The position numbers and the translations under genes are program-made. This document shows positions 1-64,000 of a stretch of DNA of 64,000 bases, piece after piece. This stretch comes from Loktanella sp. 3ANDIMAR09 (GTDB lineage Bacteria > Pseudomonadota > Alphaproteobacteria > Rhodobacterales > Rhodobacteraceae). Each line of letters begins with the position of its first letter. Within the stretch, counting starts at the first letter, position 1. Below the pieces are notes generated by a model. That model saw nothing but the letters and a program-made list of their open reading frames with translations, was not told the DNA's origin and did not search any database. The stretch lies in NCBI RefSeq assembly GCF_001420005.1, contig NZ_LJAK01000006.1, positions 1 through 64,000 on the forward strand, in the 5' to 3' direction.

Positions 1-795
1 GGCAGCGGCCTCGGCCCGCGCGGCCTGTGTCGTGCAGTCGCGCACCGCAGCCTGCGCGGTGGCATAGGCCGCGTCCGCGTCCCGCCAGCGCCGGTACAAC
101 AAAACACCCTCGGCCTGACGCAGTGCAGTTCCGATCTCGCGGTAGCGTGCGGCCTGCCGCGCCTGCCGCGCCAGCGTACCCAGCTGTGCCGCCAGTTGCG
201 CGATCACGTCATCGACGCGGGTCAGGTTGCCTTCTGCGCCGCGCAGCTTCAGCTCTGCCTCGTGGCGGCGCTGATACAGACCCGAAATGCCTGCCGCTTC
301 TTCCAGGATACGGCGGCGGGATTTGGGTTTGGCGTTGATCAACTCGCTGATCTGCCCCTGCCGGACCAGTGCCGGCGAATGCGCCCCGGTCGAGGCATCG
401 GCAAACAGCATCTGCACATCGCGGGCGCGCACATCCTTTGCACCGACCTTGTAGGCAGACCCCGCATCACGGGTGATGCGCCGCGTTATGTCCAGCGAAT
501 CGCTGTCATTGAACGCCGCAGGGGCCAGCCGTTCGCCGTTGTCGATCTGCAGCACGACCTCGGCGAAATTGCGTGCAGGCCGCGTCGCCGTGCCCGCAAA
601 GATCACGTCCTCCATCCCGCCGCCACGCATGGCAGAGGCACGGTTTTCCCCCATGACCCAGCGCAACGCTTCGAGAAGGTTGGATTTTCCGCAACCGTTC
701 GGGCCCACGACACCGGTCAGCCCGTCCGCGATCACCAGATCGGTCGGGTCGACAAAGCTCTTGAAGCCGTTCAGGCGGAGCCTGGTGAACTGCAT
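1..795 (-). CDS. smc: Chromosome segregation ATPase SMC, N-terminal part (runs off the window)
   Basis: The protein starts [14 protein letters not shown] and carries the Walker A motif [13 protein letters not shown] around residues 31-43, followed by RWVMGE, as in bacterial SMC head domains. The sequence then passes SALVRQGQ-type head residues (seen here as [13 protein letters not shown]) and enters an Arg/Ala/Glu-rich stretch that begins the long coiled coil. Only 265 codons of a protein that normally exceeds 1,100 residues are visible; the rest lies to the left. SMC forms an ATP-driven condensin ring with ScpA/ScpB that organises and segregates the chromosome. The start is an ATG at 793-795. 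Upstream lies a 200-nt gap and then the divergent B12 riboswitch transcript. Confidence 0.95.
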
Positions 796-1001
796 TGCGC
801 ACGCTATCCTTGGACTGGCGGGCAGGATGCGCCACGGCAAAGCCCCGAGTCAACGCGCGCAGCACCGCATCTGCGCTGATCCACCCAGTTATCCACAAGA
901 TATTGCGCAGTCCCGGCCAGCAACTCACGTCGGGAAAGCCTGACAGAACGCCGCAGTCCGCCCTTGACGCTGGACGCTCCCGAGGCGCACAAAGGGCGTG
1001 C
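796..1001. other. Gene-free stretch between smc and the riboswitch
   Basis: No credible coding sequence on either strand. It must hold the smc promoter (leftward) and the promoter of the cobalamin transcript (rightward), but I cannot pick clear -35/-10 pairs. It contains one perfect DnaA-box 9-mer, TTATCCACA, at 889-897. Confidence 0.5.
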
Positions 1002-1200
1002 AAGGTTCCCCACACAGACGCAAAGCGTCGGGGATGAAACTGGGAATGCGGAACGGGCCGATCCGATCAAGGAGGCCCCCAGCCGCAGCCGCCCCCGCGA
1101 CTGTATGCGGAGAGTGCGCCGTCGATGTGCCACTGGGGTCAACCCCGGGAAGGCGACGCCGCACCTTGACCCGCAAGCCAGGAGACCGGCCCTGCACATT
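1002..1200 (+). promoter_or_regulatory. Cobalamin (adenosylcobalamin) riboswitch
   Basis: The leader contains the conserved blocks of the B12 element in order: a 5' paired strand (AAGGTTCCCC), TGAAACTGGGAA near 1035, the GCCGCCCCCGCGACTGT core near 1088-1104, GCCACTGGG near 1129, and the B12 box AAGCCAGGAGACCGGCC at 1176-1192. These match the family pattern in sequence and spacing. It lies about 45 nt upstream of the CbiM-like cobalt permease and on the same strand. By family rule, bound cobalamin should switch off expression of the downstream cobalt-uptake gene and probably the cobW-cobN transcript. The ribosome site AGGAG at 1231-1235 is close enough for translational control. No classical T-tract terminator is seen. 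Confidence 0.93.
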
Positions 1201-1243
1201 GAAACACCACCCGCCGGGGATGGCGGGCAAAGGAGACGACATT

Positions 1244-1918
1244 ATGCATATCGAACCGGGCCTTGTGACAGGCGCAAAAATGGCATTGGGCGCAGTGACC
1301 GCAGCAGGCGCTGCCACCGTCAGCGCAAAACTGGTATGGGAAAGCGCCCAGGAACGCGGGCTGGTCAGCCTTGGCGCACGCGCGGCCATGGCCACCATGG
1401 CGACCGTGATCTTTTTCGAGGTCCTGCCCCACTTTGCCGCAGGTCCGTCCGAGGTCCACCTGATCCTGGGATCGACCCTGCTGCTGATGCTGGGCACGGC
1501 CCCCGCCGCGATCGGTCTGGCCCTGGGCCTGCTTGTTCAGGCGTTGTTCCTGTCCCCCAGCGATCTGCCGCAATACGCGATGAACGTGACCACCTTGCTG
1601 GTGCCCCTGCTGGGCCTGCATTTCGTCGCACGCAAGGTCATCGCATCCGACACGGCTTATGTCGATCTGACCTATACGCAGGCCCTGAAACTGTCCGCCA
1701 CCTATCAGGCCGGTATCGTGGCCTGGGTTGCCTTCTGGGTAATGTGGGGTCAGGGCATGGGTGCCGAAACGATGGTGTCGCTGGCGACATTCGGTGCGGC
1801 CTACATGACCGTGTTGCTGCTGGAACCGCTGGTTGATCTGGCCGTGCTGGCAGGTGCCAAGGCACTGCGCGCCAACGGCACGCCCTTGCTGAACAGCCGC
1901 GTCTACAACGCCGCCTGA
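1244..1918 (+). CDS. CbiM-like cobalt ECF transporter substrate-binding permease
   Basis: A 224-residue integral membrane protein with about six hydrophobic segments. It starts MHIEPG; in CbiM/NikM proteins the N-terminal Met-His is part of the metal site, and here His2 is kept. Other family-like blocks are SEVHLILGSTL and APAAIGLALGLL. It should be the substrate-specific (S) unit for Co2+ uptake in the inner membrane. No cbiN, cbiQ or cbiO gene is nearby, so the energising units are missing from this locus. The ATG is 8 nt after AGGAG and directly downstream of the B12 riboswitch, which supports both start and function. A longer frame reading into the riboswitch is rejected. Confidence 0.82.
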   Translation: MHIEPGLVTGAKMALGAVTAAGAATVSAKLVWESAQERGLVSLGARAAMATMATVIFFEVLPHFAAGPSEVHLILGSTLLLMLGTAPAAIGLALGLLVQALFLSPSDLPQYAMNVTTLLVPLLGLHFVARKVIASDTAYVDLTYTQALKLSATYQAGIVAWVAFWVMWGQGMGAETMVSLATFGAAYMTVLLLEPLVDLAVLAGAKALRANGTPLLNSRVYNAA

Positions 1919-1998
1919 ACAACGCCCCATCGAACTGACATCAACGGGCCGAGGGGTATCCCCTTGGCCCGATCCCTATTCCGCGCAGGAGCGTTCCC

Positions 1999-3084
1999 AT
2001 GGCTACCAAAATTCCCGCCACCGTCGTCACAGGCTTTCTGGGCGCGGGCAAGACCACACTGATCCGCCACATGCTGCAAAACGCCAATGGCAAGCGTATC
2101 GCACTGATCATCAACGAATTCGGCGATCTCGGCGTGGACGGCGATATTCTCAAAGGCTGCGATCAGGACGCCTGCGCCAAGGACGACGTGGTCGAACTGT
2201 CGAACGGGTGCATCTGCTGCACCGTGGCCGACGATTTCATCCCCTCGATGGAGGCGCTGCTGGCCCGCGACCCCGCCCCCGATCACATCGTCATCGAAAC
2301 CAGCGGTCTGGCCCTGCCGCAACCACTGGTGCGCGCGTTCAACTGGCCGGGCCTTGCCAGCCGCGTGACGGTGGACGGCGTGGTGACCGTCGTGGACGGC
2401 GTCGCTGTCGACGAGGGCCGCTTTGCCCATAACGTCGATGCCGTGGACGCCCAGCGCCGCGCCGACGAGGGCCTTGATCACGAAACGCCACTGTCGGAAC
2501 TGTTCGAGGATCAGATCGCCTGTGCCGACATGATTGTCATCAACAAGACCGACCTGATGAAACCAGAGGCCGCCGCCGCCCTCGCGACCCGCCTCAAATC
2601 CGAATCCCGCGATGGGGTTCAGGTGGTCCGTACCGCAATGGGTGCCCTGCCGGTTGATGTTCTGCTGGGTCAGGGGATCGGTGCCGAAAACGATCTGGAA
2701 TCACGTCACGAGGTACACCACCATCATCACGATCACGATGATGACCATGATCACGACGATGATGACCACGACCACCACCACCATGCCCACGAACACGGCC
2801 ACGACGAATTCGATTCCTTTGTGGTCGAGCGGGCGGAAATCGATGATCCGGCGGCCTTTGCGACCCAGCTTGCCGACGTGATCCGCGCCCACGATATCCT
2901 GCGGCTCAAGGGGTTCGCGTCGGTCGCTGGCAAACCGATGCGCCTGACGGTGCAGGCGGTCGGCCCGCGCGTGGATCACTACTACGATCAACCGCTGGGG
3001 CAGACCCCGCGGGGGGCACGCCTCGTGGTGATCGGTCAGGCCGGTCTTGACCGTGCCGCGATCACGGCAGCCTTGTCTGCCTGA
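1999..3084 (+). CDS. cobW: CobW-family GTP-binding metal chaperone
   Basis: 361 residues, G3E-family P-loop GTPase. Visible are the Walker A GFLGAGKTT (residues 12-20), the metal-binding C71-x-C-C motif (GCICCTV), the guanine-specificity NKTD near residues 180-184, and a very His/Asp-rich loop at about residues 235-272 just before the CobW C-terminal domain. CobW is needed for cobalamin synthesis and is thought to bring Co2+ to the CobNST chelatase; that role is family knowledge. The gene lies 80 nt after the cobalt permease, and its TGA overlaps the ATG of the next gene by one base, so the two are probably co-translated. Zinc-type COG0523 chaperones are an alternative, but context favours cobalt. 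Confidence 0.93.
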   Translation: MATKIPATVVTGFLGAGKTTLIRHMLQNANGKRIALIINEFGDLGVDGDILKGCDQDACAKDDVVELSNGCICCTVADDFIPSMEALLARDPAPDHIVIETSGLALPQPLVRAFNWPGLASRVTVDGVVTVVDGVAVDEGRFAHNVDAVDAQRRADEGLDHETPLSELFEDQIACADMIVINKTDLMKPEAAAALATRLKSESRDGVQVVRTAMGALPVDVLLGQGIGAENDLESRHEVHHHHHDHDDDHDHDDDDHDHHHHAHEHGHDEFDSFVVERAEIDDPAAFATQLADVIRAHDILRLKGFASVAGKPMRLTVQAVGPRVDHYYDQPLGQTPRGARLVVIGQAGLDRAAITAALSA

Positions 3085-3533
3085 TGCTGACCGTCGTCCC
3101 AGCCGACCCGCGCGACCCCGAGGGTCGCCGCCTGCTGACGGCCAGCCACGCGTTCCTGCTGTCGAAATATCCGCCGGAGTTCAGCTTTGCCCTGTCGGTC
3201 GACGAACTGGCCGCGCCGCACATCCGGTTTTTCATCGCCAGCCAGGACGGCGATGCCCTGGGCTGTGTCGCGCTTGCAAACAAGGGTGCCTACGGCGAGG
3301 TGAAATCGATGTTCGTGGACCCCGCCGCGCGCGGATCGGGGGCAGGTGCCGCCCTGATGCAAGCCCTGATCGCCGAGGCGCGCACCCAGGGCCTCGCCCT
3401 CTTGCGCCTCGAGAGTGGCGATGACCTCTACGCCGCGCACAGGCTATATGCGCGGCATGGGTTCACGCCATGCGGCCCCTTCGGCGACTACGTCGAGGGA
3501 CCGCATTCGGTGTTCATGGAATGCCGGCTATGA
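3084..3533 (+). CDS. GNAT-family N-acetyltransferase
   Basis: 149 residues with a GNAT core. The acetyl-CoA loop appears as RGSGAGAALMQALIAEA (about residues 92-108), preceded by a beta strand GEVKSMFVDPAA, and the C-terminal part contains LYARHGFTPCGPFGDY, typical of small-molecule acetyltransferases. The start codon overlaps the cobW stop (TGATG), so it is coupled to cobW. The substrate cannot be told. It has no known role in B12 synthesis and may simply be carried along in the operon. The stop lies 5 nt from the end of the convergent small gene. Confidence 0.85.
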   Translation: MLTVVPADPRDPEGRRLLTASHAFLLSKYPPEFSFALSVDELAAPHIRFFIASQDGDALGCVALANKGAYGEVKSMFVDPAARGSGAGAALMQALIAEARTQGLALLRLESGDDLYAAHRLYARHGFTPCGPFGDYVEGPHSVFMECRL

Positions 3534-3538
3534 CAGCG

Positions 3539-3799
3539 TCACTTGTCCAGCTTTTCCGGACCGCGCACCGTCTTGGGACCCATCTCGTCGATGGCGATCT
3601 TGTCGGCACCCTCATTGGGACGGTCCAGCGGCAGGCCGCCGGTTTCCGCCAGCTTGGCAGCGCGACCGGCCTTCATCCGCTCCAACAGGGCGGCCTTGTC
3701 GTTGCGCGCATCGCCGGTCTGGGGGTTGCGCCCCTTGCCGTCGCGGGTCTTGGGCGCGTTGCGGCCCGGTTTGGGGACGCCGGATTTACTGTAGTCCAT
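3539..3799 (-). CDS. Small conserved hydrophilic protein
   Basis: 86 residues, starting MDYSKSGVPKPGRNAP, rich in Lys, Arg, Gly, Asp and Pro, with no membrane segment or signal peptide. It has a good ribosome site (GAGG, 7 nt before the ATG) on the minus strand. It is transcribed against the cobalamin genes, in the gap between the GNAT gene and cobN. I do not recognise a function. Its composition suggests a disordered or RNA/DNA-associated protein, which is only an inference. Confidence 0.65.
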   Translation of the reverse strand: MDYSKSGVPKPGRNAPKTRDGKGRNPQTGDARNDKAALLERMKAGRAAKLAETGGLPLDRPNEGADKIAIDEMGPKTVRGPEKLDK

Positions 3800-3864
3800 G
3801 GGATTACCTCATGTATCAATGGTTGGCATGCGACCTACGCTGACCTGTCGAAAGGTCAAGCATA

Positions 3865-6800
3865 ATGCATCTGTTGGCCGCCAGCGCCGGCGCGATATCC
3901 GACGGGACGGAACCCGTCGATCTGGGCCAGACACCCGCCGATGTGGTAGTAATCTCGGCCGCCGATACCGAACTGGCCGCCCTGTCAGAGGCGCGCGCCG
4001 CAATGGACGCGCCCCCCGGCCTGCGGCTGGCCAGCCTCATGCATCTGCAACACCCGATGTCGGTCGACCTGCATCTGGACGCCTGTGCCACGAAATCGCG
4101 GCTGGTCATCGCCCGCGTGCTGGGCGGTGCTGGCTACTGGCGCTACGGCTTGACGCAATACGCAGCCCAGCTGCGGACCGCTGGCGTACCCGTCGCGTTC
4201 CTGCCCGGTGACGACCGAGAGGATCCTGATCTGCGCGGCCTCAGCACCGTCACCGACGCCGACTACGACGCATTATGGAGCTACCTTGTCGAAGGCGGCC
4301 CGCAGAACGCCGTCCGCTTTCTGGCCTGTGCGAAATCCATCGTGGACGACACCGACCGCCCTGCCCCCGCCAGCCCGCTGCTGCGGGCGGGTGTCTACTG
4401 GCCCGGCGCGGGCGTGGCCGACCTGACTGCGACGCAAGAGGACTGGACCGACGGCGCACCGGTCGTGCCCATCGTGTTCTACCGGGCGCTGGTCCAGGGC
4501 GGCGGGCTTGCCCCGATCAACCGCCTTGTACGCGCATTGTCACGCAAGGGGCTGAACCCGCTGCCCGTCTTCGTGGCGTCGCTCAAGGACCCGCTGTCCA
4601 CGGCCACCTTGACGGAACTTTTCCGACAGGCCCCGCCATCGGTGATCCTGAACGCCACCGCCTTTGCCGTCGGCAGCCCGCATGACGGCGACGACAGCCC
4701 CGACAACCCACTGGCCGGTCCGCAGGCACAAGGCGCGCCCGTGTTCCAGGTCGTGTTGTCAGGCGGCACCGAACAGGCCTGGCGCGACAGTCCCCAGGGG
4801 TTGTCCGCCCGCGACATCGCCATGAACGTTGCCCTGCCAGAGGTCGATGGACGCATCCTGACGCGGGCCATCAGCTTCAAGGGCGAGGCCTTCTTTGACG
4901 CCGCCACCGAATGTCCCATCGCCACATATCAGGCACAGGGTGACCGGATCACATGGGTGGCCGATCTTGTTGCCAACTGGACCGGGCTTCAGCGCACCCC
5001 CGCAGCCCAACGCAAGGTCGCCCTGATCCTCGCCAATTACCCCAACAAGGACGGCCGCCTTGCCAATGGTGTCGGCCTCGACACCCCCGCCGCCACGGTC
5101 CACGCACTGGAACTGATGCAATCCGCCGGCTACGCGACGACCCCGCCCGCGAACGCACAGGCGCTGATGGACCAGATGATGGCGGGGCCCACCAACTGGC
5201 TGACCGACCGCGCGTACACCGGCGGCGGTGAATTCCTGCCGCTCGACATCTACCGGCAGTACTTCGACGCCCTCCCCTGGGAGGTCCGCGAACAGATCAC
5301 CACGCGCTGGGGCGCACCTGACGACGACCCCTTCATCATCTTGCCGGAAATACTCCCGGCGGAGGCATCCACCCCATCCACCGGCGCAGGTTTCAAACTG
5401 TCGATCCACCGGTTCGGCAATGCGGTCGTGGGCCTGCAACCCGCGCGCGGTTACAACATCGACCCCACAGAGACCTATCATTCCCCCGACCTTGTGCCGC
5501 CACACAACTACCTGGCCTTCTATTTCTGGCTGCGCCACCATTGGGGTGCGCATGCGCTGGTCCACATGGGCAAACACGGCAACCTCGAATGGCTGCCGGG
5601 CAAGGCGCTGGCCCTCTCCGGCACCTGCTGGCCAGAAGTCACGCTGGGCCCGGTGCCACATATCTATCCCTTCATCGTCAATGACCCTGGCGAAGGCACG
5701 CAGGCCAAACGCCGCGCGGCGGCTGTCATCATCGACCACCTGACACCGCCCCTGACCCGCGCAGAAAGCTATGGCCCCATGCGCGATCTCGAGGCGCTGG
5801 TCGACGAATATTACGAGGCCGCAGGCCTCGATCCCCGCCGTCTCGAACACCTGCGCCGCGAAATTCTGTCCCTGTCAGAGGTCACGGGCCTCAGCCAGGA
5901 TGCAGGTTTCAAGGGCGAGGCCGAAGGCGATCTGGCAAAACTCGACGCCTACCTGTGCGAGTTGAAAGAGGCACAGATCCGCGACGGATTGCATGTCTTT
6001 GGAGCCAGCCCCACGGGCCAGCAGGAAATCGACCTCAGCATCGCGCTGGCCCGCGTCCCCCGCGGTGATGGCAAGGGCGCGAATGCCTCGCTCCTGCGTG
6101 CGCTCGCGCTGGATTTCGGCTTGTCCATCGACCCGCTGGACTGCGACCTTGCTGCCCCCGCACCCGAAAAACCCGGCGCACTTGGCGACGCAAGGGGCTG
6201 GCGGACCAATGGCGATACGGTCGAGCGGCTCGAGGCGCTGTCACAAGACCTTTTGACAAGCGGCACTCTTCCCGAAACGCTGCGCGCCGCCTCAGGGGAC
6301 GGTGGGCGGGGCGCCTTGGGCGTCAGCCCAACAGCGTCGGCCGCCGTCATCGCGGAAATCGAGGCGCGGATCCGCCCTGCTGTCGCTGCCTGTGGCCCGG
6401 ACGAGGGGGCGGCCCTGCTGCGGGCCCTGGATGGCCGCGCGATCCTGCCGGGGCCATCGGGCGCGCCGACACGCGGCCGACTGGATACCCTGCCGACAGG
6501 GCGCAACTTCTATTCCGTCGACAGCCGTGCGGTGCCGACACCGACCGCCTGGGCGCTTGGCTGGAAATCCGCCAACCTGCTGATCGACACGCATTTGCAA
6601 ACCCACGGGGATTGGCCGCGCAGCCTGCTGCTGACCGCATGGGGTACTGCCAACATGCGCACGGGTGGCGACGACATCGCGCAGGCGCTGGCGTTGATGG
6701 GGTGCAAGCCGACGTGGGACGCTGCCAATCGCCGCGTGACGGGGTTCGAGGTGATCCCGTCATCTGCCCTCGGTCGTCCGCGCGTCGACGTAACCCTGCG

Positions 6801-7626
6801 CATCTCGGGCTTTTTCCGCGACGCCTTTCCGCAGTTGATCGCGCTGGTCGACAGTGCCGCCCGCGCGATCCAGGCGCTAAACGAACCCGAGGACCTCAAC
6901 CCCGCAGCCGCGCGCGCGCGCGCGGGCGAGGACGCAGCCCGTGTCTTTGGGTCAAAACCCGGGGCCTACGGTGCGGGTCTGCAGGCACTGATCGACGAAC
7001 GCATCTGGTCGGACCGCAGCGATTTCGCCGAGGCCTATCTGACCTGGGGCTCCTATGCCTACGGGGCCGACGCACAGGGCACCGCCGCGCGCCCCGCATT
7101 CGAGCAACGTCTGACCCAGACCGATGCAATCGTGCAAAATCAGGACAACCGCGAACACGACGTACTGGACAGCGACGATTACTACCAGTTCGAGGGCGGT
7201 GCCGCCGCTGCCGTCGCCACGCTTCAGGGGCAGGATCGCCCGATCTATCACAACGATCATTCCCGTCCCGAACGCCCCCTGATCCGCACGCTCGAGGATG
7301 AAATCGGCCGCGTTGTGCGGTCCCGCGTCGTGAACCCCAAATGGATCGCCGGCGTCAAACGCCACGGCTACAAGGGTGCGTTCGAAATCGCGGCGACGGT
7401 TGACTATCTCTTTGCCTTTGCTGCCACGACCGGGGCGGTGCGCAATCACCACTTTGACCTCGTCGAAGAGGCCGTTCTGGCAGATGACGACACCCGCCAG
7501 TTCATCGCCGAGACCAACGCGCCCGCACTGGCCGAAATCGCGGCCCGCCTGCAAGAGGCGATCGACCGCGGCCTGTGGTCACCCAAATCGAATTCGGCCC
7601 GCGCGCGCATCGCGGGATTGCTGTAG
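3865..7626 (+). CDS. cobN: Cobaltochelatase subunit CobN
   Basis: 1,253 residues; starts MHLLAASAGAISDG, typical of CobN. The large Mg/cobalt-chelatase H-subunit domain is evident from blocks such as NYPNKDGRLANGVGLDTP, GLQPARGYNIDP, HNYLAFYFWLRHHWG, ALVHMGKHGNLEWLPGK and the C-terminal YKGAFEIAATVDYLF. CobN binds hydrogenobyrinate a,c-diamide and, with CobS and CobT, inserts Co2+ using ATP (aerobic pathway); cobS/cobT are not in this window. Residues 491-501 (IILPEILPAEA), just before HRFGNAVVGLQ, are encoded by a 33-nt stretch that matches an intergenic repeat of this genome, so the protein seems to carry a small extra loop. The ATG at 3865 follows AAAGG at 3851-3855. Confidence 0.97.
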   Translation: MHLLAASAGAISDGTEPVDLGQTPADVVVISAADTELAALSEARAAMDAPPGLRLASLMHLQHPMSVDLHLDACATKSRLVIARVLGGAGYWRYGLTQYAAQLRTAGVPVAFLPGDDREDPDLRGLSTVTDADYDALWSYLVEGGPQNAVRFLACAKSIVDDTDRPAPASPLLRAGVYWPGAGVADLTATQEDWTDGAPVVPIVFYRALVQGGGLAPINRLVRALSRKGLNPLPVFVASLKDPLSTATLTELFRQAPPSVILNATAFAVGSPHDGDDSPDNPLAGPQAQGAPVFQVVLSGGTEQAWRDSPQGLSARDIAMNVALPEVDGRILTRAISFKGEAFFDAATECPIATYQAQGDRITWVADLVANWTGLQRTPAAQRKVALILANYPNKDGRLANGVGLDTPAATVHALELMQSAGYATTPPANAQALMDQMMAGPTNWLTDRAYTGGGEFLPLDIYRQYFDALPWEVREQITTRWGAPDDDPFIILPEILPAEASTPSTGAGFKLSIHRFGNAVVGLQPARGYNIDPTETYHSPDLVPPHNYLAFYFWLRHHWGAHALVHMGKHGNLEWLPGKALALSGTCWPEVTLGPVPHIYPFIVNDPGEGTQAKRRAAAVIIDHLTPPLTRAESYGPMRDLEALVDEYYEAAGLDPRRLEHLRREILSLSEVTGLSQDAGFKGEAEGDLAKLDAYLCELKEAQIRDGLHVFGASPTGQQEIDLSIALARVPRGDGKGANASLLRALALDFGLSIDPLDCDLAAPAPEKPGALGDARGWRTNGDTVERLEALSQDLLTSGTLPETLRAASGDGGRGALGVSPTASAAVIAEIEARIRPAVAACGPDEGAALLRALDGRAILPGPSGAPTRGRLDTLPTGRNFYSVDSRAVPTPTAWALGWKSANLLIDTHLQTHGDWPRSLLLTAWGTANMRTGGDDIAQALALMGCKPTWDAANRRVTGFEVIPSSALGRPRVDVTLRISGFFRDAFPQLIALVDSAARAIQALNEPEDLNPAAARARAGEDAARVFGSKPGAYGAGLQALIDERIWSDRSDFAEAYLTWGSYAYGADAQGTAARPAFEQRLTQTDAIVQNQDNREHDVLDSDDYYQFEGGAAAAVATLQGQDRPIYHNDHSRPERPLIRTLEDEIGRVVRSRVVNPKWIAGVKRHGYKGAFEIAATVDYLFAFAATTGAVRNHHFDLVEEAVLADDDTRQFIAETNAPALAEIAARLQEAIDRGLWSPKSNSARARIAGLL
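5334..5366 (+). repeat. R1-type dispersed repeat unit embedded in the cobN coding sequence
   Basis: 33 nt that match the intergenic repeat at 40786-40818 at 30 of 33 positions by my hand alignment. Both share CATCATCTTGCC and AAATACTCCCG and end CGGAGGC. The unit is read in frame and encodes IILPEILPAEA inside CobN. Confidence 0.75.
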
Positions 7627-7707
7627 CGCGCAACCATGCAGCGCAATGTCACCGCCGGATTGCATCAGAACGCGCGCCGGCCGCCACAGTCCGTTGCGGC
7701 AGGAGAC

Positions 7708-7776
7708 CTACAACCCGACAGCCAGCGCCGCCGTGCCCAGATAAAGCGCAAAGAGGGTCAGGACAAAAATGCGCAT
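7708..7776 (-). CDS. Possible 22-residue membrane peptide
   Basis: In the 292-nt gap between cobN and lrgA the minus strand has a short frame, MRIFVLTLFALYLGTAALAVGL, that is almost wholly hydrophobic and could form one membrane helix. The ribosome site is weak (no clear GGAG before the ATG at 7776). A longer in-frame extension up to 7896 has unlikely composition. It is reported because its composition is strikingly hydrophobic for noncoding DNA. It may be chance. Confidence 0.25.
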   Translation of the reverse strand: MRIFVLTLFALYLGTAALAVGL

Positions 7777-7918
7777 TTCAAGGGATTCCCGCTTGTGTCG
7801 TTCAGGCGCTTCTCTTGGCAAGCCGCGACCGGCCGCGCCACATCTTTTTACGCTCCGGATCGTGCAGCCGTGAAAATCGTTTCTTTCCTGCCACAACTTC
7901 TGCGCTTAGACCGGTAAC

Positions 7919-8260
7919 ATGATACAACATCTGACCATTCTCTTGGGGTTTCAACTCTTGGGCGAGGCGATCAGCCGTGGCGCGGGCCTCCCCTTGCCGG
8001 GCCCTGTTCTGGGTATGGCGCTGCTCTTCGTGGCGTTGATGGCCGTGCCGCGGCTTGCTGCGATCACCACCACGGCACAGGGGTTGCTGGCACATTTGTC
8101 GTTGCTGTTCGTGCCCGCAGGCGTTGGCGTGGTGGGCCAGCTCGATCGGCTGGGTGACGACGGTCTGGGTCTGGCACTGGCCATCCTGGGGTCGACCGCG
8201 CTGGCGATCATTGCGGCGGTCTATACCTTCATCGGCGTGGCACGGGTGCTGGGCCGATGA
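7919..8260 (+). CDS. lrgA: CidA/LrgA-family membrane protein
   Basis: 113 residues with four hydrophobic helices. The family motif region LGEAISRGAGLPLPGPVLGMALLF (the P-x-P-G-P-V-x-G-M part) is clear near residues 15-38, followed by LLFVPAGVGVV. LrgA/CidA proteins pair with LrgB/CidB. Related pairs were first linked to holin-like control of autolysis, and later members were shown to carry pyruvate or glycolate. The gene overlaps lrgB by 4 nt (ATGA), so the two should be made together. It sits between cobN and cobO, which is unexpected. Confidence 0.92.
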   Translation: MIQHLTILLGFQLLGEAISRGAGLPLPGPVLGMALLFVALMAVPRLAAITTTAQGLLAHLSLLFVPAGVGVVGQLDRLGDDGLGLALAILGSTALAIIAAVYTFIGVARVLGR

Positions 8261-8982
8261 CCGATGTGGCCGATATCTGGATCTACCTGTCACAGGGGCC
8301 GCTGTTGTGGCTGACCCTGACGCTGATTGCCTACGGCATCGGTGACACGGCCTTTCGCGCCTCGGGACGCAAGCCCATCGTCAATCCGGTCCTGCTGGCC
8401 GTGGCGATCCTGTCGGTCGTGCTGACCCTGACCAACACCAGCTATGCCACCTATTTCGAAGGTGCGCAGTTCGTCCACTTCATGCTGGGACCAGCGACCG
8501 TCGCCCTGGCCGTCCCGCTTTATACCAATCTCGCGCTGATCAGGCGCAGCTTTTTGCCGATGCTGGCCGCTCTGGTCGTGGGCGCAGGCACGGCGATGGT
8601 GTCAGCCGTGGTGATCGCGCGACTGGCTGGCGTTGGTCCCGACACCCTGCTCAGCCTTGTTCCGAAATCGGTCACGGCCCCCGTCGCCATCGGCATCACC
8701 GAGGCATTGGGCGGCCAGCCTGCCCTGACCGCCGTGCTGGTCATCGTCACAGGCGTCACGGGTGCCATCATCGGCACACCCATTTTCAATGCACTGCGCA
8801 TCACCGACTACCGCGCGCGCGGTTTCGCAATGGGTGTGGCCAGTCACGGCATCGGCACCGCGCGGGCATTCCAGGTCAATGAAACCGCAGGCGCATTCGC
8901 AGGCATCGGCATGGGCTTGAACGCGCTGCTGACGGCACTGATTGCCCCCTTGCTTGCGCCCTATCTGGTCGCCGCCTACTAA
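8257..8982 (+). CDS. lrgB: LrgB-family membrane protein
   Basis: 241 residues, about seven to eight membrane segments. Family blocks seen: FVHFMLGPATVALAVPLY (about residues 69-86), LVPKSVTAPVAIGITEALGG (about 134-153), and ASHGIGTARAFQVNETAGAF (about 196-215). It is the partner of the preceding LrgA-like protein. The pair probably forms an inner-membrane transporter for a small carboxylate, or modulates murein hydrolases; the sequence cannot decide. The next gene, cobO, starts 28 nt downstream with its own ribosome site, so lrgAB appears to be part of the cobalamin transcript. Confidence 0.93.
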   Translation: MTDVADIWIYLSQGPLLWLTLTLIAYGIGDTAFRASGRKPIVNPVLLAVAILSVVLTLTNTSYATYFEGAQFVHFMLGPATVALAVPLYTNLALIRRSFLPMLAALVVGAGTAMVSAVVIARLAGVGPDTLLSLVPKSVTAPVAIGITEALGGQPALTAVLVIVTGVTGAIIGTPIFNALRITDYRARGFAMGVASHGIGTARAFQVNETAGAFAGIGMGLNALLTALIAPLLAPYLVAAY

Positions 8983-9010
8983 TACCCCACAATCAAAACC
9001 GGAGCGCGCC

Positions 9011-9619
9011 ATGACCGACGACACCGAACGCCACAACGCCAAGATGGCCAAGAAAAAGGCCGCCCGCGACAAGATCATGGCGACAAAGACCGACGAAAAG
9101 GGCCTGATCATCGTCCACACCGGCAAGGGCAAGGGCAAATCATCGGCCGCCTTCGGCATGATTTTCCGCTGCATCGCGCATGACATGCAATGCGCCGTCG
9201 TCCAGTTCATCAAGGGCGGCATGAGCACGGGCGAACGCGACCTGATCTTGTCGAAATTCTCCGGCACCTGCGCGTTTCACACCATGGGCGAGGGGTTCAC
9301 ATGGGAAACCCAGGACAAGAGCCGCGACACCGAAATGGCACAGGCCGCCTGGGCCAAGGCCCGCGACCTGATCCGCGACCCGGCCAACAAGATGGTCCTG
9401 CTGGACGAAATCAACATCGCGATCCGCTATGACTATGTCGATGCAGCCGAGGTGGTGGCCTTTCTGCGCGCCGAAAAACCGCCCATGACCCACGTGGTCC
9501 TGACCGGCCGCAACGCCCATGCCGACTTGATCGAAGCGGCGGACCTGGTGACGGAAATGGAACTGGTCAAACATCCCTTCCGCGCCGGCATCAAGGCGCA
9601 GATCGGTGTCGAATACTAA
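9011..9619 (+). CDS. cobO: Corrinoid adenosyltransferase CobO
   Basis: 202 residues. The P-loop HTGKGKGKSSAAFG lies at about residues 37-50 and VLLDEINIAIRYDYV at about 131-145, both hallmarks of the CobO/BtuR/CobA class that moves the 5'-deoxyadenosyl group of ATP to Co(I) of cobyrinate diamide. The N-terminal MTDDTERHNAKMAKKK is the usual charged leader. The ATG at 9011 has GGAG six nt upstream; an earlier in-frame start at 8942 would overlap lrgB deeply and is rejected. It lies 6 nt before bluB. It acts in the cytosol after cobalt insertion by CobN. Confidence 0.97.
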   Translation: MTDDTERHNAKMAKKKAARDKIMATKTDEKGLIIVHTGKGKGKSSAAFGMIFRCIAHDMQCAVVQFIKGGMSTGERDLILSKFSGTCAFHTMGEGFTWETQDKSRDTEMAQAAWAKARDLIRDPANKMVLLDEINIAIRYDYVDAAEVVAFLRAEKPPMTHVVLTGRNAHADLIEAADLVTEMELVKHPFRAGIKAQIGVEY

Positions 9620-9625
9620 CCCACC

Positions 9626-10249
9626 ATGCAGCTGACCAAGGCACACGCAGCCGCATTGCAAGACATCCTGACATGGCGCCGCGACGTGCGCCATTTCCGC
9701 AGCGATCCGATCGCGCCAGACCGGATCGCGCGCCTGCGCGCGGCGATGGACCTTGCGCCATCGGTCGGCAATGCCCGCCCTTGGCGCGTGATGCAGGTGG
9801 ACACGCCTGCAACCCGCGCCGCGGTGATCGCCAATTTCGAACGTGCCAACGCCGCCGCGGCCAGGGCCTATACCGACGACCGACGACGCGCCTATGACGC
9901 CCTCAAACTCGCGGGCCTGCGCGAAGCACCGGTCCACCTCGCCGTCTTCACGGCCGACAACCCGGACGAGGGACACGGCCTGGGTCGCCAGACCATGCCG
10001 GAGATGCTCAGCTTTTCCACGGTCTGCGCGATCCACAGCCTCTGGCTGGCGGCCCGTGCGGACAACATCGGCACAGGCTGGGTCTCGATCCTCGACCCCG
10101 TTGCGTTGCAGGCCACGCTGGCGGCCCCGCCACACTGGCAGCTGACAGCCTATCTCTGCCTCGGCCTGCCTGCCCGATCGGACGACACACCGCTTTTGCA
10201 TCGCACCGACTGGCAGGAAAACACCGCAACCCCCTGGCAGGTGGTCTAG
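9626..10249 (+). CDS. bluB: 5,6-dimethylbenzimidazole synthase BluB
   Basis: 207 residues of the nitroreductase fold. The RRDVRHFRSDPI block (about residues 18-29) and SVGNARPWRV (about 46-55), with EMLSFSTVCAIHSLWLAARADNIGTGWV further on, match BluB, not ordinary nitroreductases. BluB breaks reduced FMN with O2 to give the lower ligand of B12. With CobN and CobO beside it, the cell should make complete cobalamin aerobically. It begins 6 nt after cobO and is the last gene of the run; repeat R1A follows at once. Confidence 0.95.
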   Translation: MQLTKAHAAALQDILTWRRDVRHFRSDPIAPDRIARLRAAMDLAPSVGNARPWRVMQVDTPATRAAVIANFERANAAAARAYTDDRRRAYDALKLAGLREAPVHLAVFTADNPDEGHGLGRQTMPEMLSFSTVCAIHSLWLAARADNIGTGWVSILDPVALQATLAAPPHWQLTAYLCLGLPARSDDTPLLHRTDWQENTATPWQVV

Positions 10250-10250
10250 A

Positions 10251-10327
10251 CTTCTTCTGGGCAAAAATATCCCGGGGGAGGCGCAGCCGGGGGCAGCGCC
10301 CCCACCCGAATTTTCGCGAAAATTCGG
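10251..10327 (+). repeat. R1 dispersed intergenic repeat, copy A (two hairpins)
   Basis: Begins CTTCTTCTGGGCAAAAATAT and continues CCCGGGGGAGGC. It then has a GGGGGC-AGC-GCCCCC hairpin and ends with a perfect 22-bp palindrome at 10306-10327, built on CCGAATTTTCG and its complement. A second copy with the same order is at 57497-57578. It fills the whole gap between bluB and the convergent TPP-enzyme gene and abuts the latter's stop codon, so it may act as a two-way terminator. Confidence 0.85.
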
Positions 10328-11962
10328 CTACCCGCCCAGTGATGCGCCGGGTGCCAGAACAGCAGGGTCCAGCACGCATTCGATGATCGCGACGGTCCCG
10401 GCGGCGCGCGCCGCAGCAAAGGCCTCGGCGAACTGGTCCTGCGTCCTGACCGTCGCTCCGAACCCGCCATAGGCGCGGGCCAGGGCCGCGTAGTCCGGAT
10501 TGGCCAGCACGGTGCCGGACACACGCCCGGGATAATGCCGTTCCTGGTGCATTCGGATGGTGCCGTAGCGCCCGTTGTTCATCACGATCACGATCGGGGT
10601 GGCGCCGTGCTGAACGGCGGTCGACATCTCGTTGCAGGTCATCTGGAAACACCCGTCCCCCGCAAGGCAGACCACCGGCAGGTCCGGATGCCGCAACGAC
10701 GCGGCAATCGCTGCGGGAAATCCATAACCCATCGACCCCGACGTCGGTGCCAACTGTGTCCCGTACTGCTTGTAGCTGAAATAGCGGTGCAGCCAGGCCG
10801 CGTAGTTGCCCGCCCCATTGGTCAGGATTGCATCGCTTGGCAGATGATCGGACAGCCAACGGATGATCTGCTCTTGCTTGACCGCGCCCGGCGTCTCGCG
10901 CGGCCTGATCCAGTCCAGGTAATCCGCACGCGCGGCGGCGGTCCACGCAGACCAGCGCGGTGCCGCGACAGGCTGTGCGACCAGTCCCGCCAGCGTCATG
11001 ATCGCATGGTCCGCCGGGCAGACCGCCTGTGCGTCCGTACCAAAGACGCGTCCGATCTCGTCCGCATCGGCGTGGATGTGCAGGATCGTCCTGGCCGGTG
11101 CTGCGGGATCGACCAGCGTATAGCCCTGCGTTTCGATATCACCGAACCGCGTTCCCAGCAGCAGCAGGCAATCCGCATCCCGAACCCGTTGCGCCAGCGC
11201 AGGGTTGACCCCGACATTCAGGTCACCGGCAAAACAATCGTGCCGGTTGTCCATGTAATCCTGCCTGCGAAAACTGGTCACGACGGGCACGCCCGTGGCC
11301 GTGGCAAAGCGTTCCAGCGCCTGTTGCGCGGCCCTTGACCAATGCGGACCACCCACCACGACCAGGGGACGCGCGGATTGCATCAGCTCATCCAGCACGC
11401 GTGGCAGCGCAGCCACATCAGCCGCAGGCTGCGCAACAACCCCTTGGAAATCGGGCACATCCGACGCGGCACTCAGCATGTTTTCGGGCAGGGCGAGCAC
11501 CACGGGACCGGGTCTGCCGGACTGTGCCAGCCGAAAGGCGCGCACGATGTATTCCGGCAAGCGATCCGTATCGTCCACCTGGGCCACCCATTTCGCCAGC
11601 CCGCCGAACATCTGTTTGTAATCGACCTCCTGGAACGTTTCGCGGTCCGTGTGGCGATTGTCGATCTGGCCTATGAACAGCACCATCGGCGTGCTGTCCT
11701 GCATCGCCACATGCACGCCCGCGCTGGCGTTGCAGGCCCCCGGCCCGCGGGTGACGAAACACACGCCCGGCCTGCCGGTCAGCTTGCCGTGCGCCTCAGC
11801 CATCATCGCAGCCCCGCCTTCGTGACGGCAGACGACGTTCTGGATACCGCTGTCAAACAGCCCATCCAACGCCGCGAGAAAGCTTTCGCCCGGCACCGAG
11901 AACACACGGTCCACCCCCAGTTTCACCAGCTGATCGGACAGAATCTTACCGCCGTGTCTCAT
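10328..11962 (-). CDS. Thiamine-diphosphate-dependent enzyme, acetolactate-synthase-like
   Basis: 544 residues with the three-domain plan of the ALS/benzoylformate-decarboxylase group. N-terminal PYR domain: the VPGESFLAALD and CRHEGGAAMMAEAHGKL blocks include the activating Glu. A central domain follows (VVGGPHWSRAAQQAL). The C-terminal PP domain has the TPP motif GDGCFQMTCNEMSTA ending in MNNGRYG. The substrate cannot be fixed: it lacks an adjacent ilvH-type small subunit, so a catabolic ALS-like or sulfo/oxalyl-type enzyme is as likely as branched-chain synthesis. The start MRHGGK at 11962 is preferred because AAAGGAAT lies 7 nt upstream. It is divergent from the FMN reductase. Confidence 0.85.
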   Translation of the reverse strand: MRHGGKILSDQLVKLGVDRVFSVPGESFLAALDGLFDSGIQNVVCRHEGGAAMMAEAHGKLTGRPGVCFVTRGPGACNASAGVHVAMQDSTPMVLFIGQIDNRHTDRETFQEVDYKQMFGGLAKWVAQVDDTDRLPEYIVRAFRLAQSGRPGPVVLALPENMLSAASDVPDFQGVVAQPAADVAALPRVLDELMQSARPLVVVGGPHWSRAAQQALERFATATGVPVVTSFRRQDYMDNRHDCFAGDLNVGVNPALAQRVRDADCLLLLGTRFGDIETQGYTLVDPAAPARTILHIHADADEIGRVFGTDAQAVCPADHAIMTLAGLVAQPVAAPRWSAWTAAARADYLDWIRPRETPGAVKQEQIIRWLSDHLPSDAILTNGAGNYAAWLHRYFSYKQYGTQLAPTSGSMGYGFPAAIAASLRHPDLPVVCLAGDGCFQMTCNEMSTAVQHGATPIVIVMNNGRYGTIRMHQERHYPGRVSGTVLANPDYAALARAYGGFGATVRTQDQFAEAFAAARAAGTVAIIECVLDPAVLAPGASLGG

Positions 11963-12045
11963 TGCACATTCCTTTCGCGCATTCGCACATTGGCCTTTTG
12001 CCACCGCGCCTTACCTCAGTCTCGACAAATTCAAAGGAGGCTTCC

Positions 12046-12576
12046 ATGGCCAAACTTCTCGGCATTTCGGGATCATTGCGCAAGGCATCACATAACCGGC
12101 TGCTCATCGCAGAAGCAGGACGGTTGTTCGGCGCGGACACGCTCACATTTGGCGACATCGACCTGCCCCTGTACAATGGCGACCTCGAAGAGGCGTCGGG
12201 CATCCCCGCAGCGGTCCAGACCCTCTCCGACCAGATCGCAGCGGCAGACGCGGTCGTCATTTCCACGCCCGAATACAACAAGGCCCCGTCAGGCGCGTTG
12301 AAAAACGCATTGGACTGGATCAGCCGCACGGACGGTGCCGTGCTCAAGAACAAGCCCGTCGCCATCATGTCTGCCACCGCTGGCCGGTCGGGTGGCGAAC
12401 GTGCCCAGTTTTCCCTGCGCCTGATGCTGACGGCATTCGACGCACGCGTGCTGAACGGACCAGAGGTTCTGGTCGGTGCCAGCTACGAACAATTCGACGA
12501 CAACGGGCGTCTGATCGCCGACAGCTATCAGGATTTCCTCAAGGCACAAATGGATGCGCTGCGCGCCCTGATCTGA
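12046..12576 (+). CDS. NADPH-dependent FMN reductase (flavodoxin-like)
   Basis: 176 residues. GISGSLRKASHNRLL at the N-terminus is the phosphate-binding loop of the NADPH_FMN_red family, and STPEYNKAPSGALKNALDW (about residues 73-91) is the flavin-binding signature. It should be a small cytosolic flavin or quinone reductase. A very strong ribosome site (AAAGGAGG at 12033-12040) sits 5 nt before the ATG. The 83-nt gap upstream must hold divergent promoters for this gene and the TPP enzyme. Confidence 0.92.
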   Translation: MAKLLGISGSLRKASHNRLLIAEAGRLFGADTLTFGDIDLPLYNGDLEEASGIPAAVQTLSDQIAAADAVVISTPEYNKAPSGALKNALDWISRTDGAVLKNKPVAIMSATAGRSGGERAQFSLRLMLTAFDARVLNGPEVLVGASYEQFDDNGRLIADSYQDFLKAQMDALRALI

Positions 12577-12628
12577 CAGGGCGGCCTGCGCGATTGCCCT
12601 GAGCGGCACCTTGCGGCACTTTGCCGAC

Positions 12629-13411
12629 ATGGACAATCGCGAAACCCTGACCCTGACCGATATGATGGACCCCGCACGCGCCACGGCGCTGGCGGCGACG
12701 ATGGGTGTGGATCGCAGCTATAGCGTTGGCGATCCACTGCCGCCGTTCGGGCAGCATGTCTATTTCTGGACCCCGGAACCGCCGCACGGACTGGCCGACA
12801 ATGGTCACGCCGCACAGGATGCCGGATTGCCCGATCTGGGGTTGCCGCGCCGCATGTGGGCCGCCGGACGGCTGGTGTTCCACTGCGACCTGCTGGCCGG
12901 TGTGCGTGCCGAACGACGCACCCGGATCGAGACGATCACGCAAAAGGACGGGCGGTCCGGTCGGCTGGCCTTTGTCAGGTTGCGGCATGACATTCGACAG
13001 CGCCAGACCCTCGCGCTGACCGAATGGCAGGACATCGTCTATCGCGCGACAGACGCGGACACACCCGAACCACCACGGGCACCGACCGACCAGACCGACA
13101 CCCGCGTCCATCATTTCGACAGCGTGACGCTGTTTCGCTATTCCGCGCTGACCTTCAACGGACACCGCATCCACTATGACGATCCCTATGCCCGTGCGCA
13201 GGGCTACGGCGGGTTGGTCGTCCATGCGCCGCTGCTGGCACATCTGCTGATGGATTTCGCGACGGATGCGCTTGGGCCATTGCGCAGTTTCGACTACCGC
13301 GCGACAGCACCATTGCTGGTGCACGAGGCCGCAACACTCTGCCGGCGCGCCACCGATCTGTGGGTGCGCGCCCCGGACGGACGCCTGTGCCTGACGGCGG
13401 CGGCGACATGA
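12629..13411 (+). CDS. Hotdog-fold acyl-CoA hydratase (MaoC / mesaconyl-C4-CoA hydratase-like)
   Basis: 260 residues from the ATG at 12629 (a TTG 18 nt upstream is possible; neither has a clear ribosome site). The N-terminal half resembles FAS1-type dehydratase domains (PLPPFGQHVYFWTPE, GLPRRMWAAGRLVFH). The C-terminal half carries the hotdog block FNGHRIHYDDPYAR followed by GYGGLVVHAPLLA, as in Htd2 and mesaconyl-CoA hydratases. It probably hydrates an enoyl-CoA in the cytosol. Its ATGA overlap with the next gene shows coupling. The exact substrate is unknown. Confidence 0.78.
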   Translation: MDNRETLTLTDMMDPARATALAATMGVDRSYSVGDPLPPFGQHVYFWTPEPPHGLADNGHAAQDAGLPDLGLPRRMWAAGRLVFHCDLLAGVRAERRTRIETITQKDGRSGRLAFVRLRHDIRQRQTLALTEWQDIVYRATDADTPEPPRAPTDQTDTRVHHFDSVTLFRYSALTFNGHRIHYDDPYARAQGYGGLVVHAPLLAHLLMDFATDALGPLRSFDYRATAPLLVHEAATLCRRATDLWVRAPDGRLCLTAAAT

Positions 13412-13845
13412 CCGACCGCCCCTTTCATCCCCGCGCATTGGGCGAAATCGCTATCCGCTGCAGCGACTACGCCGCAATGCGTGATTTCTACGGCCGCATC
13501 TTGGGGCTGACGCCCATCACCGGCGGCCTGCGCGGCGGCTACCGCGACGGAATCACCTTTTATCAATTGGGCGAAAGCCACGCAGGCCATGTGGCGGTGC
13601 TCGCCCTGTTCGCGGATAAGGGGCCTGTGACCACCGGCGCGGGGTCAGCGTTGCACCATCTGGCGCTGGCGCTGCCGTGGGACGAGCAGGTCGCCGCCCG
13701 CGATTGGCTGCTTGCAGCGGGACATCCAGCGGAATTCACCGATTTCGACTGGGCTGGCTGGCGCGGGCTGTTTACCCGTGATCCCGATGGCAACACCGTC
13801 GAACTGGTCGCCGCATCGCCCGACTGGCATATTACCGCGGATTAG
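13408..13845 (+). CDS. VOC (glyoxalase/bleomycin-resistance) family protein
   Basis: 145 residues. A single vicinal-oxygen-chelate module pair: AIRCSDYAAMRDFYGRILGL at the start and HHLALALPWDE plus FTRDPDGNTVELV at the end, the latter being the usual metal-binding E strand. It may be a dioxygenase, isomerase or resistance protein; no substrate can be assigned. The start overlaps the upstream hydratase stop by 4 nt (ATGA), which rules out the longer reading. It is convergent with, and overlaps by 4 nt, the FAD oxidoreductase. Confidence 0.88.
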   Translation: MTDRPFHPRALGEIAIRCSDYAAMRDFYGRILGLTPITGGLRGGYRDGITFYQLGESHAGHVAVLALFADKGPVTTGAGSALHHLALALPWDEQVAARDWLLAAGHPAEFTDFDWAGWRGLFTRDPDGNTVELVAASPDWHITAD

Positions 13846-14876
13846 AGGTTCGCCGCAGCCCGGAAATCATCGGGGATCTCGTCACATCCGCCGAGTATCA
13901 GGCCGGCCATGACCTGCGCCACCTTGGGGGCCATGCCGAACCCGATCTTGAAGCCGCCGTTGGCGACGAACTGGCCCGGCCTGAACGGATGCGCGCCCAG
14001 CATCGGCGCACGACTGCGGCTGCGCGGGCGCACACCGGCCCAGCGTGCGATCACGGCTGCGTCGCGCAACGCAGGCACCGCCGCGCGCGCCGCCGCGATT
14101 ACCGTATCCAGCTGGTCGTCCGTGGTGCCGGGATCGTCAAAGTCGCGTTCGGTGGTCGACCCGACTGCCGTAGTGCCGTCATGGTGTGGCACGATATGCA
14201 CACCACCGGCAAAGGCTTGCGCCTGTCCGCGCGCATCGACGTCCAGCAGCGCCGCCTGCCCCTTGACCCCGGCCCCCACCATCCGGCTGTGGGCGGCGGT
14301 CATGTCTTGCAGACCCTGCCAGCCCGTGGCCCAGACCACCGCGCCGCTGTCCGGCCCTTCGGTCAGGATCGGCACGCCCGCGCGGGTCAGCGCCTGCGCG
14401 AGGGCGCGGGTCGCGTCGCGTGGCTGGATCAGACCCGACAGCGTGTCATGCACCCACAACCCCGTGGGACTGTCGGGGATCAGGTCGCCCGGGGCCGCAT
14501 CGGTCACCTGCCAGATGGCATGGCCCTGCCACAGATCCCGCGCGCCCTGCGCCCGCGACCGGGCCAGCGCCACGGCGGCATCATCGGCCAGGGGCTGAAC
14601 CCGCCCGCTGCGGGCATATCCCGTCGGCAACCCCGAGGCCAAGGCCACGTCCGACCAGAAATCCTCCGCCATCAGCAGGCTTTCGAATTGAAACGCCTTT
14701 TTCGGGTTCCATTGGTCCGGCACATGCGGGGCAAGGGCGCCGACGATGCCGCCACTGGCCCCGGACGCCGGCCCATGCGGGTCGATGACCTGCACCGATG
14801 CACCGCGTTGCAGACAGGCCCAGGCGATGGAAAGGCCGAAAACACCTGCACCACGCACCGTCACATCACTTGCCAT
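13842..14876 (-). CDS. FAD-dependent oxidoreductase (DAO family, resembling the MnmC C-terminal domain)
   Basis: 344 residues. N-terminal dinucleotide-binding motif GAGVFGLSIAWACLQRGASV (residues 9-28) and ASGASGGIVGALAPHVPDQWN, which is like the oxidase half of MnmC and unlike plain D-amino-acid dehydrogenases. The C-terminus has GVRPRSRSRAPMLG and NGGFKIGFGMAP. It is divergent from mnmD with only 48 nt between, so the two halves of bifunctional MnmC seem to be separate genes here. If so it would oxidise cmnm5 of the tRNA wobble uridine. A general amino-acid oxidase is the alternative. Confidence 0.82.
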   Translation of the reverse strand: MASDVTVRGAGVFGLSIAWACLQRGASVQVIDPHGPASGASGGIVGALAPHVPDQWNPKKAFQFESLLMAEDFWSDVALASGLPTGYARSGRVQPLADDAAVALARSRAQGARDLWQGHAIWQVTDAAPGDLIPDSPTGLWVHDTLSGLIQPRDATRALAQALTRAGVPILTEGPDSGAVVWATGWQGLQDMTAAHSRMVGAGVKGQAALLDVDARGQAQAFAGGVHIVPHHDGTTAVGSTTERDFDDPGTTDDQLDTVIAAARAAVPALRDAAVIARWAGVRPRSRSRAPMLGAHPFRPGQFVANGGFKIGFGMAPKVAQVMAGLILGGCDEIPDDFRAAANL

Positions 14877-14924
14877 CGCGCCCTCTCCGGTTCAGACCTG
14901 ACCCGACGCTTAAGGCAAACGACC

Positions 14925-15590
14925 ATGACCGACCAGCCCGCCATCCTCAGTTGGAAAGACACGCCACACGGCCCGGTGCCGGTGTCCGACCTGTTCGATG
15001 ATCCCTATTATTCGCTGAATGGTGGCGTCGATGAAACCGCCCACGTCTTTCTGCGCGGCAACGGCCTGCCGGAACGGTTTCACGACGGGTTCCACATTGC
15101 CGAATTGGGGTTCGGAACGGGGCTGAATTTTCTGTGCGCCCTGCGCGCGTTCCGCGCCTCCGGCGTGGCGGGACGCCTGATGTTCACCAGTTTTGAACTG
15201 CACCCGATGACACAGGCAGACCGCGCACGCGCGCTGGCCCCGTTCGACGGTCTGCCGGTGGGGACACTGGACGCCGCCGATCTGTCGCATGTCGCGGGTC
15301 CCGATTTCACGTTGCGGGTGATCGCGGGCGACGCGAACACCACCCTGCCCGCATGGGACGGCATGGCCGACGCATGGTTCCTTGACGGGTTTTCACCGGC
15401 CAAGAACCCCGCCCTGTGGCGACCGGAACTGCTGCAACAGGTGGCCGACCACTGCCAGACAGGCGGCACCTGCGCGACCTATTCGGCGGCAGGCCATGTG
15501 CGCGCCGCACTGGCCGCAGCCGGTTTCACCGTCACACGTCAGCCCGGCTACGGTCGCAAACGGCACATGACCACCGGGATCAAGGAATAA
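14925..15590 (+). CDS. mnmD: tRNA 5-methylaminomethyl-2-thiouridine methyltransferase MnmD
   Basis: 221 residues, SAM-dependent methyltransferase. AELGFGTGLNFLCALRAF (about residues 65-82) is the SAM loop. GMADAWFLDGFSPAKNPALW (about 146-165) is the highly typical MnmC-N block, and the end YGRKRHMTTG also fits. It methylates nm5s2U34 in tRNAs for Lys, Glu and Gln. It lacks the oxidase half found in E. coli MnmC; that half is likely the divergent neighbour. The ATG at 14925 is chosen because longer in-frame reading would run through the neighbour's coding sequence. Confidence 0.93.
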   Translation: MTDQPAILSWKDTPHGPVPVSDLFDDPYYSLNGGVDETAHVFLRGNGLPERFHDGFHIAELGFGTGLNFLCALRAFRASGVAGRLMFTSFELHPMTQADRARALAPFDGLPVGTLDAADLSHVAGPDFTLRVIAGDANTTLPAWDGMADAWFLDGFSPAKNPALWRPELLQQVADHCQTGGTCATYSAAGHVRAALAAAGFTVTRQPGYGRKRHMTTGIKE

Positions 15591-15593
15591 CCC

Positions 15594-16460
15594 ATGCAAA
15601 GTTCCAACACCCGGTTGGGTATCGGCCTGATGACGGCAACCACATTCGTCTTTGCCGTGCAGGACGGGCTGTCGCGGCATCTGGCGACGGATTACAACGT
15701 GATGATGGTCGTGATGATCCGCTACTGGTTCTTTGCCGCCTTTGTCATCACCCTTGCGCGGTTGCGCACCGGATCGGTGCGGCAGGCCGCCCGCACCAAC
15801 CAGCCCAAGGTGCAGATCCTGCGCGGTTTGCTGCTGGCGGCCGAAATCATGGTCATGGTGGCAGGTTTCGTGGCGCTGGGACTGGTCGAAAGCCATGCCG
15901 TCTTTGCCTGTTATCCACTGCTGATCGCGGCCCTGTCCGGTCCCGTGCTGGGCGAAGGCGTGGGGCCGCGCCGCTGGATCGCCATTGGCGTGGGGTTTGT
16001 CGGCGTGCTCATCATTCTGGAACCCGGATTTGCCGTCTTTGCCCCGGCGGCCATCATCCCGCTGATCGCGGCTGTGATGTTTGCGCTTTATGGTCTGTTG
16101 ACGCGGTACGTGGCGAAACTGGACACCGCCGCAACCAGCTTTTTCTGGACAGGCGTCGCGGGGGCGGTGGCGTCCACTGCCGCCGGCATCTGGTTCTGGG
16201 AACCCATGACCGGCCCCGACTGGGCAATCATGGCCGTGCTCTGCGTCACGGGCGTCAGCGGCCATTGGCTGCTGATCAAGACCTACGAGGTCGCAGAGGC
16301 GGGATCGGTCCAGCCATTTGCCTATCTGCAACTGGTCTTTGCGACCGCGATCGGGCTGACGTTCTTTGGCGAGGTGTTGGAATGGAACGTGGCGCTGGGG
16401 GCTGCGATTGTCGTCGCGGCTGGCGTGTTCACGCTGATCCGTAGTCGCGCAGGCGGCTGA
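15594..16460 (+). CDS. EamA-type (DMT superfamily) membrane exporter
   Basis: 288 residues with ten predicted membrane helices in two EamA repeats (about 10-140 and 150-283). Family-type stretches are RYWFFAAFVITLARL and the closing FFGEVLEWNVALGAAIVVAAGVF. Members export amino acids or metabolites, or take up small solutes. It begins 4 nt after mnmD with AAGGA just ahead of the ATG, so it is co-transcribed, but no functional link to tRNA modification is evident. Confidence 0.9.
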   Translation: MQSSNTRLGIGLMTATTFVFAVQDGLSRHLATDYNVMMVVMIRYWFFAAFVITLARLRTGSVRQAARTNQPKVQILRGLLLAAEIMVMVAGFVALGLVESHAVFACYPLLIAALSGPVLGEGVGPRRWIAIGVGFVGVLIILEPGFAVFAPAAIIPLIAAVMFALYGLLTRYVAKLDTAATSFFWTGVAGAVASTAAGIWFWEPMTGPDWAIMAVLCVTGVSGHWLLIKTYEVAEAGSVQPFAYLQLVFATAIGLTFFGEVLEWNVALGAAIVVAAGVFTLIRSRAGG

Positions 16461-16489
16461 AAACCAAGATCACTTTACCGCCACGACTC

Positions 16490-16518
16490 TTGCGTCATTT
16501 TTGGGCACAACCTAGAAC
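16490..16518 (+). promoter_or_regulatory. Putative promoter of the HWE kinase gene
   Basis: TTGCGT at 16490-16495 and TAGAAC at 16513-16518 are separated by 17 nt, a fair housekeeping promoter. It lies 32 nt before the ATG at 16550, which argues against translation beginning at the TTG at 16490. Confidence 0.4.
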
Positions 16519-16549
16519 GGACGCTCTGAACCAACAAAGCTTGCACGTG

Positions 16550-17590
16550 ATGCCACCACCTGATGGAATATTCGATCTGCCCGTCGCCGGACAACCGGAT
16601 GTGTCGGCTGCATTGCTGCAACTGGGCGTGCAGGTTGCGGGGCTTGGCCTTGGCACCGTGGATTATGTGAACGACACGATCACGCTGGACACGCGGGCTG
16701 CCGAACTGTTCGACCTGCCAGCCTTGCGTCCCGTGCCCCGCGATGAACTGCACGCCCGCATCCACCCCGAAGACCAGCCACATGTGCAGCACGAGGTCGA
16801 GGCCCTGCTGGCCCCCGGTCAGCCGGATATCGTGGATGTTGTGCACCGCGTCCCGCGACCGGACGGGGGCCATCGCTGGCTGAGCGCGCGCAAGCAGGTC
16901 ACGTTCACACATGACGCGGATGGCAACACGCGGCCCGTGTCGGGTCTGGTGGCGATCATGGATATCTCCGCCCTCAAGAGCCACGAAGACCGTGTCGTGG
17001 CCCTTATGGGGGAAATGAATCACCGCCTGAAAAATGTCCTGACCATCGTGCAGAGCATCGCACGTCTGACGGCACGCACCACTGATCCGCAGGATTTCCT
17101 GGCCAGCTTCAATGCCCGGATGGCGGCACTGGGGCAGAACCAGAACTTGCTGATGCAGCAGGCCGCCGTAGGTGTGCAACTGGGCGATCTGGTGCGCGAA
17201 CAGCTCAGCCCCTTTGCCAGCAAGACCGACCCGCGGATCACCGTCGAAGGCCCCGCGCTGATCCTGCGCGAAAGTGCGATGCAATCCATCGGTCTGACGC
17301 TGCATGAACTGGCCACGAATGCGACCAAATACGGTGCGCTGTCAGTGTCAGAGGGTCGATTGACCGTCAGCTGGACACTCACGGACGAAACACTCAGCCT
17401 CTATTGGCGCGAGGATGGCGGCCCGTCGGTCAAGGCACCAGAGCATCGGGGTTTCGGCACATCCGTGCTGCAAACCATGACCGAGGCGGCGCTGAATGCC
17501 ACCGTCACCCAGGACTTCGATCCCAAGGGGCTGCGCTGGTCCATGACCTGCCCGGTTCAGGCGATCCGCGACACCAACCCACCCCGCTAG
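16550..17590 (+). CDS. HWE-family sensor histidine kinase with a PAS domain
   Basis: 346 residues, no membrane segment, so probably a cytosolic sensor. A PAS_3-like domain covers about residues 25-145 (LFDLPALRP, RIHPEDQPHV, MDISALKSHED). The phosphoacceptor block GEMNHRLKNVLTIVQSIARL is at about 155-174, the N-box HELATNATKYGAL at about 252-264, and YWREDGG contains the W-x-E that names the HWE group. No response regulator is adjacent, so it is an orphan kinase. Its stop abuts the stop of the convergent lytic transglycosylase gene. Confidence 0.88.
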   Translation: MPPPDGIFDLPVAGQPDVSAALLQLGVQVAGLGLGTVDYVNDTITLDTRAAELFDLPALRPVPRDELHARIHPEDQPHVQHEVEALLAPGQPDIVDVVHRVPRPDGGHRWLSARKQVTFTHDADGNTRPVSGLVAIMDISALKSHEDRVVALMGEMNHRLKNVLTIVQSIARLTARTTDPQDFLASFNARMAALGQNQNLLMQQAAVGVQLGDLVREQLSPFASKTDPRITVEGPALILRESAMQSIGLTLHELATNATKYGALSVSEGRLTVSWTLTDETLSLYWREDGGPSVKAPEHRGFGTSVLQTMTEAALNATVTQDFDPKGLRWSMTCPVQAIRDTNPPR

Positions 17591-19756
17591 TCAGGGGCGC
17601 GGGATGGGGCGCAGGGTTTCCGGCGGGGCGCTGCCTTCTGGAATGACAATCAGCTCGACCACGTCCGGTGGTGCCGATGACGTGGCCACACGCGCTTCGG
17701 CATTCAGCGCGGCAGGGCGCAATTCAGGCCGCGGTGCCGCAAGCACCTCTGCGGGGACCGGTTGTTCCACCGACCCATCGGGGCGCAATCGGGGACGCAC
17801 GGATGCCATGCTGCCCGTGATCATGTCCAGAAAATCGACCTCGCCCGTCGTGCCAGTCAGACGTGCGCGGTAGACGGGCAGTGATTCACTGACCCGCTGG
17901 ACATAGTTTCGTGTCTCGCGGAACGGGATGTGTTCGATCCAGTCGACGACATCGACCTCACCCTGTCGCGGATCGCCGCGTTCGTCCATCCAGGTTGCAG
18001 GGCGGCTAGGCCCGGCGTTGTAGCCTGCGGCGACCTGAATGACGGAATCACCAAACCTCTCGCGCAGGCCAGCCAGATAGGCCGCACCCAGCTGCGCGTT
18101 ATAGCGCCAGTCGCGCGTCAGATTGGCCTCGGAATAGCTCAGGCCCAGTTCACGGCTGACTTCACGCGCGGTGGCAGGCATCAGCTGCATCAGACCCTGT
18201 GCGCCCACCGGGCTGCCTGCACCGATGTAGAATTCGCTTTCGCGGCGGGAAATGGCCAGCGTCAGATCCGCCGGCACCGGCAGATCCATATCCGCCACGG
18301 GGTGCAGCGGAAAATACGCCGAGGGCACGATGACACCGCGCTCGGCAGCGGCCTTGCCCAGCAGGACCGTCAGATAGGTTTCATCCCGCGCGGCAAAGGC
18401 CCGGCCCAGACGCGCGATATCCGCAGCCCCCAGCGTCTGACCGAGGTTGTTGACGAATGCGATGGCCTTGCCGCGCTGACCCGCCTCGATCAAGGCGACC
18501 GCGGCCCGCACGCGGTCATCCTCTATGATCGGCGCGCTTTGCCAGTCCAACCCCTCGTCCGCGCCGATCAGCGCAGGGTCCAGCGGCAGGTCCAGCCTGT
18601 CGGCAGCCAACAGACCGTAGAAACTGGTCTGGTGCACCGCCGCCCGGGCAAAGGCCGCTTCGGCCTCGGTCGCCCGGCCCAATGCAGACAAGGCACGTCC
18701 CTGCCAATATCCAGCACGTCCTTCACTGATCGGCGTATCGACGGTGGCGGCAAAGGCGTTGAAATGTTCCAGCGCCAGTTCCGCATCGTCCAGATAGGTC
18801 AGCGCCAGATAACCCGACAGCCATTCCAGATCGGCATAGTTGTAGCCGTCGCCGGGGGTCGTGAAATGCTGTGACGCCATGCGGTACGCCCGTTCGGGGT
18901 CGCCGTTGCGCATCTCGTACCGCGCGAGGATACGCCGCCACCCGGACCAGCGAAAGGGTTCGCCCAGTGCGGCGGCACTCGTGGATTGCGCCAGCAGCAG
19001 GTCCATCGCATCACTGCGCCGCCCCCGGTCAGCGGCCCAGTTATACCGGTCATACAGCAACCCCGGCGTGTCGCGCAGATCCTCGGGCACCGCGGCCAGT
19101 GCCGCATCGACGCCGGATGCATCGCGGATCAGCCGCGACCGGGCGGTCAGCAAGGCCTGCTGGCCCTCGTCCAGCAGGGGGCGCATTTTCTCGGCCGCGT
19201 CAGTGCGCCAGGCCCACAGCAGCTGATCGGTCCTTTCGCCGTGCAGATCGGCCAGATCATCGCCGAAACTGTCCAGCAGCAATTGCTGGCTGAAATCCGA
19301 CAATTCCAGATCGGTCCACGCGGTGCGCACGACGTTGCGCGCACGATCAATCTGGCCCGTGGCCACCAGCGCCTGCGCCAGTCGCACGGCCCCCAGACCC
19401 GTCTGCGGCGGCAAACCGTCGAACCACAGGATGACTTGCGCCGCACTTGCGTCCTCGGGGATCACCTGCTCTCCGGCGGCGCGCACGACGTTTTCGCCGG
19501 GCCAGTTCGGGCGCCGGGCCTCGAAATCGATGTACTCCGCGAATGTCGCATCGCCGAACCGCAGGCGTTGCCAGGTCACCAGATCGGTCATCACCGGGTC
19601 ATCGACCCCTGCTGCGGCATAGGCCGCATCATAGTCGCGATCATTGGACAAACGGACTGCCTTGATATCGTCATCGGTCACGGTCTGGGCTGTCGCCATG
19701 ACAGGCCAGAACAGGACACTGGCAACACGCATGAAACCGGGGATCGAAAATCGCAT
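17591..19756 (-). CDS. Soluble lytic murein transglycosylase (Slt-like)
   Basis: 721 residues from [10 protein letters not shown] signal peptide ends near ATAQT (residues 20-24). A long alpha-superhelical, TPR-like region follows (about 25-470), then the SLT domain at about 480-620 with the catalytic Glu in [21 protein letters not shown], and the [11 protein letters not shown] block. It cleaves peptidoglycan strands to 1,6-anhydro products in the periplasm. A proline-rich tail ends the protein. An in-frame extension to 20044 lacks a ribosome site and would cover the dapA start, so it is rejected. It is divergent from dapA. Confidence 0.9.
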
Positions 19757-19829
19757 AAAGGCACCTGTGGCGCGGAACAGAACTGTCACTCGAATATGGT
19801 CTATCATGCTGACGGGGCAACGCACATTC

Positions 19830-19858
19830 TTGGCATTCGGGGGAAACCCCGCTAGGGT
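19830..19858 (+). promoter_or_regulatory. Putative promoter of dapA
   Basis: TTGGCA at 19830-19835 and TAGGGT at 19853-19858 with a 17-nt spacer, 55 nt before the dapA ATG. Good -35, moderate -10. Confidence 0.45.
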
Positions 19859-19913
19859 CCGCGCGATTTCGCCGATGGCGCGCAGCCCGGCCCCAACATC
19901 AGGACAACACCCC

Positions 19914-20786
19914 ATGTTCAAAGGTTCATTCGTCGCCCTCGTCACGCCGTTCAGCGGCGGCAAGGTGGACCTCGCAACGCTCAAAAACCTTGTCGACTGG
20001 CATGTCGCGCAGGGCACGCACGGGTTGGTCCCGGTCGGCACCACCGGCGAAAGCCCGACACTGACCCACGACGAACACGATCTGGTCGTCCAGACCGTCG
20101 TCGATCATGCGGCAGGCCGTATCCCGGTCATCGCAGGTGCCGGCTCGAACAACACCATGGAAACCGTCCGACTGGTCAAGGCCGCCAAGGCCGCAGGGGC
20201 CGATGCCGCATTGGTCGTGACCCCCTATTACAACAAACCCACACAGGCCGGTCTGATCGCGCATTTCACCGCCGCTGCCGATTGCGGCCTGCCCATCGTG
20301 ATCTACAACATTCCAGGCCGGTCCGCCGTCGACATGACCGTCGCCACCATGGCAGAGCTGGCCAGGCTGCCGATGATCGTCGGCGTCAAGGATGCCACCG
20401 GCGATTTGTCCCGCGTGCCCAAACAGCGCATGACCTGTGGCACAGATTTCGTGCAGATGTCGGGCGAGGACGCGACGGCACTGGGGTTCAACGCCCACGG
20501 CGGCACGGGCTGCATCTCGGTCACGGCGAACGTCGCACCGGCACTGTGTGCACAGATGCAGGACGCCACGCTGGCCGGCGATTTTGCGACCGCGTTGTCG
20601 ATCACCGACCGCCTGATGCCCCTGCACGAAGCGATTTTTCTCGAACCGGGGCTGGTCGGCGCGAAATATGGCCTGTCGCTGCTGGGCTTGGGCAACGAAG
20701 AGGTGCGCGCGCCGCTGGTCGGCCTGACCGATGGTGTCAAGGACCGCATCCGCGCCGGCATGGTTCACGCAGGCCTTCTGAACTGA
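19914..20786 (+). CDS. dapA: 4-hydroxy-tetrahydrodipicolinate synthase
   Basis: 290 residues, TIM-barrel class I aldolase. [11 protein letters not shown] (about residues 40-50) binds pyruvate, [11 protein letters not shown] (about 103-113) carries the catalytic Tyr, and [13 protein letters not shown] (about 156-168) has the Schiff-base Lys. It condenses pyruvate with aspartate semialdehyde, the first step of the lysine/DAP branch. lysA, the last step, is 16 kb away in this same window. A dispersed hairpin repeat starts two bases after the stop and may serve as terminator. Confidence 0.97.
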
Positions 20787-20787
20787 C

Positions 20788-20836
20788 GGGACGGCGGGCG
20801 GGGCGCATTTGCGGGCATCGCCCGCAAACAGCGGCG
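20788..20836 (+). repeat. R2 dispersed hairpin repeat, copy a
   Basis: Pattern GGGACGGCGGGCGGGGCGC, then a hairpin, then CAGCGGCG. The hairpin here is TTTGCGGGC-ATC-GCCCGCAAA (9 bp). It fills the gap between the dapA and ycaQ stops and abuts the ycaQ stop codon. Confidence 0.85.
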
Positions 20837-22015
20837 TCAGGCGTCCCGCAGCCAATCCGTGTCGTAGTCAACCCGGCCGCAACCGCCAAAGACGGCCGCG
20901 CGCGCCAGCTCTGATTGCAGGCGCGTCAACCGCGCCTTACCCATCGCAACGCCCGGTTCGGGCCAAAAGGCGCGCACCGCCAGCACATCACCCTGCCGTG
21001 CCATGTCGATGCGCCCGATTGCCCGGTCCCCTTCCCACACCGGAAACACGTAGTAACCATAGCGCCGCTGCGGTGCTGGTACGAAAATCTCGATCCGGTA
21101 ATGAAAACCGAACAGCCATTCCGCCCGCTTGCGGTCGCGCAGCGCGGGATCGAACGGTGACAGGATGCGCACCCGTCCCGGCAGGTCCGGCACCGTCGCA
21201 TCCAGCAGATCAGGACGCGCCAGGCAGCGACGAATCCGGCCCTCCGCCCCTGATACGTCCACCGGCACTGCACGGCCTGCGGCCATTTCCAACTCACACC
21301 AGACCCGCGCTTCTGCCGGGGTGACATGCGCCCAGAACGCCGCGATCTCGCCGCTGGTGGCGAACCCCAGCTTGTCCAGCGCCAGTGCGCACAGCCGGTC
21401 GATGGCCTCTGCCTCGCTGATTTCTGTCTCGCGCACCGCCTGCGGAATCACCCGTTCGGTCAGGTCATAGACCTTGCGGAACCCCTCGCGCCGCACCACC
21501 GACAGCGCACCGCTGCGCCACAGATATTCAAGCGCCGTCTTGCTGGGGTGCCAGTCCCACCAACCGCCCTTGCCCCGTGTCTCACCCGGGCCCACGTCGC
21601 CAGAGGTGCAGGGTCCGTGATCGGCGATCTGGCGCATGACCTCGTCAACCTGCACGGCGAATCCGGCAGGCCGGTGACGCGCCCAGCGCCGTTCCAGCAT
21701 CATGCGGTCGCGTGCGAACCGCATGCGCCACAATGGCCACAGGTCCATGGGGATCGCAGCTGCGTCATGGGTCCAGTGTTCGAACACCGCGCGTTCGCCC
21801 GCCAGCAGTCGGTTCAGGACCGGCGGACGATAGGGCCGGTGCCGTGACCACAGGATCAGATCGTGCGCCCGCGCGAATGTGTTGACGCTGTCCAGCTGCA
21901 CGAACCCCAGCGCATCGATCGCGGCCATCGCACTGCCCGCGCGCGTCGCACCCAGCCCGTGCCGGTCCAGAAACACGGCCCGGGCACGGGCATTGTCCAG
22001 TCGCTCTACCTGCAT
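20837..22015 (-). CDS. YcaQ/AlkZ-like winged-helix DNA glycosylase (crosslink repair)
   Basis: 392 residues of the HTH_42 (YcaQ) family. [20 protein letters not shown] at about residues 37-56 contains the catalytic Q-x-D motif. Further family blocks are [28 protein letters not shown] and the C-terminal FRYRIEI-like segment (seen as [13 protein letters not shown]). Members unhook interstrand DNA crosslinks or remove bulky alkylated bases. It is convergent with dapA across repeat R2a and divergent from smpB with 86 nt between. Confidence 0.9.
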
Positions 22016-22101
22016 CGTACCCCCTGTTTTGGCCAGTCTGGCGCATCAAGTCCGCCCGGGCCAGCCTTGCCCTGCCCCGCACTGTCGCCTATCTGCTGTG
22101 C

Positions 22102-22575
22102 ATGGCCAAGAAACCGGACAACAAGAATTACAAGGTGATCGCCGAAAACCGGCGTGCACGCTATGATTACGAAATCCAGGAGGACCTGGAGGTTGGGATC
22201 ATTCTGCACGGGTCAGAGGTGAAATCCCTGCGTATTGGCCAATCCAGCATCGCCGACAGCTATGCCTCGGTCGACGACGGAGAGCTGTGGCTGACCAACG
22301 GCTATATCGCCCCATACGAACAGGCGATGTTCGGCCACGAGGCCCGGCGCAAACGCAAACTGCTGGTCAGTCGCCGCGAGCTGGCGCGTCTGTGGAACGC
22401 GACCAAGCGTGAGGGCATGACCCTCGTCCCATTGGTGATGTATTTCAACGACCGCGGGTTGGTGAAACTGAAAATCGCCACGGCCAAGGGCAAGAAAAAC
22501 CACGACAAGCGTCAGACCGACGCGAAACGTGACTGGGCAAGGCAGAAACAGCGATTACTGCGTCACGACACCTGA
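22102..22575 (+). CDS. smpB: SsrA-binding protein SmpB
   Basis: 157 residues. [40 protein letters not shown] and [11 protein letters not shown] are diagnostic, and the basic tail ([17 protein letters not shown]) is the part that enters the decoding centre. SmpB with tmRNA frees stalled ribosomes. The usual length is about 155-160, so it is complete. tmRNA itself is not in the window. Confidence 0.98.
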
Positions 22576-22712
22576 CGTACCCCCGCGCCGCTATTGCCGA
22601 TTGCAATGGCCGCGCCAGTTATGCGACAGCCGCCCGCGATATTGTCCGAACCCGGCACCACGCCGCGATCCTTTCGATGCACCTCGGTGCAATCCAACAG
22701 AAAGCCTCTGCT

Positions 22713-23807
22713 GTGCAAACTCCTTATTACCTGATCGACAAATCCCGCCTGTTGCCAAACATGGAAAAAATCGCATGGCTGCGTGCGGAATCCGGGGCGA
22801 AATGCCTGCTGGCCCTGAAATGCTTTGCCACATGGTCGGTGTTCGATTTCATGTCCGACTACATGGACGGTTCCACCTCGTCCTCGCTCTATGAGGTGCG
22901 TCTGGGCCGTGAGAAGTTTCCGGGCGAAACGCACGCCTATTCCGTGGCCTACGCCGACCACGAAATCGCCGAGGTGCTCGCCCATTCCGACAAGATCATC
23001 TTCAACTCCATCGGTCAGCTGACGAAATTCGCGCAGCAATCGGATGGACACATCCGCGGGCTGCGGGTCAATCCCGGTGTTTCGACCTCGGAATTCGACC
23101 TGGCGGACCCCGCGCGTCCCTTCAGCCGGTTGGGCGAACATGACCCAAATGCGATCGACGCCATCGCCGACCAGATCAGCGGCCTGATGTTTCACAACAA
23201 CTGTGAAAACGACAGTTTTGACCGCTTTGACGAAATGCTGACCCTGATCGAGGATCGGTTCGGCAAGGTCATGCACAAGATGGACTGGATCAGCCTGGGC
23301 GGCGGCATCCATTTCACGGGCGCGGATTACCCGCTGGACCGCTTTGCCGCCCGGCTCAAGGGCTTTGCCGAACGCTATGGCGTGCAGGTCTACCTTGAAC
23401 CCGGCGAGGCCGCGATCAGCGGCGCTGCCACGCTCGAGGTGACGGTGCTGGACACCATGCACAACGGCAAGAATCTGGCTATCGTCGACAGTTCCATCGA
23501 GGCGCATCTGCTGGATTTGCTGATCTACCGCGAACCGGCCAAAATCGCGCCCAACACGGGCGATCACGCCTGGATGGTCTGCGGCAAATCCTGTCTGGCC
23601 GGGGACATTTTCGGTGAATTCCGCTTCGATGCCCCGCTCAAGGCGGGTGACCGGCTTTCGTTTCAGGACACGGCAGGCTACACAATGGTCAAGAAAAACT
23701 GGTTCAACGGCGTCAAGATGCCCAGCATCGCGATCCGTGAACTTGATGGCAGCACCCGGTTGGTGCGCGATTTCGACTACGACGATTTCGCAGCCGCACT
23801 CTCCTAA
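22713..23807 (+). CDS. nspC: Carboxynorspermidine/carboxyspermidine decarboxylase
   Basis: 364 residues from the GTG at 22713, or 376 from an ATG at 22677. The first choice gives the typical family start (VQTPYYLIDKSRLL). It is an alanine-racemase-fold PLP enzyme: the PLP Lys is in LLALKCFATWSVF, the HNNCEN block follows at about residues 180-185, and WMVCGKSCLAGDIFGEF near the C-terminus carries the active-site Cys. It decarboxylates carboxy(nor)spermidine to (nor)spermidine in the cytosol. The next gene, 27 nt on, encodes the preceding step, so the two form a pathway pair. Confidence 0.93.
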   Translation: MQTPYYLIDKSRLLPNMEKIAWLRAESGAKCLLALKCFATWSVFDFMSDYMDGSTSSSLYEVRLGREKFPGETHAYSVAYADHEIAEVLAHSDKIIFNSIGQLTKFAQQSDGHIRGLRVNPGVSTSEFDLADPARPFSRLGEHDPNAIDAIADQISGLMFHNNCENDSFDRFDEMLTLIEDRFGKVMHKMDWISLGGGIHFTGADYPLDRFAARLKGFAERYGVQVYLEPGEAAISGAATLEVTVLDTMHNGKNLAIVDSSIEAHLLDLLIYREPAKIAPNTGDHAWMVCGKSCLAGDIFGEFRFDAPLKAGDRLSFQDTAGYTMVKKNWFNGVKMPSIAIRELDGSTRLVRDFDYDDFAAALS

Positions 23808-23834
23808 TTCATGGCAAAGGGGTTTTTTGGATAA

Positions 23835-25076
23835 ATGAAACGTAATGTTCTGATCATCGGTGCTGGCGGCGTCGCACAGGTCGTCGCGCATAAATGTGCG
23901 CAAAACAACGACGTTCTGGGCGATCTACACCTGGCTAGCCGCACCATCGCGAAATGTGACGCCATCATTGCCAGCGTCCACGAAAAAGGCGCGATGAAAC
24001 AGGACGGCGTTTTCCAGTCCCATGCCATCGACGCGATGGACAGCGATGCGGTCGCAGCCCTGATCAATGCAACAGGCGCGCAGATCGTGATCAACGTCGG
24101 CTCGCCCTTTGTGAACATGACCGTGCTCGAGGCCTGCATCCAGACCGGTGCCGCCTATATCGACACGGCCATCCACGAGGACCCGGGCAAAATCTGCGAA
24201 ACCCCACCGTGGTACGCCAACTATGAATGGAAACGCCGCGACGCCTGCGCCGCCGCAGGGGTGACCGCCATTCTGGGCGCGGGTTTCGATCCGGGCATGG
24301 TCAACGCCTTTGCCCGCCATGCCGCGGATGCCTACATGGACAAGGTGACGTCCATCGATATCGTCGACATCAATGCCGGCAACCACGGGCGTTATTTTTC
24401 GACCAATTTCGATCCCGAAATCAACTTTCGCGAATTCACCGGCACGGTCTACAGCTGGCAGGACGGCGCATGGCAGACGAACAAGATGTTCGAGGTCGGG
24501 CGCGAATGGGACCTGCCCGTCGTAGGCAAGCAAAAGGCCTATCTGTCCGGCCATGACGAGGTGCATTCGCTGTCCGCGAACTATCCGGGTGCCGACGTGC
24601 GGTTCTGGATGGGCTTTGGCGATCACTACATCAACGTCTTTACGGTGCTGCAAAACCTCGGGCTATTGTCCGAACAGCCCGTCACCACCGCCGAAGGGCT
24701 GGAGGTCGTCCCGCTGAAAGTGGTCAAAGCCGTTCTGCCCGATCCGTCCAGCCTGGCACCTGACTATACCGGCAAGACCTGCATCGGCGATCTGGTCAAG
24801 GGGACCAAAGACGGTCAGGAGGTCGAGGTGTTCGTCTACAACGTGGCCGACCACAAGGACGCCTATAACGAGGTCGGCAGCCAGGGTATTTCCTACACGG
24901 CTGGCGTGCCGCCCGTGGCCTTTGCCATGCTGATCGCGGATGGCACCTACGACAAGGGCACCATGATGAACGTCGAAGAGCTGGACCCGAAACCGCTGTT
25001 CACCCTGCTGGACACCATCGGCCTGCCGACACGGGTGCGCGACGCAGACGGCGACCGCGCCTGGAACGCCAACTGA
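23835..25076 (+). CDS. Carboxynorspermidine/carboxyspermidine synthase (saccharopine dehydrogenase family)
   Basis: 413 residues. The N-terminal Rossmann motif is VLIIGAGGVAQVVAHKCAQN (residues 5-24). INVGSPFVNMTVLEACIQTG, ILGAGFDPGMVNAFARHA and a C-terminal GISYTAGVPPVAFAMLIADG are typical of the Lys1-like CANSDH branch. It joins aspartate semialdehyde to putrescine or diaminopropane with NADPH. This is the SAM-independent route to spermidine/norspermidine. Together with nspC it forms a two-gene unit. Alpha-aminoadipate-type saccharopine dehydrogenase is unlikely given the neighbour. Confidence 0.9.
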   Translation: MKRNVLIIGAGGVAQVVAHKCAQNNDVLGDLHLASRTIAKCDAIIASVHEKGAMKQDGVFQSHAIDAMDSDAVAALINATGAQIVINVGSPFVNMTVLEACIQTGAAYIDTAIHEDPGKICETPPWYANYEWKRRDACAAAGVTAILGAGFDPGMVNAFARHAADAYMDKVTSIDIVDINAGNHGRYFSTNFDPEINFREFTGTVYSWQDGAWQTNKMFEVGREWDLPVVGKQKAYLSGHDEVHSLSANYPGADVRFWMGFGDHYINVFTVLQNLGLLSEQPVTTAEGLEVVPLKVVKAVLPDPSSLAPDYTGKTCIGDLVKGTKDGQEVEVFVYNVADHKDAYNEVGSQGISYTAGVPPVAFAMLIADGTYDKGTMMNVEELDPKPLFTLLDTIGLPTRVRDADGDRAWNAN

Positions 25077-25083
25077 CCCGGTC

Positions 25084-25108
25084 GGGGGCACTGCGACGCG
25101 GTGCCCCC
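25084..25108 (+). terminator. Possible hairpin terminator after the polyamine genes
   Basis: GGGGGCAC (25084-25091) pairs with GTGCCCCC (25101-25108) around a 9-nt loop, 7 nt after the stop at 25076. It is followed by a C-run, not a T-run, so it is an imperfect terminator. Confidence 0.4.
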
Positions 25109-25199
25109 CCCCCTTGCCGATGACGCCCCGGTCGCGCTTGCCTTGACGCCCCCCGTGGGGTAGCACTCGCCGCGACCCTCGCCCCTACAGGAGAGCGCC

Positions 25200-26066
25200 A
25201 TGGCGACCCCGGACGATCCGCGCACCCTCGTCAGTGCTGACTGGCTCAAGGCGCATTTGCGCGACCCCGACATGCGTATTCTCGACGCCAGCTGGCACAT
25301 GCCCGACGCAGGACGTGATGCCCGTGCGGAATATGCAGCCAGCCACATTCCGGGTGCGCGGTTTTTCGATATCGACGATATTTCGGACAGCCGGTCCGAA
25401 CTGCCCCATATGGTGCCAGAGGTCGAAAAATTCATGTCGCGCCTGCGCGCGATGGGTGTGGGCGACGGCCATCAGGTCGTGGTCTATGACAGCACGGGGC
25501 TGTTTTCCGCGGCCCGCGTCTGGTGGATGTTCCGCCTGATGGGCAAACGCGACGTGGCCGTTCTGGACGGTGGTCTGCCCGCATGGATCGCCGCCGGAGG
25601 CGCGACCGAAGACCTGCCACCCGTAATCCGCGACCGCCATATGACGGTCAGCCGCCAGAACCAGATGATCAAGGATGTCACCCAGGTTGCGCGCGCCGCG
25701 AAACTCGGTGACCACACCACGCTGGATGCCCGCGCCCCCGCCCGTTTCAACGGCGAGGTACCGGAACCGCGCGCAGGTCTGCGCAGCGGCCACATCCCTG
25801 GGTCGCGCAACCTGCCCTATACTGCATTGCTGAACGCCGATGGCACGATGAAGGACGCCCCCGCCCTGCAACAGGCCTTTGCCGACGCAGGTGCAGATTT
25901 GACCAAACCCGTTATCACGACCTGCGGGTCGGGTGTGACCGCCGCCATCATCAACCTTGCGCTGGAACGCATCGGCAAGACCGACCACGCGCTCTATGAC
26001 GGGTCATGGTCCGAATGGGGCATGTACCCCGACCTGCCCATCGCCACCGGCCCCGCCACCTCCTGA
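25200..26066 (+). CDS. sseA: 3-mercaptopyruvate sulfurtransferase
   Basis: 288 residues with two rhodanese domains (about 1-140 and 155-285). YDSTGLFSAARVWWMFR marks the inactive first domain. The second has the active-site loop CGSGVTA (about residues 241-247), the form typical of mercaptopyruvate, as opposed to thiosulfate, sulfurtransferases. It transfers sulfur from 3-mercaptopyruvate to thiophiles. GGAG-like AGGAGAGCGCC precedes the ATG. The aminotransferase starts 11 nt after the stop, and a cysteine-transaminating link (making mercaptopyruvate) is plausible but inferred. Confidence 0.93.
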   Translation: MATPDDPRTLVSADWLKAHLRDPDMRILDASWHMPDAGRDARAEYAASHIPGARFFDIDDISDSRSELPHMVPEVEKFMSRLRAMGVGDGHQVVVYDSTGLFSAARVWWMFRLMGKRDVAVLDGGLPAWIAAGGATEDLPPVIRDRHMTVSRQNQMIKDVTQVARAAKLGDHTTLDARAPARFNGEVPEPRAGLRSGHIPGSRNLPYTALLNADGTMKDAPALQQAFADAGADLTKPVITTCGSGVTAAIINLALERIGKTDHALYDGSWSEWGMYPDLPIATGPATS

Positions 26067-26076
26067 GGACCCACAG

Positions 26077-27261
26077 ATGTTCGAGACGCTCAAGGCGCAA
26101 CCCGCCGACAAGATCCTGTCACTCATGGCCGCCTACCGCGCCGACCCCCGCGACACCAAGGTCGATCTGGGCGTGGGCGTCTACAAGGACCCGACCGGCA
26201 ACACGCCCGTCATGCGCGCCGTCAAAGAGGCCGAGCGCCGCATCGTCGCCGACCAGACGACCAAGGCGTACACGGGTCTGGCGGGTGATCCCGCCTTTGC
26301 CGATGCGATGATCGATCTGGTGCTGGCCGATACCGTGCAGCGCGACCGGATCGCGGCCATAGCGACCCCCGGCGGCACCGGCGCCATCCGGCAGGCGCTG
26401 GAACTGATCCGCATCGCTTCCCCCGACGCCACCGTCTGGCTGTCGAACCCCACGTGGCCGAACCACCCGTCGATCATCAAATTCCTCGGTATGAAGATGC
26501 AGGAATACCGCTATTTCGACGAGGCGACCCGCGGCGTCGATTTCGATGGTCTGATCGCCGATCTGGGGACGGTCGCACCGGGCGACGTGGTGCTGCTGCA
26601 CGGCTGCTGCCACAATCCGACGGGTGCCAACCCCACGGCGGACCAGTGGGACCAGATCATCGCGGTGATCAAGGACCGCAGTGCCGTGCCGCTGGTCGAT
26701 ATCGCCTACCAGGGATTTGGCGACGGCTTGCAGGACGACGCCGCCGCCACGCGCAAGGTGGCCGCCGCATTCGACAACGTGCTGATCGCCGCCAGCTGCT
26801 CGAAAAACTTTGGCATCTACCGTGAACGCACGGGTATTTTGATGGGCCTCGCCCGTGACGCCCAAGAGGCCACGCTGACACAGGCGAACCTGAACTTTCT
26901 CAACCGCCAGAACTACTCATTTCCGCCCGATCATGGCGCGCGGGTGGTCAGCACGATCCTGACCGACCCCGCGTTGCGCGCCGACTGGGAGGCAGAGCTG
27001 GAGGAAACCCGCAACACCATGCTGGCCCTGCGCCAGCAATTGGCCGACGAGCTGCGCCAGCGCGCCAATGATGACCGGTTCGATTTCGTGGCACAGCATC
27101 GCGGCATGTTCAGCCGGATCGGGGCCTCGCCGGAAGAGGTCGAGACGATGCGCGACAAGAACGGCATCTACATGGTGGGCGACAGCCGCATGAACATCGC
27201 GGGGCTGAACGCGGATACCGTGCCGCTGCTGGCGCAGGCCATCGTCGACGCAGGCGTCTGA
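26077..27261 (+). CDS. Aromatic/aspartate aminotransferase (class I, TyrB/AspC type)
   Basis: 394 residues. Starts MFETLKAQPADKIL, the usual TyrB/AspC start. VDLGVGVYKDPTG, the NPTGANPT block in HGCCHNPTGANPT, DIAYQGFG, and the PLP lysine in SCSKNFGIYRERTG (about residues 243-256) are all present. It transaminates aspartate and/or aromatic amino acids with 2-oxoglutarate. The start is the ATG at 26077, 11 nt from sseA. Aspartate versus tyrosine preference cannot be read reliably. Confidence 0.93.
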   Translation: MFETLKAQPADKILSLMAAYRADPRDTKVDLGVGVYKDPTGNTPVMRAVKEAERRIVADQTTKAYTGLAGDPAFADAMIDLVLADTVQRDRIAAIATPGGTGAIRQALELIRIASPDATVWLSNPTWPNHPSIIKFLGMKMQEYRYFDEATRGVDFDGLIADLGTVAPGDVVLLHGCCHNPTGANPTADQWDQIIAVIKDRSAVPLVDIAYQGFGDGLQDDAAATRKVAAAFDNVLIAASCSKNFGIYRERTGILMGLARDAQEATLTQANLNFLNRQNYSFPPDHGARVVSTILTDPALRADWEAELEETRNTMLALRQQLADELRQRANDDRFDFVAQHRGMFSRIGASPEEVETMRDKNGIYMVGDSRMNIAGLNADTVPLLAQAIVDAGV

Positions 27262-27307
27262 GCCACACACCATCGCTGCACGGATCATCCCGCCCGCTGG
27301 CCCTGAC

Positions 27308-27353
27308 GGGTCGGCGGGCGGGGCGCGTTTGTGCGTCCGCACAAACAGCGGCG
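27308..27353 (+). repeat. R2 dispersed hairpin repeat, copy b
   Basis: Same frame as the other R2 copies (GGCGGGCGGGGCGC, hairpin, CAGCGGCG), but the hairpin arms differ: GTTTGTGCG-TC-CGCACAAAC. It lies 46 nt after the aminotransferase stop. Confidence 0.85.
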
Positions 27354-27391
27354 ACCACCGACATGCTGCACGTGCAAATGCGGGTTGCGAC

Positions 27392-27419
27392 CCTTCGCGT
27401 AACAATATACGCGTGAAGG
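27392..27419 (+). other. Inverted repeat in the mcl1 leader
   Basis: CCTTCGCGT (27392-27400) can pair with ACGCGTGAAGG (27409-27419) across an AT-rich loop, with a two-base bulge. It is 30 nt before the mcl1 ATG and could be a regulator site or leader hairpin. No known operator is matched. Confidence 0.3.
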
Positions 27420-27448
27420 CGATCAAAAAGAAACAAAGTGACCCGACC

Positions 27449-28408
27449 ATGTCTTTTCGCCTGCAACCGACACCCCCTGCCCGCCCGAACCGCTGCCAGT
27501 TGTTCGGACCGGGATCGAACACCAAACTGTTCGCCAAAATGGCGGCCTCGGACGCCGACGTCATCAACCTCGACCTCGAGGACAGCGTGTCCCCAACGGA
27601 CAAGGATGCAGCCCGCGCCAACGTAATCGCGGCGATCGGCGCGCACGACTGGAGCACCAAGACATTGTCGGTGCGGATCAACTCGCTCGACACACCGTTC
27701 TGGTATCGCGACGTGGTGGATCTGCTGGAACAGGCGGGTGATAGGCTGGATCAGATCATGATCCCCAAGGTCGGCTGTGCGGCCGACGTCTATGCCGTGG
27801 ATGCGCTCGTCACGGCGATTGAAACCGCCAAGGGCCGGACCAAACCCATCGCGTTCGAGGTCATCATCGAATCCGCCGCTGGTCTGGTGAATGTGAATGA
27901 AATCGCGGCCTCCAGCCCCCGGATGCAGGCGATGAGCTTGGGTGCCGCTGACTACGCGGCCTCGATGGGGATGCAGACGACGGGCATCGGCGGCACGCAG
28001 AACAACTACTACATGCTGCATGGTGAGACGCGGCATTATTCCGACCCGTGGCACTGGGCACAGACCGCAATCGTCGCCGCCTGCCGCACCCATGGCATCC
28101 TGCCTGTCGATGGCCCCTTTGGCGATTTTTCCGACGACGAAGGCTACCGCGCGCAGGCCCGGCGATCCGCCACGCTGGGCATGGTCGGCAAATGGGCCAT
28201 CCACCCCAAGCAGATCGCACTGGCCAACGAGGTCTTTACCCCGTCAGAGGCAGCCGTTGCCGAGGCACGCGAAATCTTGGCCGCGATGGAAACCGCCAAG
28301 GCACGCGGCGAGGGTGCCACCGTCTACAAGGGCCGTCTGGTCGACATCGCATCCATCAAACAGGCCGAAGTCATCGTCAAGCAGTCCCAAATGATCGCGG
28401 GCGCCTGA
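27449..28408 (+). CDS. mcl1: L-malyl-CoA / beta-methylmalyl-CoA lyase
   Basis: 319 residues of the HpcH/HpaI (CitE-like) aldolase family. It starts MSFRLQPTPPARPNRCQLFG. DADVINLDLEDSV, MIPKVGCAADVYAVDALV, IESAAGLVNVNEIA and GMVGKWAIHPKQIALANEVF match the alphaproteobacterial malyl-CoA lyase very closely from memory of that family. It cleaves beta-methylmalyl-CoA to glyoxylate and propionyl-CoA, and L-malyl-CoA to glyoxylate and acetyl-CoA, in the ethylmalonyl-CoA pathway that replaces the glyoxylate shunt. It is followed by accA, which has its own promoter. Confidence 0.95.
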   Translation: MSFRLQPTPPARPNRCQLFGPGSNTKLFAKMAASDADVINLDLEDSVSPTDKDAARANVIAAIGAHDWSTKTLSVRINSLDTPFWYRDVVDLLEQAGDRLDQIMIPKVGCAADVYAVDALVTAIETAKGRTKPIAFEVIIESAAGLVNVNEIAASSPRMQAMSLGAADYAASMGMQTTGIGGTQNNYYMLHGETRHYSDPWHWAQTAIVAACRTHGILPVDGPFGDFSDDEGYRAQARRSATLGMVGKWAIHPKQIALANEVFTPSEAAVAEAREILAAMETAKARGEGATVYKGRLVDIASIKQAEVIVKQSQMIAGA

Positions 28409-28420
28409 CGCCTCGCGGCA

Positions 28421-28450
28421 TTGCAATTCCCGGTCTCACGCGCCTATATC
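28421..28450 (+). promoter_or_regulatory. Putative promoter of accA
   Basis: TTGCAA (28421-28426), an 18-nt spacer and TATATC (28445-28450), 26 nt before the accA ATG. This is one of the better sigma-70-like pairs in the window. Confidence 0.5.
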
Positions 28451-28476
28451 GGCACCAGTTCCAGTAAAGGTGCGTG

Positions 28477-29439
28477 ATGACCCAATATCTCGAATTCGAA
28501 AAACCTCTCGCCGAAATCGAAGGCAAGGCCGAAGAGCTGCGCGCGATGGCCCGCGAAAACGAGGAAATGGACATCGAAAAAGAGGCCGCTGCATTGGATC
28601 GCAAGGCGGCCGACCTGCTGAAACAACTGTATTCCGGGTTGACGCCGTGGCGCAAATGTCTGGTCGCCCGTCACCCCGAACGCCCCCATTGCAAGGACTA
28701 CATCGAGGCGCTGTTCGACGAATTCACACCGCTGGCCGGTGACCGGAACTTTGCCGACGATCATGCCGTCATGGGCGGTCTGGCGCGGCTGAACGGTCGC
28801 CCCGTCATGGTGATTGGCCATGAAAAGGGCAACGACACCAAATCCCGCATCGCGCGCAATTTCGGCATGGCCCGCCCCGAAGGGTATCGCAAGGCGATCC
28901 GCCTGATGCGCATGGCCGACCGTTTCGGCCTGCCCGTCATCACGCTGGTCGACACCCCCGGTGCCTACCCCGGCAAGGGGGCAGAGGAACGCGGCCAATC
29001 CGAGGCGATTGCCCGTTCGACCGAGGCCTGTCTGGACCTGAAGGTGCCGATCATTTCCGTGGTCATCGGTGAAGGCGGGTCCGGCGGGGCCGTGGCCTTT
29101 GCCACCGCCGACCGCGTGGCGATGCTGGAACATTCGATCTATTCGGTCATCAGCCCCGAAGGCTGCGCCTCGATCCTGTGGAAGGACGCAGGCAAAACCC
29201 AAGAGGCCGCCGCCGCCCTGCGCCTGACGGCACAGAACCTCAAGGAGTTGGGCGTCTGCGACCGGATCATCCCCGAACCCGCAGGCGGTGCCCACCGCGA
29301 CGCCGCCGCCGCGATCAAATCCGTGGGTGCCGCGATCAGCGAATTGCTCGCATCCTTTGACGGCATGAAACCCGCCAAAATCATGGCCGGACGGCGCAAG
29401 AAATACCTCGATCTGGGGAAAAAGGGCCTCGCGGCCTAA
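28477..29439 (+). CDS. accA: Acetyl-CoA carboxylase carboxyltransferase subunit alpha
   Basis: 320 residues. [21 protein letters not shown] at the N-terminus, [39 protein letters not shown] (about residues 157-177) and [18 protein letters not shown] (about 191-208, oxyanion loops) are diagnostic. With AccD it moves carboxyl from biotin to acetyl-CoA, the first step of fatty-acid synthesis. The ATG at 28477 lies 6 nt after AAAGG; a GTG one codon earlier is possible. Its 3' end overlaps the convergent GNAT gene by 4 nt. Confidence 0.98.
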
Positions 29440-30134
29440 ACGTCGCGGTGCAGGGTGACATAGCTGTCACCCCCCTGCACTGCGCGCAGACAGGCCCACA
29501 AGGCTGCGTGATCGTCATCCACCTCGCAGGTGGCCTGCGTCCAACCGCTGGCCACGGCACGGCGCAGGACGGCGCCCAGAACGGCAGGCACATGGCCCGG
29601 GACTGTGCGTGTTACGTCCAGCCAGCCCAATTCCATATCAGCGCGCAAACTGCCGAACGCTACCAGCGCGCCTTGTGCGTCAGTGACGAACAAGGCATCG
29701 GTCAGGTCATCCCCACCGAATATCAGCGCCCGCCCCTCTGGTCCCGGATCGCGTGGCGGATTGCTGCGATGGGTGCGCGCGTAGTGATCCCAATGGGCCG
29801 CGAACCAGCCGGCCCAATCGGCAGGATCGCCCGGCGATACCCATTGTGCCGTCCAATCCGCAGGCAAGTCGGGCAAGGTCAGCGGCAAGGTGTTCAGGTC
29901 GATTGCGACCAGTCGCGTCCGCCGCACGCGGCGAAACCCAAGGGCGAAAAATGCGGTCAGGTCCGTGTCAGCGGGTGCCACGACGCGCAGGCGATGGATG
30001 AAATCCGGCAGGTTCAGGCCCGCAATCGCCAGTGTCAGCGCGGCGGGGTCACAGGCGGCATCCAGGCTGTCGTCGTCCAGCGTCAACGCGTTGGGATGCA
30101 GCGCCGATTTGAACCAGCGGATCGCTGCTACCAC
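29436..30134 (-). CDS. GNAT-like acetyltransferase
   Basis: 232 residues starting with GTG (GAGG 8 nt upstream). The C-terminal half looks like a GNAT fold ([21 protein letters not shown], then [20 protein letters not shown]). The acetyl-CoA loop is divergent, so enzymatic activity is not certain. It is the last gene of a tightly overlapping minus-strand run that begins with ftsE; its start lies 7 nt inside the end of the upstream PPOX gene. Substrate unknown. Confidence 0.7.
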
Positions 30135-30730
30135 ATCTTGGCCTCGGCCGCTGCGGCATAGCCTGCATCATAGGCCGCCCCATCGAACTCCGGCTCGACC
30201 TCTTGCAGCAGGTCCCCCGCCTTGGGCAGGGCCGCGCCGTGATCCTCACCCGACCACAATGCGGACCGCATGATCGCCTTGGCGCATTGGAAATAGACCT
30301 CGGTCACGGTGATGACGACGACGCTGCGGGGATGTTTGCCGCGCTGTTCGAATTGCTGCAACACATCTGCATCGACCGTCACGATGGCATGGCCGTTCAC
30401 GCGCACGACATTGCTGCTGCCGGGCACCATGAACATCAGGCTGACGCGAGGGTCACGCACGATGTTGCGCAGCGTGTCGATGCGGTTGTTGCCCATCCAG
30501 TCCGGCAGCAACAGCCTGCGATCATCCGCGATACGCACGACAGGCCCGACATCACCGCGTGGCGATCCGTCCGTGCCTTCTGGCCCGACGGTCGACACCA
30601 CGACGAACCGGGCCGCGTTGATCCACGTCCTGTAGGCAGGGGTCAGACGGTCGCGCACCTTGGTCAGTGACCGTGGCACGGCAGGGCCATAAATCGCGGT
30701 CAGCTCGTCGATGGATGATACCGGGGTCAT
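30128..30730 (-). CDS. Pyridoxamine 5'-phosphate oxidase-like FMN protein (MSMEG_1061 type)
   Basis: 200 residues with a split-barrel flavin-binding fold: FVVVSTVGPEGTDGSPRGD, LLLPDWMGNNRIDTLRNIV and DPRVSLMFMVPGSSNVVRVNG are typical of the PPOX group that includes the MSMEG_1061 subfamily. It probably binds FMN (or F420 in other phyla) and reduces or oxidises a small molecule; it is not the vitamin B6 enzyme itself. Its ATG overlaps the plsC stop (ATGA). Confidence 0.85.
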   Translation of the reverse strand: MTPVSSIDELTAIYGPAVPRSLTKVRDRLTPAYRTWINAARFVVVSTVGPEGTDGSPRGDVGPVVRIADDRRLLLPDWMGNNRIDTLRNIVRDPRVSLMFMVPGSSNVVRVNGHAIVTVDADVLQQFEQRGKHPRSVVVITVTEVYFQCAKAIMRSALWSGEDHGAALPKAGDLLQEVEPEFDGAAYDAGYAAAAEAKMW

Positions 30731-31500
30731 ACGGGGGCTCCGGGTTCGACGGGTGGGATGGACTTGCGCTGCGGCACGTCCAGTCCGGCCTCGCGCGCCA
30801 GCGCATCGGACCGATCCTCGATCGCGTTTTCCAGCACGACCATGAATTCCCGCAAGGGCAGGCCAGCCGGTATAGGGTCGAGGAAATCGAACACCGCCAC
30901 ACCCGGCTTGCGATAAATCCCGCGTTTCGGCCAGAACACGCCAACATTGGTCGCCACCGGCACGCAGGGCTGTTGCAACTGCCCATAGAGGGCTGCCGTG
31001 CCTTTTTTATAGGGGGCAACGGCACCAGCCGCCACACGGGTGCCCTGCGGATAGATGCACAGCTGACCCGGTTTCTGGTCGCCGGCCTTGACCCGCGCCA
31101 GCATGTCCTTGATCGCCTGACCCTTTTTGCCACGGTCAACCGGTATGCAGCCCGCACGATAGGCATACAGGCCCAGGATCGGTGCCCACAGCAGCAATCG
31201 TTTCATGATGAAACGCGGGCGCGGCATGGTCTGATAGATCGCCATCACGTCCATGAAACTCTGGTGTTTGGCCGCGACCATGCAGCCATAGGTCGGCACC
31301 GTGCCGCGGAATTCGAACCGCAGGCCAATCATCCAGCCGGCCAGCCACATCACCGTCCGGGCGTAGGCCATGCAGGCGGTGCGCCCGCCCATTGGCGACA
31401 CCAGAACATAGGGCAGAAAGACGATGCCGTAGATTGCCATCAGGATGTACATCACGACGGTGAACAGCAGCGACCGCAGCCATTGGATTGCGTAACTCAT
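30727..31500 (-). CDS. plsC: 1-acyl-sn-glycerol-3-phosphate acyltransferase
   Basis: 257 residues. N-terminal membrane helices at about 9-33 and 45-60. The acyltransferase motif I is AAKHQSFMD (H-x4-D, about residues 76-84), followed by GCIPVDRGKKG and motif III YPQGTRVAAG (about 150-159; Gln where many have Glu). It makes phosphatidic acid at the inner membrane. The start overlaps the ftsX stop by 4 nt, so it is coupled to cell-division genes. A second phospholipid gene, plsY, is at 53738. Confidence 0.93.
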   Translation of the reverse strand: MSYAIQWLRSLLFTVVMYILMAIYGIVFLPYVLVSPMGGRTACMAYARTVMWLAGWMIGLRFEFRGTVPTYGCMVAAKHQSFMDVMAIYQTMPRPRFIMKRLLLWAPILGLYAYRAGCIPVDRGKKGQAIKDMLARVKAGDQKPGQLCIYPQGTRVAAGAVAPYKKGTAALYGQLQQPCVPVATNVGVFWPKRGIYRKPGVAVFDFLDPIPAGLPLREFMVVLENAIEDRSDALAREAGLDVPQRKSIPPVEPGAPV

Positions 31501-32399
31501 GCTTGGGTCCTCAGGGTGCGCAACGCCGCAGCGCGGGTTGCCAGAAAGGCGACGACTGCCGCAAGGGGCGGGATGAAAAGTGGCAGGAACCAGCCAGCGC
31601 CGGAAAAACCGAGACCTGTCAGAAATCCACCGTCGTCACCGTCTGGCAGGGCGGCCACCGCCAGCAGTCCCAGGATCGTGCCGACCAGCGCACCCAGCCC
31701 GGCCCGCAGGGTGAAACGGCGGACAAACGCACGCGCGATATAGGCGTCGCGCGCACCCACCAGCCGCATCACGCGAATGACCTGCGCATTGGCCGACAGC
31801 GCCGATTGCGCCGCCAGCGTGATCATCGCAGCCACGGCACCGCCGATCAGCAGCAAGGCGACCCAACCCAGGGTCCGCAACCGGTTCGCCGCATCGACCA
31901 GCGGTTCGCGCCAGCGTGTGTGATCGTCCAGCACGGCGGCCGGAACCTCGGCCTGTAGCCGCGCGCGCAGGCCCGTCGCGTCATATCCGTCCGCATCTGC
32001 CGTCACCTCGATCAGCCGGGGGATGGGCAGCGTTTCCAGCGGCAGATCGGGGCCGAACCAGGGTTCCAGCAAAACGGCCTGTTCCTCGGGGGTCAATGCA
32101 CGGGCCGATGCCACACCGGGGGTCGTTTCCAACACCTGCAAGGCCGCGCGCACCTGTGCCTCGCCCTCGCCTGCGGGGGCCGATATGCGCAAGGTCGCCG
32201 TGCGCGCCAGCTCTGCCGACCAGCGATCCGCCAGCCGCCCCGTCGCCACCGACAGCGCCAGCGCAAAGACTGCCAGAAACGCCATCGCTGCCGCGGTGAA
32301 AACCGTCAACCGCGCCGTGAACCCGGTGGGCGGGACAGCGCGGTCAGCCTCGCGGTCACCTTGCAACAGACCCAGGATTTGCGTGACCCGCGGATTCAC
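31497..32399 (-). CDS. ftsX: Cell division membrane protein FtsX-like
   Basis: 300 residues with one N-terminal membrane helix (about 30-52), a periplasmic loop, and three C-terminal helices (about 175-200, 225-245, 265-290), the FtsX plan. VIRVMRLVGARDAYIARAFVRRF is the typical segment before the last helices. FtsX with FtsE regulates septal peptidoglycan hydrolysis. The start is GTG and overlaps the ftsE stop by 4 nt. The loop is divergent from E. coli FtsX, as usual in alphaproteobacteria. Confidence 0.88.
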   Translation of the reverse strand: MNPRVTQILGLLQGDREADRAVPPTGFTARLTVFTAAAMAFLAVFALALSVATGRLADRWSAELARTATLRISAPAGEGEAQVRAALQVLETTPGVASARALTPEEQAVLLEPWFGPDLPLETLPIPRLIEVTADADGYDATGLRARLQAEVPAAVLDDHTRWREPLVDAANRLRTLGWVALLLIGGAVAAMITLAAQSALSANAQVIRVMRLVGARDAYIARAFVRRFTLRAGLGALVGTILGLLAVAALPDGDDGGFLTGLGFSGAGWFLPLFIPPLAAVVAFLATRAAALRTLRTQA

Positions 32400-33067
32400 A
32401 GCGTCACCCCGGTTTCCAGTTGCCCGCCCCGGATGCGCAGCACATTGGCCACCACCTGCGATTTGGCAAAACGGATCAGGTTCAGGTCATGGGTCGCGAT
32501 CAGCACCGTCTTGCCCATCCGGTTCAGCTCGATCAGCAAGGTCAGCAGGCGTTGCGACATCTCCCAATCGACATTGCCTGTCGGTTCATCCGCCACGATC
32601 ACATCCGGCGAGGTGATGACCGCACGGGCCAGCGCTGCACGCTGGCGTTCACCGCCCGACAACTGCGGGGGCGTCTGTGCCGCCTGCCGTGACAGGCCGA
32701 CCCAGCCCAGCAGATCGCCCAGGTTGTCCTGTGCCTCCTTGCTGCGGCCGGATACCTGCAACGGCAGCGCCACGTTTTCAGACAGCGGCAGATGGTCCAG
32801 AAACTGGCAATCCTGATGCACGACCCCGATGCGACGGCGCACCAGTGCCACATCATCGCGTGTCAGCCCTGCGGCATCCTTGCCGAACAGCGTGACATGC
32901 CCGGATGTCGCCAGCAGATCGCCATAGCAGAGTTTCAGCAGCGTGGTCTTGCCCGCGCCCGACGGTCCGGTCAGGAACTGGAACGATCCCGGTGCAAGCT
33001 GCAACGACAGCCCCGCGAACAGGGAATCCCCGCCATAGCTGTAGGCCACATTCTCCAGCTCGATCAC
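32396..33067 (-). CDS. ftsE: Cell division ATP-binding protein FtsE
   Basis: 223 residues. ABC ATPase with Walker A GPSGAGKTTLLKL (about 34-46), the FtsE-like Q-loop HQDCQFLDHLPLSENVALPL, signature LSGGERQRAALARA (about 136-149) and Walker B VIVADEPTGNVD. It starts at the GTG at 33065-33067, with a very good GGAGGAG ribosome site 9-15 nt upstream; the longer frame running to 33745 has no such site and unlikely composition. First gene of a five-gene overlapping run (ftsE-ftsX-plsC-PPOX-GNAT). Confidence 0.95.
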   Translation of the reverse strand: MIELENVAYSYGGDSLFAGLSLQLAPGSFQFLTGPSGAGKTTLLKLCYGDLLATSGHVTLFGKDAAGLTRDDVALVRRRIGVVHQDCQFLDHLPLSENVALPLQVSGRSKEAQDNLGDLLGWVGLSRQAAQTPPQLSGGERQRAALARAVITSPDVIVADEPTGNVDWEMSQRLLTLLIELNRMGKTVLIATHDLNLIRFAKSQVVANVLRIRGGQLETGVTL

Positions 33068-33234
33068 GCGGATTTCTCCTCCAGCAGCGTTGCAAGTGTT
33101 TTGCCCAAATTTGCAACAGGTTACAATGCAAAGCCACTGACCGGTGCCGGACGCCTTGGCTTTATCGGTGGGGACGTTAACTATCCCGTGAAACTTCTGT
33201 GTCGTAACTTCGGCAAGCCGACGAAGGACTTGGT

Positions 33235-34167
33235 ATGGCGACGATCCGACTGATCTGCCCGAATTGTGGCGCGACCTACGAGGTCGACGCCGACGTGATC
33301 CCCGCGGGCGGGCGTGATGTGCAATGTTCGAACTGCGCACATACCTGGTTCGAATCGGCAGACGACCCCTCTGATGCCGCCGAAAGCATGGGCGCGGTCG
33401 AACCCCCGCGCGCGCCTGAACCGCGCGAGGCGGACCCTGACCCGATGGATGATCCATTCGACCGGGACGACGACGGCGATGCGCCGGGTGATGACGCGGA
33501 CATGCAAGACGACCCCGCTGACGCTGCAACCGATGACAACAGCGTCGTGGTCGATGATGCACCGTCCGTCCCGCCCCAGGCGCAGGACGTGCCCGCCGCA
33601 GCGCCGATGCAGCGTCGCCCGCTGGAGGCGTCGATTGCGGAAATCCTGCGCGAAGAGGCCGCCCACGAAGAGGCCGCGCGCAAGGCCGAGGCCGGCGATC
33701 CCTTTGCCGGGCAGACCGATATGGCCCTGCGCGATCCCGAACCACAACCCGCCGCGGTCAAACCGCGCCGCCCCCTCCCCCCCGAGGACGAAGGCCGCGA
33801 ACGTCTGGCCCGGCTCAAGGGTGAAACGCCACCCGCCGCATCCAAACCCGCAATACGTCGCGAACAATTCCCCGACATCGAGGAAATCAATTCGACCCTG
33901 CGCTCGGACGCGGAACGCGACCCGCTGGGCCCTATCCCGACCGAACAGGCCGAAAATGACCGCAAGAGCGGGCGCGCCGGTTTCCTGACCGTGATCGGTC
34001 TGATCCTGATTGCCGTGGCCATCTACACGTTGGCCGACACCATCGCGGCCACGGTGCCCGCGCTGGCCGAACCGCTGGCCGCCTATGTGGCCGCCGTCGA
34101 CGCGGGCCGCCTGTGGCTGGACAATCAGGTTCAGGCCCTGGTCCGCGCGATGGGTGGCGACATCTGA
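33235..34167 (+). CDS. Zinc-ribbon (MJ0042-type) protein with a C-terminal membrane helix
   Basis: 310 residues. N-terminal zinc finger: LICPNCGATYEVD and VQCSNCAHTWFES supply two C-x2-C pairs (residues 8-11 and 31-34). A long acidic, proline-rich, probably disordered middle part follows (about 40-240). One membrane helix FLTVIGLILIAVAIYTLADT lies at about 253-272, then a short tail. The plan is typical of alphaproteobacterial proteins found beside ftsEX, but the function is unknown. It is divergent from ftsE with a 167-nt gap that must hold both promoters. Confidence 0.88.
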   Translation: MATIRLICPNCGATYEVDADVIPAGGRDVQCSNCAHTWFESADDPSDAAESMGAVEPPRAPEPREADPDPMDDPFDRDDDGDAPGDDADMQDDPADAATDDNSVVVDDAPSVPPQAQDVPAAAPMQRRPLEASIAEILREEAAHEEAARKAEAGDPFAGQTDMALRDPEPQPAAVKPRRPLPPEDEGRERLARLKGETPPAASKPAIRREQFPDIEEINSTLRSDAERDPLGPIPTEQAENDRKSGRAGFLTVIGLILIAVAIYTLADTIAATVPALAEPLAAYVAAVDAGRLWLDNQVQALVRAMGGDI

Positions 34168-34207
34168 TCACACCGGACCACCGTCCCAAAGGCCCCGGCT
34201 CGCCGGA

Positions 34208-36820
34208 TCAGAACCGGTCGAGAAGCCGGTTCAGATAATCGCGTTCGACCTGCGGCCTGTTCTGTTCACCTGAGCGGCGGCGCAATTCGTCCAGCAATTC
34301 CTCGGCGCGGCGGTAGGTGTCTTCGCCCTGCAACATGTTTTCGTCACTGCCGAACTGACCCGAATTGCCCAGCTGACGGCCAAGCGGATCACGGCGCGAA
34401 GGTTGCACCTGACCATTCGTCTCTCCTTGCGCCTGACCTTGACCGGGTTCTTGCTGTTCGTTCTGCGCCAGCGCCTCGCCCAGCGCCTGCATGCCGCCGC
34501 GCAGTGCATCCAGCGCCTCGGCCTGCTGGTCGATGGCCCGGCCCAGATCGCCGTCGCGCAGGGCCTGCTCGGCACCGTCCATCGCACCTTCGGCACGGTC
34601 CAATTGCTGTGCGGCACGGTCGCCCGCATCGCCGGGCAGCCCCGGCAATTGTCCGCGCTGGCGGTTCAATTCATCGCGCAGCGCCTGCTGACGTTGGGCA
34701 AGGCTCTCGCCACCCTGACCCTCCTGGCCCTGGTCGTTCTGCGCCTGACCCTGCCCTTGCTGGTTGCCGGGTTCGTTGCCCTGTCCCTGTTGCTGACCTT
34801 GCCCCTGTTGCTGGCCCTGCCCCTGTTGCTGACCTTGGCCCTGTTGCTGACCTTGGCCCTGTTGCTGGCCTTCTTGCCCTTGCTGGCCCTGCTCTTGCAA
34901 ATCGCGGAATGCGTCGTCGGACAGTTCTTGCTGTTCGCGCAAGGTATCGGCCAGATCCTGCATCGACTGCTGGCCGGGCGTGCGCGGACCATCGCCCTGC
35001 CCCTCGCCTTGGGTAATGCGCATGTTTTCCAGCATCTGGTTCAGCTGTTCCATCAGCGCCTGCGCCTCGGCCATCCGGCCTTCCTGCATCAGCTCCTCGA
35101 TGCGATCCATCATCGCCTGTAGCTGATCCTGGCTCATCTCCTGCGAATTCTGCGCCATATCAGGCTGGTCCGTGCCGCTTTCGCCCGGTTCCATCTGGTC
35201 GGCCAACATCTGCATGTAATCGCGGGTGGCCTCGCGCAGCTCGTTCATCAGTTCGGCGATTTCCTCGTCAGAGGCACCGTTGCGCATCGCCTCTTCCAGC
35301 CGTTCCTGCGCGCGGCGCAGACGTTCGCGGGCGTCGGCCAACGTGCCTTCTTCCAGCTGAATCGCAAGCTCCCACAGCGCCGTGGTCAGTTCCAGCTCCT
35401 GATCCTCGGTCAGGCCTGCGGTGTTGTAACTCTCCAGATTGCGCACGATCTGGCGCAAACGCAGGTAAGTCGTCTGATTGGTGAACAGATCCTCGGGCGT
35501 ATAGCTGATCGCACGCAGCACCTGCGCGATGCGCCGCCCGTTGTCATGGCTCCACATCAGGTCGCGGCGCTGTTCGATCACGGCCCGCGCCACCGGCTGA
35601 AAAAACCGCCGCCCCGGCAGTGTCATCGGCACCGTTTCGCTGGTTCCATCCTGTCCTGCGGCATCCGTCACCGTCAGCGTCATGGTGACCGGCAGATTGG
35701 CCAGCGGATGTTCCGACAGGTTTTCGATCAGCACCTCTTCGAAATCGGCGCGATCACCGCCAAAGGGCATCGGCAGGTCAATGACCAGAGGCTCAATCGG
35801 ATCAGGGTCCACCGTCAGCCCGTAACGGCGGTCCACCGCGTCCAGATCCAATGCGATGGTCACGAACCCGGTCTCGACACCGTAGTCGTCCGTCGCGGCA
35901 AAGGGTTGCTGCAACTCGCCCATCGCGTCGGAATCGATTTCGCCATTGAACGACACGCTGGGGGCCGTATCCTCCTGCGCGGTCACATCCCAGGCCGCAC
36001 CGCGTTCACCACTGATCGCGAGCCGGCCCGATTGCGTCACGACAAAGCGTTGTTCAGGGTCAGAGGCGGGCGCGATGTCGGTCGTGCGCCCGGACACGGT
36101 TTCATCCACCGTCAATGCACCGACCTCGCCGTACAGGCGCAGGGTGATTTCGGACCCCACGGGAACACCCATCGGCCCCGGCGGAATATCGTTCAGGTAC
36201 AATGTCGGACGCCCGGTATAGGCCGGGGGCGTCACCCAGCCTTCCCAGACGGGGCCGGTGGCGAGGGTCTGTGTGCCGCCTTGCGCGATTTCGGACACCG
36301 ACCCGACCCGCAGGACCGACCCGAACATCAGGGCACAGACGAAAAACAGCAGCGCGATGAATCGCAGACCATAGGGGTCGCGGTCGCTGACCCGCAGGTC
36401 CGGTTGCACGGCACGGGCATTTTCAGATGCGGCGCGCATCCGCGCGACATGGGCCTGCCAGACGGCCTCTGATGCGGCATCGCCGGTGCCGATGGCCTGC
36501 GTGTCGCGCACTGCGGCAATGGGTCGCCCCGGCAGACTGGCATCCAGACGGGCCACGGCGTCGGAATAGGTCGGCCATGTGAACCGGCGCACACCCCAGA
36601 CCAGCGCGCTGCCGAACCCCAGCACGGCCAGCACCGACAGCCCCCAGAATGCCTCCAGCGTCAGGCGGTCCTGCCATCCAAACATCAGGGGCGCGAGGAT
36701 GACGAAACACACGCTCCACAAGGGCCAAAAGGCCCGCGTCGCCTTTTCGGCGAACAACCCCAGACGCGTCAGCAACACGGGGCGTTTCAGGTGCGGCAGG
36801 TCGTTGTGCGTGCGGCTCAG
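34208..36820 (-). CDS. TIGR02302 / DUF4175 large membrane protein with Gln/Gly repeats
   Basis: 870 residues if it starts at the CTG at 36818-36820, giving LSRTHNDLPHLKRP, with AGGAG 7 nt upstream; this fits the usual family N-terminus. A TTG at 36889 is the next option but has no clear ribosome site and overlaps lysA. The protein has membrane helices at about 30-75 and 150-170, a periplasmic beta-rich part (VTPPAYTGRPTLYLND), and a long helical C-terminal region with Met/Gln/Glu-rich coils and a run of GQGQQQ units. Function is not established. It lies next to lysA as in other Rhodobacterales. Confidence 0.87.
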   Translation of the reverse strand: MSRTHNDLPHLKRPVLLTRLGLFAEKATRAFWPLWSVCFVILAPLMFGWQDRLTLEAFWGLSVLAVLGFGSALVWGVRRFTWPTYSDAVARLDASLPGRPIAAVRDTQAIGTGDAASEAVWQAHVARMRAASENARAVQPDLRVSDRDPYGLRFIALLFFVCALMFGSVLRVGSVSEIAQGGTQTLATGPVWEGWVTPPAYTGRPTLYLNDIPPGPMGVPVGSEITLRLYGEVGALTVDETVSGRTTDIAPASDPEQRFVVTQSGRLAISGERGAAWDVTAQEDTAPSVSFNGEIDSDAMGELQQPFAATDDYGVETGFVTIALDLDAVDRRYGLTVDPDPIEPLVIDLPMPFGGDRADFEEVLIENLSEHPLANLPVTMTLTVTDAAGQDGTSETVPMTLPGRRFFQPVARAVIEQRRDLMWSHDNGRRIAQVLRAISYTPEDLFTNQTTYLRLRQIVRNLESYNTAGLTEDQELELTTALWELAIQLEEGTLADARERLRRAQERLEEAMRNGASDEEIAELMNELREATRDYMQMLADQMEPGESGTDQPDMAQNSQEMSQDQLQAMMDRIEELMQEGRMAEAQALMEQLNQMLENMRITQGEGQGDGPRTPGQQSMQDLADTLREQQELSDDAFRDLQEQGQQGQEGQQQGQGQQQGQGQQQGQGQQQGQGQQQGQGNEPGNQQGQGQAQNDQGQEGQGGESLAQRQQALRDELNRQRGQLPGLPGDAGDRAAQQLDRAEGAMDGAEQALRDGDLGRAIDQQAEALDALRGGMQALGEALAQNEQQEPGQGQAQGETNGQVQPSRRDPLGRQLGNSGQFGSDENMLQGEDTYRRAEELLDELRRRSGEQNRPQVERDYLNRLLDRF
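34787..34876 (-). repeat. 18-bp tandem repeat inside the DUF4175 gene
   Basis: Five consecutive 18-nt units on the + strand (CTGTTGCTGACCTTGGCC with small changes), translated on the minus strand as GQGQQQ repeats. The units start at 34787, 34805, 34823, 34841 and 34859; the last is degenerate. Copy number may vary between strains. Confidence 0.85.
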
Positions 36821-36857
36821 CTGCCCTCTCCTCGGACGGGGTGACGGGCTGCTGTCG

Positions 36858-38123
36858 CTACAGCCACGCAGGGATGGTATCGCGCGCAATCATTTCGTCA
36901 AAGGTGGGACGTGCACGAATAACCGCAAATTGATCGCGCTGGACCAGAACCTCGGGGATCATGGGGCGCGAATTGTATTCGCTACTCATGACAGCACCGT
37001 AGGCACCGGCGGACCGGAACGCGACCAGATCACCGGGACCGACCTGCGCCATCTGGCGCCCCTTGGCAAAGGTGTCGCCGCTTTCGCAGATCGGGCCGAC
37101 GACGTCATAGGTGGCGCGATCGGCGGCAACCTTGGGTTCGATCACGGGGACGATGTCGTGATGCGCGTCGTACATCGCCGGGCGGATCAGGTCGTTCATC
37201 GCAGCATCGATGATCAGGAACTGCCGGTCAGCGCCCTCCTTGACGTAGATGACCTCGCTGACCAGCAGGCCCGCGTTTCCCGAAATCAGGCGACCGGGCT
37301 CGATCTCGATCTCGCAGCCCAGGTGGCCGACGCTGTCCTTGATCAACTGACCATAGTCGCTGGGCAGCGGCGGGTTGGCGTTGCCAGTGGAATAGGGGAT
37401 GCCCAGACCGCCCCCCAGATCCAGTCTGCGGATGTCATGACCGTCCGCGCGCAGCACCTCGGTCAATTCCGCGACCTTGGCATAGGCCGCACGGAACGGT
37501 TCCAGATCGGTCAGCTGACTACCGATGTGGACGTCGATGCCGATCACCGCGATCCCCGGCAGCGATGCCGCAAGCGCATAGACCTCGCGCGCACGCGCAA
37601 TCGGAATACCGAACTTGTTTTCGGATTTGCCGGTGGCGATCTTGGCGTGCGTCTTGGCGTCTACATCCGGATTAACCCGGATCGTGATCGGTGCGACCTT
37701 GCCCAGTGCCGTGGCGACCTTGCTCAGCGCTTCCATCTCGGGCTCGCTCTCGACGTTGAACTGGCGAATGCCGCCTTCCAGCGCGGTGCGCATCTCGGCG
37801 CGCGTCTTGCCCACGCCGGAGAACACGATGCGGTCGCCGGGAATGCCTGCCGCGCGGGCGCGGCGATATTCGCCTTCGGACACGACATCCATGCCGGCCC
37901 CGGCCTCGCCCAGCAGATGGATCACCGCCTGATTTGACAGCGATTTCATGGCAAAGCAGACAAGGTGGTCCATGCCCGCCAACGCATCATCGAACAACTG
38001 GAAATGCCGCAGCAACGTGGCGCTGGAATAGACGTAGAACGGCGTACCGACAGCCGCCGCGATATCGCGCAGCGGCACATCCTCGGCATAGAGTTCGCCG
38101 TTCTTGTAATTGAAATGATCCAC
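36858..38123 (-). CDS. lysA: Diaminopimelate decarboxylase
   Basis: 421 residues from the GTG at 38121-38123 (GGGAG seven nt upstream, giving VDHFNYKNGELYAEDVPL); an in-frame TTG at 38141 is less likely. Fold-III PLP enzyme: the PLP lysine is in CFAMKSLSNQAV (about residues 53-64), GIDVHIGSQL (about 192-201), LDLGGGLGIPY, and the C-terminal CESGDTFAKGR with the active-site Cys. It makes lysine from meso-DAP. The downstream DUF4175 protein starts 38 nt after the stop. Confidence 0.97.
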   Translation of the reverse strand: MDHFNYKNGELYAEDVPLRDIAAAVGTPFYVYSSATLLRHFQLFDDALAGMDHLVCFAMKSLSNQAVIHLLGEAGAGMDVVSEGEYRRARAAGIPGDRIVFSGVGKTRAEMRTALEGGIRQFNVESEPEMEALSKVATALGKVAPITIRVNPDVDAKTHAKIATGKSENKFGIPIARAREVYALAASLPGIAVIGIDVHIGSQLTDLEPFRAAYAKVAELTEVLRADGHDIRRLDLGGGLGIPYSTGNANPPLPSDYGQLIKDSVGHLGCEIEIEPGRLISGNAGLLVSEVIYVKEGADRQFLIIDAAMNDLIRPAMYDAHHDIVPVIEPKVAADRATYDVVGPICESGDTFAKGRQMAQVGPGDLVAFRSAGAYGAVMSSEYNSRPMIPEVLVQRDQFAVIRARPTFDEMIARDTIPAWL

Positions 38124-38181
38124 CACAGACTCCCGCGCCAAAAGACGCGGTCCTCATACCACGGCGGACGCGGTGCGCAAT

Positions 38182-38228
38182 GGGACGGCGGGCGGGGCGC
38201 CTTTGCGCCGCAGGCGCGAACAGCGCCG
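38182..38228 (+). repeat. R2 dispersed hairpin repeat, copy c
   Basis: GGGACGGCGGGCGGGGCGC, then hairpin TTTGCGCC-GCA-GGCGCGAA (one G-T pair), then CAGCGCCG. It fills most of the gap between lysA and the DUF2834 gene. Confidence 0.82.
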
Positions 38229-38235
38229 GACGACG

Positions 38236-38562
38236 TCAGCGGATCGGTTTGGCGCGCAGGAACAGATACAGCGGCAAACCGCAGCTGACACCGATGCAGA
38301 ACGTAGCCGGGATCGCCAGAAGGGCCACCCAGTTGCGCCGCACAGCCACCTCGGCCAGCACCCAGATCGTCAGGGTCACGGCCGCAATCGTCAGATCCCA
38401 GGTCAGGCCTGTCGTGGCATCGTTCACATACCAGGCGTCGATCATCGCCCCCAGCGACCAGCCCTCGGCCCGGAACCAGGACACGAACCAATACATCGGA
38501 TGCACGGCCCCCCAAACGGCGAGTGCGGCCCAGACCCAGCGCAGCGGTGACATGTCCTTCAT
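38236..38562 (-). CDS. DUF2834-type small membrane protein
   Basis: 108 residues with about three membrane helices (7-28, 55-75, 80-100). The motif HPMYWFVSWFRAEGW and the ending GLPLYLFLRAKPI match what I know of DUF2834 proteins, whose role is unknown. It lies in the lysA-argH interval on the same strand, 13 nt after the lipoprotein gene stop. Confidence 0.8.
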   Translation of the reverse strand: MKDMSPLRWVWAALAVWGAVHPMYWFVSWFRAEGWSLGAMIDAWYVNDATTGLTWDLTIAAVTLTIWVLAEVAVRRNWVALLAIPATFCIGVSCGLPLYLFLRAKPIR

Positions 38563-38575
38563 GATGCAGACCCTT

Positions 38576-38791
38576 TTAGTGTGACAAGGTGGCGGGGATA
38601 CCCGCTGCGCCCAGACGTAGACCGCCCGGCCCCAAGGTCACGCGCCCCACGCCATCCGCCAGCACCACCGGCGGCGCTGCGACCACTGGCCCGTCGCCTG
38701 CGGTCTGCGCCGCCTGCGGCGCGACGGGATCGCCCTGCACACCGCAGCCCATCAGGGCCAGCGCCGCAATCAGCCCAACTGCTTTTGCCAT
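38576..38791 (-). CDS. Small predicted lipoprotein
   Basis: 71 residues. The signal peptide [16 protein letters not shown] ends in a lipobox (L-M-G-C, Cys16), followed by a Pro/Ala-rich mature part. The start lies inside the end of argH (22-nt overlap). Small lipoproteins at this spot next to argH and lysA are common in proteobacteria (YifL-like in position); the function is unknown. It would be anchored in the inner or outer membrane; Gly-Val after the Cys gives no clear retention signal. Confidence 0.8.
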
Positions 38792-40158
38792 TGCGCAATC
38801 GCCTCTCTGACACGCACCGGTGAGGTGCCCCCAACACTTGTGCGCGACGCGACCGAATTTTCGACCCCCAGCACGTCGAACACGTCCTGACGGATGCCCT
38901 CATGCACGGAATGCATCTGCGCAAGCGTCAGGTCAGGCAGATCGCAGCCCGCGTCCTCTGCCATGGCGACCAGCGATCCGGTGACGTGATGCGCCTCGCG
39001 GAACGGCAGACCCAACTCGCGCACCAACCAGTCCGCCAGGTCCGTCGCCGTGCTGAACCCGGTCGCCGCAGCGGCCCGCAGCGCGTCACGATTGGCCGAC
39101 ATATCCGCCACCATGCCAGCCATCGCGGCGAGTGCCAGCATCAGGTTGTCGGCGGCGTCGAACACCTGTTCCTTGTCCTCCTGCATGTCCTTTGAATAGG
39201 TCAGCGGCAGGCCCTTCATCACCGTCATCAGCGCGACATTCGCGCCGAAAATCCGGCCGATCTTGGCGCGGATCAGCTCAGCGGCATCGGGGTTGCGCTT
39301 TTGCGGCATGATGCTGGACCCGGTGGACCACTTGTCCGACATCTTGACGAACCGGAACTGCGCCGAGGACCAGATCACCAGCTCCTCTGCCAGACGGCTG
39401 AGGTGCATGGCGCAGATGCTGGCTGCCGACAGGAATTCCAGCGCGAAATCGCGGTCCGATACCGCATCCAGACTGTTGGCCATCGGCCCGTCAAAGCCCA
39501 GCGCCGCGGCGGTCATCTCACGATCAATCGGGAACGAGGTGCCCGCCAGCGCGGCGGCCCCCAGCGGCGACAGGTTCATCCGCTTGCGCGCATCGGCAAA
39601 CCGTGACCGGTCACGGCCCAGCATTTCCACATAGGCCAGCATGTGATGACCCCAAGTGACGGGCTGTGCGACTTGCAGATGGGTGAACCCCGGCATGACC
39701 CAATCGGCCCCCGCCTCTGCTTGACCCAGCAGCGCCTTTTGCACGGCGGCCAGCGCGGCATCGGCTGCGTCGCATTGGTCGCGCACCCACAGGCGGAAAT
39801 CGACAGCCACCTGATCGTTGCGCGACCGGGCTGTGTGCAAACGGCCAGCCGCCTCGCCCACGATCTCTTTCAGCCGCGCCTCCACATTCATGTGGATATC
39901 CTCAAGGGCGGCGGAAAACGGAAACGTTCCGCCCTCGATTTCTGACAAGACCGTCAGCAGCCCTTTGCGAATTTCGTCGGCGTCGCTATCTGTGATAATG
40001 CCGGTCGCGGCCAGCATCGCTGCGTGCGCGCGGCTGCCCGCGATATCCTGTTGCGCCAGGCGACGGTCAAAGCCGATAGAGGCATTGATCGCCTCCATGA
40101 TCGCATCGGGTCCGGCGGCAAAGCGGCCGCCCCACATGGTGTTCGCGTGATCGGTCAT
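38770..40158 (-). CDS. argH: Argininosuccinate lyase
   Basis: 462 residues. [11 protein letters not shown] at the start, [17 protein letters not shown] (about residues 108-124), [16 protein letters not shown] (about 155-170) and the family signature [16 protein letters not shown] (about 279-294) with the catalytic Ser. It splits argininosuccinate to arginine and fumarate. The ATG at 40156-40158 is divergent from the TlpA gene with only 19 nt between the two start codons, so the promoters must overlap coding ends. Confidence 0.98.
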
Positions 40159-40177
40159 AACAAAAAGGAGCCGCCCC

Positions 40178-40771
40178 TTGGCTTTGAAAACTTCAACGCT
40201 GATCTATACGGGCGCTGCCTGCCTTGCAATCGCAGTGCTGACCGTCGGCTCCGGCGTTCTGACGCCCACCCCTGCCCCCTCCCCCGTGGACACCCTCGCA
40301 CTGCAGGACCTCGCGGACGGCGACATGCGCAAACTGACGTGGTCCGGCCCCGTCCCGCTGCCCGATGTCGCCTTTTTGGCCGAAGACGGCACGCAGGCCA
40401 GCCTGTCCGATTATAAAGGCAAACCAGTCGTGGTGAATTTCTGGGCCACCTGGTGCGCGCCCTGCCGGGTGGAAATGCCGCATCTGTCCGCCCTCCAGAC
40501 AGCCCTGGGGGACGAGGCCGCGGTTCTGACCGTCGCCACCGGGCGCAACGACCCGGCAGGCATCGACCGGTTTTTCACCGAAATCGGCGTGACCAATCTG
40601 CCAAAGGCGACGGACGCCAATCAATCCATGGCACGCGCCTTTGGCGTGCTGGGCCTGCCGGCGACCATCATCGTGGACGCACAGGGGCAGGAAATCGCCC
40701 GCCTGCTGGGCGAGGCTGACTGGTCCAGCGACAGCGCGCAAAATATCATCCGCGCCCTTGCTGCCGACTGA
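40178..40771 (+). CDS. TlpA-like membrane-anchored thioredoxin
   Basis: 197 residues. It starts with TTG, supported by a strong AAAAAGGAG seven nt upstream. An N-terminal hydrophobic helix (about 8-28) anchors it to the inner membrane. The thioredoxin domain (about 60-195) has the active site [15 protein letters not shown] (W-C-A-P-C) and the cis-Pro in GLPATIIVD. It should be a periplasmic thiol reductase, perhaps for cytochrome c maturation. Its position beside argH is usual in Rhodobacterales. Confidence 0.92.
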
Positions 40772-40785
40772 ACACCGCGCGCCCG

Positions 40786-40818
40786 CATCATCTTGCCCCA
40801 AATACTCCCGCCGGAGGC
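40786..40818 (+). repeat. R1 dispersed intergenic repeat, copy C (short form)
   Basis: CATCATCTTGCCCCAAATAC followed by TCCCGCCGGAGGC; it lacks the G-run hairpin and palindrome of copies A and B. It lies in the gap between the convergent TlpA and Kef-type genes. It is the closest relative of the unit found inside cobN (30 of 33 identical). Confidence 0.8.
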
Positions 40819-40845
40819 GCCCGCACTGACCTGCCCGCGCGGCAG

Positions 40846-42759
40846 TTATTCGTCGCGCGGTTGCAGCGCCATGCCCGTGGTGCGCACGATTTCGTCCACA
40901 TCGTCACCCCGCGCCGCCATGCGGGATTTCAACTGACCGAAACTCGCCCCGCCCTCGGCAAAGATCTGATCCTGCAACGCGCGCAATGCGCGGGCCTTTT
41001 CGACATATGCCGGGTCCATCGGGTTACCCGCGACCTGCTGGAACACCGGGGCCATCGCGATCAACAGCGCGCGGTCGTCGTCGACATAGCCGCTGGTCAT
41101 CCGGTCGGCGACATCCGGCGCAGTGCCCATCGCAACCAGCGCCGACCGCCCCGTGCGCACGGCGCTGTCGAAGGTCTCGCGGATGATGTCACGGCATCCG
41201 GCGGCGTATAATTCATAGACATGATGCCGGTCGCGCGCGCGGGCGACGATATGCACATGAGGATAGTTTTCGTGGACATGCGCCACGATCCGCGTGGCAC
41301 TGTCGCGGTCGTCGATGGCCACCACCAGCATCCGTGCGTCGCGAATACCTGCGGCCTCCAGCATCTCGGGGCGGCTGGCATCCCCGAAATAGGCCCGCAT
41401 CCCAAAGACGCGCAGCATGTCCAGTTGCCGCGCGCTGTAGTCGATCACAACCGGATGGATGCCGCCACCCTCCAGGATGCGTTTGACCACCCCCCCGAAC
41501 CGCCCGTGTCCGGCAATGATGACCTGCGGGGCCTCGTCCACGGTATCCGCCGCGCGCAGCTGCTGATCCGCGCGCGGCAGGATCACCCGTTCGTACAGGA
41601 TGAACAGCGCAGGCGTCAGCAGCATCGACAGGGTGACCACCAGCAACAGCGTGTCCGCGATGTCCTGCGGCAAAATACGGCCAGCGGTGACGAATGACAG
41701 CAGGACGAACCCGAATTCGCCCGCCTGCGCCAATCCCAGCGCAAACAGCCAGCGGTCCGTACGTTCCAGACGGAACGCCAGCGCCAGCACCCAAAGCACG
41801 GCACCTTTCAGCAGCAGCAACCCCAACGTCAGTGCAATCACGACCACCGCCTGATCCGCCAGCAGGGCAAAGTTAATGCCAGCGCCCACGGTCATAAAGA
41901 ACAGGCCCAGCAACAGCCCCCGGAACGGATCGATATCGGCCTCCAGCTCGTGGCGCCAATCGCTGCCCGCCAGCACCACACCCGCGATAAAGGTGCCCAG
42001 CGCAGGCGACAGCCCGACCAGCGTCATCAACAGCGCGATCCCCACGACCATCATCAAGGCCGCGGCGACGAACAATTCGCGCATGTCCGCCTTGGCGATG
42101 AACCGAAAGACCGGGCCGGTCAGCGTATAGCCCACCACGATCACCGCGATCACCGCCAGCGCGTTGACCAATGCCGTCTGCCAGCCCGGCAGCCCCGCAA
42201 CGAGGCTCAGATCATGGGTCGCATCGGCCGCCTGCTCTGCCCCGATCCCCGTGGCCAGCAAGGGCAGCAGCGCCAGCATCGGGATCACCGCAATGTCCTG
42301 CATCAGCAGCACCGAAAACATTGACTGGCCGCCGTCGCTGCGCATCAGACCCTTTTCGTTCAGCGTTTGCAGCACGATGGCGGTGGATGACAACGCCAGC
42401 ACCGCACCGATGGCCAGACCAACCTGCCAGGTCTGCCCCAATGCCATCGCGACCCCGGTCACGGCCAGCATGGTCAGCACCACCTGCCCGCCGCCCAACC
42501 CCAGCAGGCGCGCGCGCATGTCCCACAGCTTGGCCGGGTCAAGCTCGAGCCCAACCAGAAACAGCATCATCACGATCCCGAATTCGGCAAAATGCTGGAT
42601 CGATTCCACATCGACGGCCATCAACCCCAGCAAGGGGCTGATCAGCACTCCGGCGATCAGATAGCCCAGCACGGACCCCAGACCGAACCGCGTCGCGATC
42701 GGCACCGAAGCAACCCCCGCCACGAGGAACACAAAGGCAAGCATCAGCACATCGGTCAT
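40846..42759 (-). CDS. Kef-type K+/H+ antiporter with a C-terminal RCK (TrkA-N) domain
   Basis: 637 residues. About 12-13 membrane helices at 4-390 form a CPA2 exchanger (LVGLELDPAKLW, ALSSTAIVLQ, DIAVIPMLALLP, GLFFMTVGAGINFALL). The cytosolic domain has the nucleotide loop IIAGHGRFGGVVKRIL (about residues 414-429), as in KefB/KefC. It would release K+ in exchange for H+, gated by glutathione adducts or NAD(H) in E. coli relatives. The partner KefF/G-type oxidoreductase is not adjacent. yqgE lies 24 nt upstream on the same strand. Confidence 0.92.
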   Translation of the reverse strand: MTDVLMLAFVFLVAGVASVPIATRFGLGSVLGYLIAGVLISPLLGLMAVDVESIQHFAEFGIVMMLFLVGLELDPAKLWDMRARLLGLGGGQVVLTMLAVTGVAMALGQTWQVGLAIGAVLALSSTAIVLQTLNEKGLMRSDGGQSMFSVLLMQDIAVIPMLALLPLLATGIGAEQAADATHDLSLVAGLPGWQTALVNALAVIAVIVVGYTLTGPVFRFIAKADMRELFVAAALMMVVGIALLMTLVGLSPALGTFIAGVVLAGSDWRHELEADIDPFRGLLLGLFFMTVGAGINFALLADQAVVVIALTLGLLLLKGAVLWVLALAFRLERTDRWLFALGLAQAGEFGFVLLSFVTAGRILPQDIADTLLLVVTLSMLLTPALFILYERVILPRADQQLRAADTVDEAPQVIIAGHGRFGGVVKRILEGGGIHPVVIDYSARQLDMLRVFGMRAYFGDASRPEMLEAAGIRDARMLVVAIDDRDSATRIVAHVHENYPHVHIVARARDRHHVYELYAAGCRDIIRETFDSAVRTGRSALVAMGTAPDVADRMTSGYVDDDRALLIAMAPVFQQVAGNPMDPAYVEKARALRALQDQIFAEGGASFGQLKSRMAARGDDVDEIVRTTGMALQPRDE

Positions 42760-42783
42760 CGGTGGCTCCTTGGGTTTGTGGTC

Positions 42784-43350
42784 TCAGGCATGACCACCCG
42801 CCGCCGACAACAGCAGCGGATCAATGCCAATCGCCCTGAGCGCACCCGTCCATTTGTGTTCATGCGCGCGACCGAACAGCAGTTGCGGCGTGGCCTCGCC
42901 GATCAACCAGGCGTTCTGCGTGATTTCGGATTCCAGCTGACCCGGCGACCAGCCCGCATAGCCCAGCGCCATCAGACAAGAGGTCGGACCCTGACCCTGG
43001 GCGAGTGCTTCCAGCACATCGCGGGTGCCTGTCATGCAGACGTCATCGGTCACCGGGACCGTGTTGTCACCGCTGCGGTATGCCCCGTCATGCAGGACGA
43101 ATCCGCGCTGTTTTTCCACCGGGCCGCCGAAATGCACCGCCATGTCGCGCGCATCGGCGCTTGTCGGAATTGACATCTGTTCCAGCAAGGCCTTGAGGCG
43201 CAGTTGCGGAATGGGCTTGTTCACGATCAACCCCATCGCCCCCTCGTCGGAATGATCGCAAAGATAGATCACGGACCCCGAAAACCGGGGATCGCCCATG
43301 TCGGGCATCGCGATCAGCAACTTGCCGCACAGATTGTCAAAGATGTCCAT
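42784..43350 (-). CDS. yqgE: YqgE/AlgH (DUF179) family protein
   Basis: 188 residues from MDIFDNLCGKLLIAMP. GDPRFSGSVIYLCDHSDEGAMGLIVN at about 18-43, FGGPVEKQRGFVLH (about 75-88) and the closing part LMALGYAGWSPGQLESE are diagnostic. The biochemical role is not known, despite old links to alginate regulation. The start MDIF is preferred over an upstream in-frame start nine codons earlier. Confidence 0.93.
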   Translation of the reverse strand: MDIFDNLCGKLLIAMPDMGDPRFSGSVIYLCDHSDEGAMGLIVNKPIPQLRLKALLEQMSIPTSADARDMAVHFGGPVEKQRGFVLHDGAYRSGDNTVPVTDDVCMTGTRDVLEALAQGQGPTSCLMALGYAGWSPGQLESEITQNAWLIGEATPQLLFGRAHEHKWTGALRAIGIDPLLLSAAGGHA

Positions 43351-43456
43351 CGGACGATGATGCGCCCCTGCCCGCAACTGTGCAAGACGGTCACGGTTGA
43401 GAGAGGTCTTCTTTCATGCCTTTTCCATGACACATGGTCCGGGGCATTGATGTGGC

Positions 43457-44212
43457 ATGAAAACCTTGTCCGCCCTCGCGCTGTCCGTCTGCCTGTCCGC
43501 GTTGTCCGCACAGGCGCAACCCGTTGATGTCGCACTGTCCGTCCTGCCAGGCCATGCCACTGCACAAGGCACCCGCATGACGGCCCTGCGGGTGACGCTG
43601 CCTGCGGGCTGGAAAACCTACTGGCGGGCACCGGGCGACGCGGGCATTCCGCCGCTTTTGTCGCTCCAAGACATGCCGGATGCGCAACTGCACTGGCCGA
43701 CGCCGATCGTGTTTCACCAGAATGGCATGCGGTCGGTCGGTTATTCCGAAAGCCTTGTCCTGCCGATCGAGGTGCCTGCCGGAACCGACCATCTGACCGG
43801 AACGCTGGAAATCGGCGTATGCCTTGATATCTGCGTGCCTGTCAGCCTGCGTTTCGATGCCCCACTTGGCCCTGCCGGTGCGCCGGCACCCGCGATCATC
43901 GCGGCCCTGCTGGATCAGCCGCAACCCGGTGGCCATGCCACCTGCCGCCTGACGCAGGCCGATGACGGGCTGACCCTGACCGCGACATTGCACCTGCCGC
44001 CCACCGGCACCCAAGAGGCCGTGGTGATCGAAACCGCCGATCCACAGGTCTGGGTGTCGGAACCGCAAGTGACCCGCGCCGGTGACAGTCTGACGGCTAC
44101 GGCACGGCTGGTGCGCGACGGTCAGGCCTTTGCACTGGATCGCAGCAAGCTGCGGTTCACCGTGCTGGGGTCGGACCGTGCCGTTGACGTGATGGGTTGC
44201 GCGGCAGGCTAG
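43457..44212 (+). CDS. Secreted DsbD-alpha-like protein (PF11412 type)
   Basis: 251 residues. Signal peptide MKTLSALALSVCLSALSAQA, cleaved before QPVD. The mature part has LRVTLPAGWKTYWRAPGDAG and EIGVCLDICVP with two cysteines spaced C-x3-C (about residues 120-124), which fits the N-terminal immunoglobulin-like domain of DsbD. There is no membrane (beta) or thioredoxin (gamma) domain, so it is a stand-alone periplasmic thiol protein, perhaps working with another electron source. It overlaps the convergent RND gene by 4 nt. Confidence 0.82.
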   Translation: MKTLSALALSVCLSALSAQAQPVDVALSVLPGHATAQGTRMTALRVTLPAGWKTYWRAPGDAGIPPLLSLQDMPDAQLHWPTPIVFHQNGMRSVGYSESLVLPIEVPAGTDHLTGTLEIGVCLDICVPVSLRFDAPLGPAGAPAPAIIAALLDQPQPGGHATCRLTQADDGLTLTATLHLPPTGTQEAVVIETADPQVWVSEPQVTRAGDSLTATARLVRDGQAFALDRSKLRFTVLGSDRAVDVMGCAAG

Positions 44213-47200
44213 ACCCTGCGCCGCAGGCCCGTGGCAACCAGCCCGACCGCATAGACCGCCAGCAATGCGACAGCCAGCAGCACAAGGTATGCGCCCAGCG
44301 CTGCACCAAGGTTGCCCAAGGCAGGCATGAGTGCCGTCACTGCAGCCCACCCCTGACCGAACAGTAGCAACGGGGCGACCAATGCTGCAAACAGCCCCAG
44401 CGCCAGCAATGCGCCCAGGCCCACGGGCAACCACATCGCCATGCGCCGCCCGCGCAACGCCCGGCGCGCGGCCATGATCTGGCGGTGGAAATCGGCCTGC
44501 ATCGCCATCAGCGACGGCACCACGATCAGCACCAGCACCATGCCGAACCCCAGACCATATACCAGCGTGACCACGGTGGGTTTCAAGAATTCGGCCTGCA
44601 CCGATCCCTCGTACAGCAGCGGCGACAGACCCAGCACCGTTGTCAGCGTGGTCAGCAACACGGGCCGCAGCCGGTTTACCGCGCCGTCGATGATCGCAGG
44701 CACCAGCCCGCGGTCCTTTGCGTATTCGTCGATTGTCGTCACCAGCACGATGGAATCGTTGATGATGATGCCAACCATCCCGATCATCCCGACCACGGTG
44801 AACAGGCTCATCGGGATGCCCCAGGCGTTGTGCCCGTAGATTGTCCCGATCAGACCGAATGGAATGATCGCCATCACGACCAGCGGGCGCGTCCAGCTCC
44901 CGAAAATCCACGCAAGGCTCAGGAAAATTCCCGCCAGCACGAGGATCAACGCATTGCGCGCATCACTCAGGAAATCCGCCTCTTGCTGGGACAGGCCCGA
45001 CAATTGCGTTTCGATGCCGAAGCGTTCCTCGATATCGGGCAGGATCGTATCGTTGATGATCTGGTTGATCTCGGCTGCGCGATCAGGGTTGTCGTCCGAC
45101 AGGTCACCGACGACAGACAACAGCGGAATGCCGTTTTCGCGCTGAACGGTCGAAAAACCGGTGCGGCTGGTCACGCTGACCACATCCGCCAGCGGCACGT
45201 AGTCGCCGGTGTCGGTGCGCACCAGCGTCAGTTCCAGGAAATCGGCCTCCAGCTCACCTTCTGGCAGTTCCACGCGGATCGTGGCCGACCGGGTTCCATC
45301 GGGAAAGCTTGCCGCCTCGATCCCACCCAGCCGGTCGCGCAGCGTGCGCCCAAGGGCGTCGATATTCAGCCCCAGCGCCTGCCCCTGCGCGGTCAGTTCC
45401 AGCGACAGTTCTTCCTTGTCGTAGGGCAAGGTATCCTCGAGCCCGCTGATTTCGGGGAATTGCGCCAGTTCCGATTTCAGTGCCTCTGCCGCCTGTTTCA
45501 GCGTGATCGCATCGGCCCCGAACATCTGCACATCCAGACTGTCACCGCCCGGGCCGCCACCCCAGCGGCGGAAACTGACGGTTTCCGCCAGCGGATGCTG
45601 CACGACCTCATCCTGCAGGCGCGTCACGAAATCAGAAGAGCTGTAGGGCCGCAGGTCCGCGTCGATCAAGGTGATGCTGACCGCGCCCAGCTGATCGGGG
45701 TCCTTTTCATCGGCCCCCGAAATGCCCCGGCCCGCGTTGCCACCGATCTCGGACACCACATAGGTCGTGGCATAGATGCCGGTTTCCTGCTCGAACGCCC
45801 GCGCGGTCGCATCCACGGCGCGCTGCATCTCGCGCATCATCTCCATCGTGTCGGACCGGGTCGCACCGGGCAGCATCGCAAAATTTCCCGTCACCTCACC
45901 CTGTTCGGGCGAGGAAAAGAACTGCCAGCGCACGTCGCCCTGAATGAACAGCGTCACCTGCGTCGCAAGGATCAGCACGACCCCGGCAAACACGGGATAA
46001 CGCGCCCGGATCACCAGCGCCATGAATGGCCGGAACAGGCGTTCGCTGAACCAGCGAAAGCCGCGGTTCACGAAACGCGATGGCGCATCATACCAGGCCT
46101 GCCCGTTGCCCGGACCGATCGAATGGCTCAGGTGATGCGGCAGGATCAGGAAACATTCCACGAGGGACGCCAGCAGCACCACGATCACGGTGAACGGAAT
46201 ATCCGCGATCAGGTCACCGAAACGCCCCCCGACCACAACAAGCCCGAAAAACGCGATGACCGTCGTCAGGGTGGCGGAAAACACCGGGCTGAACATGCGC
46301 CGGGCCGCGTTTTCGGCCGCAACCTTGGGCTCCTCCCCCAGCTCGCGCGCGCGGTAATCAGCGTGTTCACCCACCACGATGGCGTCGTCCACGACAATGC
46401 CCAGCGTCAGGATCAGCGCAAAGAGGCTGATCATGTTGATGGTGACCCCGGTCAGATACATCAAACCGATGGCTGCCAGCATGGCGGCAGGAATGCCCAT
46501 CGCCACCCAAAAGGCGGTGCGCGCATTCAAGAACAGGAACAAGAGGACCACGACCAGCGCCAGCCCCATCAGACCGTTTTCGAACAACAGGTTCAGACGG
46601 CCTGTGATCTGTTCGGCCCGGCCGTTCACCAGATCGATCGTTGTGCCCGCGGGCAATGTCGCGGCCAGTTCCGCTGCAACCTCTTCGACGCTTTCCTGCA
46701 ATCCGATGGCGTCCCCGGCGGCGGAACGGACCACACTGATCAGCACCGCCGGGTTTTCACCGACGAAATAGGCGCGGCTGCGGTCGGCACCTTCGACCCT
46801 GACGGTCGCCACGTCGCCCACCGTCAGGGTCGATCCGTCAGGGTTCGACCGCAGTGCAATGGCTGAGATTTCATCGGCGGTCCGTTTTGCGACACCCGTG
46901 CGCACGCGGGCAGACCCCGATACATCGCCCGCCGGACTGCCGGTCGCCTCTTCGTTGATGCGTGCGGCGATATCCGCAAGGCCGATGTCGTATTCGATCA
47001 GGCTGATCTGCGGCACCTCGACGATGGTCGAAGGTGCAGCGATCCCGCGCACGGTGGCCTGCGTCACGCCCTCTTCGAACAGGCGGATGACCATTTCATC
47101 GGCAAAACGTCCCAGCTGATCGACGCTGACCGGCCCGGTGATGACCACGTCGGTCACGCGGTCCGACCAGCCACCACGGCGGATCTCGGGGTCGTCGGCA

Positions 47201-47598
47201 TCCTCCGGCAGGTTGGTCGCCGAATCGATGGCCGCCTGCACATCCTCGGCCGCGCGATCGATATCCGTGCCCGGCATGAATTCCAGTTCGATCCGGGCGC
47301 GCCCCTCGCTGGAAGAGGATTCAGAGGCCTCGACCCCTTCGACCGCCAGCAGCGCGGGGCCAAGCACCTGCACGATACCCTCGTCCACGGCCTCGGCACC
47401 CGCACCGTCCCATGTCACCGTCACATCAATGCCGCCGGCCACAACATCGGGGAAATACTGTGCGCGCATATTCGGCCAGGCCAGCAGGCCCGCCCCGATC
47501 ATCACGAATAGCAGCAGGTTGGCGATGGTCCGATGCCGCACGAAATAGGACAGGATACCACCTGCCCCGGCCGTCAGCCTGTCGCCCCCCGCAGCCAT
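44209..47598 (-). CDS. RND-superfamily efflux permease
   Basis: 1,129 residues, 12 membrane helices in two repeats with large periplasmic loops. Typical blocks are LLFVMIGAGLLAWPNMRAQYFPDV, LGIVVDDAIVVGEHAD (the acidic pair in TM4, about residues 400-415), GEVTGNFAMLPGATRSDTMEM and GIIINDSIVLV in the second half. It exports drugs or lipophilic compounds using the proton gradient. The ATG overlaps the fusion-protein stop by 1 nt. No outer-membrane channel gene is adjacent, so a TolC elsewhere is presumably used. Confidence 0.95.
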   Translation of the reverse strand: MAAGGDRLTAGAGGILSYFVRHRTIANLLLFVMIGAGLLAWPNMRAQYFPDVVAGGIDVTVTWDGAGAEAVDEGIVQVLGPALLAVEGVEASESSSSEGRARIELEFMPGTDIDRAAEDVQAAIDSATNLPEDADDPEIRRGGWSDRVTDVVITGPVSVDQLGRFADEMVIRLFEEGVTQATVRGIAAPSTIVEVPQISLIEYDIGLADIAARINEEATGSPAGDVSGSARVRTGVAKRTADEISAIALRSNPDGSTLTVGDVATVRVEGADRSRAYFVGENPAVLISVVRSAAGDAIGLQESVEEVAAELAATLPAGTTIDLVNGRAEQITGRLNLLFENGLMGLALVVVLLFLFLNARTAFWVAMGIPAAMLAAIGLMYLTGVTINMISLFALILTLGIVVDDAIVVGEHADYRARELGEEPKVAAENAARRMFSPVFSATLTTVIAFFGLVVVGGRFGDLIADIPFTVIVVLLASLVECFLILPHHLSHSIGPGNGQAWYDAPSRFVNRGFRWFSERLFRPFMALVIRARYPVFAGVVLILATQVTLFIQGDVRWQFFSSPEQGEVTGNFAMLPGATRSDTMEMMREMQRAVDATARAFEQETGIYATTYVVSEIGGNAGRGISGADEKDPDQLGAVSITLIDADLRPYSSSDFVTRLQDEVVQHPLAETVSFRRWGGGPGGDSLDVQMFGADAITLKQAAEALKSELAQFPEISGLEDTLPYDKEELSLELTAQGQALGLNIDALGRTLRDRLGGIEAASFPDGTRSATIRVELPEGELEADFLELTLVRTDTGDYVPLADVVSVTSRTGFSTVQRENGIPLLSVVGDLSDDNPDRAAEINQIINDTILPDIEERFGIETQLSGLSQQEADFLSDARNALILVLAGIFLSLAWIFGSWTRPLVVMAIIPFGLIGTIYGHNAWGIPMSLFTVVGMIGMVGIIINDSIVLVTTIDEYAKDRGLVPAIIDGAVNRLRPVLLTTLTTVLGLSPLLYEGSVQAEFLKPTVVTLVYGLGFGMVLVLIVVPSLMAMQADFHRQIMAARRALRGRRMAMWLPVGLGALLALGLFAALVAPLLLFGQGWAAVTALMPALGNLGAALGAYLVLLAVALLAVYAVGLVATGLRRRV

Positions 47599-49049
47599 CA
47601 GCTGCCCATCCGGCGTTCAAGGTTCGCGACCGTTTCGGCGTCAACCTCTGGCGCGTCCAGCTGGGCCAGGATCCGTGTTTTCACCGCGTCGGGCATCTGG
47701 CTGGTTTCAACATAATCCTTGAGGCGCGCGCGACGGTCGTCATCCAGTGCGATCGGCGGATCGGGTTCGGGCATCGTGCCATCGGGCGACAACGGTCGCA
47801 CACCGATCCCCGCCCCCAGCAAGGGCGAGCGTTCGGAGACGATCCGCGCACCGTCCAGCCCTGCGGCGGCAATGATCACATCATCCCCCTGACGGCGCAG
47901 GATTTCGGTCTGTGCACTGTCCAACCGGTCTTCGCCATTGACCACCAGAACGGTGCCGTCGGCGGCCACGGCTGTCGCCGGGACCAGCGCCACATCCGTC
48001 AGTTCCGGTTCGGTCACGCTGACCGTGACGAAATCGCCGGGACGAAACGCCCGGCCCGCATCCAGTGCCGCGAACAGCAGACGGCCCGTCTGACCTTCGC
48101 CGACCGCGCCGCCCACACGGTCCACCTGTCCGCGTGCGGTGACGGGCATGCCCTGCGCATCCAGCGTCACCTGCACGGGCAATCCTGTCACGCGACCGGA
48201 CCCGTCCAGCAGGCGCGCATATTGTTCGGTCGACACGCGAAACGACACGTCCAGCAAATCAGGGTCCAGCAAGGTCGCCACCTGTTCGTTTGCCGTCACA
48301 CGCGCGCCCGGTGTGATCGCCACATCCGCAAGAACACCGGCAAAGGGTGCAGTCACCGTCGTGTCGACCAGCGTCCGTTCGGCCTCGGCCAGGTCGATCT
48401 CGGCCCGGTCCAGCGCGGTCCGCGAGGCGTCGATGCGCGCTTCGGCATTGGCCAGCGCCTGCCTGCGGGTCAAAACCGTGCTTTGTGCGCTTGATAAGGT
48501 AAGCTCGGCCTCTTCGACCGCTTGCTGTGTGCCGATCCCCCGTGTCGCGAGGTCGCGCGCACGGTCCAATGCTGTCTGACGCAAAGCGACCTGACGTTCG
48601 GCTGCGACCAGTTCGTCCTGCGCCAATGTCAGCCCCCGGTCCGCGTCACGCACCTCGGCCTCGGCGTCGCGCAATCCAGCGGCAACCCGGTCGCGGGCCG
48701 CCTGTGCCGTCGCAGGGTCGATCCGCAGCAAAACGTCGCCTGCAGCAACCCGGCCCCCATCGACCAGGGCGTCGGAAACCTCCAGCACGGTCCCGCCTGC
48801 GGCGGCCCGCACTTGCAAGCTGCGCCTGCTGCGCAATTCGCCAAAAGTCCGCAGTTCCGGCGCGATCGTGCCTGCGGTCACCTGCGTGACGTTCACGGCA
48901 AACACCCGTTCACGTTGGGGGAAACTGCGCGGCTCTTCGTTCATGCGGGCCACGATTGCGCCGCGCACCGTGTTTCCCGCCACCACCAGCAGGGCAAGGG
49001 TTGCCGCCAGCAGGAACAGACCCGTCAGACTCCGCCTCAGAAAACGCAT
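47598..49049 (-). CDS. RND efflux membrane fusion (periplasmic adaptor) protein
   Basis: 483 residues. N-terminal membrane anchor at about 8-30. A lipoyl half-motif region is at about 70-110 (VRAAAGGTVLEVSDALVDGGRV), followed by a long alpha-helical hairpin (about 115-225; Ala/Arg/Glu-rich heptads), then TVTAPFAGVLADVAITPGARV and beta-barrel parts. It links the permease to an outer-membrane channel. The C-terminal tail DDDRRARLKDYVETSQMP and onward is longer than in many adaptors. First gene of the two-gene efflux operon. Confidence 0.93.
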   Translation of the reverse strand: MRFLRRSLTGLFLLAATLALLVVAGNTVRGAIVARMNEEPRSFPQRERVFAVNVTQVTAGTIAPELRTFGELRSRRSLQVRAAAGGTVLEVSDALVDGGRVAAGDVLLRIDPATAQAARDRVAAGLRDAEAEVRDADRGLTLAQDELVAAERQVALRQTALDRARDLATRGIGTQQAVEEAELTLSSAQSTVLTRRQALANAEARIDASRTALDRAEIDLAEAERTLVDTTVTAPFAGVLADVAITPGARVTANEQVATLLDPDLLDVSFRVSTEQYARLLDGSGRVTGLPVQVTLDAQGMPVTARGQVDRVGGAVGEGQTGRLLFAALDAGRAFRPGDFVTVSVTEPELTDVALVPATAVAADGTVLVVNGEDRLDSAQTEILRRQGDDVIIAAAGLDGARIVSERSPLLGAGIGVRPLSPDGTMPEPDPPIALDDDRRARLKDYVETSQMPDAVKTRILAQLDAPEVDAETVANLERRMGS

Positions 49050-49131
49050 GCATCATCCCTTTGCTTCAGCGTTCGAACTTAGACCAGTTTGACCCCAAGG
49101 CCAGCGACATGACGTCACAAGGCCGTGCGGA

Positions 49132-49674
49132 TCACTTGCGCCTTTGATGTTCGTCCAACCGGGGCATGATTTCCACGAAATTGCAGGGCCGGTGACGGTA
49201 ATCCAGCTGTTTGCACAGAATTTCATCCCAGGCATCGCGGCATGCACCGGGCGAGCCGGGCAAGGCGAACAGATAGGTGCCCTGCGCCACGCCCCCAGTG
49301 GCGCGCGACTGCACGGCCGACGTGCCGATCTTGGCCATGCTGACATGGGTGAACACCGTGCCAAAGGCGTCGATTTCCTTTTCATAGACGTCGCGATGCG
49401 CCTCGACCGTAACATCGCGCCCGGTCAGCCCCGTCCCACCGGTGGAAATGATGACGTCAATGCCCGCATCGGCACACCAGTCGCGCAACTGATCCGCAAT
49501 CGCGGCACGATCATCCCGCAGGATGGTCCGTGCAACCAGCATGTGCCCCGCCTGGGTCAGCCGGTCCACCAGCGTATCGCCTGACCGGTCGTCCTGCTGG
49601 CCGCGCGTGTCACTGACCGTCAGCACGGCAATCCGAACGGGGATGAAATCGCGGGTGTCGTCGATGCGGCTCAT
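49132..49674 (-). CDS. moaB: Molybdenum cofactor biosynthesis protein MoaB
   Basis: 180 residues from MSRIDDTRDF (AGGA upstream). VRIAVLTVSDTRGQQDDRSGDTLVDRL and IISTGGTGLTGRDVTVEAH carry the molybdopterin-binding GGTG loop; LFALPGSPGACRDAWDEIL closes the fold. It adenylates or binds molybdopterin in Moco synthesis. Its start overlaps the uracil-DNA glycosylase stop by 4 nt (ATGA), so the two are translated together, though no functional tie is known. Confidence 0.94.
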   Translation of the reverse strand: MSRIDDTRDFIPVRIAVLTVSDTRGQQDDRSGDTLVDRLTQAGHMLVARTILRDDRAAIADQLRDWCADAGIDVIISTGGTGLTGRDVTVEAHRDVYEKEIDAFGTVFTHVSMAKIGTSAVQSRATGGVAQGTYLFALPGSPGACRDAWDEILCKQLDYRHRPCNFVEIMPRLDEHQRRK

Positions 49675-50471
49675 GCAGGGTCCTTTAGTCTGGATTTCAG
49701 CGCAAGCAGATCGGCCCATGCCTCACGCTTGGCGATCGTGTTGCGCAACAGATAGGCGGGATGAAACATGGGCAAGGCCGGACGACCCAGCACCTCGGCC
49801 CAGGCCCCGCGCAACCGCGTGATCCCCTGCCGCCCCAGAAGCGCACCGCAGGGCGTATTGCCCATCAGCACGATCAGGTCAGGGTTCGCCAGCGCGATAT
49901 GCCGTTCCAGGAACGGCACCATCATCGCGACATCATCAGCCCCGGGCGTGGCATTGCCAGGCGGCCGCCACGGCAGCACGTTGGTGATATAGACAGCGCG
50001 GCCTGGGTCCGTGGCCCCGCGATCCAGCCCGATCGCTGCCAGCATCCGGTCCAACAGCTGGCCCGCCTCACCGACAAAGGGCCGCCCCTCGCGGTCCTCA
50101 AGCCGTCCCGGCGCCTCGCCGACAATCATCACCCGTGCCCCCGCATGTCCGTCCGCAAAGACGAAATTGCGCGCCCCCCGCTTCAGTTCGCACAGCTCGA
50201 ACGCCTGTTGGGCCGCGGCCAGCGCCGGCAGATCGGCCGCGGCCTGTGCCGCATCGCGCGCCAGCGCAACGGGGTCCAGATCCGCGACCCGTGCCACAGG
50301 CGGCGGTCCCTTGGGTGCCGGTGCGGGCTGGCGCTTGGGTGATTTCGCCTCCAGCGCATAGCGGTCGACAGGCACGTCGCCTACGGCATCCACAGCCCCC
50401 AGCTCGACCTGCCAATCCAGCAGCGCCAGATCCGACCAATATGTATCCACCGATTCCATCCGCGCAACCAT
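49671..50471 (-). CDS. Uracil-DNA glycosylase, family 4-like
   Basis: 266 residues. Motif A is MIVGEAPGRLEDREGRPFVGEAGQLLD (about residues 117-143); YITNVLPWRPPGN and motif B HPAYLLRN follow. The N-terminal 90 residues are Pro/Ala-rich and variable. Family-4 enzymes bind a 4Fe-4S cluster through four Cys. Here I see Cys only in FELCELKRGARN and TPCGALLG, and the usual Cys around PFVGEAG and before PFLERHI are not present, so the cluster may be absent. It removes uracil from DNA. The start is MVARMESVDTYW; a second Met 12 nt later is possible. Confidence 0.85.
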   Translation of the reverse strand: MVARMESVDTYWSDLALLDWQVELGAVDAVGDVPVDRYALEAKSPKRQPAPAPKGPPPVARVADLDPVALARDAAQAAADLPALAAAQQAFELCELKRGARNFVFADGHAGARVMIVGEAPGRLEDREGRPFVGEAGQLLDRMLAAIGLDRGATDPGRAVYITNVLPWRPPGNATPGADDVAMMVPFLERHIALANPDLIVLMGNTPCGALLGRQGITRLRGAWAEVLGRPALPMFHPAYLLRNTIAKREAWADLLALKSRLKDPA

Positions 50472-50515
50472 AGGCCGCCTGCCGCCAAATGGGCAGACCC
50501 CCAGCAAGGGCAATC

Positions 50516-50567
50516 GCTGTTTTCGAAATATCCCGGGGGAGTCCGGCACGGACGGGGGCTGGCCCCC
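50516..50567 (+). repeat. R1 dispersed intergenic repeat, copy D (partial)
   Basis: TTTTCGAAATATCCCGGGGG followed by AG and, after a short stretch, a GGGGGC-TGG-CCCCC type hairpin. It lacks the final palindrome. It lies between the divergent uracil-DNA glycosylase and pyrB genes, so it is not simply a terminator here. Confidence 0.65.
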
Positions 50568-50614
50568 CTGCCCGGCCCGCACTATAACGCCGCCATCACA
50601 CCCGGAGGATCCCG

Positions 50615-51556
50615 ATGACATTCCGCGCCCGTCACCTGCTTGGCATCGAACACCTTCACCCGACCGAGATCACGACGCTGCTCGACCTTGCCGACACCTA
50701 CGCCGAGGCGAACCGCGCCGGCACCGTGCCGCGCGACAGGCTGGCGGGTCTGACCCAGATCAACATGTTCTTTGAAAACTCCACCCGCACACAGGCCAGT
50801 TTCGAGATGGCCGGGAAAAAGCTGGGTGCCGATGTGATGAACATGTCGATGCAGACATCCTCCGTGAAAAAGGGCGAAACCCTGATCGACACGGCCCTGA
50901 CCCTGAATGCCATGCATCCCGACCTGCTGGTGGTGCGCCACCCGTCCTCGGGGGCGGTGGACCTGCTGGCGCAAAAGGTGAATTGCGCCGTTCTGAACGC
51001 AGGCGATGGCCGCCACGAACACCCGACGCAGGCGCTGCTGGACGCGCTGACGATCCGCCGGGCCAAGGGGCGTCTGCACCGCCTGTCCATCGCGATCTGC
51101 GGCGATATCGCGCACAGCCGTGTCGCCCGGTCCAACATCATGCTGCTGGGCAAGATGGAAAACCGCATCCGCCTGATCGCCCCGCCCACACTGATGCCCA
51201 CGGGCATCGCGGATTTCGGGGCCGAGGTGTTCACCGACATGCGCAAGGGTCTCGAGGGGGTCGACGTCGTGATGATGCTCCGCCTGCAAAAGGAACGGAT
51301 GGACGGTGGCTTTATCCCGTCCGAACGCGAATATTTCCACCGCTACGGGCTGGATGCGGAAAAACTGGGGCATGCCAAACCCGATGCCATCGTCATGCAC
51401 CCCGGCCCGATGAACCGCGGTGTGGAAATCGACGGCACGATTGCCGACGACATCAACCGCAGCGTGATCCAGACCCAGGTCGAAATGGGCGTCGCCGTGC
51501 GCATGGCCGCGATGGACCTGTTGGCGCAGAACCTGCGCGCCGCGCGGGCCGCCTGA
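50615..51556 (+). CDS. pyrB: Aspartate carbamoyltransferase catalytic subunit
   Basis: 313 residues. [20 protein letters not shown] (about residues 52-71) is the carbamoyl-phosphate site, [18 protein letters not shown] (about 130-147) and [12 protein letters not shown] (about 263-274) complete the fold. It forms carbamoyl-aspartate in pyrimidine synthesis. No pyrI regulatory gene follows; instead a dihydroorotase-like gene without metal ligands lies 0.9 kb downstream, as in PyrB/pseudo-PyrC complexes of Pseudomonas. Confidence 0.97.
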
Positions 51557-51601
51557 CGCACGGGGCTGGCCAGCGGGGGCGAGAGCGTCTAGCCTGCCCC
51601 C

Positions 51602-51778
51602 ATGAAACATGTGCCAAAACAAACCACCGATGATGCGTTGATCCAGGAATTCCTGAACAAGGGCGGCAAGGTCAGCAAGGGTAAGACCAAACCGCTGCCG
51701 GCCGAACTGGGGCTGAGCAACAACACCTGGAACAACAAACCCACCCGCGAGGAACGCGCGGCCCGCGACAAAAAATAG
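51602..51778 (+). CDS. Small basic hydrophilic protein
   Basis: 58 residues translated by hand: begins MKHVPKQTTDDALIQEF, contains KGGKVSKGKTKPLPAELGLS, and ends in charged EERAARDKK. Coding-like features are the sensible residue mix, the Lys/Arg/Glu-rich tail and its place in the pyr string. No clear GGAG is seen ahead of the ATG. I do not recognise a function. It may be a small nucleic-acid or ribosome-associated protein, which is inference. Confidence 0.65.
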   Translation: MKHVPKQTTDDALIQEFLNKGGKVSKGKTKPLPAELGLSNNTWNNKPTREERAARDKK

Positions 51779-51854
51779 CCCGGCGCCATGCCACAGGCGG
51801 AACCGGTGCCGCCCCCTGCGGTTACCCCCAGACACGCGCAATACGCAGGCTGAC

Positions 51855-52376
51855 ATGACACTGACAATTCCCGACGACGACCACGGCCAGATCCGCATTT
51901 TCGCGGTCACCCCGCCAGCCGACCCTGCCCTGCTCGAGGCGGACCCCGCCGCCATTGCAAAGGCACTTGGGACGGATGCGCTGAACCTCGATTTCGTGGA
52001 CGTCATTGATACCCGCAACCTCGCAGGTCTGTCGCTGCTGGACTACCTGCATCAGGGCTATGACGTGCCGTCCGACCTGGCCGATGACGCAGCACTGCGC
52101 GATATCTCCGGTCCGGTCATTCTGGTGATGTCCCGCGCATCATGGGGGCAAAAGGTCACACTCAACCCGGCACCCGGGGTCCGCCATGTCACGACATTGG
52201 GTGAACCCGCACGCCTGCGCCCGCCCGTATCGCCGATTGCCAGCGCCGGTGCCACCGGTGCGATCCCGCCGGGCAAGGCCCCGCCGTCCAACGCCGCCAT
52301 GTCGGGCCGTGTGGCGACGCTGGCACTGCTGGTGCTGTTCGCGCTGGTGGCGGTGATGATCTGGGTCGCCAGCTGA
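51855..52376 (+). CDS. Hypothetical protein with a C-terminal membrane anchor
   Basis: 173 residues. The first 100 residues form a soluble, acidic domain (IPDDDHGQIRIFAVTPP, FVDVIDTRNLAGLSLLDYL, GPVILVMSRASWGQKVTL). A Pro/Ala linker follows, and a single membrane helix LALLVLFALVAVMIWVA ends the protein, so it is tail-anchored. It lies between pyrB and the pyrC-like gene on the same strand. The function is unknown; its place suggests a tie to the pyrimidine enzymes, but no motif supports this. Confidence 0.8.
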   Translation: MTLTIPDDDHGQIRIFAVTPPADPALLEADPAAIAKALGTDALNLDFVDVIDTRNLAGLSLLDYLHQGYDVPSDLADDAALRDISGPVILVMSRASWGQKVTLNPAPGVRHVTTLGEPARLRPPVSPIASAGATGAIPPGKAPPSNAAMSGRVATLALLVLFALVAVMIWVAS

Positions 52377-52408
52377 CGATCAGGCCCGTCTGCGGACGCC
52401 AGCAATGA

Positions 52409-52437
52409 TTGACCCTCCCCATCCCGGTCCCTAAACC
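52409..52437 (+). promoter_or_regulatory. Putative promoter of the pyrC-like gene
   Basis: TTGACC (52409-52414) and TAAACC (52432-52437) with a 17-nt spacer, 28 nt before the ATG. The -35 is near consensus. Confidence 0.4.
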
Positions 52438-52464
52438 TGCGGCGAACAGACAGGACCGGCCCCC

Positions 52465-53745
52465 ATGACCCTGACCCATTTCACCAACGCAACGCTGATC
52501 GATCCTGTCGCCCTGACAGAGGAAACCGGCAGCCTGACAATTCGTGACGGGCTGATCATCGCCATCGACGGTGCCGCCCCCAAGGACGCGCAGGTCATCG
52601 ACGCAGGCGGTGCCTGCCTTGCCCCCGGCATCATCGACATCGGGGTCAAGGTTTCGGAACCGGGCGAACGGCACAAGGAATCCTTTCGCTCTGCCGGGCG
52701 GGCCGCAGCGGCCGGTGGTGTCACCACAATTGTCACCCGCCCCGACACGCTGCCTGCCATCGACACGCCGGAAACGCTGGAATTCGTCGCACGCCGCGCC
52801 GCCGCCGACGCGCAGGTGCACGTCCTGCCGATGGCCGCCCTGACCAAGGGCCGCATGGGCCAGGAAATGACCGAAATCGGGTTGCTGCTGGACGGTGGTG
52901 CGGTCGCGTTTTCCGATTGCGACCGTGTCGTCACGAATACCAAGGTCTATGCCCGTGCCCTGACCTATGCGGCCAGCCTCGATGCGCTTGTCATCGGTCA
53001 TGTGCAGGATCCGGTGCTGTCGGACGGGGCCTCTGTCACCTCGGGCAAATTCGCCTCGCTGCGCGGATTGTCCGGCGTGTCACCCATGGCCGAACGCATG
53101 GCGCTGGACCGCGACATCGCATTGCTGGAAATGACCGGTGCGAAATACCACGCCGACCAGATCACCACCGCGCGCGCCCTGCCCGCGCTGGAACGGGCCA
53201 AACGCAACGGTTTGGACATCACCGCAGGCGTCAGCATCCACCACCTGACCCTGAACGACCTGGACGTGGCCGACTACCGGACGTTCTTCAAACTCAAACC
53301 GCCCCTGCGGTCCGAGGATGATCGCCGCGCCGTGATCGCCGCGTTGGCCGAGGGTTTGATCGACATCATCAGCTCCATGCACACCCCACAGGACGAGGAA
53401 TCCAAGCGCCTGCCGTTCGAGGATGCCGCATCCGGTGCCGTCGGTCTGGAAACCCTGCTGCCCGCCGCCCTGCGTTTGGTGCACGAGGATCAGATCAGCC
53501 TGCCGCGCCTGTTCCGCGCCATGTCGCTGAACCCTGCCCGCCGTCTGGGACTGGACGCAGGCCGGTTGCGCATCGGTGCACCCGCCGACCTGATCCTGTT
53601 CGACCCGCACATGCCTTTCCAGCTGGACCGCAGCACGCTGCTGTCGAAATCGAAAAACACGCCCTTTGACGGCGCGCGCCTACAGGGCCGCGTGCTGGGC
53701 ACATGGGTCGACGGCACCCGCATATTTGGAGGCGTCGATGCCTGA
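52465..53745 (+). CDS. Dihydroorotase-like protein lacking metal ligands (PyrC' / PyrX type)
   Basis: 426 residues of the class I dihydroorotase family. The motif that should read D-x-H-x-H ahead of L-R-E-P-G is here DIGVKVSEPGERHKE, so both metal-binding His are gone. The catalytic block normally T-D-H-A-P-H reads SSMHTPQDEESK, so the catalytic Asp is missing too. Other parts of the fold are kept (SIHHLTLND, AASGAVGLETLLPAAL, NPARRLGL, GAPADLILFDP). It is probably not a dihydroorotase by itself but a structural partner of PyrB, as shown for Pseudomonas PyrC'. A real pyrC should exist elsewhere. Its last 8 nt overlap plsY. Confidence 0.88.
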   Translation: MTLTHFTNATLIDPVALTEETGSLTIRDGLIIAIDGAAPKDAQVIDAGGACLAPGIIDIGVKVSEPGERHKESFRSAGRAAAAGGVTTIVTRPDTLPAIDTPETLEFVARRAAADAQVHVLPMAALTKGRMGQEMTEIGLLLDGGAVAFSDCDRVVTNTKVYARALTYAASLDALVIGHVQDPVLSDGASVTSGKFASLRGLSGVSPMAERMALDRDIALLEMTGAKYHADQITTARALPALERAKRNGLDITAGVSIHHLTLNDLDVADYRTFFKLKPPLRSEDDRRAVIAALAEGLIDIISSMHTPQDEESKRLPFEDAASGAVGLETLLPAALRLVHEDQISLPRLFRAMSLNPARRLGLDAGRLRIGAPADLILFDPHMPFQLDRSTLLSKSKNTPFDGARLQGRVLGTWVDGTRIFGGVDA

Positions 53746-54346
53746 ATTCGTCAGCCCCTTGGGCGTTCTCATCCTCTGGGCCGTGATCGGCTATCTGCTG
53801 GGGTCGATCCCCACCGGCGTGATCGCCGCCCGTGCCATGGGTCTGGGCAATCTGCGCGATATCGGGTCAGGCAATATCGGGGCCACCAACGTGCTGCGCA
53901 CCGGCAATAAAAAGGCCGCCGCCATCACCCTGATCGGTGACGCGCTCAAAGGCGTCGTCGCCGTGATTCTCGCGCGCGCGTTCGCAGGTCCCGACGCCGT
54001 GCAGCTCGCTGCGCTGATGGCCTTTGTCGGGCATTGCTACCCGGTCTGGCTGGGCTTCAGGGGCGGCAAGGGGGTCGCGACATTCCTCGGCCTGATCCTG
54101 ATTCTGGCCCCCATCGCGGGCCTGATCGCCTGCGCCGTCTGGGCCGGCACGGCAAAGCTGGCCAGGATTTCGTCGCTCGCAGCACTCGTGTCCGCTGCCG
54201 TCACACCGCTGGTTTTGCTGGCGCTGGGCGCTGGACAGTTCTTTGTCCTGGCCTTTGTGCTGGCGGCGCTGATTTTCTGGCGGCACCGCGCCAACATCGC
54301 GCGCCTGCGCGATGGCTCGGAACCCCGGATCGGTTCAAAGGGCTAA
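53738..54346 (+). CDS. plsY: Glycerol-3-phosphate acyltransferase PlsY
   Basis: 202 residues, about five membrane helices. Family motifs: GYLLGSIPTGVIAARAMGLG then DIRDIGSGN-like LRDIGSGNIGATNVLRTGNK (motif 1, about residues 32-51), and GHCYPVWLGFRGGKGVATFLG (motif 2, about 101-121). It uses acyl-phosphate to acylate glycerol-3-phosphate. The start ATG at 53738 has GGAGG upstream and overlaps the pyrC-like stop. PlsC, the next step, is encoded at 30727-31500. Confidence 0.96.
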   Translation: MPEFVSPLGVLILWAVIGYLLGSIPTGVIAARAMGLGNLRDIGSGNIGATNVLRTGNKKAAAITLIGDALKGVVAVILARAFAGPDAVQLAALMAFVGHCYPVWLGFRGGKGVATFLGLILILAPIAGLIACAVWAGTAKLARISSLAALVSAAVTPLVLLALGAGQFFVLAFVLAALIFWRHRANIARLRDGSEPRIGSKG

Positions 54347-54391
54347 AGCGCGCCCAGCCCTGCCCGAAGACCCTGCGCCGCGCGCGTGCCC

Positions 54392-54610
54392 CTATCGCCG
54401 CAACACCACGCGCAACAGCATCAAAGGCCAGCCAAAGAGGCTTCGCAACGGCAGCACGCGCAGCGCAATCGCCAGCGGCAACACCAGCGCGAGGCCGACC
54501 AGCGCACCGCCCGCCGCCGCGATCCCCGCCCCCGGCGGCAGACCGATGAATACCGGTCCGGCCAGAATGACCGGAAACGCCGCGCGTCTGATAAAAGAGC
54601 CAAAGATCAT
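54392..54610 (-). CDS. Small hydrophobic membrane protein
   Basis: 72 residues starting MIFGSFIRRAAF. Two hydrophobic helices are likely (about 12-28 and 30-55), with a basic C-terminus (MLLRVVLRR). The ribosome site is weak. No family is recognised. It lies in the gap between plsY (convergent) and gshA, and a terminator hairpin for gshA lies just upstream of it, so it must be transcribed separately if real. Confidence 0.5.
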   Translation of the reverse strand: MIFGSFIRRAAFPVILAGPVFIGLPPGAGIAAAGGALVGLALVLPLAIALRVLPLRSLFGWPLMLLRVVLRR

Positions 54611-54627
54611 ACCCAAACCCTGACACG

Positions 54628-54658
54628 AAAAACGGCGCGAAACATGTGCCCCGCGCCG
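54628..54658 (-). terminator. Rho-independent terminator of gshA
   Basis: On the minus strand a 7-bp stem CGGCGCG/CGCGCCG (54658 to 54633) is followed by TTTTT (54632-54628). It lies 54 nt after the gshA stop. Confidence 0.75.
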
Positions 54659-54711
54659 CTGAATTCAGTTTTCAAACGCGCTGTGTCAGCCGCGCTATGC
54701 GCAAAGGCGCA

Positions 54712-56082
54712 TCAGTAGGCATAGGCGCTGTAAATCGGGTCCAGCTTTTCGTTCCACGGCCCGTGGTATTGCGCCAACAGTTCGTCAGCGGGAACCATGC
54801 CTGTTTCAACACTGTCCTTGAGCGCGTTCAGGAAATGGGTCTCGTCCGGGATCAACCCGCCGCTGCCTGGGCGCGCGCGTGCCTTCAGGCCCGCCTCTGC
54901 AATCGCCACACATTCGCGCGCAAGGCTGTGCATGTCGATACCGTCGACCTTTGCCTGCAACCCGTCGACCGATGCGGCAACCCGCAGCGCCTCGCGCTGT
55001 TCGGCGGTCCAGTCCTTGCACAGGTCCCAGGCCGCATCGAGTGCTGTCTGGTCGTACATCATGCCAACCCAGAACGCAGGCAAGGCGCACAGACGCCGCC
55101 AGGGCCCACCGTCCGCGCCACGCATTTCGATGAACTGCTTGACCCGCGCCTCCGGGAACACCGTTGTCAGATGGTCGGCCCAGTCGGACAACAACGGCTT
55201 TTCCCCTGGCAGCGCAGGCAATTCGCCGCGCAGGAAATCGCGGAACGACTGGCCCAGTGCGTCGATATATTTGCCGTCGCGGTAGACAAAATACATCGGC
55301 ACATCCAGCACCCACTGCACCCAGGCCTCGAACCCGAAACCGTCGTCAAAGATGAATGGCAGCGTGCCCGTGCGACTGTCGTCCAGCCCGCGCCAGACCC
55401 GGCTGCGCCATGATTTGTGACCGTTGGGCTGGCCTTCGAAGAACGGCGAATTGGCGAACAAGGCGGTCGCCACGGGCTGAAGCGCCACAGCCGTCCGCAT
55501 CTTTTGCACCATGTCGGCCTCGGTGCTGAAATCGAGGTTCACCTGCACCGTGCAGGTCCGCCGCATCATCTGTTTGCCGTGGGTGCCGACCTTGTCCATG
55601 TAGGCATCCATCAGCTTGTAACGCCCCTTGGGCATCAGCGGCATCTGGTCATGCGTCCATTCCGGTGCCGCACCCAGACCGATGAACCCCGCGCCGATCT
55701 CATCCGCAATCTCTTTGACCTGTGCCAGGTGGTCGTTCACCTCGTCACAGGTCTGGTGGATGGTTTCCAATGGTGCGCCCGACAGTTCCAACTGCCCACC
55801 AGGTTCAAGCGAGATGTTCGCGCCATCCTTGGTCAACCCGATGATGTGGCCACCCTCTTCGACGCGGTCCCAGCCGAACCGCCCTTCAAGGCCCTCCAGC
55901 ATCGCCTTGATTCCGCAGTCCCCGTCATAGGGCAGCGGCATATGCGTCGCGGTGTCATAGCCGAATTTCTCGTGCTCGGTCCCGATGCGCCAAGCGTCCT
56001 TGGGCTTGCAGCCCTTTTCCAGCATCTCGGCCAGTTGATCGTGGTTTTCGATGGGCCCGCCACCGGATTGAGGAATAGACAT
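54712..56082 (-). CDS. gshA: Glutamate-cysteine ligase (plant/alphaproteobacterial type)
   Basis: 456 residues from MSIPQSGGGPIENHDQ. GTEHEKFGYD (about residues 34-43), GANISLEPGGQLELSGAP (about 87-104), MMRRTCTVQVNLDFS (about 169-183) and VKQFIEMRGADGGPW match the GshA class shared by plants and alphaproteobacteria. It makes gamma-glutamylcysteine, the first step of glutathione. The start at 56082 is chosen from the family N-terminus; an in-frame upstream extension has unlikely composition. It is followed by a clear terminator. Confidence 0.95.
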   Translation of the reverse strand: MSIPQSGGGPIENHDQLAEMLEKGCKPKDAWRIGTEHEKFGYDTATHMPLPYDGDCGIKAMLEGLEGRFGWDRVEEGGHIIGLTKDGANISLEPGGQLELSGAPLETIHQTCDEVNDHLAQVKEIADEIGAGFIGLGAAPEWTHDQMPLMPKGRYKLMDAYMDKVGTHGKQMMRRTCTVQVNLDFSTEADMVQKMRTAVALQPVATALFANSPFFEGQPNGHKSWRSRVWRGLDDSRTGTLPFIFDDGFGFEAWVQWVLDVPMYFVYRDGKYIDALGQSFRDFLRGELPALPGEKPLLSDWADHLTTVFPEARVKQFIEMRGADGGPWRRLCALPAFWVGMMYDQTALDAAWDLCKDWTAEQREALRVAASVDGLQAKVDGIDMHSLARECVAIAEAGLKARARPGSGGLIPDETHFLNALKDSVETGMVPADELLAQYHGPWNEKLDPIYSAYAY

Positions 56083-56140
56083 GTCGGGCGCCTTCGCTTG
56101 GAACAATTTGGTCACTAATTGGAGTGACCCACACCCTTCG

Positions 56141-56656
56141 TCAATGCAAGAGAGGACGGCGCGCCTGCCAAACGACAATACGCGCATCCGGTGTGCGTGC
56201 CAGCACATCCAGCATCGCCTGCGTCTTGATCCCCGGCAGGGCGGCAAAGACGTCGAACAACTGCTCTGACCCTTCCGCATTCACGGGGATTTCAAGCCGC
56301 TGCCCCCCTGCGCCCGTCAGGATCCAATGCGGGGCCGGCAGCGCCTGCGGCTCCAGTTCCAGCCGGATCAGGTCAGCCACATCCATGGCCCCTCCGGTCA
56401 GTGGCCCCATGTAGACCAGACGGCCCTCGTCCAGTGCGACAATGCCCGGCCCCTGACCGTCCTGACGAAACCGCGCGCGCTGCACACCCGCCAGGGCCAG
56501 TGCCACCCCAATCAGAACCAATGCCCAGCCCAACCAACGGACCACGCCGAAACTCTGCGCCCACCACAGGCCCAAAAGAACGAGCCCCAGTGCCGCAAAC
56601 ACCTCGCGCCAACGCCAGAGCGCAGCACGGGCCTGCGGCCTAATGAACTGTGCCAT
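56141..56656 (-). CDS. Conserved membrane protein of unknown function
   Basis: 171 residues from MAQFIRPQARAAL. Two adjacent membrane helices (about 18-36 and 39-56; FAALGLVLLGLWWAQSFG, VLIGVALALAGVQ), then a soluble C-terminal domain (GPGIVALDEGRLVYMGPLTGG, RLEIPVNAEGSEQLFDVFAAL). The family looks conserved but I cannot name it. The start overlaps the upstream GNAT stop by 17 nt, so it is translated with that gene. Confidence 0.75.
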   Translation of the reverse strand: MAQFIRPQARAALWRWREVFAALGLVLLGLWWAQSFGVVRWLGWALVLIGVALALAGVQRARFRQDGQGPGIVALDEGRLVYMGPLTGGAMDVADLIRLELEPQALPAPHWILTGAGGQRLEIPVNAEGSEQLFDVFAALPGIKTQAMLDVLARTPDARIVVWQARRPLLH

Positions 56657-57482
56657 GGCCCGGCCCTCTACGTTGCGGCCCATCAAACAGCGACAGGGTC
56701 CAATCCCCGACAGCCGTGAACCCGATGCCCCGGTAGGCCCGCGCGGCGGCAGGACCAGAGGCAAACAGCGTCGCCCGTCGCATGCCGCCGTCGCGCAGGC
56801 GGGCAAGGTCCATTGCCACGGCGCAGCCCGCGTAGCCCTGACCGCGCAGCGCTGGCGGCACGTAGACGCCACCGACCTGCACCATGTCGCCTACCCTCGC
56901 ATTCACGCCGGTCATTGCGACGGGCGCTCCATCCACACACAGCACATGGTGCGATCGCGCCGCGATATACCTTTTGAGGCTGCTTTCGGCCTGTGCCTGC
57001 GCACGGACCGGGTCCGCGTTCAGGGCTTCGATGGTGTAGGCCACGATCCACCCTGTCAGCAGCGACTGGTCCACATCCGCAACCGGCACAAGCTGACCCT
57101 GCCCCGGCGGCACAACCAGCGCCGCGAGGTCCAGTAGGAACTGCGGCTCATCCCGGTCAAGCGTCGCAGCAACACCGTCCAGACCCGCAGCCACCAGCAG
57201 CGCGCGCGCCACCCGCCGTTCGCCGATCACACCGACCAGATCACGCTCCGCTATGGCTGCCGCCATCTTTGGTGCCGCCGCCGGGTCGCCAAAGGGCAAC
57301 ACCATGCCTGACCGTGTCACACCGACCACGGATGCCCCGTCCCACCACAGCGACACCGCCAGATCATCCACACCGTCCAGCCCGAACCGGTCGAGGTTGG
57401 ACAGCGGAAACATCGCCAGATGGGCACGCGCGGCCATGACACCAGTCACGGCGCCCAGCAGATCGGGCGTCACACGACGCAA
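56640..57482 (-). CDS. GNAT-family N-acetyltransferase
   Basis: 280 residues. The C-terminal GNAT domain has GGVYVPPALRGQGYAGCAVAMDLA (acetyl-CoA loop R-G-Q-G-Y-A, about residues 204-227) and AARAYRGIGFTAVGDW. The N-terminal part is a divergent domain that may be a second GNAT-like half (FPLSNLDRFGL). The start is TTG at 57480-57482, with GAGGTGG 4 nt upstream; a GTG three codons later is the alternative. Substrate unknown. It lies just downstream of rsmE and repeat R1B. Confidence 0.83.
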   Translation of the reverse strand: MRRVTPDLLGAVTGVMAARAHLAMFPLSNLDRFGLDGVDDLAVSLWWDGASVVGVTRSGMVLPFGDPAAAPKMAAAIAERDLVGVIGERRVARALLVAAGLDGVAATLDRDEPQFLLDLAALVVPPGQGQLVPVADVDQSLLTGWIVAYTIEALNADPVRAQAQAESSLKRYIAARSHHVLCVDGAPVAMTGVNARVGDMVQVGGVYVPPALRGQGYAGCAVAMDLARLRDGGMRRATLFASGPAAARAYRGIGFTAVGDWTLSLFDGPQRRGPGHGTVH

Positions 57483-57496
57483 GGTACCACCTCGCC

Positions 57497-57578
57497 CTTC
57501 TTCTGGTCAAAAATATCCCCGGGGGAGGTGCACCGCACCGGGGGCAGCGCCCCCATCCGAATTTTCGCGAAAATTCGG
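57497..57578 (+). repeat. R1 dispersed intergenic repeat, copy B (two hairpins)
   Basis: CTTCTTCTGGTCAAAAATAT, then CCCCGGGGGAGG, a GGGGGC-AGC-GCCCCC hairpin, and the same perfect 22-bp palindrome as copy A, here at 57557-57578. It lies between rsmE and the GNAT gene, 8 nt from the rsmE stop and near the ribosome site of the GNAT gene. Confidence 0.85.
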
Positions 57579-57585
57579 ACCCCGC

Positions 57586-58302
57586 TCACGTCCAGTCGCC
57601 CAGCGTCGATTGCCACAGCGTCAGGGCCGCGACGGCCGCGGTGTCAGCCCGCAGGATGCGCGGGCCAAGGCTGATGGCATGGGCCTGCGCCATCCCCCGC
57701 AGCAGGTCCCGTTCACGCGCGGAAAAACCACCCTCCGGTCCGATGAAAATCGCCCAGGCCCCCGCGGTCAGCGCGGTCAGATCCAGCGCCTCACCGACAA
57801 GTTCTTCGTCACAGAACAGAATCTGCCGGTCGCCCCAGCCGTCAAGCAAGGCATCCAGCCGCGTCAGATCATCGACGGGCGGCACAAACAGACCGCCGCA
57901 TTGCTCTGCGGCCTCGACCGCATGGGCCTGCAATTTGTCCCCGCGCATGCGTTCGTTCGTGAAATCGGTCTGGACCGGCACCAGCCGCGCCACCCCCAGT
58001 TCGACCGCTTTTTCGACCATGAAATCGGTGCGCGCCTTCTTGATCGGGGCGAAAACCAGCCACAGGTCCGGCGGCAGCCGCATCGCCTGCGTCTGCTCCA
58101 GGCAGGTCAGGACCCCACCGCGCTTGTTGCCCTGGGACACCTGCGCATCCCATTCCCCGTCGCGCCCGTTGATCAGGCTCAGCACGGCACCGGGTTCCAG
58201 TCGCATCACCGCGAACAGGTAATTGGCCTGCGCGCGGTCCAGCGGGACCGGTTGCCCTTTGGACAGGGGGTGATCTACATACAGTCGAACTTTGGACGCC
58301 AT
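57586..58302 (-). CDS. rsmE: 16S rRNA (uracil-1498-N3)-methyltransferase RsmE
   Basis: 238 residues from MASKVRLYVDHPLSKGQ. PUA-like N-terminal domain (about 1-70), then a SPOUT knot with VEKAVELGVARLVPVQTDFTNER, IFIGPEGGFSARERDLL (about residues 184-200) and LGPRILRADTAAVAAL, all diagnostic. It methylates U1498 in the small ribosomal subunit. An ATG four codons upstream (58314) touches the divergent ubiA start; neither rsmE start has a good ribosome site, so it may be leaderless. Confidence 0.94.
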   Translation of the reverse strand: MASKVRLYVDHPLSKGQPVPLDRAQANYLFAVMRLEPGAVLSLINGRDGEWDAQVSQGNKRGGVLTCLEQTQAMRLPPDLWLVFAPIKKARTDFMVEKAVELGVARLVPVQTDFTNERMRGDKLQAHAVEAAEQCGGLFVPPVDDLTRLDALLDGWGDRQILFCDEELVGEALDLTALTAGAWAIFIGPEGGFSARERDLLRGMAQAHAISLGPRILRADTAAVAALTLWQSTLGDWT

Positions 58303-58314
58303 AGGTGGATACAT

Positions 58315-59274
58315 ATGACCCAGCCGTCGACAACGCCAGAGGCTGATGCCGTCGCCGATTCCGCTGGCAACTGGGTCGATACCCGCGCACCACAGGCGTG
58401 GCGTCCCTACCTGCGGCTGTCACGTTTCGACCGCCCCATCGGGACATGGCTGCTGTTGCTGCCCTGCTGGTGGGCCATTCTTCTTGCCAGCCTCTACACC
58501 GACAGTTTCACGCGGTTCGATGTCTGGCTGTTTGTCGCCAGCGCCATCGGTGCGGCGCTGATGCGCGGCGCGGGTTGCACCTGGAACGATATCACCGACC
58601 GCCATATCGACGGCAGTGTGACGCGCACGCGGTCGCGGCCGATCCCGTCAGGGCAGGTGTCGGTCAAGGGCGCATTGGCCTGGATGATCGCACAGGCGCT
58701 GGTGTCATTCGCCATCCTGCTCACCTTTCCGCCCGTCGCCATTCTCGTGGGGTTGGCGTCACTGGTGCCCGTCGCCATCTACCCTTTTGCCAAGCGGTTC
58801 ACCTGGTGGCCGCAGGTGTTTCTGGGCCTTGCGTTCAACTGGGGCGCGCTGCTGCTGTGGACCGCGCATGCGGGCGCACTGCATTGGCCGGCCGTGGTGC
58901 TCTATGTCGCGGGGATCGCCTGGACCCTGTTCTACGACACGATCTATGCCCACCAGGACGCCGAGGACGACGCCCTGATCGGGGTGAAATCCACGGCCCG
59001 CCTGTTTGGCGACCGCACGCCCGCGTGGTTGCGCGGTTTTCTGGTCGCAACCGTGATCGGCGTGCTTTTCGCAACCCTGGGCGCTGTGGCGCAGCAATCG
59101 TTCCTCGTGCTGGTCGTGGCCATCGGCGGTCCCTGGGCACTGGGTTGGCATCTGGCCTGGCAACTGGCCCGGTTCGACGCGTCAGATGACGCGGTGCTGC
59201 TGCGCCTGTTCCGGTCGAACCGGGACGCCGGCCTGTTGCCCTTGCCGTTTTTCGCCGTCGCCTTGCTGCTTTGA
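58315..59274 (+). CDS. ubiA: 4-hydroxybenzoate polyprenyltransferase
   Basis: 319 residues, about eight to nine membrane helices. The first Asp-rich motif is in CTWNDITDRHIDGSVTRTRSRP (N-D-x2-D, about residues 99-120), the second in YDTIYAHQDAEDDALIGVKS (about 205-224). It prenylates 4-hydroxybenzoate for ubiquinone in the inner membrane. The ATG at 58315 is 6 nt after AGGTGG. Its first codon forms a CATATG palindrome with a possible rsmE start. A frame extending upstream to 57253 is rejected because it runs through rsmE. Confidence 0.95.
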   Translation: MTQPSTTPEADAVADSAGNWVDTRAPQAWRPYLRLSRFDRPIGTWLLLLPCWWAILLASLYTDSFTRFDVWLFVASAIGAALMRGAGCTWNDITDRHIDGSVTRTRSRPIPSGQVSVKGALAWMIAQALVSFAILLTFPPVAILVGLASLVPVAIYPFAKRFTWWPQVFLGLAFNWGALLLWTAHAGALHWPAVVLYVAGIAWTLFYDTIYAHQDAEDDALIGVKSTARLFGDRTPAWLRGFLVATVIGVLFATLGAVAQQSFLVLVVAIGGPWALGWHLAWQLARFDASDDAVLLRLFRSNRDAGLLPLPFFAVALLL

Positions 59275-59336
59275 TTGCGCCCATGGCAGTCAGCGCCTAA
59301 ACCCGTCGACACGACAACAGACAGGATTCTGGCCAC

Positions 59337-61217
59337 ATGCGGCTATCCCACATCTTTCTGCGCGCCGGTGTCTTCGTTCTTGCTGCGGGGGTCTGCGTTC
59401 TGGCAGCCCGCGCCACGGTCGCCGTGGTCGAGGACGTCTCGGTGATGTCGGTCCAGGAAAATCTGGTCGATGCGGAAATGCCCTGGGCGTCGGTCATCGG
59501 TGACGGACTTCAGGTCATCATCGAAGGCAACGCCCCGTCAGAGGCAGCACGGTTTCGTGCGATGTCCTCGGCCGGACGTGTCGTGGATGCCAGCCGCGTC
59601 ATCGACAACATGACGGTGACCGATTCCGACGCGATGGCCGCCCCGGACTTTGCGGTCGAAATCCTGCGCAACGATCAGGGCGTGTCGCTGATCGGCCTGA
59701 TCCCCACGGCCTCGGACCGCGAGGCCCTGACCGCACGGATCGAACGGATCGCCGATGGTGCGGATGTCACGGATTTCCTTGAAACCGCGAATTATCCGGT
59801 CCCGCCTGAATGGCGTGCCGCGATGAACTATGCCCTGCTGGCGCTGGATCTGCTGCCGCGCTCGAAAATCTCGGTCACTGCGGACCGGGTCGAGATCAAG
59901 GCCATCGCCGACAGCGCGACCGAAAAATCGCGGCTGGAATCCGCATTGGCGCGCAATGCACCGCAGACGGTTGCCCGCAGCGTGACCATCACCGCACCGC
60001 GCCCGGTCATTTCACCCTATACCGTCCGGTTCACCAAGGACGCAGAGGGTGCCCGGTTTGATGCCTGTGCCGCCGACAGCGTCGAATCCGAGGACCGGAT
60101 CATCGCTGCGGCCAACGCCCAGGGCTTTGACGCCAATTCGCCTTGCGTGCAGGCACTGGGCGCGCCGACCTCGCAATGGGGTGATGCGGTTGTCACGGCC
60201 ATTGCCGCCCTGACCGATCTTGACGGCGGCACCGTGACCCTGTCCGACACCGCCGTCACGCTGCAGGGGCTCGAGACCACGGACCAGGCCGCTTTCGAAC
60301 GCGCCGCAGGAGAGTTGGAAAACGCCCTGCCCGACGTGTTCGAGCTGACCACCGATTTGCCGCGCCCGGCCGAGGTCACCGTCGAGGGTCCGCCGACATT
60401 CAGCGCGACACGCAGCCCCGAGGGTGTCGTGCAGCTGCGTGGCCGGATCGAAAACGATCTGGCGAACGTGACCGCTGAAAACTACGCCGCTGCCAAATTC
60501 GGTGCCGCGAATGTCACGATGGGCACCCGCATCACCGAAGGTCTGCCAGCGGATTGGTCCGTGCGCGTTCTGGCGGGTCTGGAATCGCTGGCACAGCTGA
60601 CCAATGGCGCGGTGACCGTCACGCCCGAAACCGTGCGCGTGTCGGGCAACACCGGCAACGCAAACGCGGCTGCAACCATCACGACGCTGCTGATCGACAA
60701 GCTGGGCCCCACCGCAGAGGCCGATCTGGACATCACCTACGTCGAAGCACTCGACCCCGTTGCGGGCCTGCCCACGCCGGACGAATGCATCGCCCAGATC
60801 GCCGTGGTGACCGAGAATCGCAAGATCCTGTTCGACCCCGGTTCCGCATCGCTGACCGGGCCATCGCAGGACATCATGGATGACATCGCGGAAATCCTGC
60901 AAGACTGTCTGGATATCGAACTGCGGATCACCGGCTACACCGACAGCCAGGGCGGCGAAGAGATGAACCAGCAGTTGTCACAACAGCGCGCCGAGGCCGT
61001 GTTGGACGCGCTGCGGCTGCGGCGCGTGCCGATCGGATCTTTCGTCGCCGAGGGTCTTGGCGAAGCCAACCCGATTGCCGATAACGACACCGCCGATGGC
61101 CGCGAGGCGAATCGACGGATCGAATTTTCGCTGATCCAACCCGAACCCACCGTCGAAGAACCCTCGACGCTCGAACAGATGGAACAGGACGCCGACGCCA
61201 CCGACGCCGACCAGTAA
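59337..61217 (+). CDS. OmpA-family protein with BON-like domains
   Basis: 626 residues. N-terminal membrane anchor or uncleaved signal (about 7-28). A long region of repeated BON-like modules follows (about 50-440; for example LQVIIEGNAPSEAARFRAM, VSLIGLIPTASDREAL, VVQLRGRIENDLANVTAEN). The C-terminal OmpA domain lies at about 485-600, with ELRITGYTDSQGGEEMNQQLSQQRAEAVLDAL and NRRIEF giving the peptidoglycan-binding Asp and Arg. It ends in an acidic tail. It should tether the envelope to peptidoglycan in the periplasm. It is followed 16 nt later by a coiled-coil protein in the same operon. Confidence 0.9.
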   Translation: MRLSHIFLRAGVFVLAAGVCVLAARATVAVVEDVSVMSVQENLVDAEMPWASVIGDGLQVIIEGNAPSEAARFRAMSSAGRVVDASRVIDNMTVTDSDAMAAPDFAVEILRNDQGVSLIGLIPTASDREALTARIERIADGADVTDFLETANYPVPPEWRAAMNYALLALDLLPRSKISVTADRVEIKAIADSATEKSRLESALARNAPQTVARSVTITAPRPVISPYTVRFTKDAEGARFDACAADSVESEDRIIAAANAQGFDANSPCVQALGAPTSQWGDAVVTAIAALTDLDGGTVTLSDTAVTLQGLETTDQAAFERAAGELENALPDVFELTTDLPRPAEVTVEGPPTFSATRSPEGVVQLRGRIENDLANVTAENYAAAKFGAANVTMGTRITEGLPADWSVRVLAGLESLAQLTNGAVTVTPETVRVSGNTGNANAAATITTLLIDKLGPTAEADLDITYVEALDPVAGLPTPDECIAQIAVVTENRKILFDPGSASLTGPSQDIMDDIAEILQDCLDIELRITGYTDSQGGEEMNQQLSQQRAEAVLDALRLRRVPIGSFVAEGLGEANPIADNDTADGREANRRIEFSLIQPEPTVEEPSTLEQMEQDADATDADQ

Positions 61218-61232
61218 TCGCAGGAAGCCCAC

Positions 61233-61547
61233 TTGAACCGCATAGAATTCATCGTCGCAACCGCCATCATCCTGTTCATCGCCTTTGCGCTTGGGTGGTT
61301 TGCCAACTGGCTGGTCACCCGTGCCACCCGCGTGACCAAGGCCGAGATCGGTGAATTGGACCGCATGGCCCAGGCCCTGCACGAGGCCGAGGAAACCCGC
61401 GATCAGGCGATCACCTACCTGCAACAGCGCGAAGCTGAAATCACCAACCAGCTGTCCCAGACCGAGGCCGAACTGCGCGCCGCCATGGACGGTCTGCGCG
61501 ACGCCCGCCGCGAGGCCGAAGAACTGCGCAGCCAGCTGCGCGGCTAG
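61233..61547 (+). CDS. Small membrane-anchored coiled-coil protein
   Basis: 104 residues. It starts with TTG; AGGA lies 7 nt upstream. One membrane helix FIVATAIILFIAFALGWFANWL (about residues 6-27), then an uninterrupted charged coiled coil (about 35-103; Glu/Arg/Gln/Ala heptads such as EAEITNQLSQTEAELRAAM). It probably faces the cytosol and may work with the OmpA/BON protein whose stop is 16 nt upstream. No known family name. Confidence 0.85.
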   Translation: MNRIEFIVATAIILFIAFALGWFANWLVTRATRVTKAEIGELDRMAQALHEAEETRDQAITYLQQREAEITNQLSQTEAELRAAMDGLRDARREAEELRSQLRG

Positions 61548-61755
61548 GCGCAGACCATCGCCACAACACCCGGCCTTGCGTCTGATGGGCCGATGCAGCG
61601 GTGCTGACTGCGGTCAGATGCCGCAGCATCGCAAAACCCCTGAAAAACAGGCACATTGACGGTCCGATTTTCTGCGTTTCGGATGAAACCCTGCAGCTTG
61701 TTTTCCCGTGTGTCCAATCGACCAGAACGTGGTCGACATTAACAGGGAGAATGAC

Positions 61756-62271
61756 ATGAACCTCAAACCACTTCTGATCGGTGCAATGATTGCCGGATTG
61801 CCTGCCGCCGTCATGGCACAGGACGCGACGGGAGCCTATTTCGGCATCGCCGCCGGTGGGTCCGACATCGACGTCAATTCAGGCGCTCTTGATGGGGACG
61901 GCCCCTCTGTGGGGATCTACGCAGGCTATAATTTTGCCGCGAACGGGGTCATCTACGGTGGTGAATTCGACTTTGATTCCAACCAGTACGAAGTCCCGGC
62001 AGCCGGTGCGACCGTCGACTACGCGACCCGCCTGAAGGCACGTGTCGGTGTGCCCGTGGGACCGGGTGTCGCCTACGGTGTCGGTGGTTTCATCCTTGCC
62101 ACATCCGATCAGCTCGATGATGGCCGTGGCTACCTCTACGGTGTGGCCTACGACATGCCCTTTGGTGATTCCTACCATGTGGGTGCTGAAATCCTGCAGC
62201 ATGAATTTGACGATGACGTCCTCGAGGTGGGTGTGACCACGTTCAAGGTGCGCGTCGGCTTCAACTTCTGA
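61756..62271 (+). CDS. Outer-membrane beta-barrel protein
   Basis: 171 residues from MNLKPLLIGAMIAGLPAAVMAQ, a signal peptide cleaved after AMAQ-type residues near position 22. The mature part has amphipathic strands (FGIAAGGSDIDV, VGIYAGYNFAANGVIYGGEFDF, KARVGVPVGPGVAYGVGGFIL) and ends in Phe (VRVGFNF), the usual signal for outer-membrane assembly. Eight strands fit an OmpA/OmpW-like small porin or Omp25 type. Function unknown. GGGAG precedes the ATG. The 207 nt before it hold no other gene. Confidence 0.87.
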   Translation: MNLKPLLIGAMIAGLPAAVMAQDATGAYFGIAAGGSDIDVNSGALDGDGPSVGIYAGYNFAANGVIYGGEFDFDSNQYEVPAAGATVDYATRLKARVGVPVGPGVAYGVGGFILATSDQLDDGRGYLYGVAYDMPFGDSYHVGAEILQHEFDDDVLEVGVTTFKVRVGFNF

Positions 62272-62280
62272 ACATCGCCG

Positions 62281-62304
62281 GACCGGAACCCGACGGGTCC
62301 GGTC
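62281..62304 (+). terminator. Possible hairpin after the barrel gene
   Basis: GACCGG-A-ACCC pairs with GGGT-CCGGTC around GAC, with one bulged A, 9 nt after the stop at 62271. No T-run follows, so terminator strength is doubtful. Confidence 0.4.
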
Positions 62305-62318
62305 GGCCCCTCCTCGAC

Positions 62319-62347
62319 AAAAAACCGCGGCCCGTCGGGGCCGCGGT
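62319..62347 (-). terminator. Rho-independent terminator of the phoX-like gene
   Basis: On the minus strand a 10-bp stem (ACCGCGGCCC with GGGCCGCGGT, 62347-62324) with a 4-nt loop is followed by a T6 run (62324-62319). A second perfect 9-bp hairpin, CCCGGCACG/CGTGCCGGG, lies at 62368-62390, closer to the stop. Confidence 0.85.
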
Positions 62348-62367
62348 CATGATCTTTGCGGGTCTCA

Positions 62368-62390
62368 CCCGGCACGATTACCGTGCCGGG
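62368..62390. repeat. Perfect 9-bp inverted repeat
   Basis: CCCGGCACG, loop ATTAC, CGTGCCGGG. It lies between the phoX-like stop (62403) and the T-tract terminator. It may aid termination on the plus strand (CTATTTGTGT follows) or protect the phoX 3' end. Confidence 0.6.
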
Positions 62391-62402
62391 CTATTTGTGT
62401 CG

Positions 62403-64000
62403 TCAGCCGACCAGCGCGCCGTCATCACGCTTGACCACAACGATGGCGGACCGGGGCAGCGACCCTTCGCCATCGGGGAAATTGCCGCCCGGATGCTGGA
62501 TGCCGACGAACATCGACCGCTTGTCTGCGGACCATGTCAGACCTGTGACCTCGGACCCGTTGGGGCCGGTCAGGAACCGGCGGATCTCGCCCGTGACCGG
62601 GTCACCCACCAGCATCTGGTTGTTGCCCATGCCGGCAAAGTCGCCTTCGTTGTCGTCATCACCGTCGGTCTGGATCCACATCATGCCCGTCGTGTCGAAC
62701 ATCATCCCGTCGGGCGAGTTGAACATGTTCCCGGCGTTGATGTTGGCCGTTCCGGCATAGGGGCCTTCGGTGTGAACCGTCGGGTTGCCCGCCATCACAT
62801 ACAGATCCCAGTCAAAGGTGGATGCGGCATGGTCGTCGCCATGCGGACGCCAGCGCACGATCTGACCATAGTTGTTGACCTCGCGCGGGTTGGGCGCGTT
62901 CACGGTCATCGGTTCCCCGGCTGCATTGGTGCGGATCGCACCTGCGTCGTCGGTGGCACCGCGGCGCGAATTGTTGGTCAGGCAGCAATAGCCTTCGATC
63001 GCCGTGGGGTTGACGGCGATCCACTCGGGACGGTCCATCGTGGTGGCACTGACCGCAGTGCCCGCCATACGGGTAAAGATCGCGATCTCGGCCTCGGACA
63101 TGCCGGTGTCCTCTGGCGTCAGCGCCAGCCAGATGCCGGTGCCGTCGTCATTGAACTTGGCCACATGCAGCTGACCTTCGCTCAGCAGGGTCGAGGTATC
63201 GCCACCGGGGACATAGACGTCGCGGCTGACCCATTTGTACATGTATTCGCCACGCTCGTCGTCACCCATGTAGACGACGACACGACCGTCGGGTGCCAGC
63301 GCATAGGCGGCGTTCTCGTGCTTGAAACGGCCCAGTGCGGTATGTTTCACCGGTGTCGCATCCGGGTTCCAGGGGTCGATTTCCACGACATAGCCCGCGC
63401 GATGCGGCTCGTTCGGGTTCTTCGACAGATCGAAACGCGCGTCGAAACCGTGATAGTTGTAGCGACCGGGATCGACCTCGGTCGATACGCCGTAACGCTT
63501 GAACCCGTTGGCATGGACCTCGTCCAGCGACAGTTCGGCGGTGGTGCCAAAGTAGCCGTTAAAGTTTTCTTCGCAGGTCAGATAGGTGCCCCAGGGGGTG
63601 CGACCCGAACCACAGTTGTTGAACGTGCCCAGCGACTGGGTGCCAGTCGGATCGGCCGCCGTCTTGAGCAGGTCATGACCTGCGGCGGGTCCGTCGATCA
63701 TCATCGGGGTGCGGTGGTGGATGCGACGGTTGTAGGGGCTGTCGACCACGACCTGCCAGCCGTCATCGCCTTCGGCCACTTCCATCACGGTCACGCCCTG
63801 GAAATTCTGCAGACGGATCACGTCATCGGCAGAGACAGGCTGACCTTCTTGTTCGGCAGGCAGGTTGATGCCGCCGTTCACATATTCGGAATTCACGACC
63901 AGCAGTTCGGTGTCACCCTTGTGGAACAGTTCCATCCCGTCGGTGTTTTCGCCGAACACGCGGTCAGACCCTTCGGTCGGAATGCCGGTCGCGGGGTCGA
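62403..64000 (-). CDS. phoX: PhoX-family alkaline phosphatase, C-terminal part (runs off the window)
   Basis: At least 531 residues are seen; the frame stays open to the window end, so the N-terminus (normally a Tat signal) is missing. Blocks such as NNCGSGRTPWGTYLTCEENFNGYFG, RYNYHGFDARFDLSKNP, KHENAAYALAPDGRVVVYMGDDERGEYMYKW and MFNSPDGMMFDTTGMMWIQTDGD match the PhoX / DUF839 family. These are periplasmic Ca2+/Fe3+ phosphatases used under phosphate limitation in marine bacteria. A Pho box could not be checked because the promoter is outside the window. It is followed by a strong terminator. Confidence 0.93.
   Translation of the reverse strand, partial: DPATGIPTEGSDRVFGENTDGMELFHKGDTELLVVNSEYVNGGINLPAEQEGQPVSADDVIRLQNFQGVTVMEVAEGDDGWQVVVDSPYNRRIHHRTPMMIDGPAAGHDLLKTAADPTGTQSLGTFNNCGSGRTPWGTYLTCEENFNGYFGTTAELSLDEVHANGFKRYGVSTEVDPGRYNYHGFDARFDLSKNPNEPHRAGYVVEIDPWNPDATPVKHTALGRFKHENAAYALAPDGRVVVYMGDDERGEYMYKWVSRDVYVPGGDTSTLLSEGQLHVAKFNDDGTGIWLALTPEDTGMSEAEIAIFTRMAGTAVSATTMDRPEWIAVNPTAIEGYCCLTNNSRRGATDDAGAIRTNAAGEPMTVNAPNPREVNNYGQIVRWRPHGDDHAASTFDWDLYVMAGNPTVHTEGPYAGTANINAGNMFNSPDGMMFDTTGMMWIQTDGDDDNEGDFAGMGNNQMLVGDPVTGEIRRFLTGPNGSEVTGLTWSADKRSMFVGIQHPGGNFPDGEGSLPRSAIVVVKRDDGALVG

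Follow-up and report, generated by a model that had tools for sequence, protein, structure and literature searches.

Here, we propose that a loop of CobN, the large subunit of cobaltochelatase, has been repeatedly refilled and emptied, likely from the genome's own dispersed repeat copies; of the explanations considered this is the best overall, and we hold it with good confidence. The repeat lies in frame in CobN, recurs there in a single frame and orientation, agrees in dialect with the rest of its genome in seven of eight congeners, and is recognisable as the same DNA by a rare ATA codon and by base pairings that are kept. CobN mostly carries the species' own version of the repeat, so that part of a core protein appears to owe its sequence to a process at the DNA level. 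The stretch in cobN is a copy of a dispersed, mainly post-gene repeat of about 32 nt. In the mechanism that we envisage, own-genome copies would enter and leave the loop in the one frame tolerated there, the loop going back and forth many times between an empty state and different fillings; the genome's dialect would set the CobN peptide, and a lineage with another intergenic dialect usually has it in CobN too. Dispersed copies may reach the loop by insertion or by short-tract conversion, and the intergenic copies may be sites of a candidate trans-acting factor.

The window (the whole stretch of 64,000 nt from Loktanella sp. 3ANDIMAR09 that was analysed) holds the features collected in Table 1. 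Its genome is referred to as G000, other G-codes being genomes and L-codes loci. Some named relatives share their exact CobN linkers with congeners of G000, which points to Loktanella as the genus of the window. As a preliminary description of this DNA had it, positions 5334-5366 and 40786-40818 match at 30 of 33 bases without gaps, and the stretch is translated in frame within CobN as IILPEILPAEA (residues 491-501). Because 5334 still belongs to the TTC codon before it, as its third base, the element in the strict sense spans 5335-5366. A 29-mer allowing 3 mismatches or fewer finds just two places in the window and none in 100 shuffles. The whole-genome count is 26 places, CobN included (26-mer, at most 3 mismatches), with none for the reversed-pattern control, and the CobN copy agrees with L038, L039 (the copy in BchB), L043 and L045 of G000 at 31 of 32 positions each. 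At gathering scores, the sole Rfam match in the whole window is a cobalamin riboswitch (RF00174; 986-1208, + strand, 103.5 bits) upstream of cobalamin genes, and the repeat matches no curated family. A weak match to a G-rich variant (AAATATCCCGGGGGAGTCC) lies at 50526-50544, and the CobN linkers of L108 and L113 hold a G-rich variant (AAATATCCC..GGGGG...GCAGC..CCCCC) that resembles the element at 57498.

Table 1. Features of the window that bear on the repeat in CobN.
Feature	Position	Strand	Remarks
cobN, cobaltochelatase large subunit, 1253 aa	3865..7626	+	PF02514, 1216 bits; PDB 9uk9 CobN aligned over 1-1250
CobN linker, residues 490-508 (FIILPEILPAEASTPSTGA)	5332..5388	+	only 5 aa in many repeat-free CobNs
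A-type copy inside cobN: left arm ATCATCTTGCC, 2-nt spacer, right core AAATACTCCCGGCGGAGGC	5335..5366	+	
Related element (TTCTTCTGGGCAAAAATATCCCGGGGGAGGCG)	10252..10283	+	lies between two called genes that converge, 9626-10249 (+) and 10328-11962 (-)
Intergenic A-type copy	40787..40818	+	between convergent genes: redoxin-like 40178-40771 (+), Na/H exchanger-like 40846-42759 (-)
D-type arm, differing right part (AAATATCCCCGGGGGAGG...)	57498..57529	+	taken as same superfamily

The conserved unit measures about 32-39 nt. The form of about 32 nt combines a left arm of about 11 nt, which comes in lineage dialects, with a conserved right part of 19 nt that contains paired positions; the 2-nt spacer separating the two is free. 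The A-type consensus has the form ATCATCTTGCC-NN-AAATACTCCCGCCGGAGGC, and the other left arms of the genus are CTCGCTTTTT (B), CTCTCTGTYTT (C), TTCTTCTGGTC (D) and TTCATCTGGCC with ATAAAC (E). The right core AAATAYYCCCGCCGGAGGC, at 2 mismatches or fewer, is found in 164 of 198 family genomes with up to 176 copies, reversed controls giving 0 to 3 per genome. Together with the 26 places in G000, this bears out the earlier claim of a dispersed, mainly intergenic element that is carried in frame in a core enzyme.

Between G000 and G003, orthologous copies differ at 1 of 264 arm positions and 4 of 456 core positions, as against 178 and 192 of 1080 flank positions and 13 of 48 spacer positions; 24 of the 25 G000 places have a partner in this comparison, and its copies were chosen by pattern, with a bias toward conserved ones. 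As the differences in arms and cores are few relative to those in flanks and spacer, the intergenic copies are taken to be constrained and the spacer to be free. The first pair of positions in the right core is complementary in 150 of 150 copies (shuffled mean 78, maximum 96), being C:G in 101, T:A in 37 and G:C in 12, in a sample of 100 of the 162 listed copies in G139 and 50 of 75 in G026 drawn with a pattern free at two right-core positions; the second pair is G:C in 148 and C:G in 2, the pattern having permitted only G or C. CobN copies within 5 mismatches are Watson-Crick at 49 of 50 x:y pairs and 50 of 50 s:z pairs, with pair types changing (L095 and L145, decayed but also within 5 mismatches, are excluded from this count). 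The two right-core pairs cross, and one simple hairpin does not account for them. Whole units give folding z-scores of 0.11, -0.85 and 0.24, with E-type alone reaching -3.06, such that three of four fold no better than shuffles. The description of the element as palindromic therefore holds for its short right-hand part and fails for whole units. Of the marks of a MITE, terminal inverted repeats were not seen by eye in aligned copies; alignments of filled and empty places are too diverged for showing a target-site duplication, and no insertion machinery was found. Same-strand pairs of B- and E-type copies, about 78-80 nt apart, occur at G005:C10:44116/44196, C41:299818/299898 and G001:C26:774410/774488, and at one paired place (L263 versus L045) G000 has a single A-type.

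The repeat resides mainly just past gene ends in Rhodobacterales. A set of 125 non-CobN copies, taken from those listed for G000 (25 of 26), G003 (30 of 34), G006 (14 of 15), G005 (31 of 38) and G007 (25 of 52), was placed with a home-made gene caller. Co-directed genes flank 44 copies in one orientation and 40 in the other; 27 copies have convergent neighbours and 2 divergent ones, 10 fall inside a called ORF and 2 at edges. Two of the 125 were located imprecisely, L263 marking a real element next to the intended one and L254 a spurious position about 84 nt away. The median distance to the preceding stop codon is 24 and 14.5 nt in the two co-directed orientations. A strand-specific terminator is not favoured, given both orientations relative to genes (44 versus 40) and the shuffle-like folding of three of four units. 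A phage-borne origin is rejected, as the A-type query had no match among 50,697 phage records; eight plasmid records match, none under a gene in the (incomplete) gene table. In other genera the repeat is also present just before cobN, oriented like the in-gene copy, at L097, L100, L126, L137, L151 and L156: of 7 matches outside the linker (3 mismatches or fewer), at least 6 are followed by the start MHLLAA, which places these in the spacer upstream of the gene.

In CobN, the linker sits before GFKLS, where it adjoins conserved blocks while lying outside them. An AlphaFold fragment model of residues 301-760 (mean pLDDT 62.9) matches CobN/ChlH chains with poor superposition and was therefore used solely for loop placement; it puts the linker between a helix and a strand, with a mean pLDDT of about 65-67. 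The link in other CobNs had been described as short, and so it is: repeat-free linkers are mostly of 5 aa (F-V-T-D-A and similar) or, in another group, of a 10-aa form, and in the solved CobN 9uk9 the aligned linker is likewise short.

How often is this loop filled? Our 152 CobN loci, reduced to 136 distinct fragments, comprise the best 80 of 554 confirmed loci in named genomes, 30 + 34 family places, and 8 of 9 congeners, the ninth (G002) having a distant relative only; the family search itself gave matches in 167 of 198 genomes, of which many are more distant and lie outside this set. The core occurs within 4 mismatches in 48 of the 136 distinct linkers, in all 48 on the + strand and in one frame, while 13 are decayed, a class assigned by eye, and 75 have no copy. 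Examples of the five type consensuses have two frames open on the core strand in all cases, yet CobN uses one; the loop tolerates the repeat in a single orientation and frame. Where the repeat's ATA codon encodes Ile, in 36 of the 48 carriers, it is ATA in 36 of 36, compared with 47 of 2162 Ile codons (2.2%) elsewhere in the same 48 genes. Loops do tolerate proline-rich peptides, and a resemblance by chance or by protein-level convergence could be imagined on those grounds, but just 0.7% of random windows drawn from these genes pass the core threshold, and some of the windows overlap true copies. With the empty shuffles, the reversed-pattern control and the identity of the DNA at a rare codon also against it, chance similarity was rejected, and we give this reading practically no credence. 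At the protein level, the repeat-derived peptide is most likely only tolerated, since 75 of 136 linkers do without the repeat and the loop is adjacent to, and not within, conserved blocks.

The repeat had been described as having entered once and then been kept, which does not agree with the linker's history: presence and subfamily change many times, mostly tracking the repeats of the host genome. On a CobN tree built with the linker excluded (FastTree, 667 columns, 51 open forks, long branches L201, L202 and L176 being unsafe), presence requires 19 changes with the 13 decayed linkers left out, and the subfamily label requires 23 among carriers, of which 9 of 48 have an arm that fits no named subfamily and were pooled as one state 'other'. 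When decayed linkers are counted as lacking the repeat, the label needs 24 changes, 18 of them forced by well-supported branches. Exchange of short cobN segments between species could add to these counts. Taken as the whole explanation, with the patchwork of subfamilies reflecting horizontal transfer of alleles and not own-genome copying, such exchange would fit the scattered presence on the tree, and gene transfer agents are known in Rhodobacterales. It is nevertheless improbable in our estimation, as a tree made without the linker still mixes the states and CobN copies mostly match their own genome's dialect, including a base absent from the one exact-pattern copy of a sister genome (L064 and L087, below).

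Filling of the loop goes with the number of copies in the genome. Of 64 family genomes with both data, 3 were set aside for their decayed linkers; the median number of copies is 55 in carriers (n=11) and 9.5 in non-carriers (n=50; Mann-Whitney p=4e-4), and all 11 carriers have at least 8 core copies. The same residues in repeat-free genomes, which the preliminary description had set as the outcome speaking against it, were not seen: the 11 zero-copy genomes have non-repeat linkers. Many repeat-rich genomes have a short CobN linker (for example G009 with 85 copies, G163 with 78 and G191 with 77), and the repeat is therefore not sufficient for filling.

The peptide in CobN also follows the genome's version of the repeat. 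Among the congeners, the exception to the dialect match is G008: its CobN copy is decayed and E-like, and E-type is absent from the 11 copies listed for this genome. Compared with the closest listed copy elsewhere in its own genome, the CobN copy agrees at 31 of 32 positions in G000, 32 in G003, 31 in G007 and 32 in G001; in G006 it agrees at 31 of 32 with the BchB copy, in G005 at 30 of 32, the two differences being paired positions, and in G004 more weakly, at 29 of 32 among the own-genome copies listed. The closest filled and empty pair found is L064/L087, two sisters from outside the genus, with 92.9% nucleotide identity over 1800 nt outside the linker, L087 having FIHAD. Five exact-pattern copies of this arm occur in the genome of L064, each with CCG at the pattern-free core position, one of them being the CobN place by coordinates and one other being identical to it over 32 nt; in the genome of L087, the 17 matches include a single exact-pattern copy, which has CCT. 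In G026 the CobN copy has the less common G:C pair, in common with a copy 1.5 kb away, and in G205 its type is the common type in that genome.

This class-wise difference extends to orthologous intergenic places, defined by both flanks and one orientation by design (95 pairs, of which 94 were kept and L207-L254 of G003-G005 dropped; types were called by a similarity threshold, and places may recur across pairs). The dialect is the same in G000-G003 (24 of 24), G000-G006 (12 of 12) and 11 of 13 for G003-G006, the remaining two having a partly changed D arm, as against none of 7 for G000-G005, 6 for G000-G007, 8 for G003-G005 and 5 for G006-G007; intermediate are G003-G007 (2 of 8, both D-type), G005-G007 (1 of 3) and G005-G006 (1 of 4). 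The four pairs with G001 are all at BchB, and one, with G007, is the same. Orthologous places keep the element but often not its arm, and the difference between species is therefore genome-wide and by class.

These data bear on the simplest history, a single old ancestral insertion followed by ordinary drift and loss, in which the subfamilies would be drifted forms. The one frame and orientation in all 48 carriers speaks for it; by itself this fits one ancient insertion with rewriting and loss as well as many insertions. Ordinary drift, however, sits poorly with left arms that differ wholesale while the right core stays, with the invariant ATA codon, and with identities of 30-32 of 32 to own-genome copies in six congeners. 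Such a fossil insertion is disfavoured by the own-genome dialect match, the dialect switches at orthologous places, the ATA codon and the L064/L087 pair, and we consider it quite unlikely.

BchB is a second protein with an in-frame repeat. Here the element lies in the linker between the two domains (PF00148 and PF08369, nitrogenase-like and PCP_red) in the orientation opposite to that in CobN, and the same linker has an A-type copy in G000, G003 and G006 and a B-type copy in G007 and G001 (loci L039, L204, L276, L051; G000:C1:456590). G039 has an E-like copy, and G139 and two others have remnants recognised by eye; the other fetched BchB loci (30 in total, 4 unparsed) have no such match on that strand, L317 having a 4-mismatch match on the other strand. 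In a further gene, for a protein ending ...V RDASGGSI*, the stop codon lies inside the element (L034, L229, L272 and L244, position about 1500), which is A-type in three of the four congeners and B-type in one.

In light of these constrained arms, free spacer and paired bases, what might the intergenic copies be? The pattern suggests that they are putative sites that something reads. One tentative proposal is that the element is the bipartite site of a candidate Rhodobacterales trans-acting factor, whose left-half specificity would shift by lineage, the sites changing in concert and the sequence in CobN and BchB being rewritten to follow. Were this so, selection or drive on DNA, and not on protein, would set that part of CobN and BchB. 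A related possibility, to which we give about the same limited weight, is that the copy in CobN works as a DNA or RNA site in its own right and that, as the left-arm specificity of the factor drifts, all sites, the coding ones included, follow in place by selection. Constraint on intergenic arms and cores around a free spacer is consistent with this, as is pairing that is kept in coding copies while pair types change. Against it, changing most arm bases at many sites by point mutation would need many non-matching intermediates, and one intermediate-looking class only, the D-type arm in G006, was seen; moreover, several CobN copies are decayed and 75 of the linkers have none.

One loop of a core enzyme can be traced through more than 100 genomes as empty, filled or differently filled, in one frame and mostly with the genome's own intergenic version. 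This offers a natural experiment in how proteins gain peptide sequence from non-coding repeats and in how short dispersed sites change in concert where a search for a Y1 transposase found none. The combination of paired positions, constrained arms and a free spacer points to a specific, searchable putative reader.

Among the papers listed in the open-access searches none was on this repeat family, and several known systems invite comparison. REP and REPIN elements are alike in having 20-40 bp, tens to hundreds of copies, and a location near gene ends with near absence between divergent genes; they differ in the GTAG/CGTC tag at one end, which the A-type consensus (24 G000 copies) is without. 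None of the 9 genomes of the genus has a match to the Y1_Tnp/RAYT transposase (PF01797), as against 5 of 14 in the control rings, and a standard REP with RAYT is therefore rejected for this genus. The DNA uptake sequences of Neisseriaceae and Pasteurellaceae also come as species dialects of one short repeat; the present family has far fewer copies.

Among known kinds, the Rickettsia palindromic element (RPE) comes closest, although size and palindromy do not fit. By the passages concerned, it is chiefly from insertions in Rickettsia that bacterial proteins with in-frame repeats are known, the RPEs being short dispersed repeats in frame inside proteins of unrelated function, with a length of about 150 bp in a review passage (PMC10969869, PMC3733652). 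The preliminary description had likened the CobN repeat to these, and the likeness stands as regards copies in frame inside functional proteins (CobN and BchB), whereas it fails as regards size: an RPE unit is about 100-150 bp and palindromic along its length, and the unit here is about 32-39 nt with no overall palindrome. A further difference is that the protein copy here follows the dialect of its genome, a behaviour of which the cited RPE passages make no mention.
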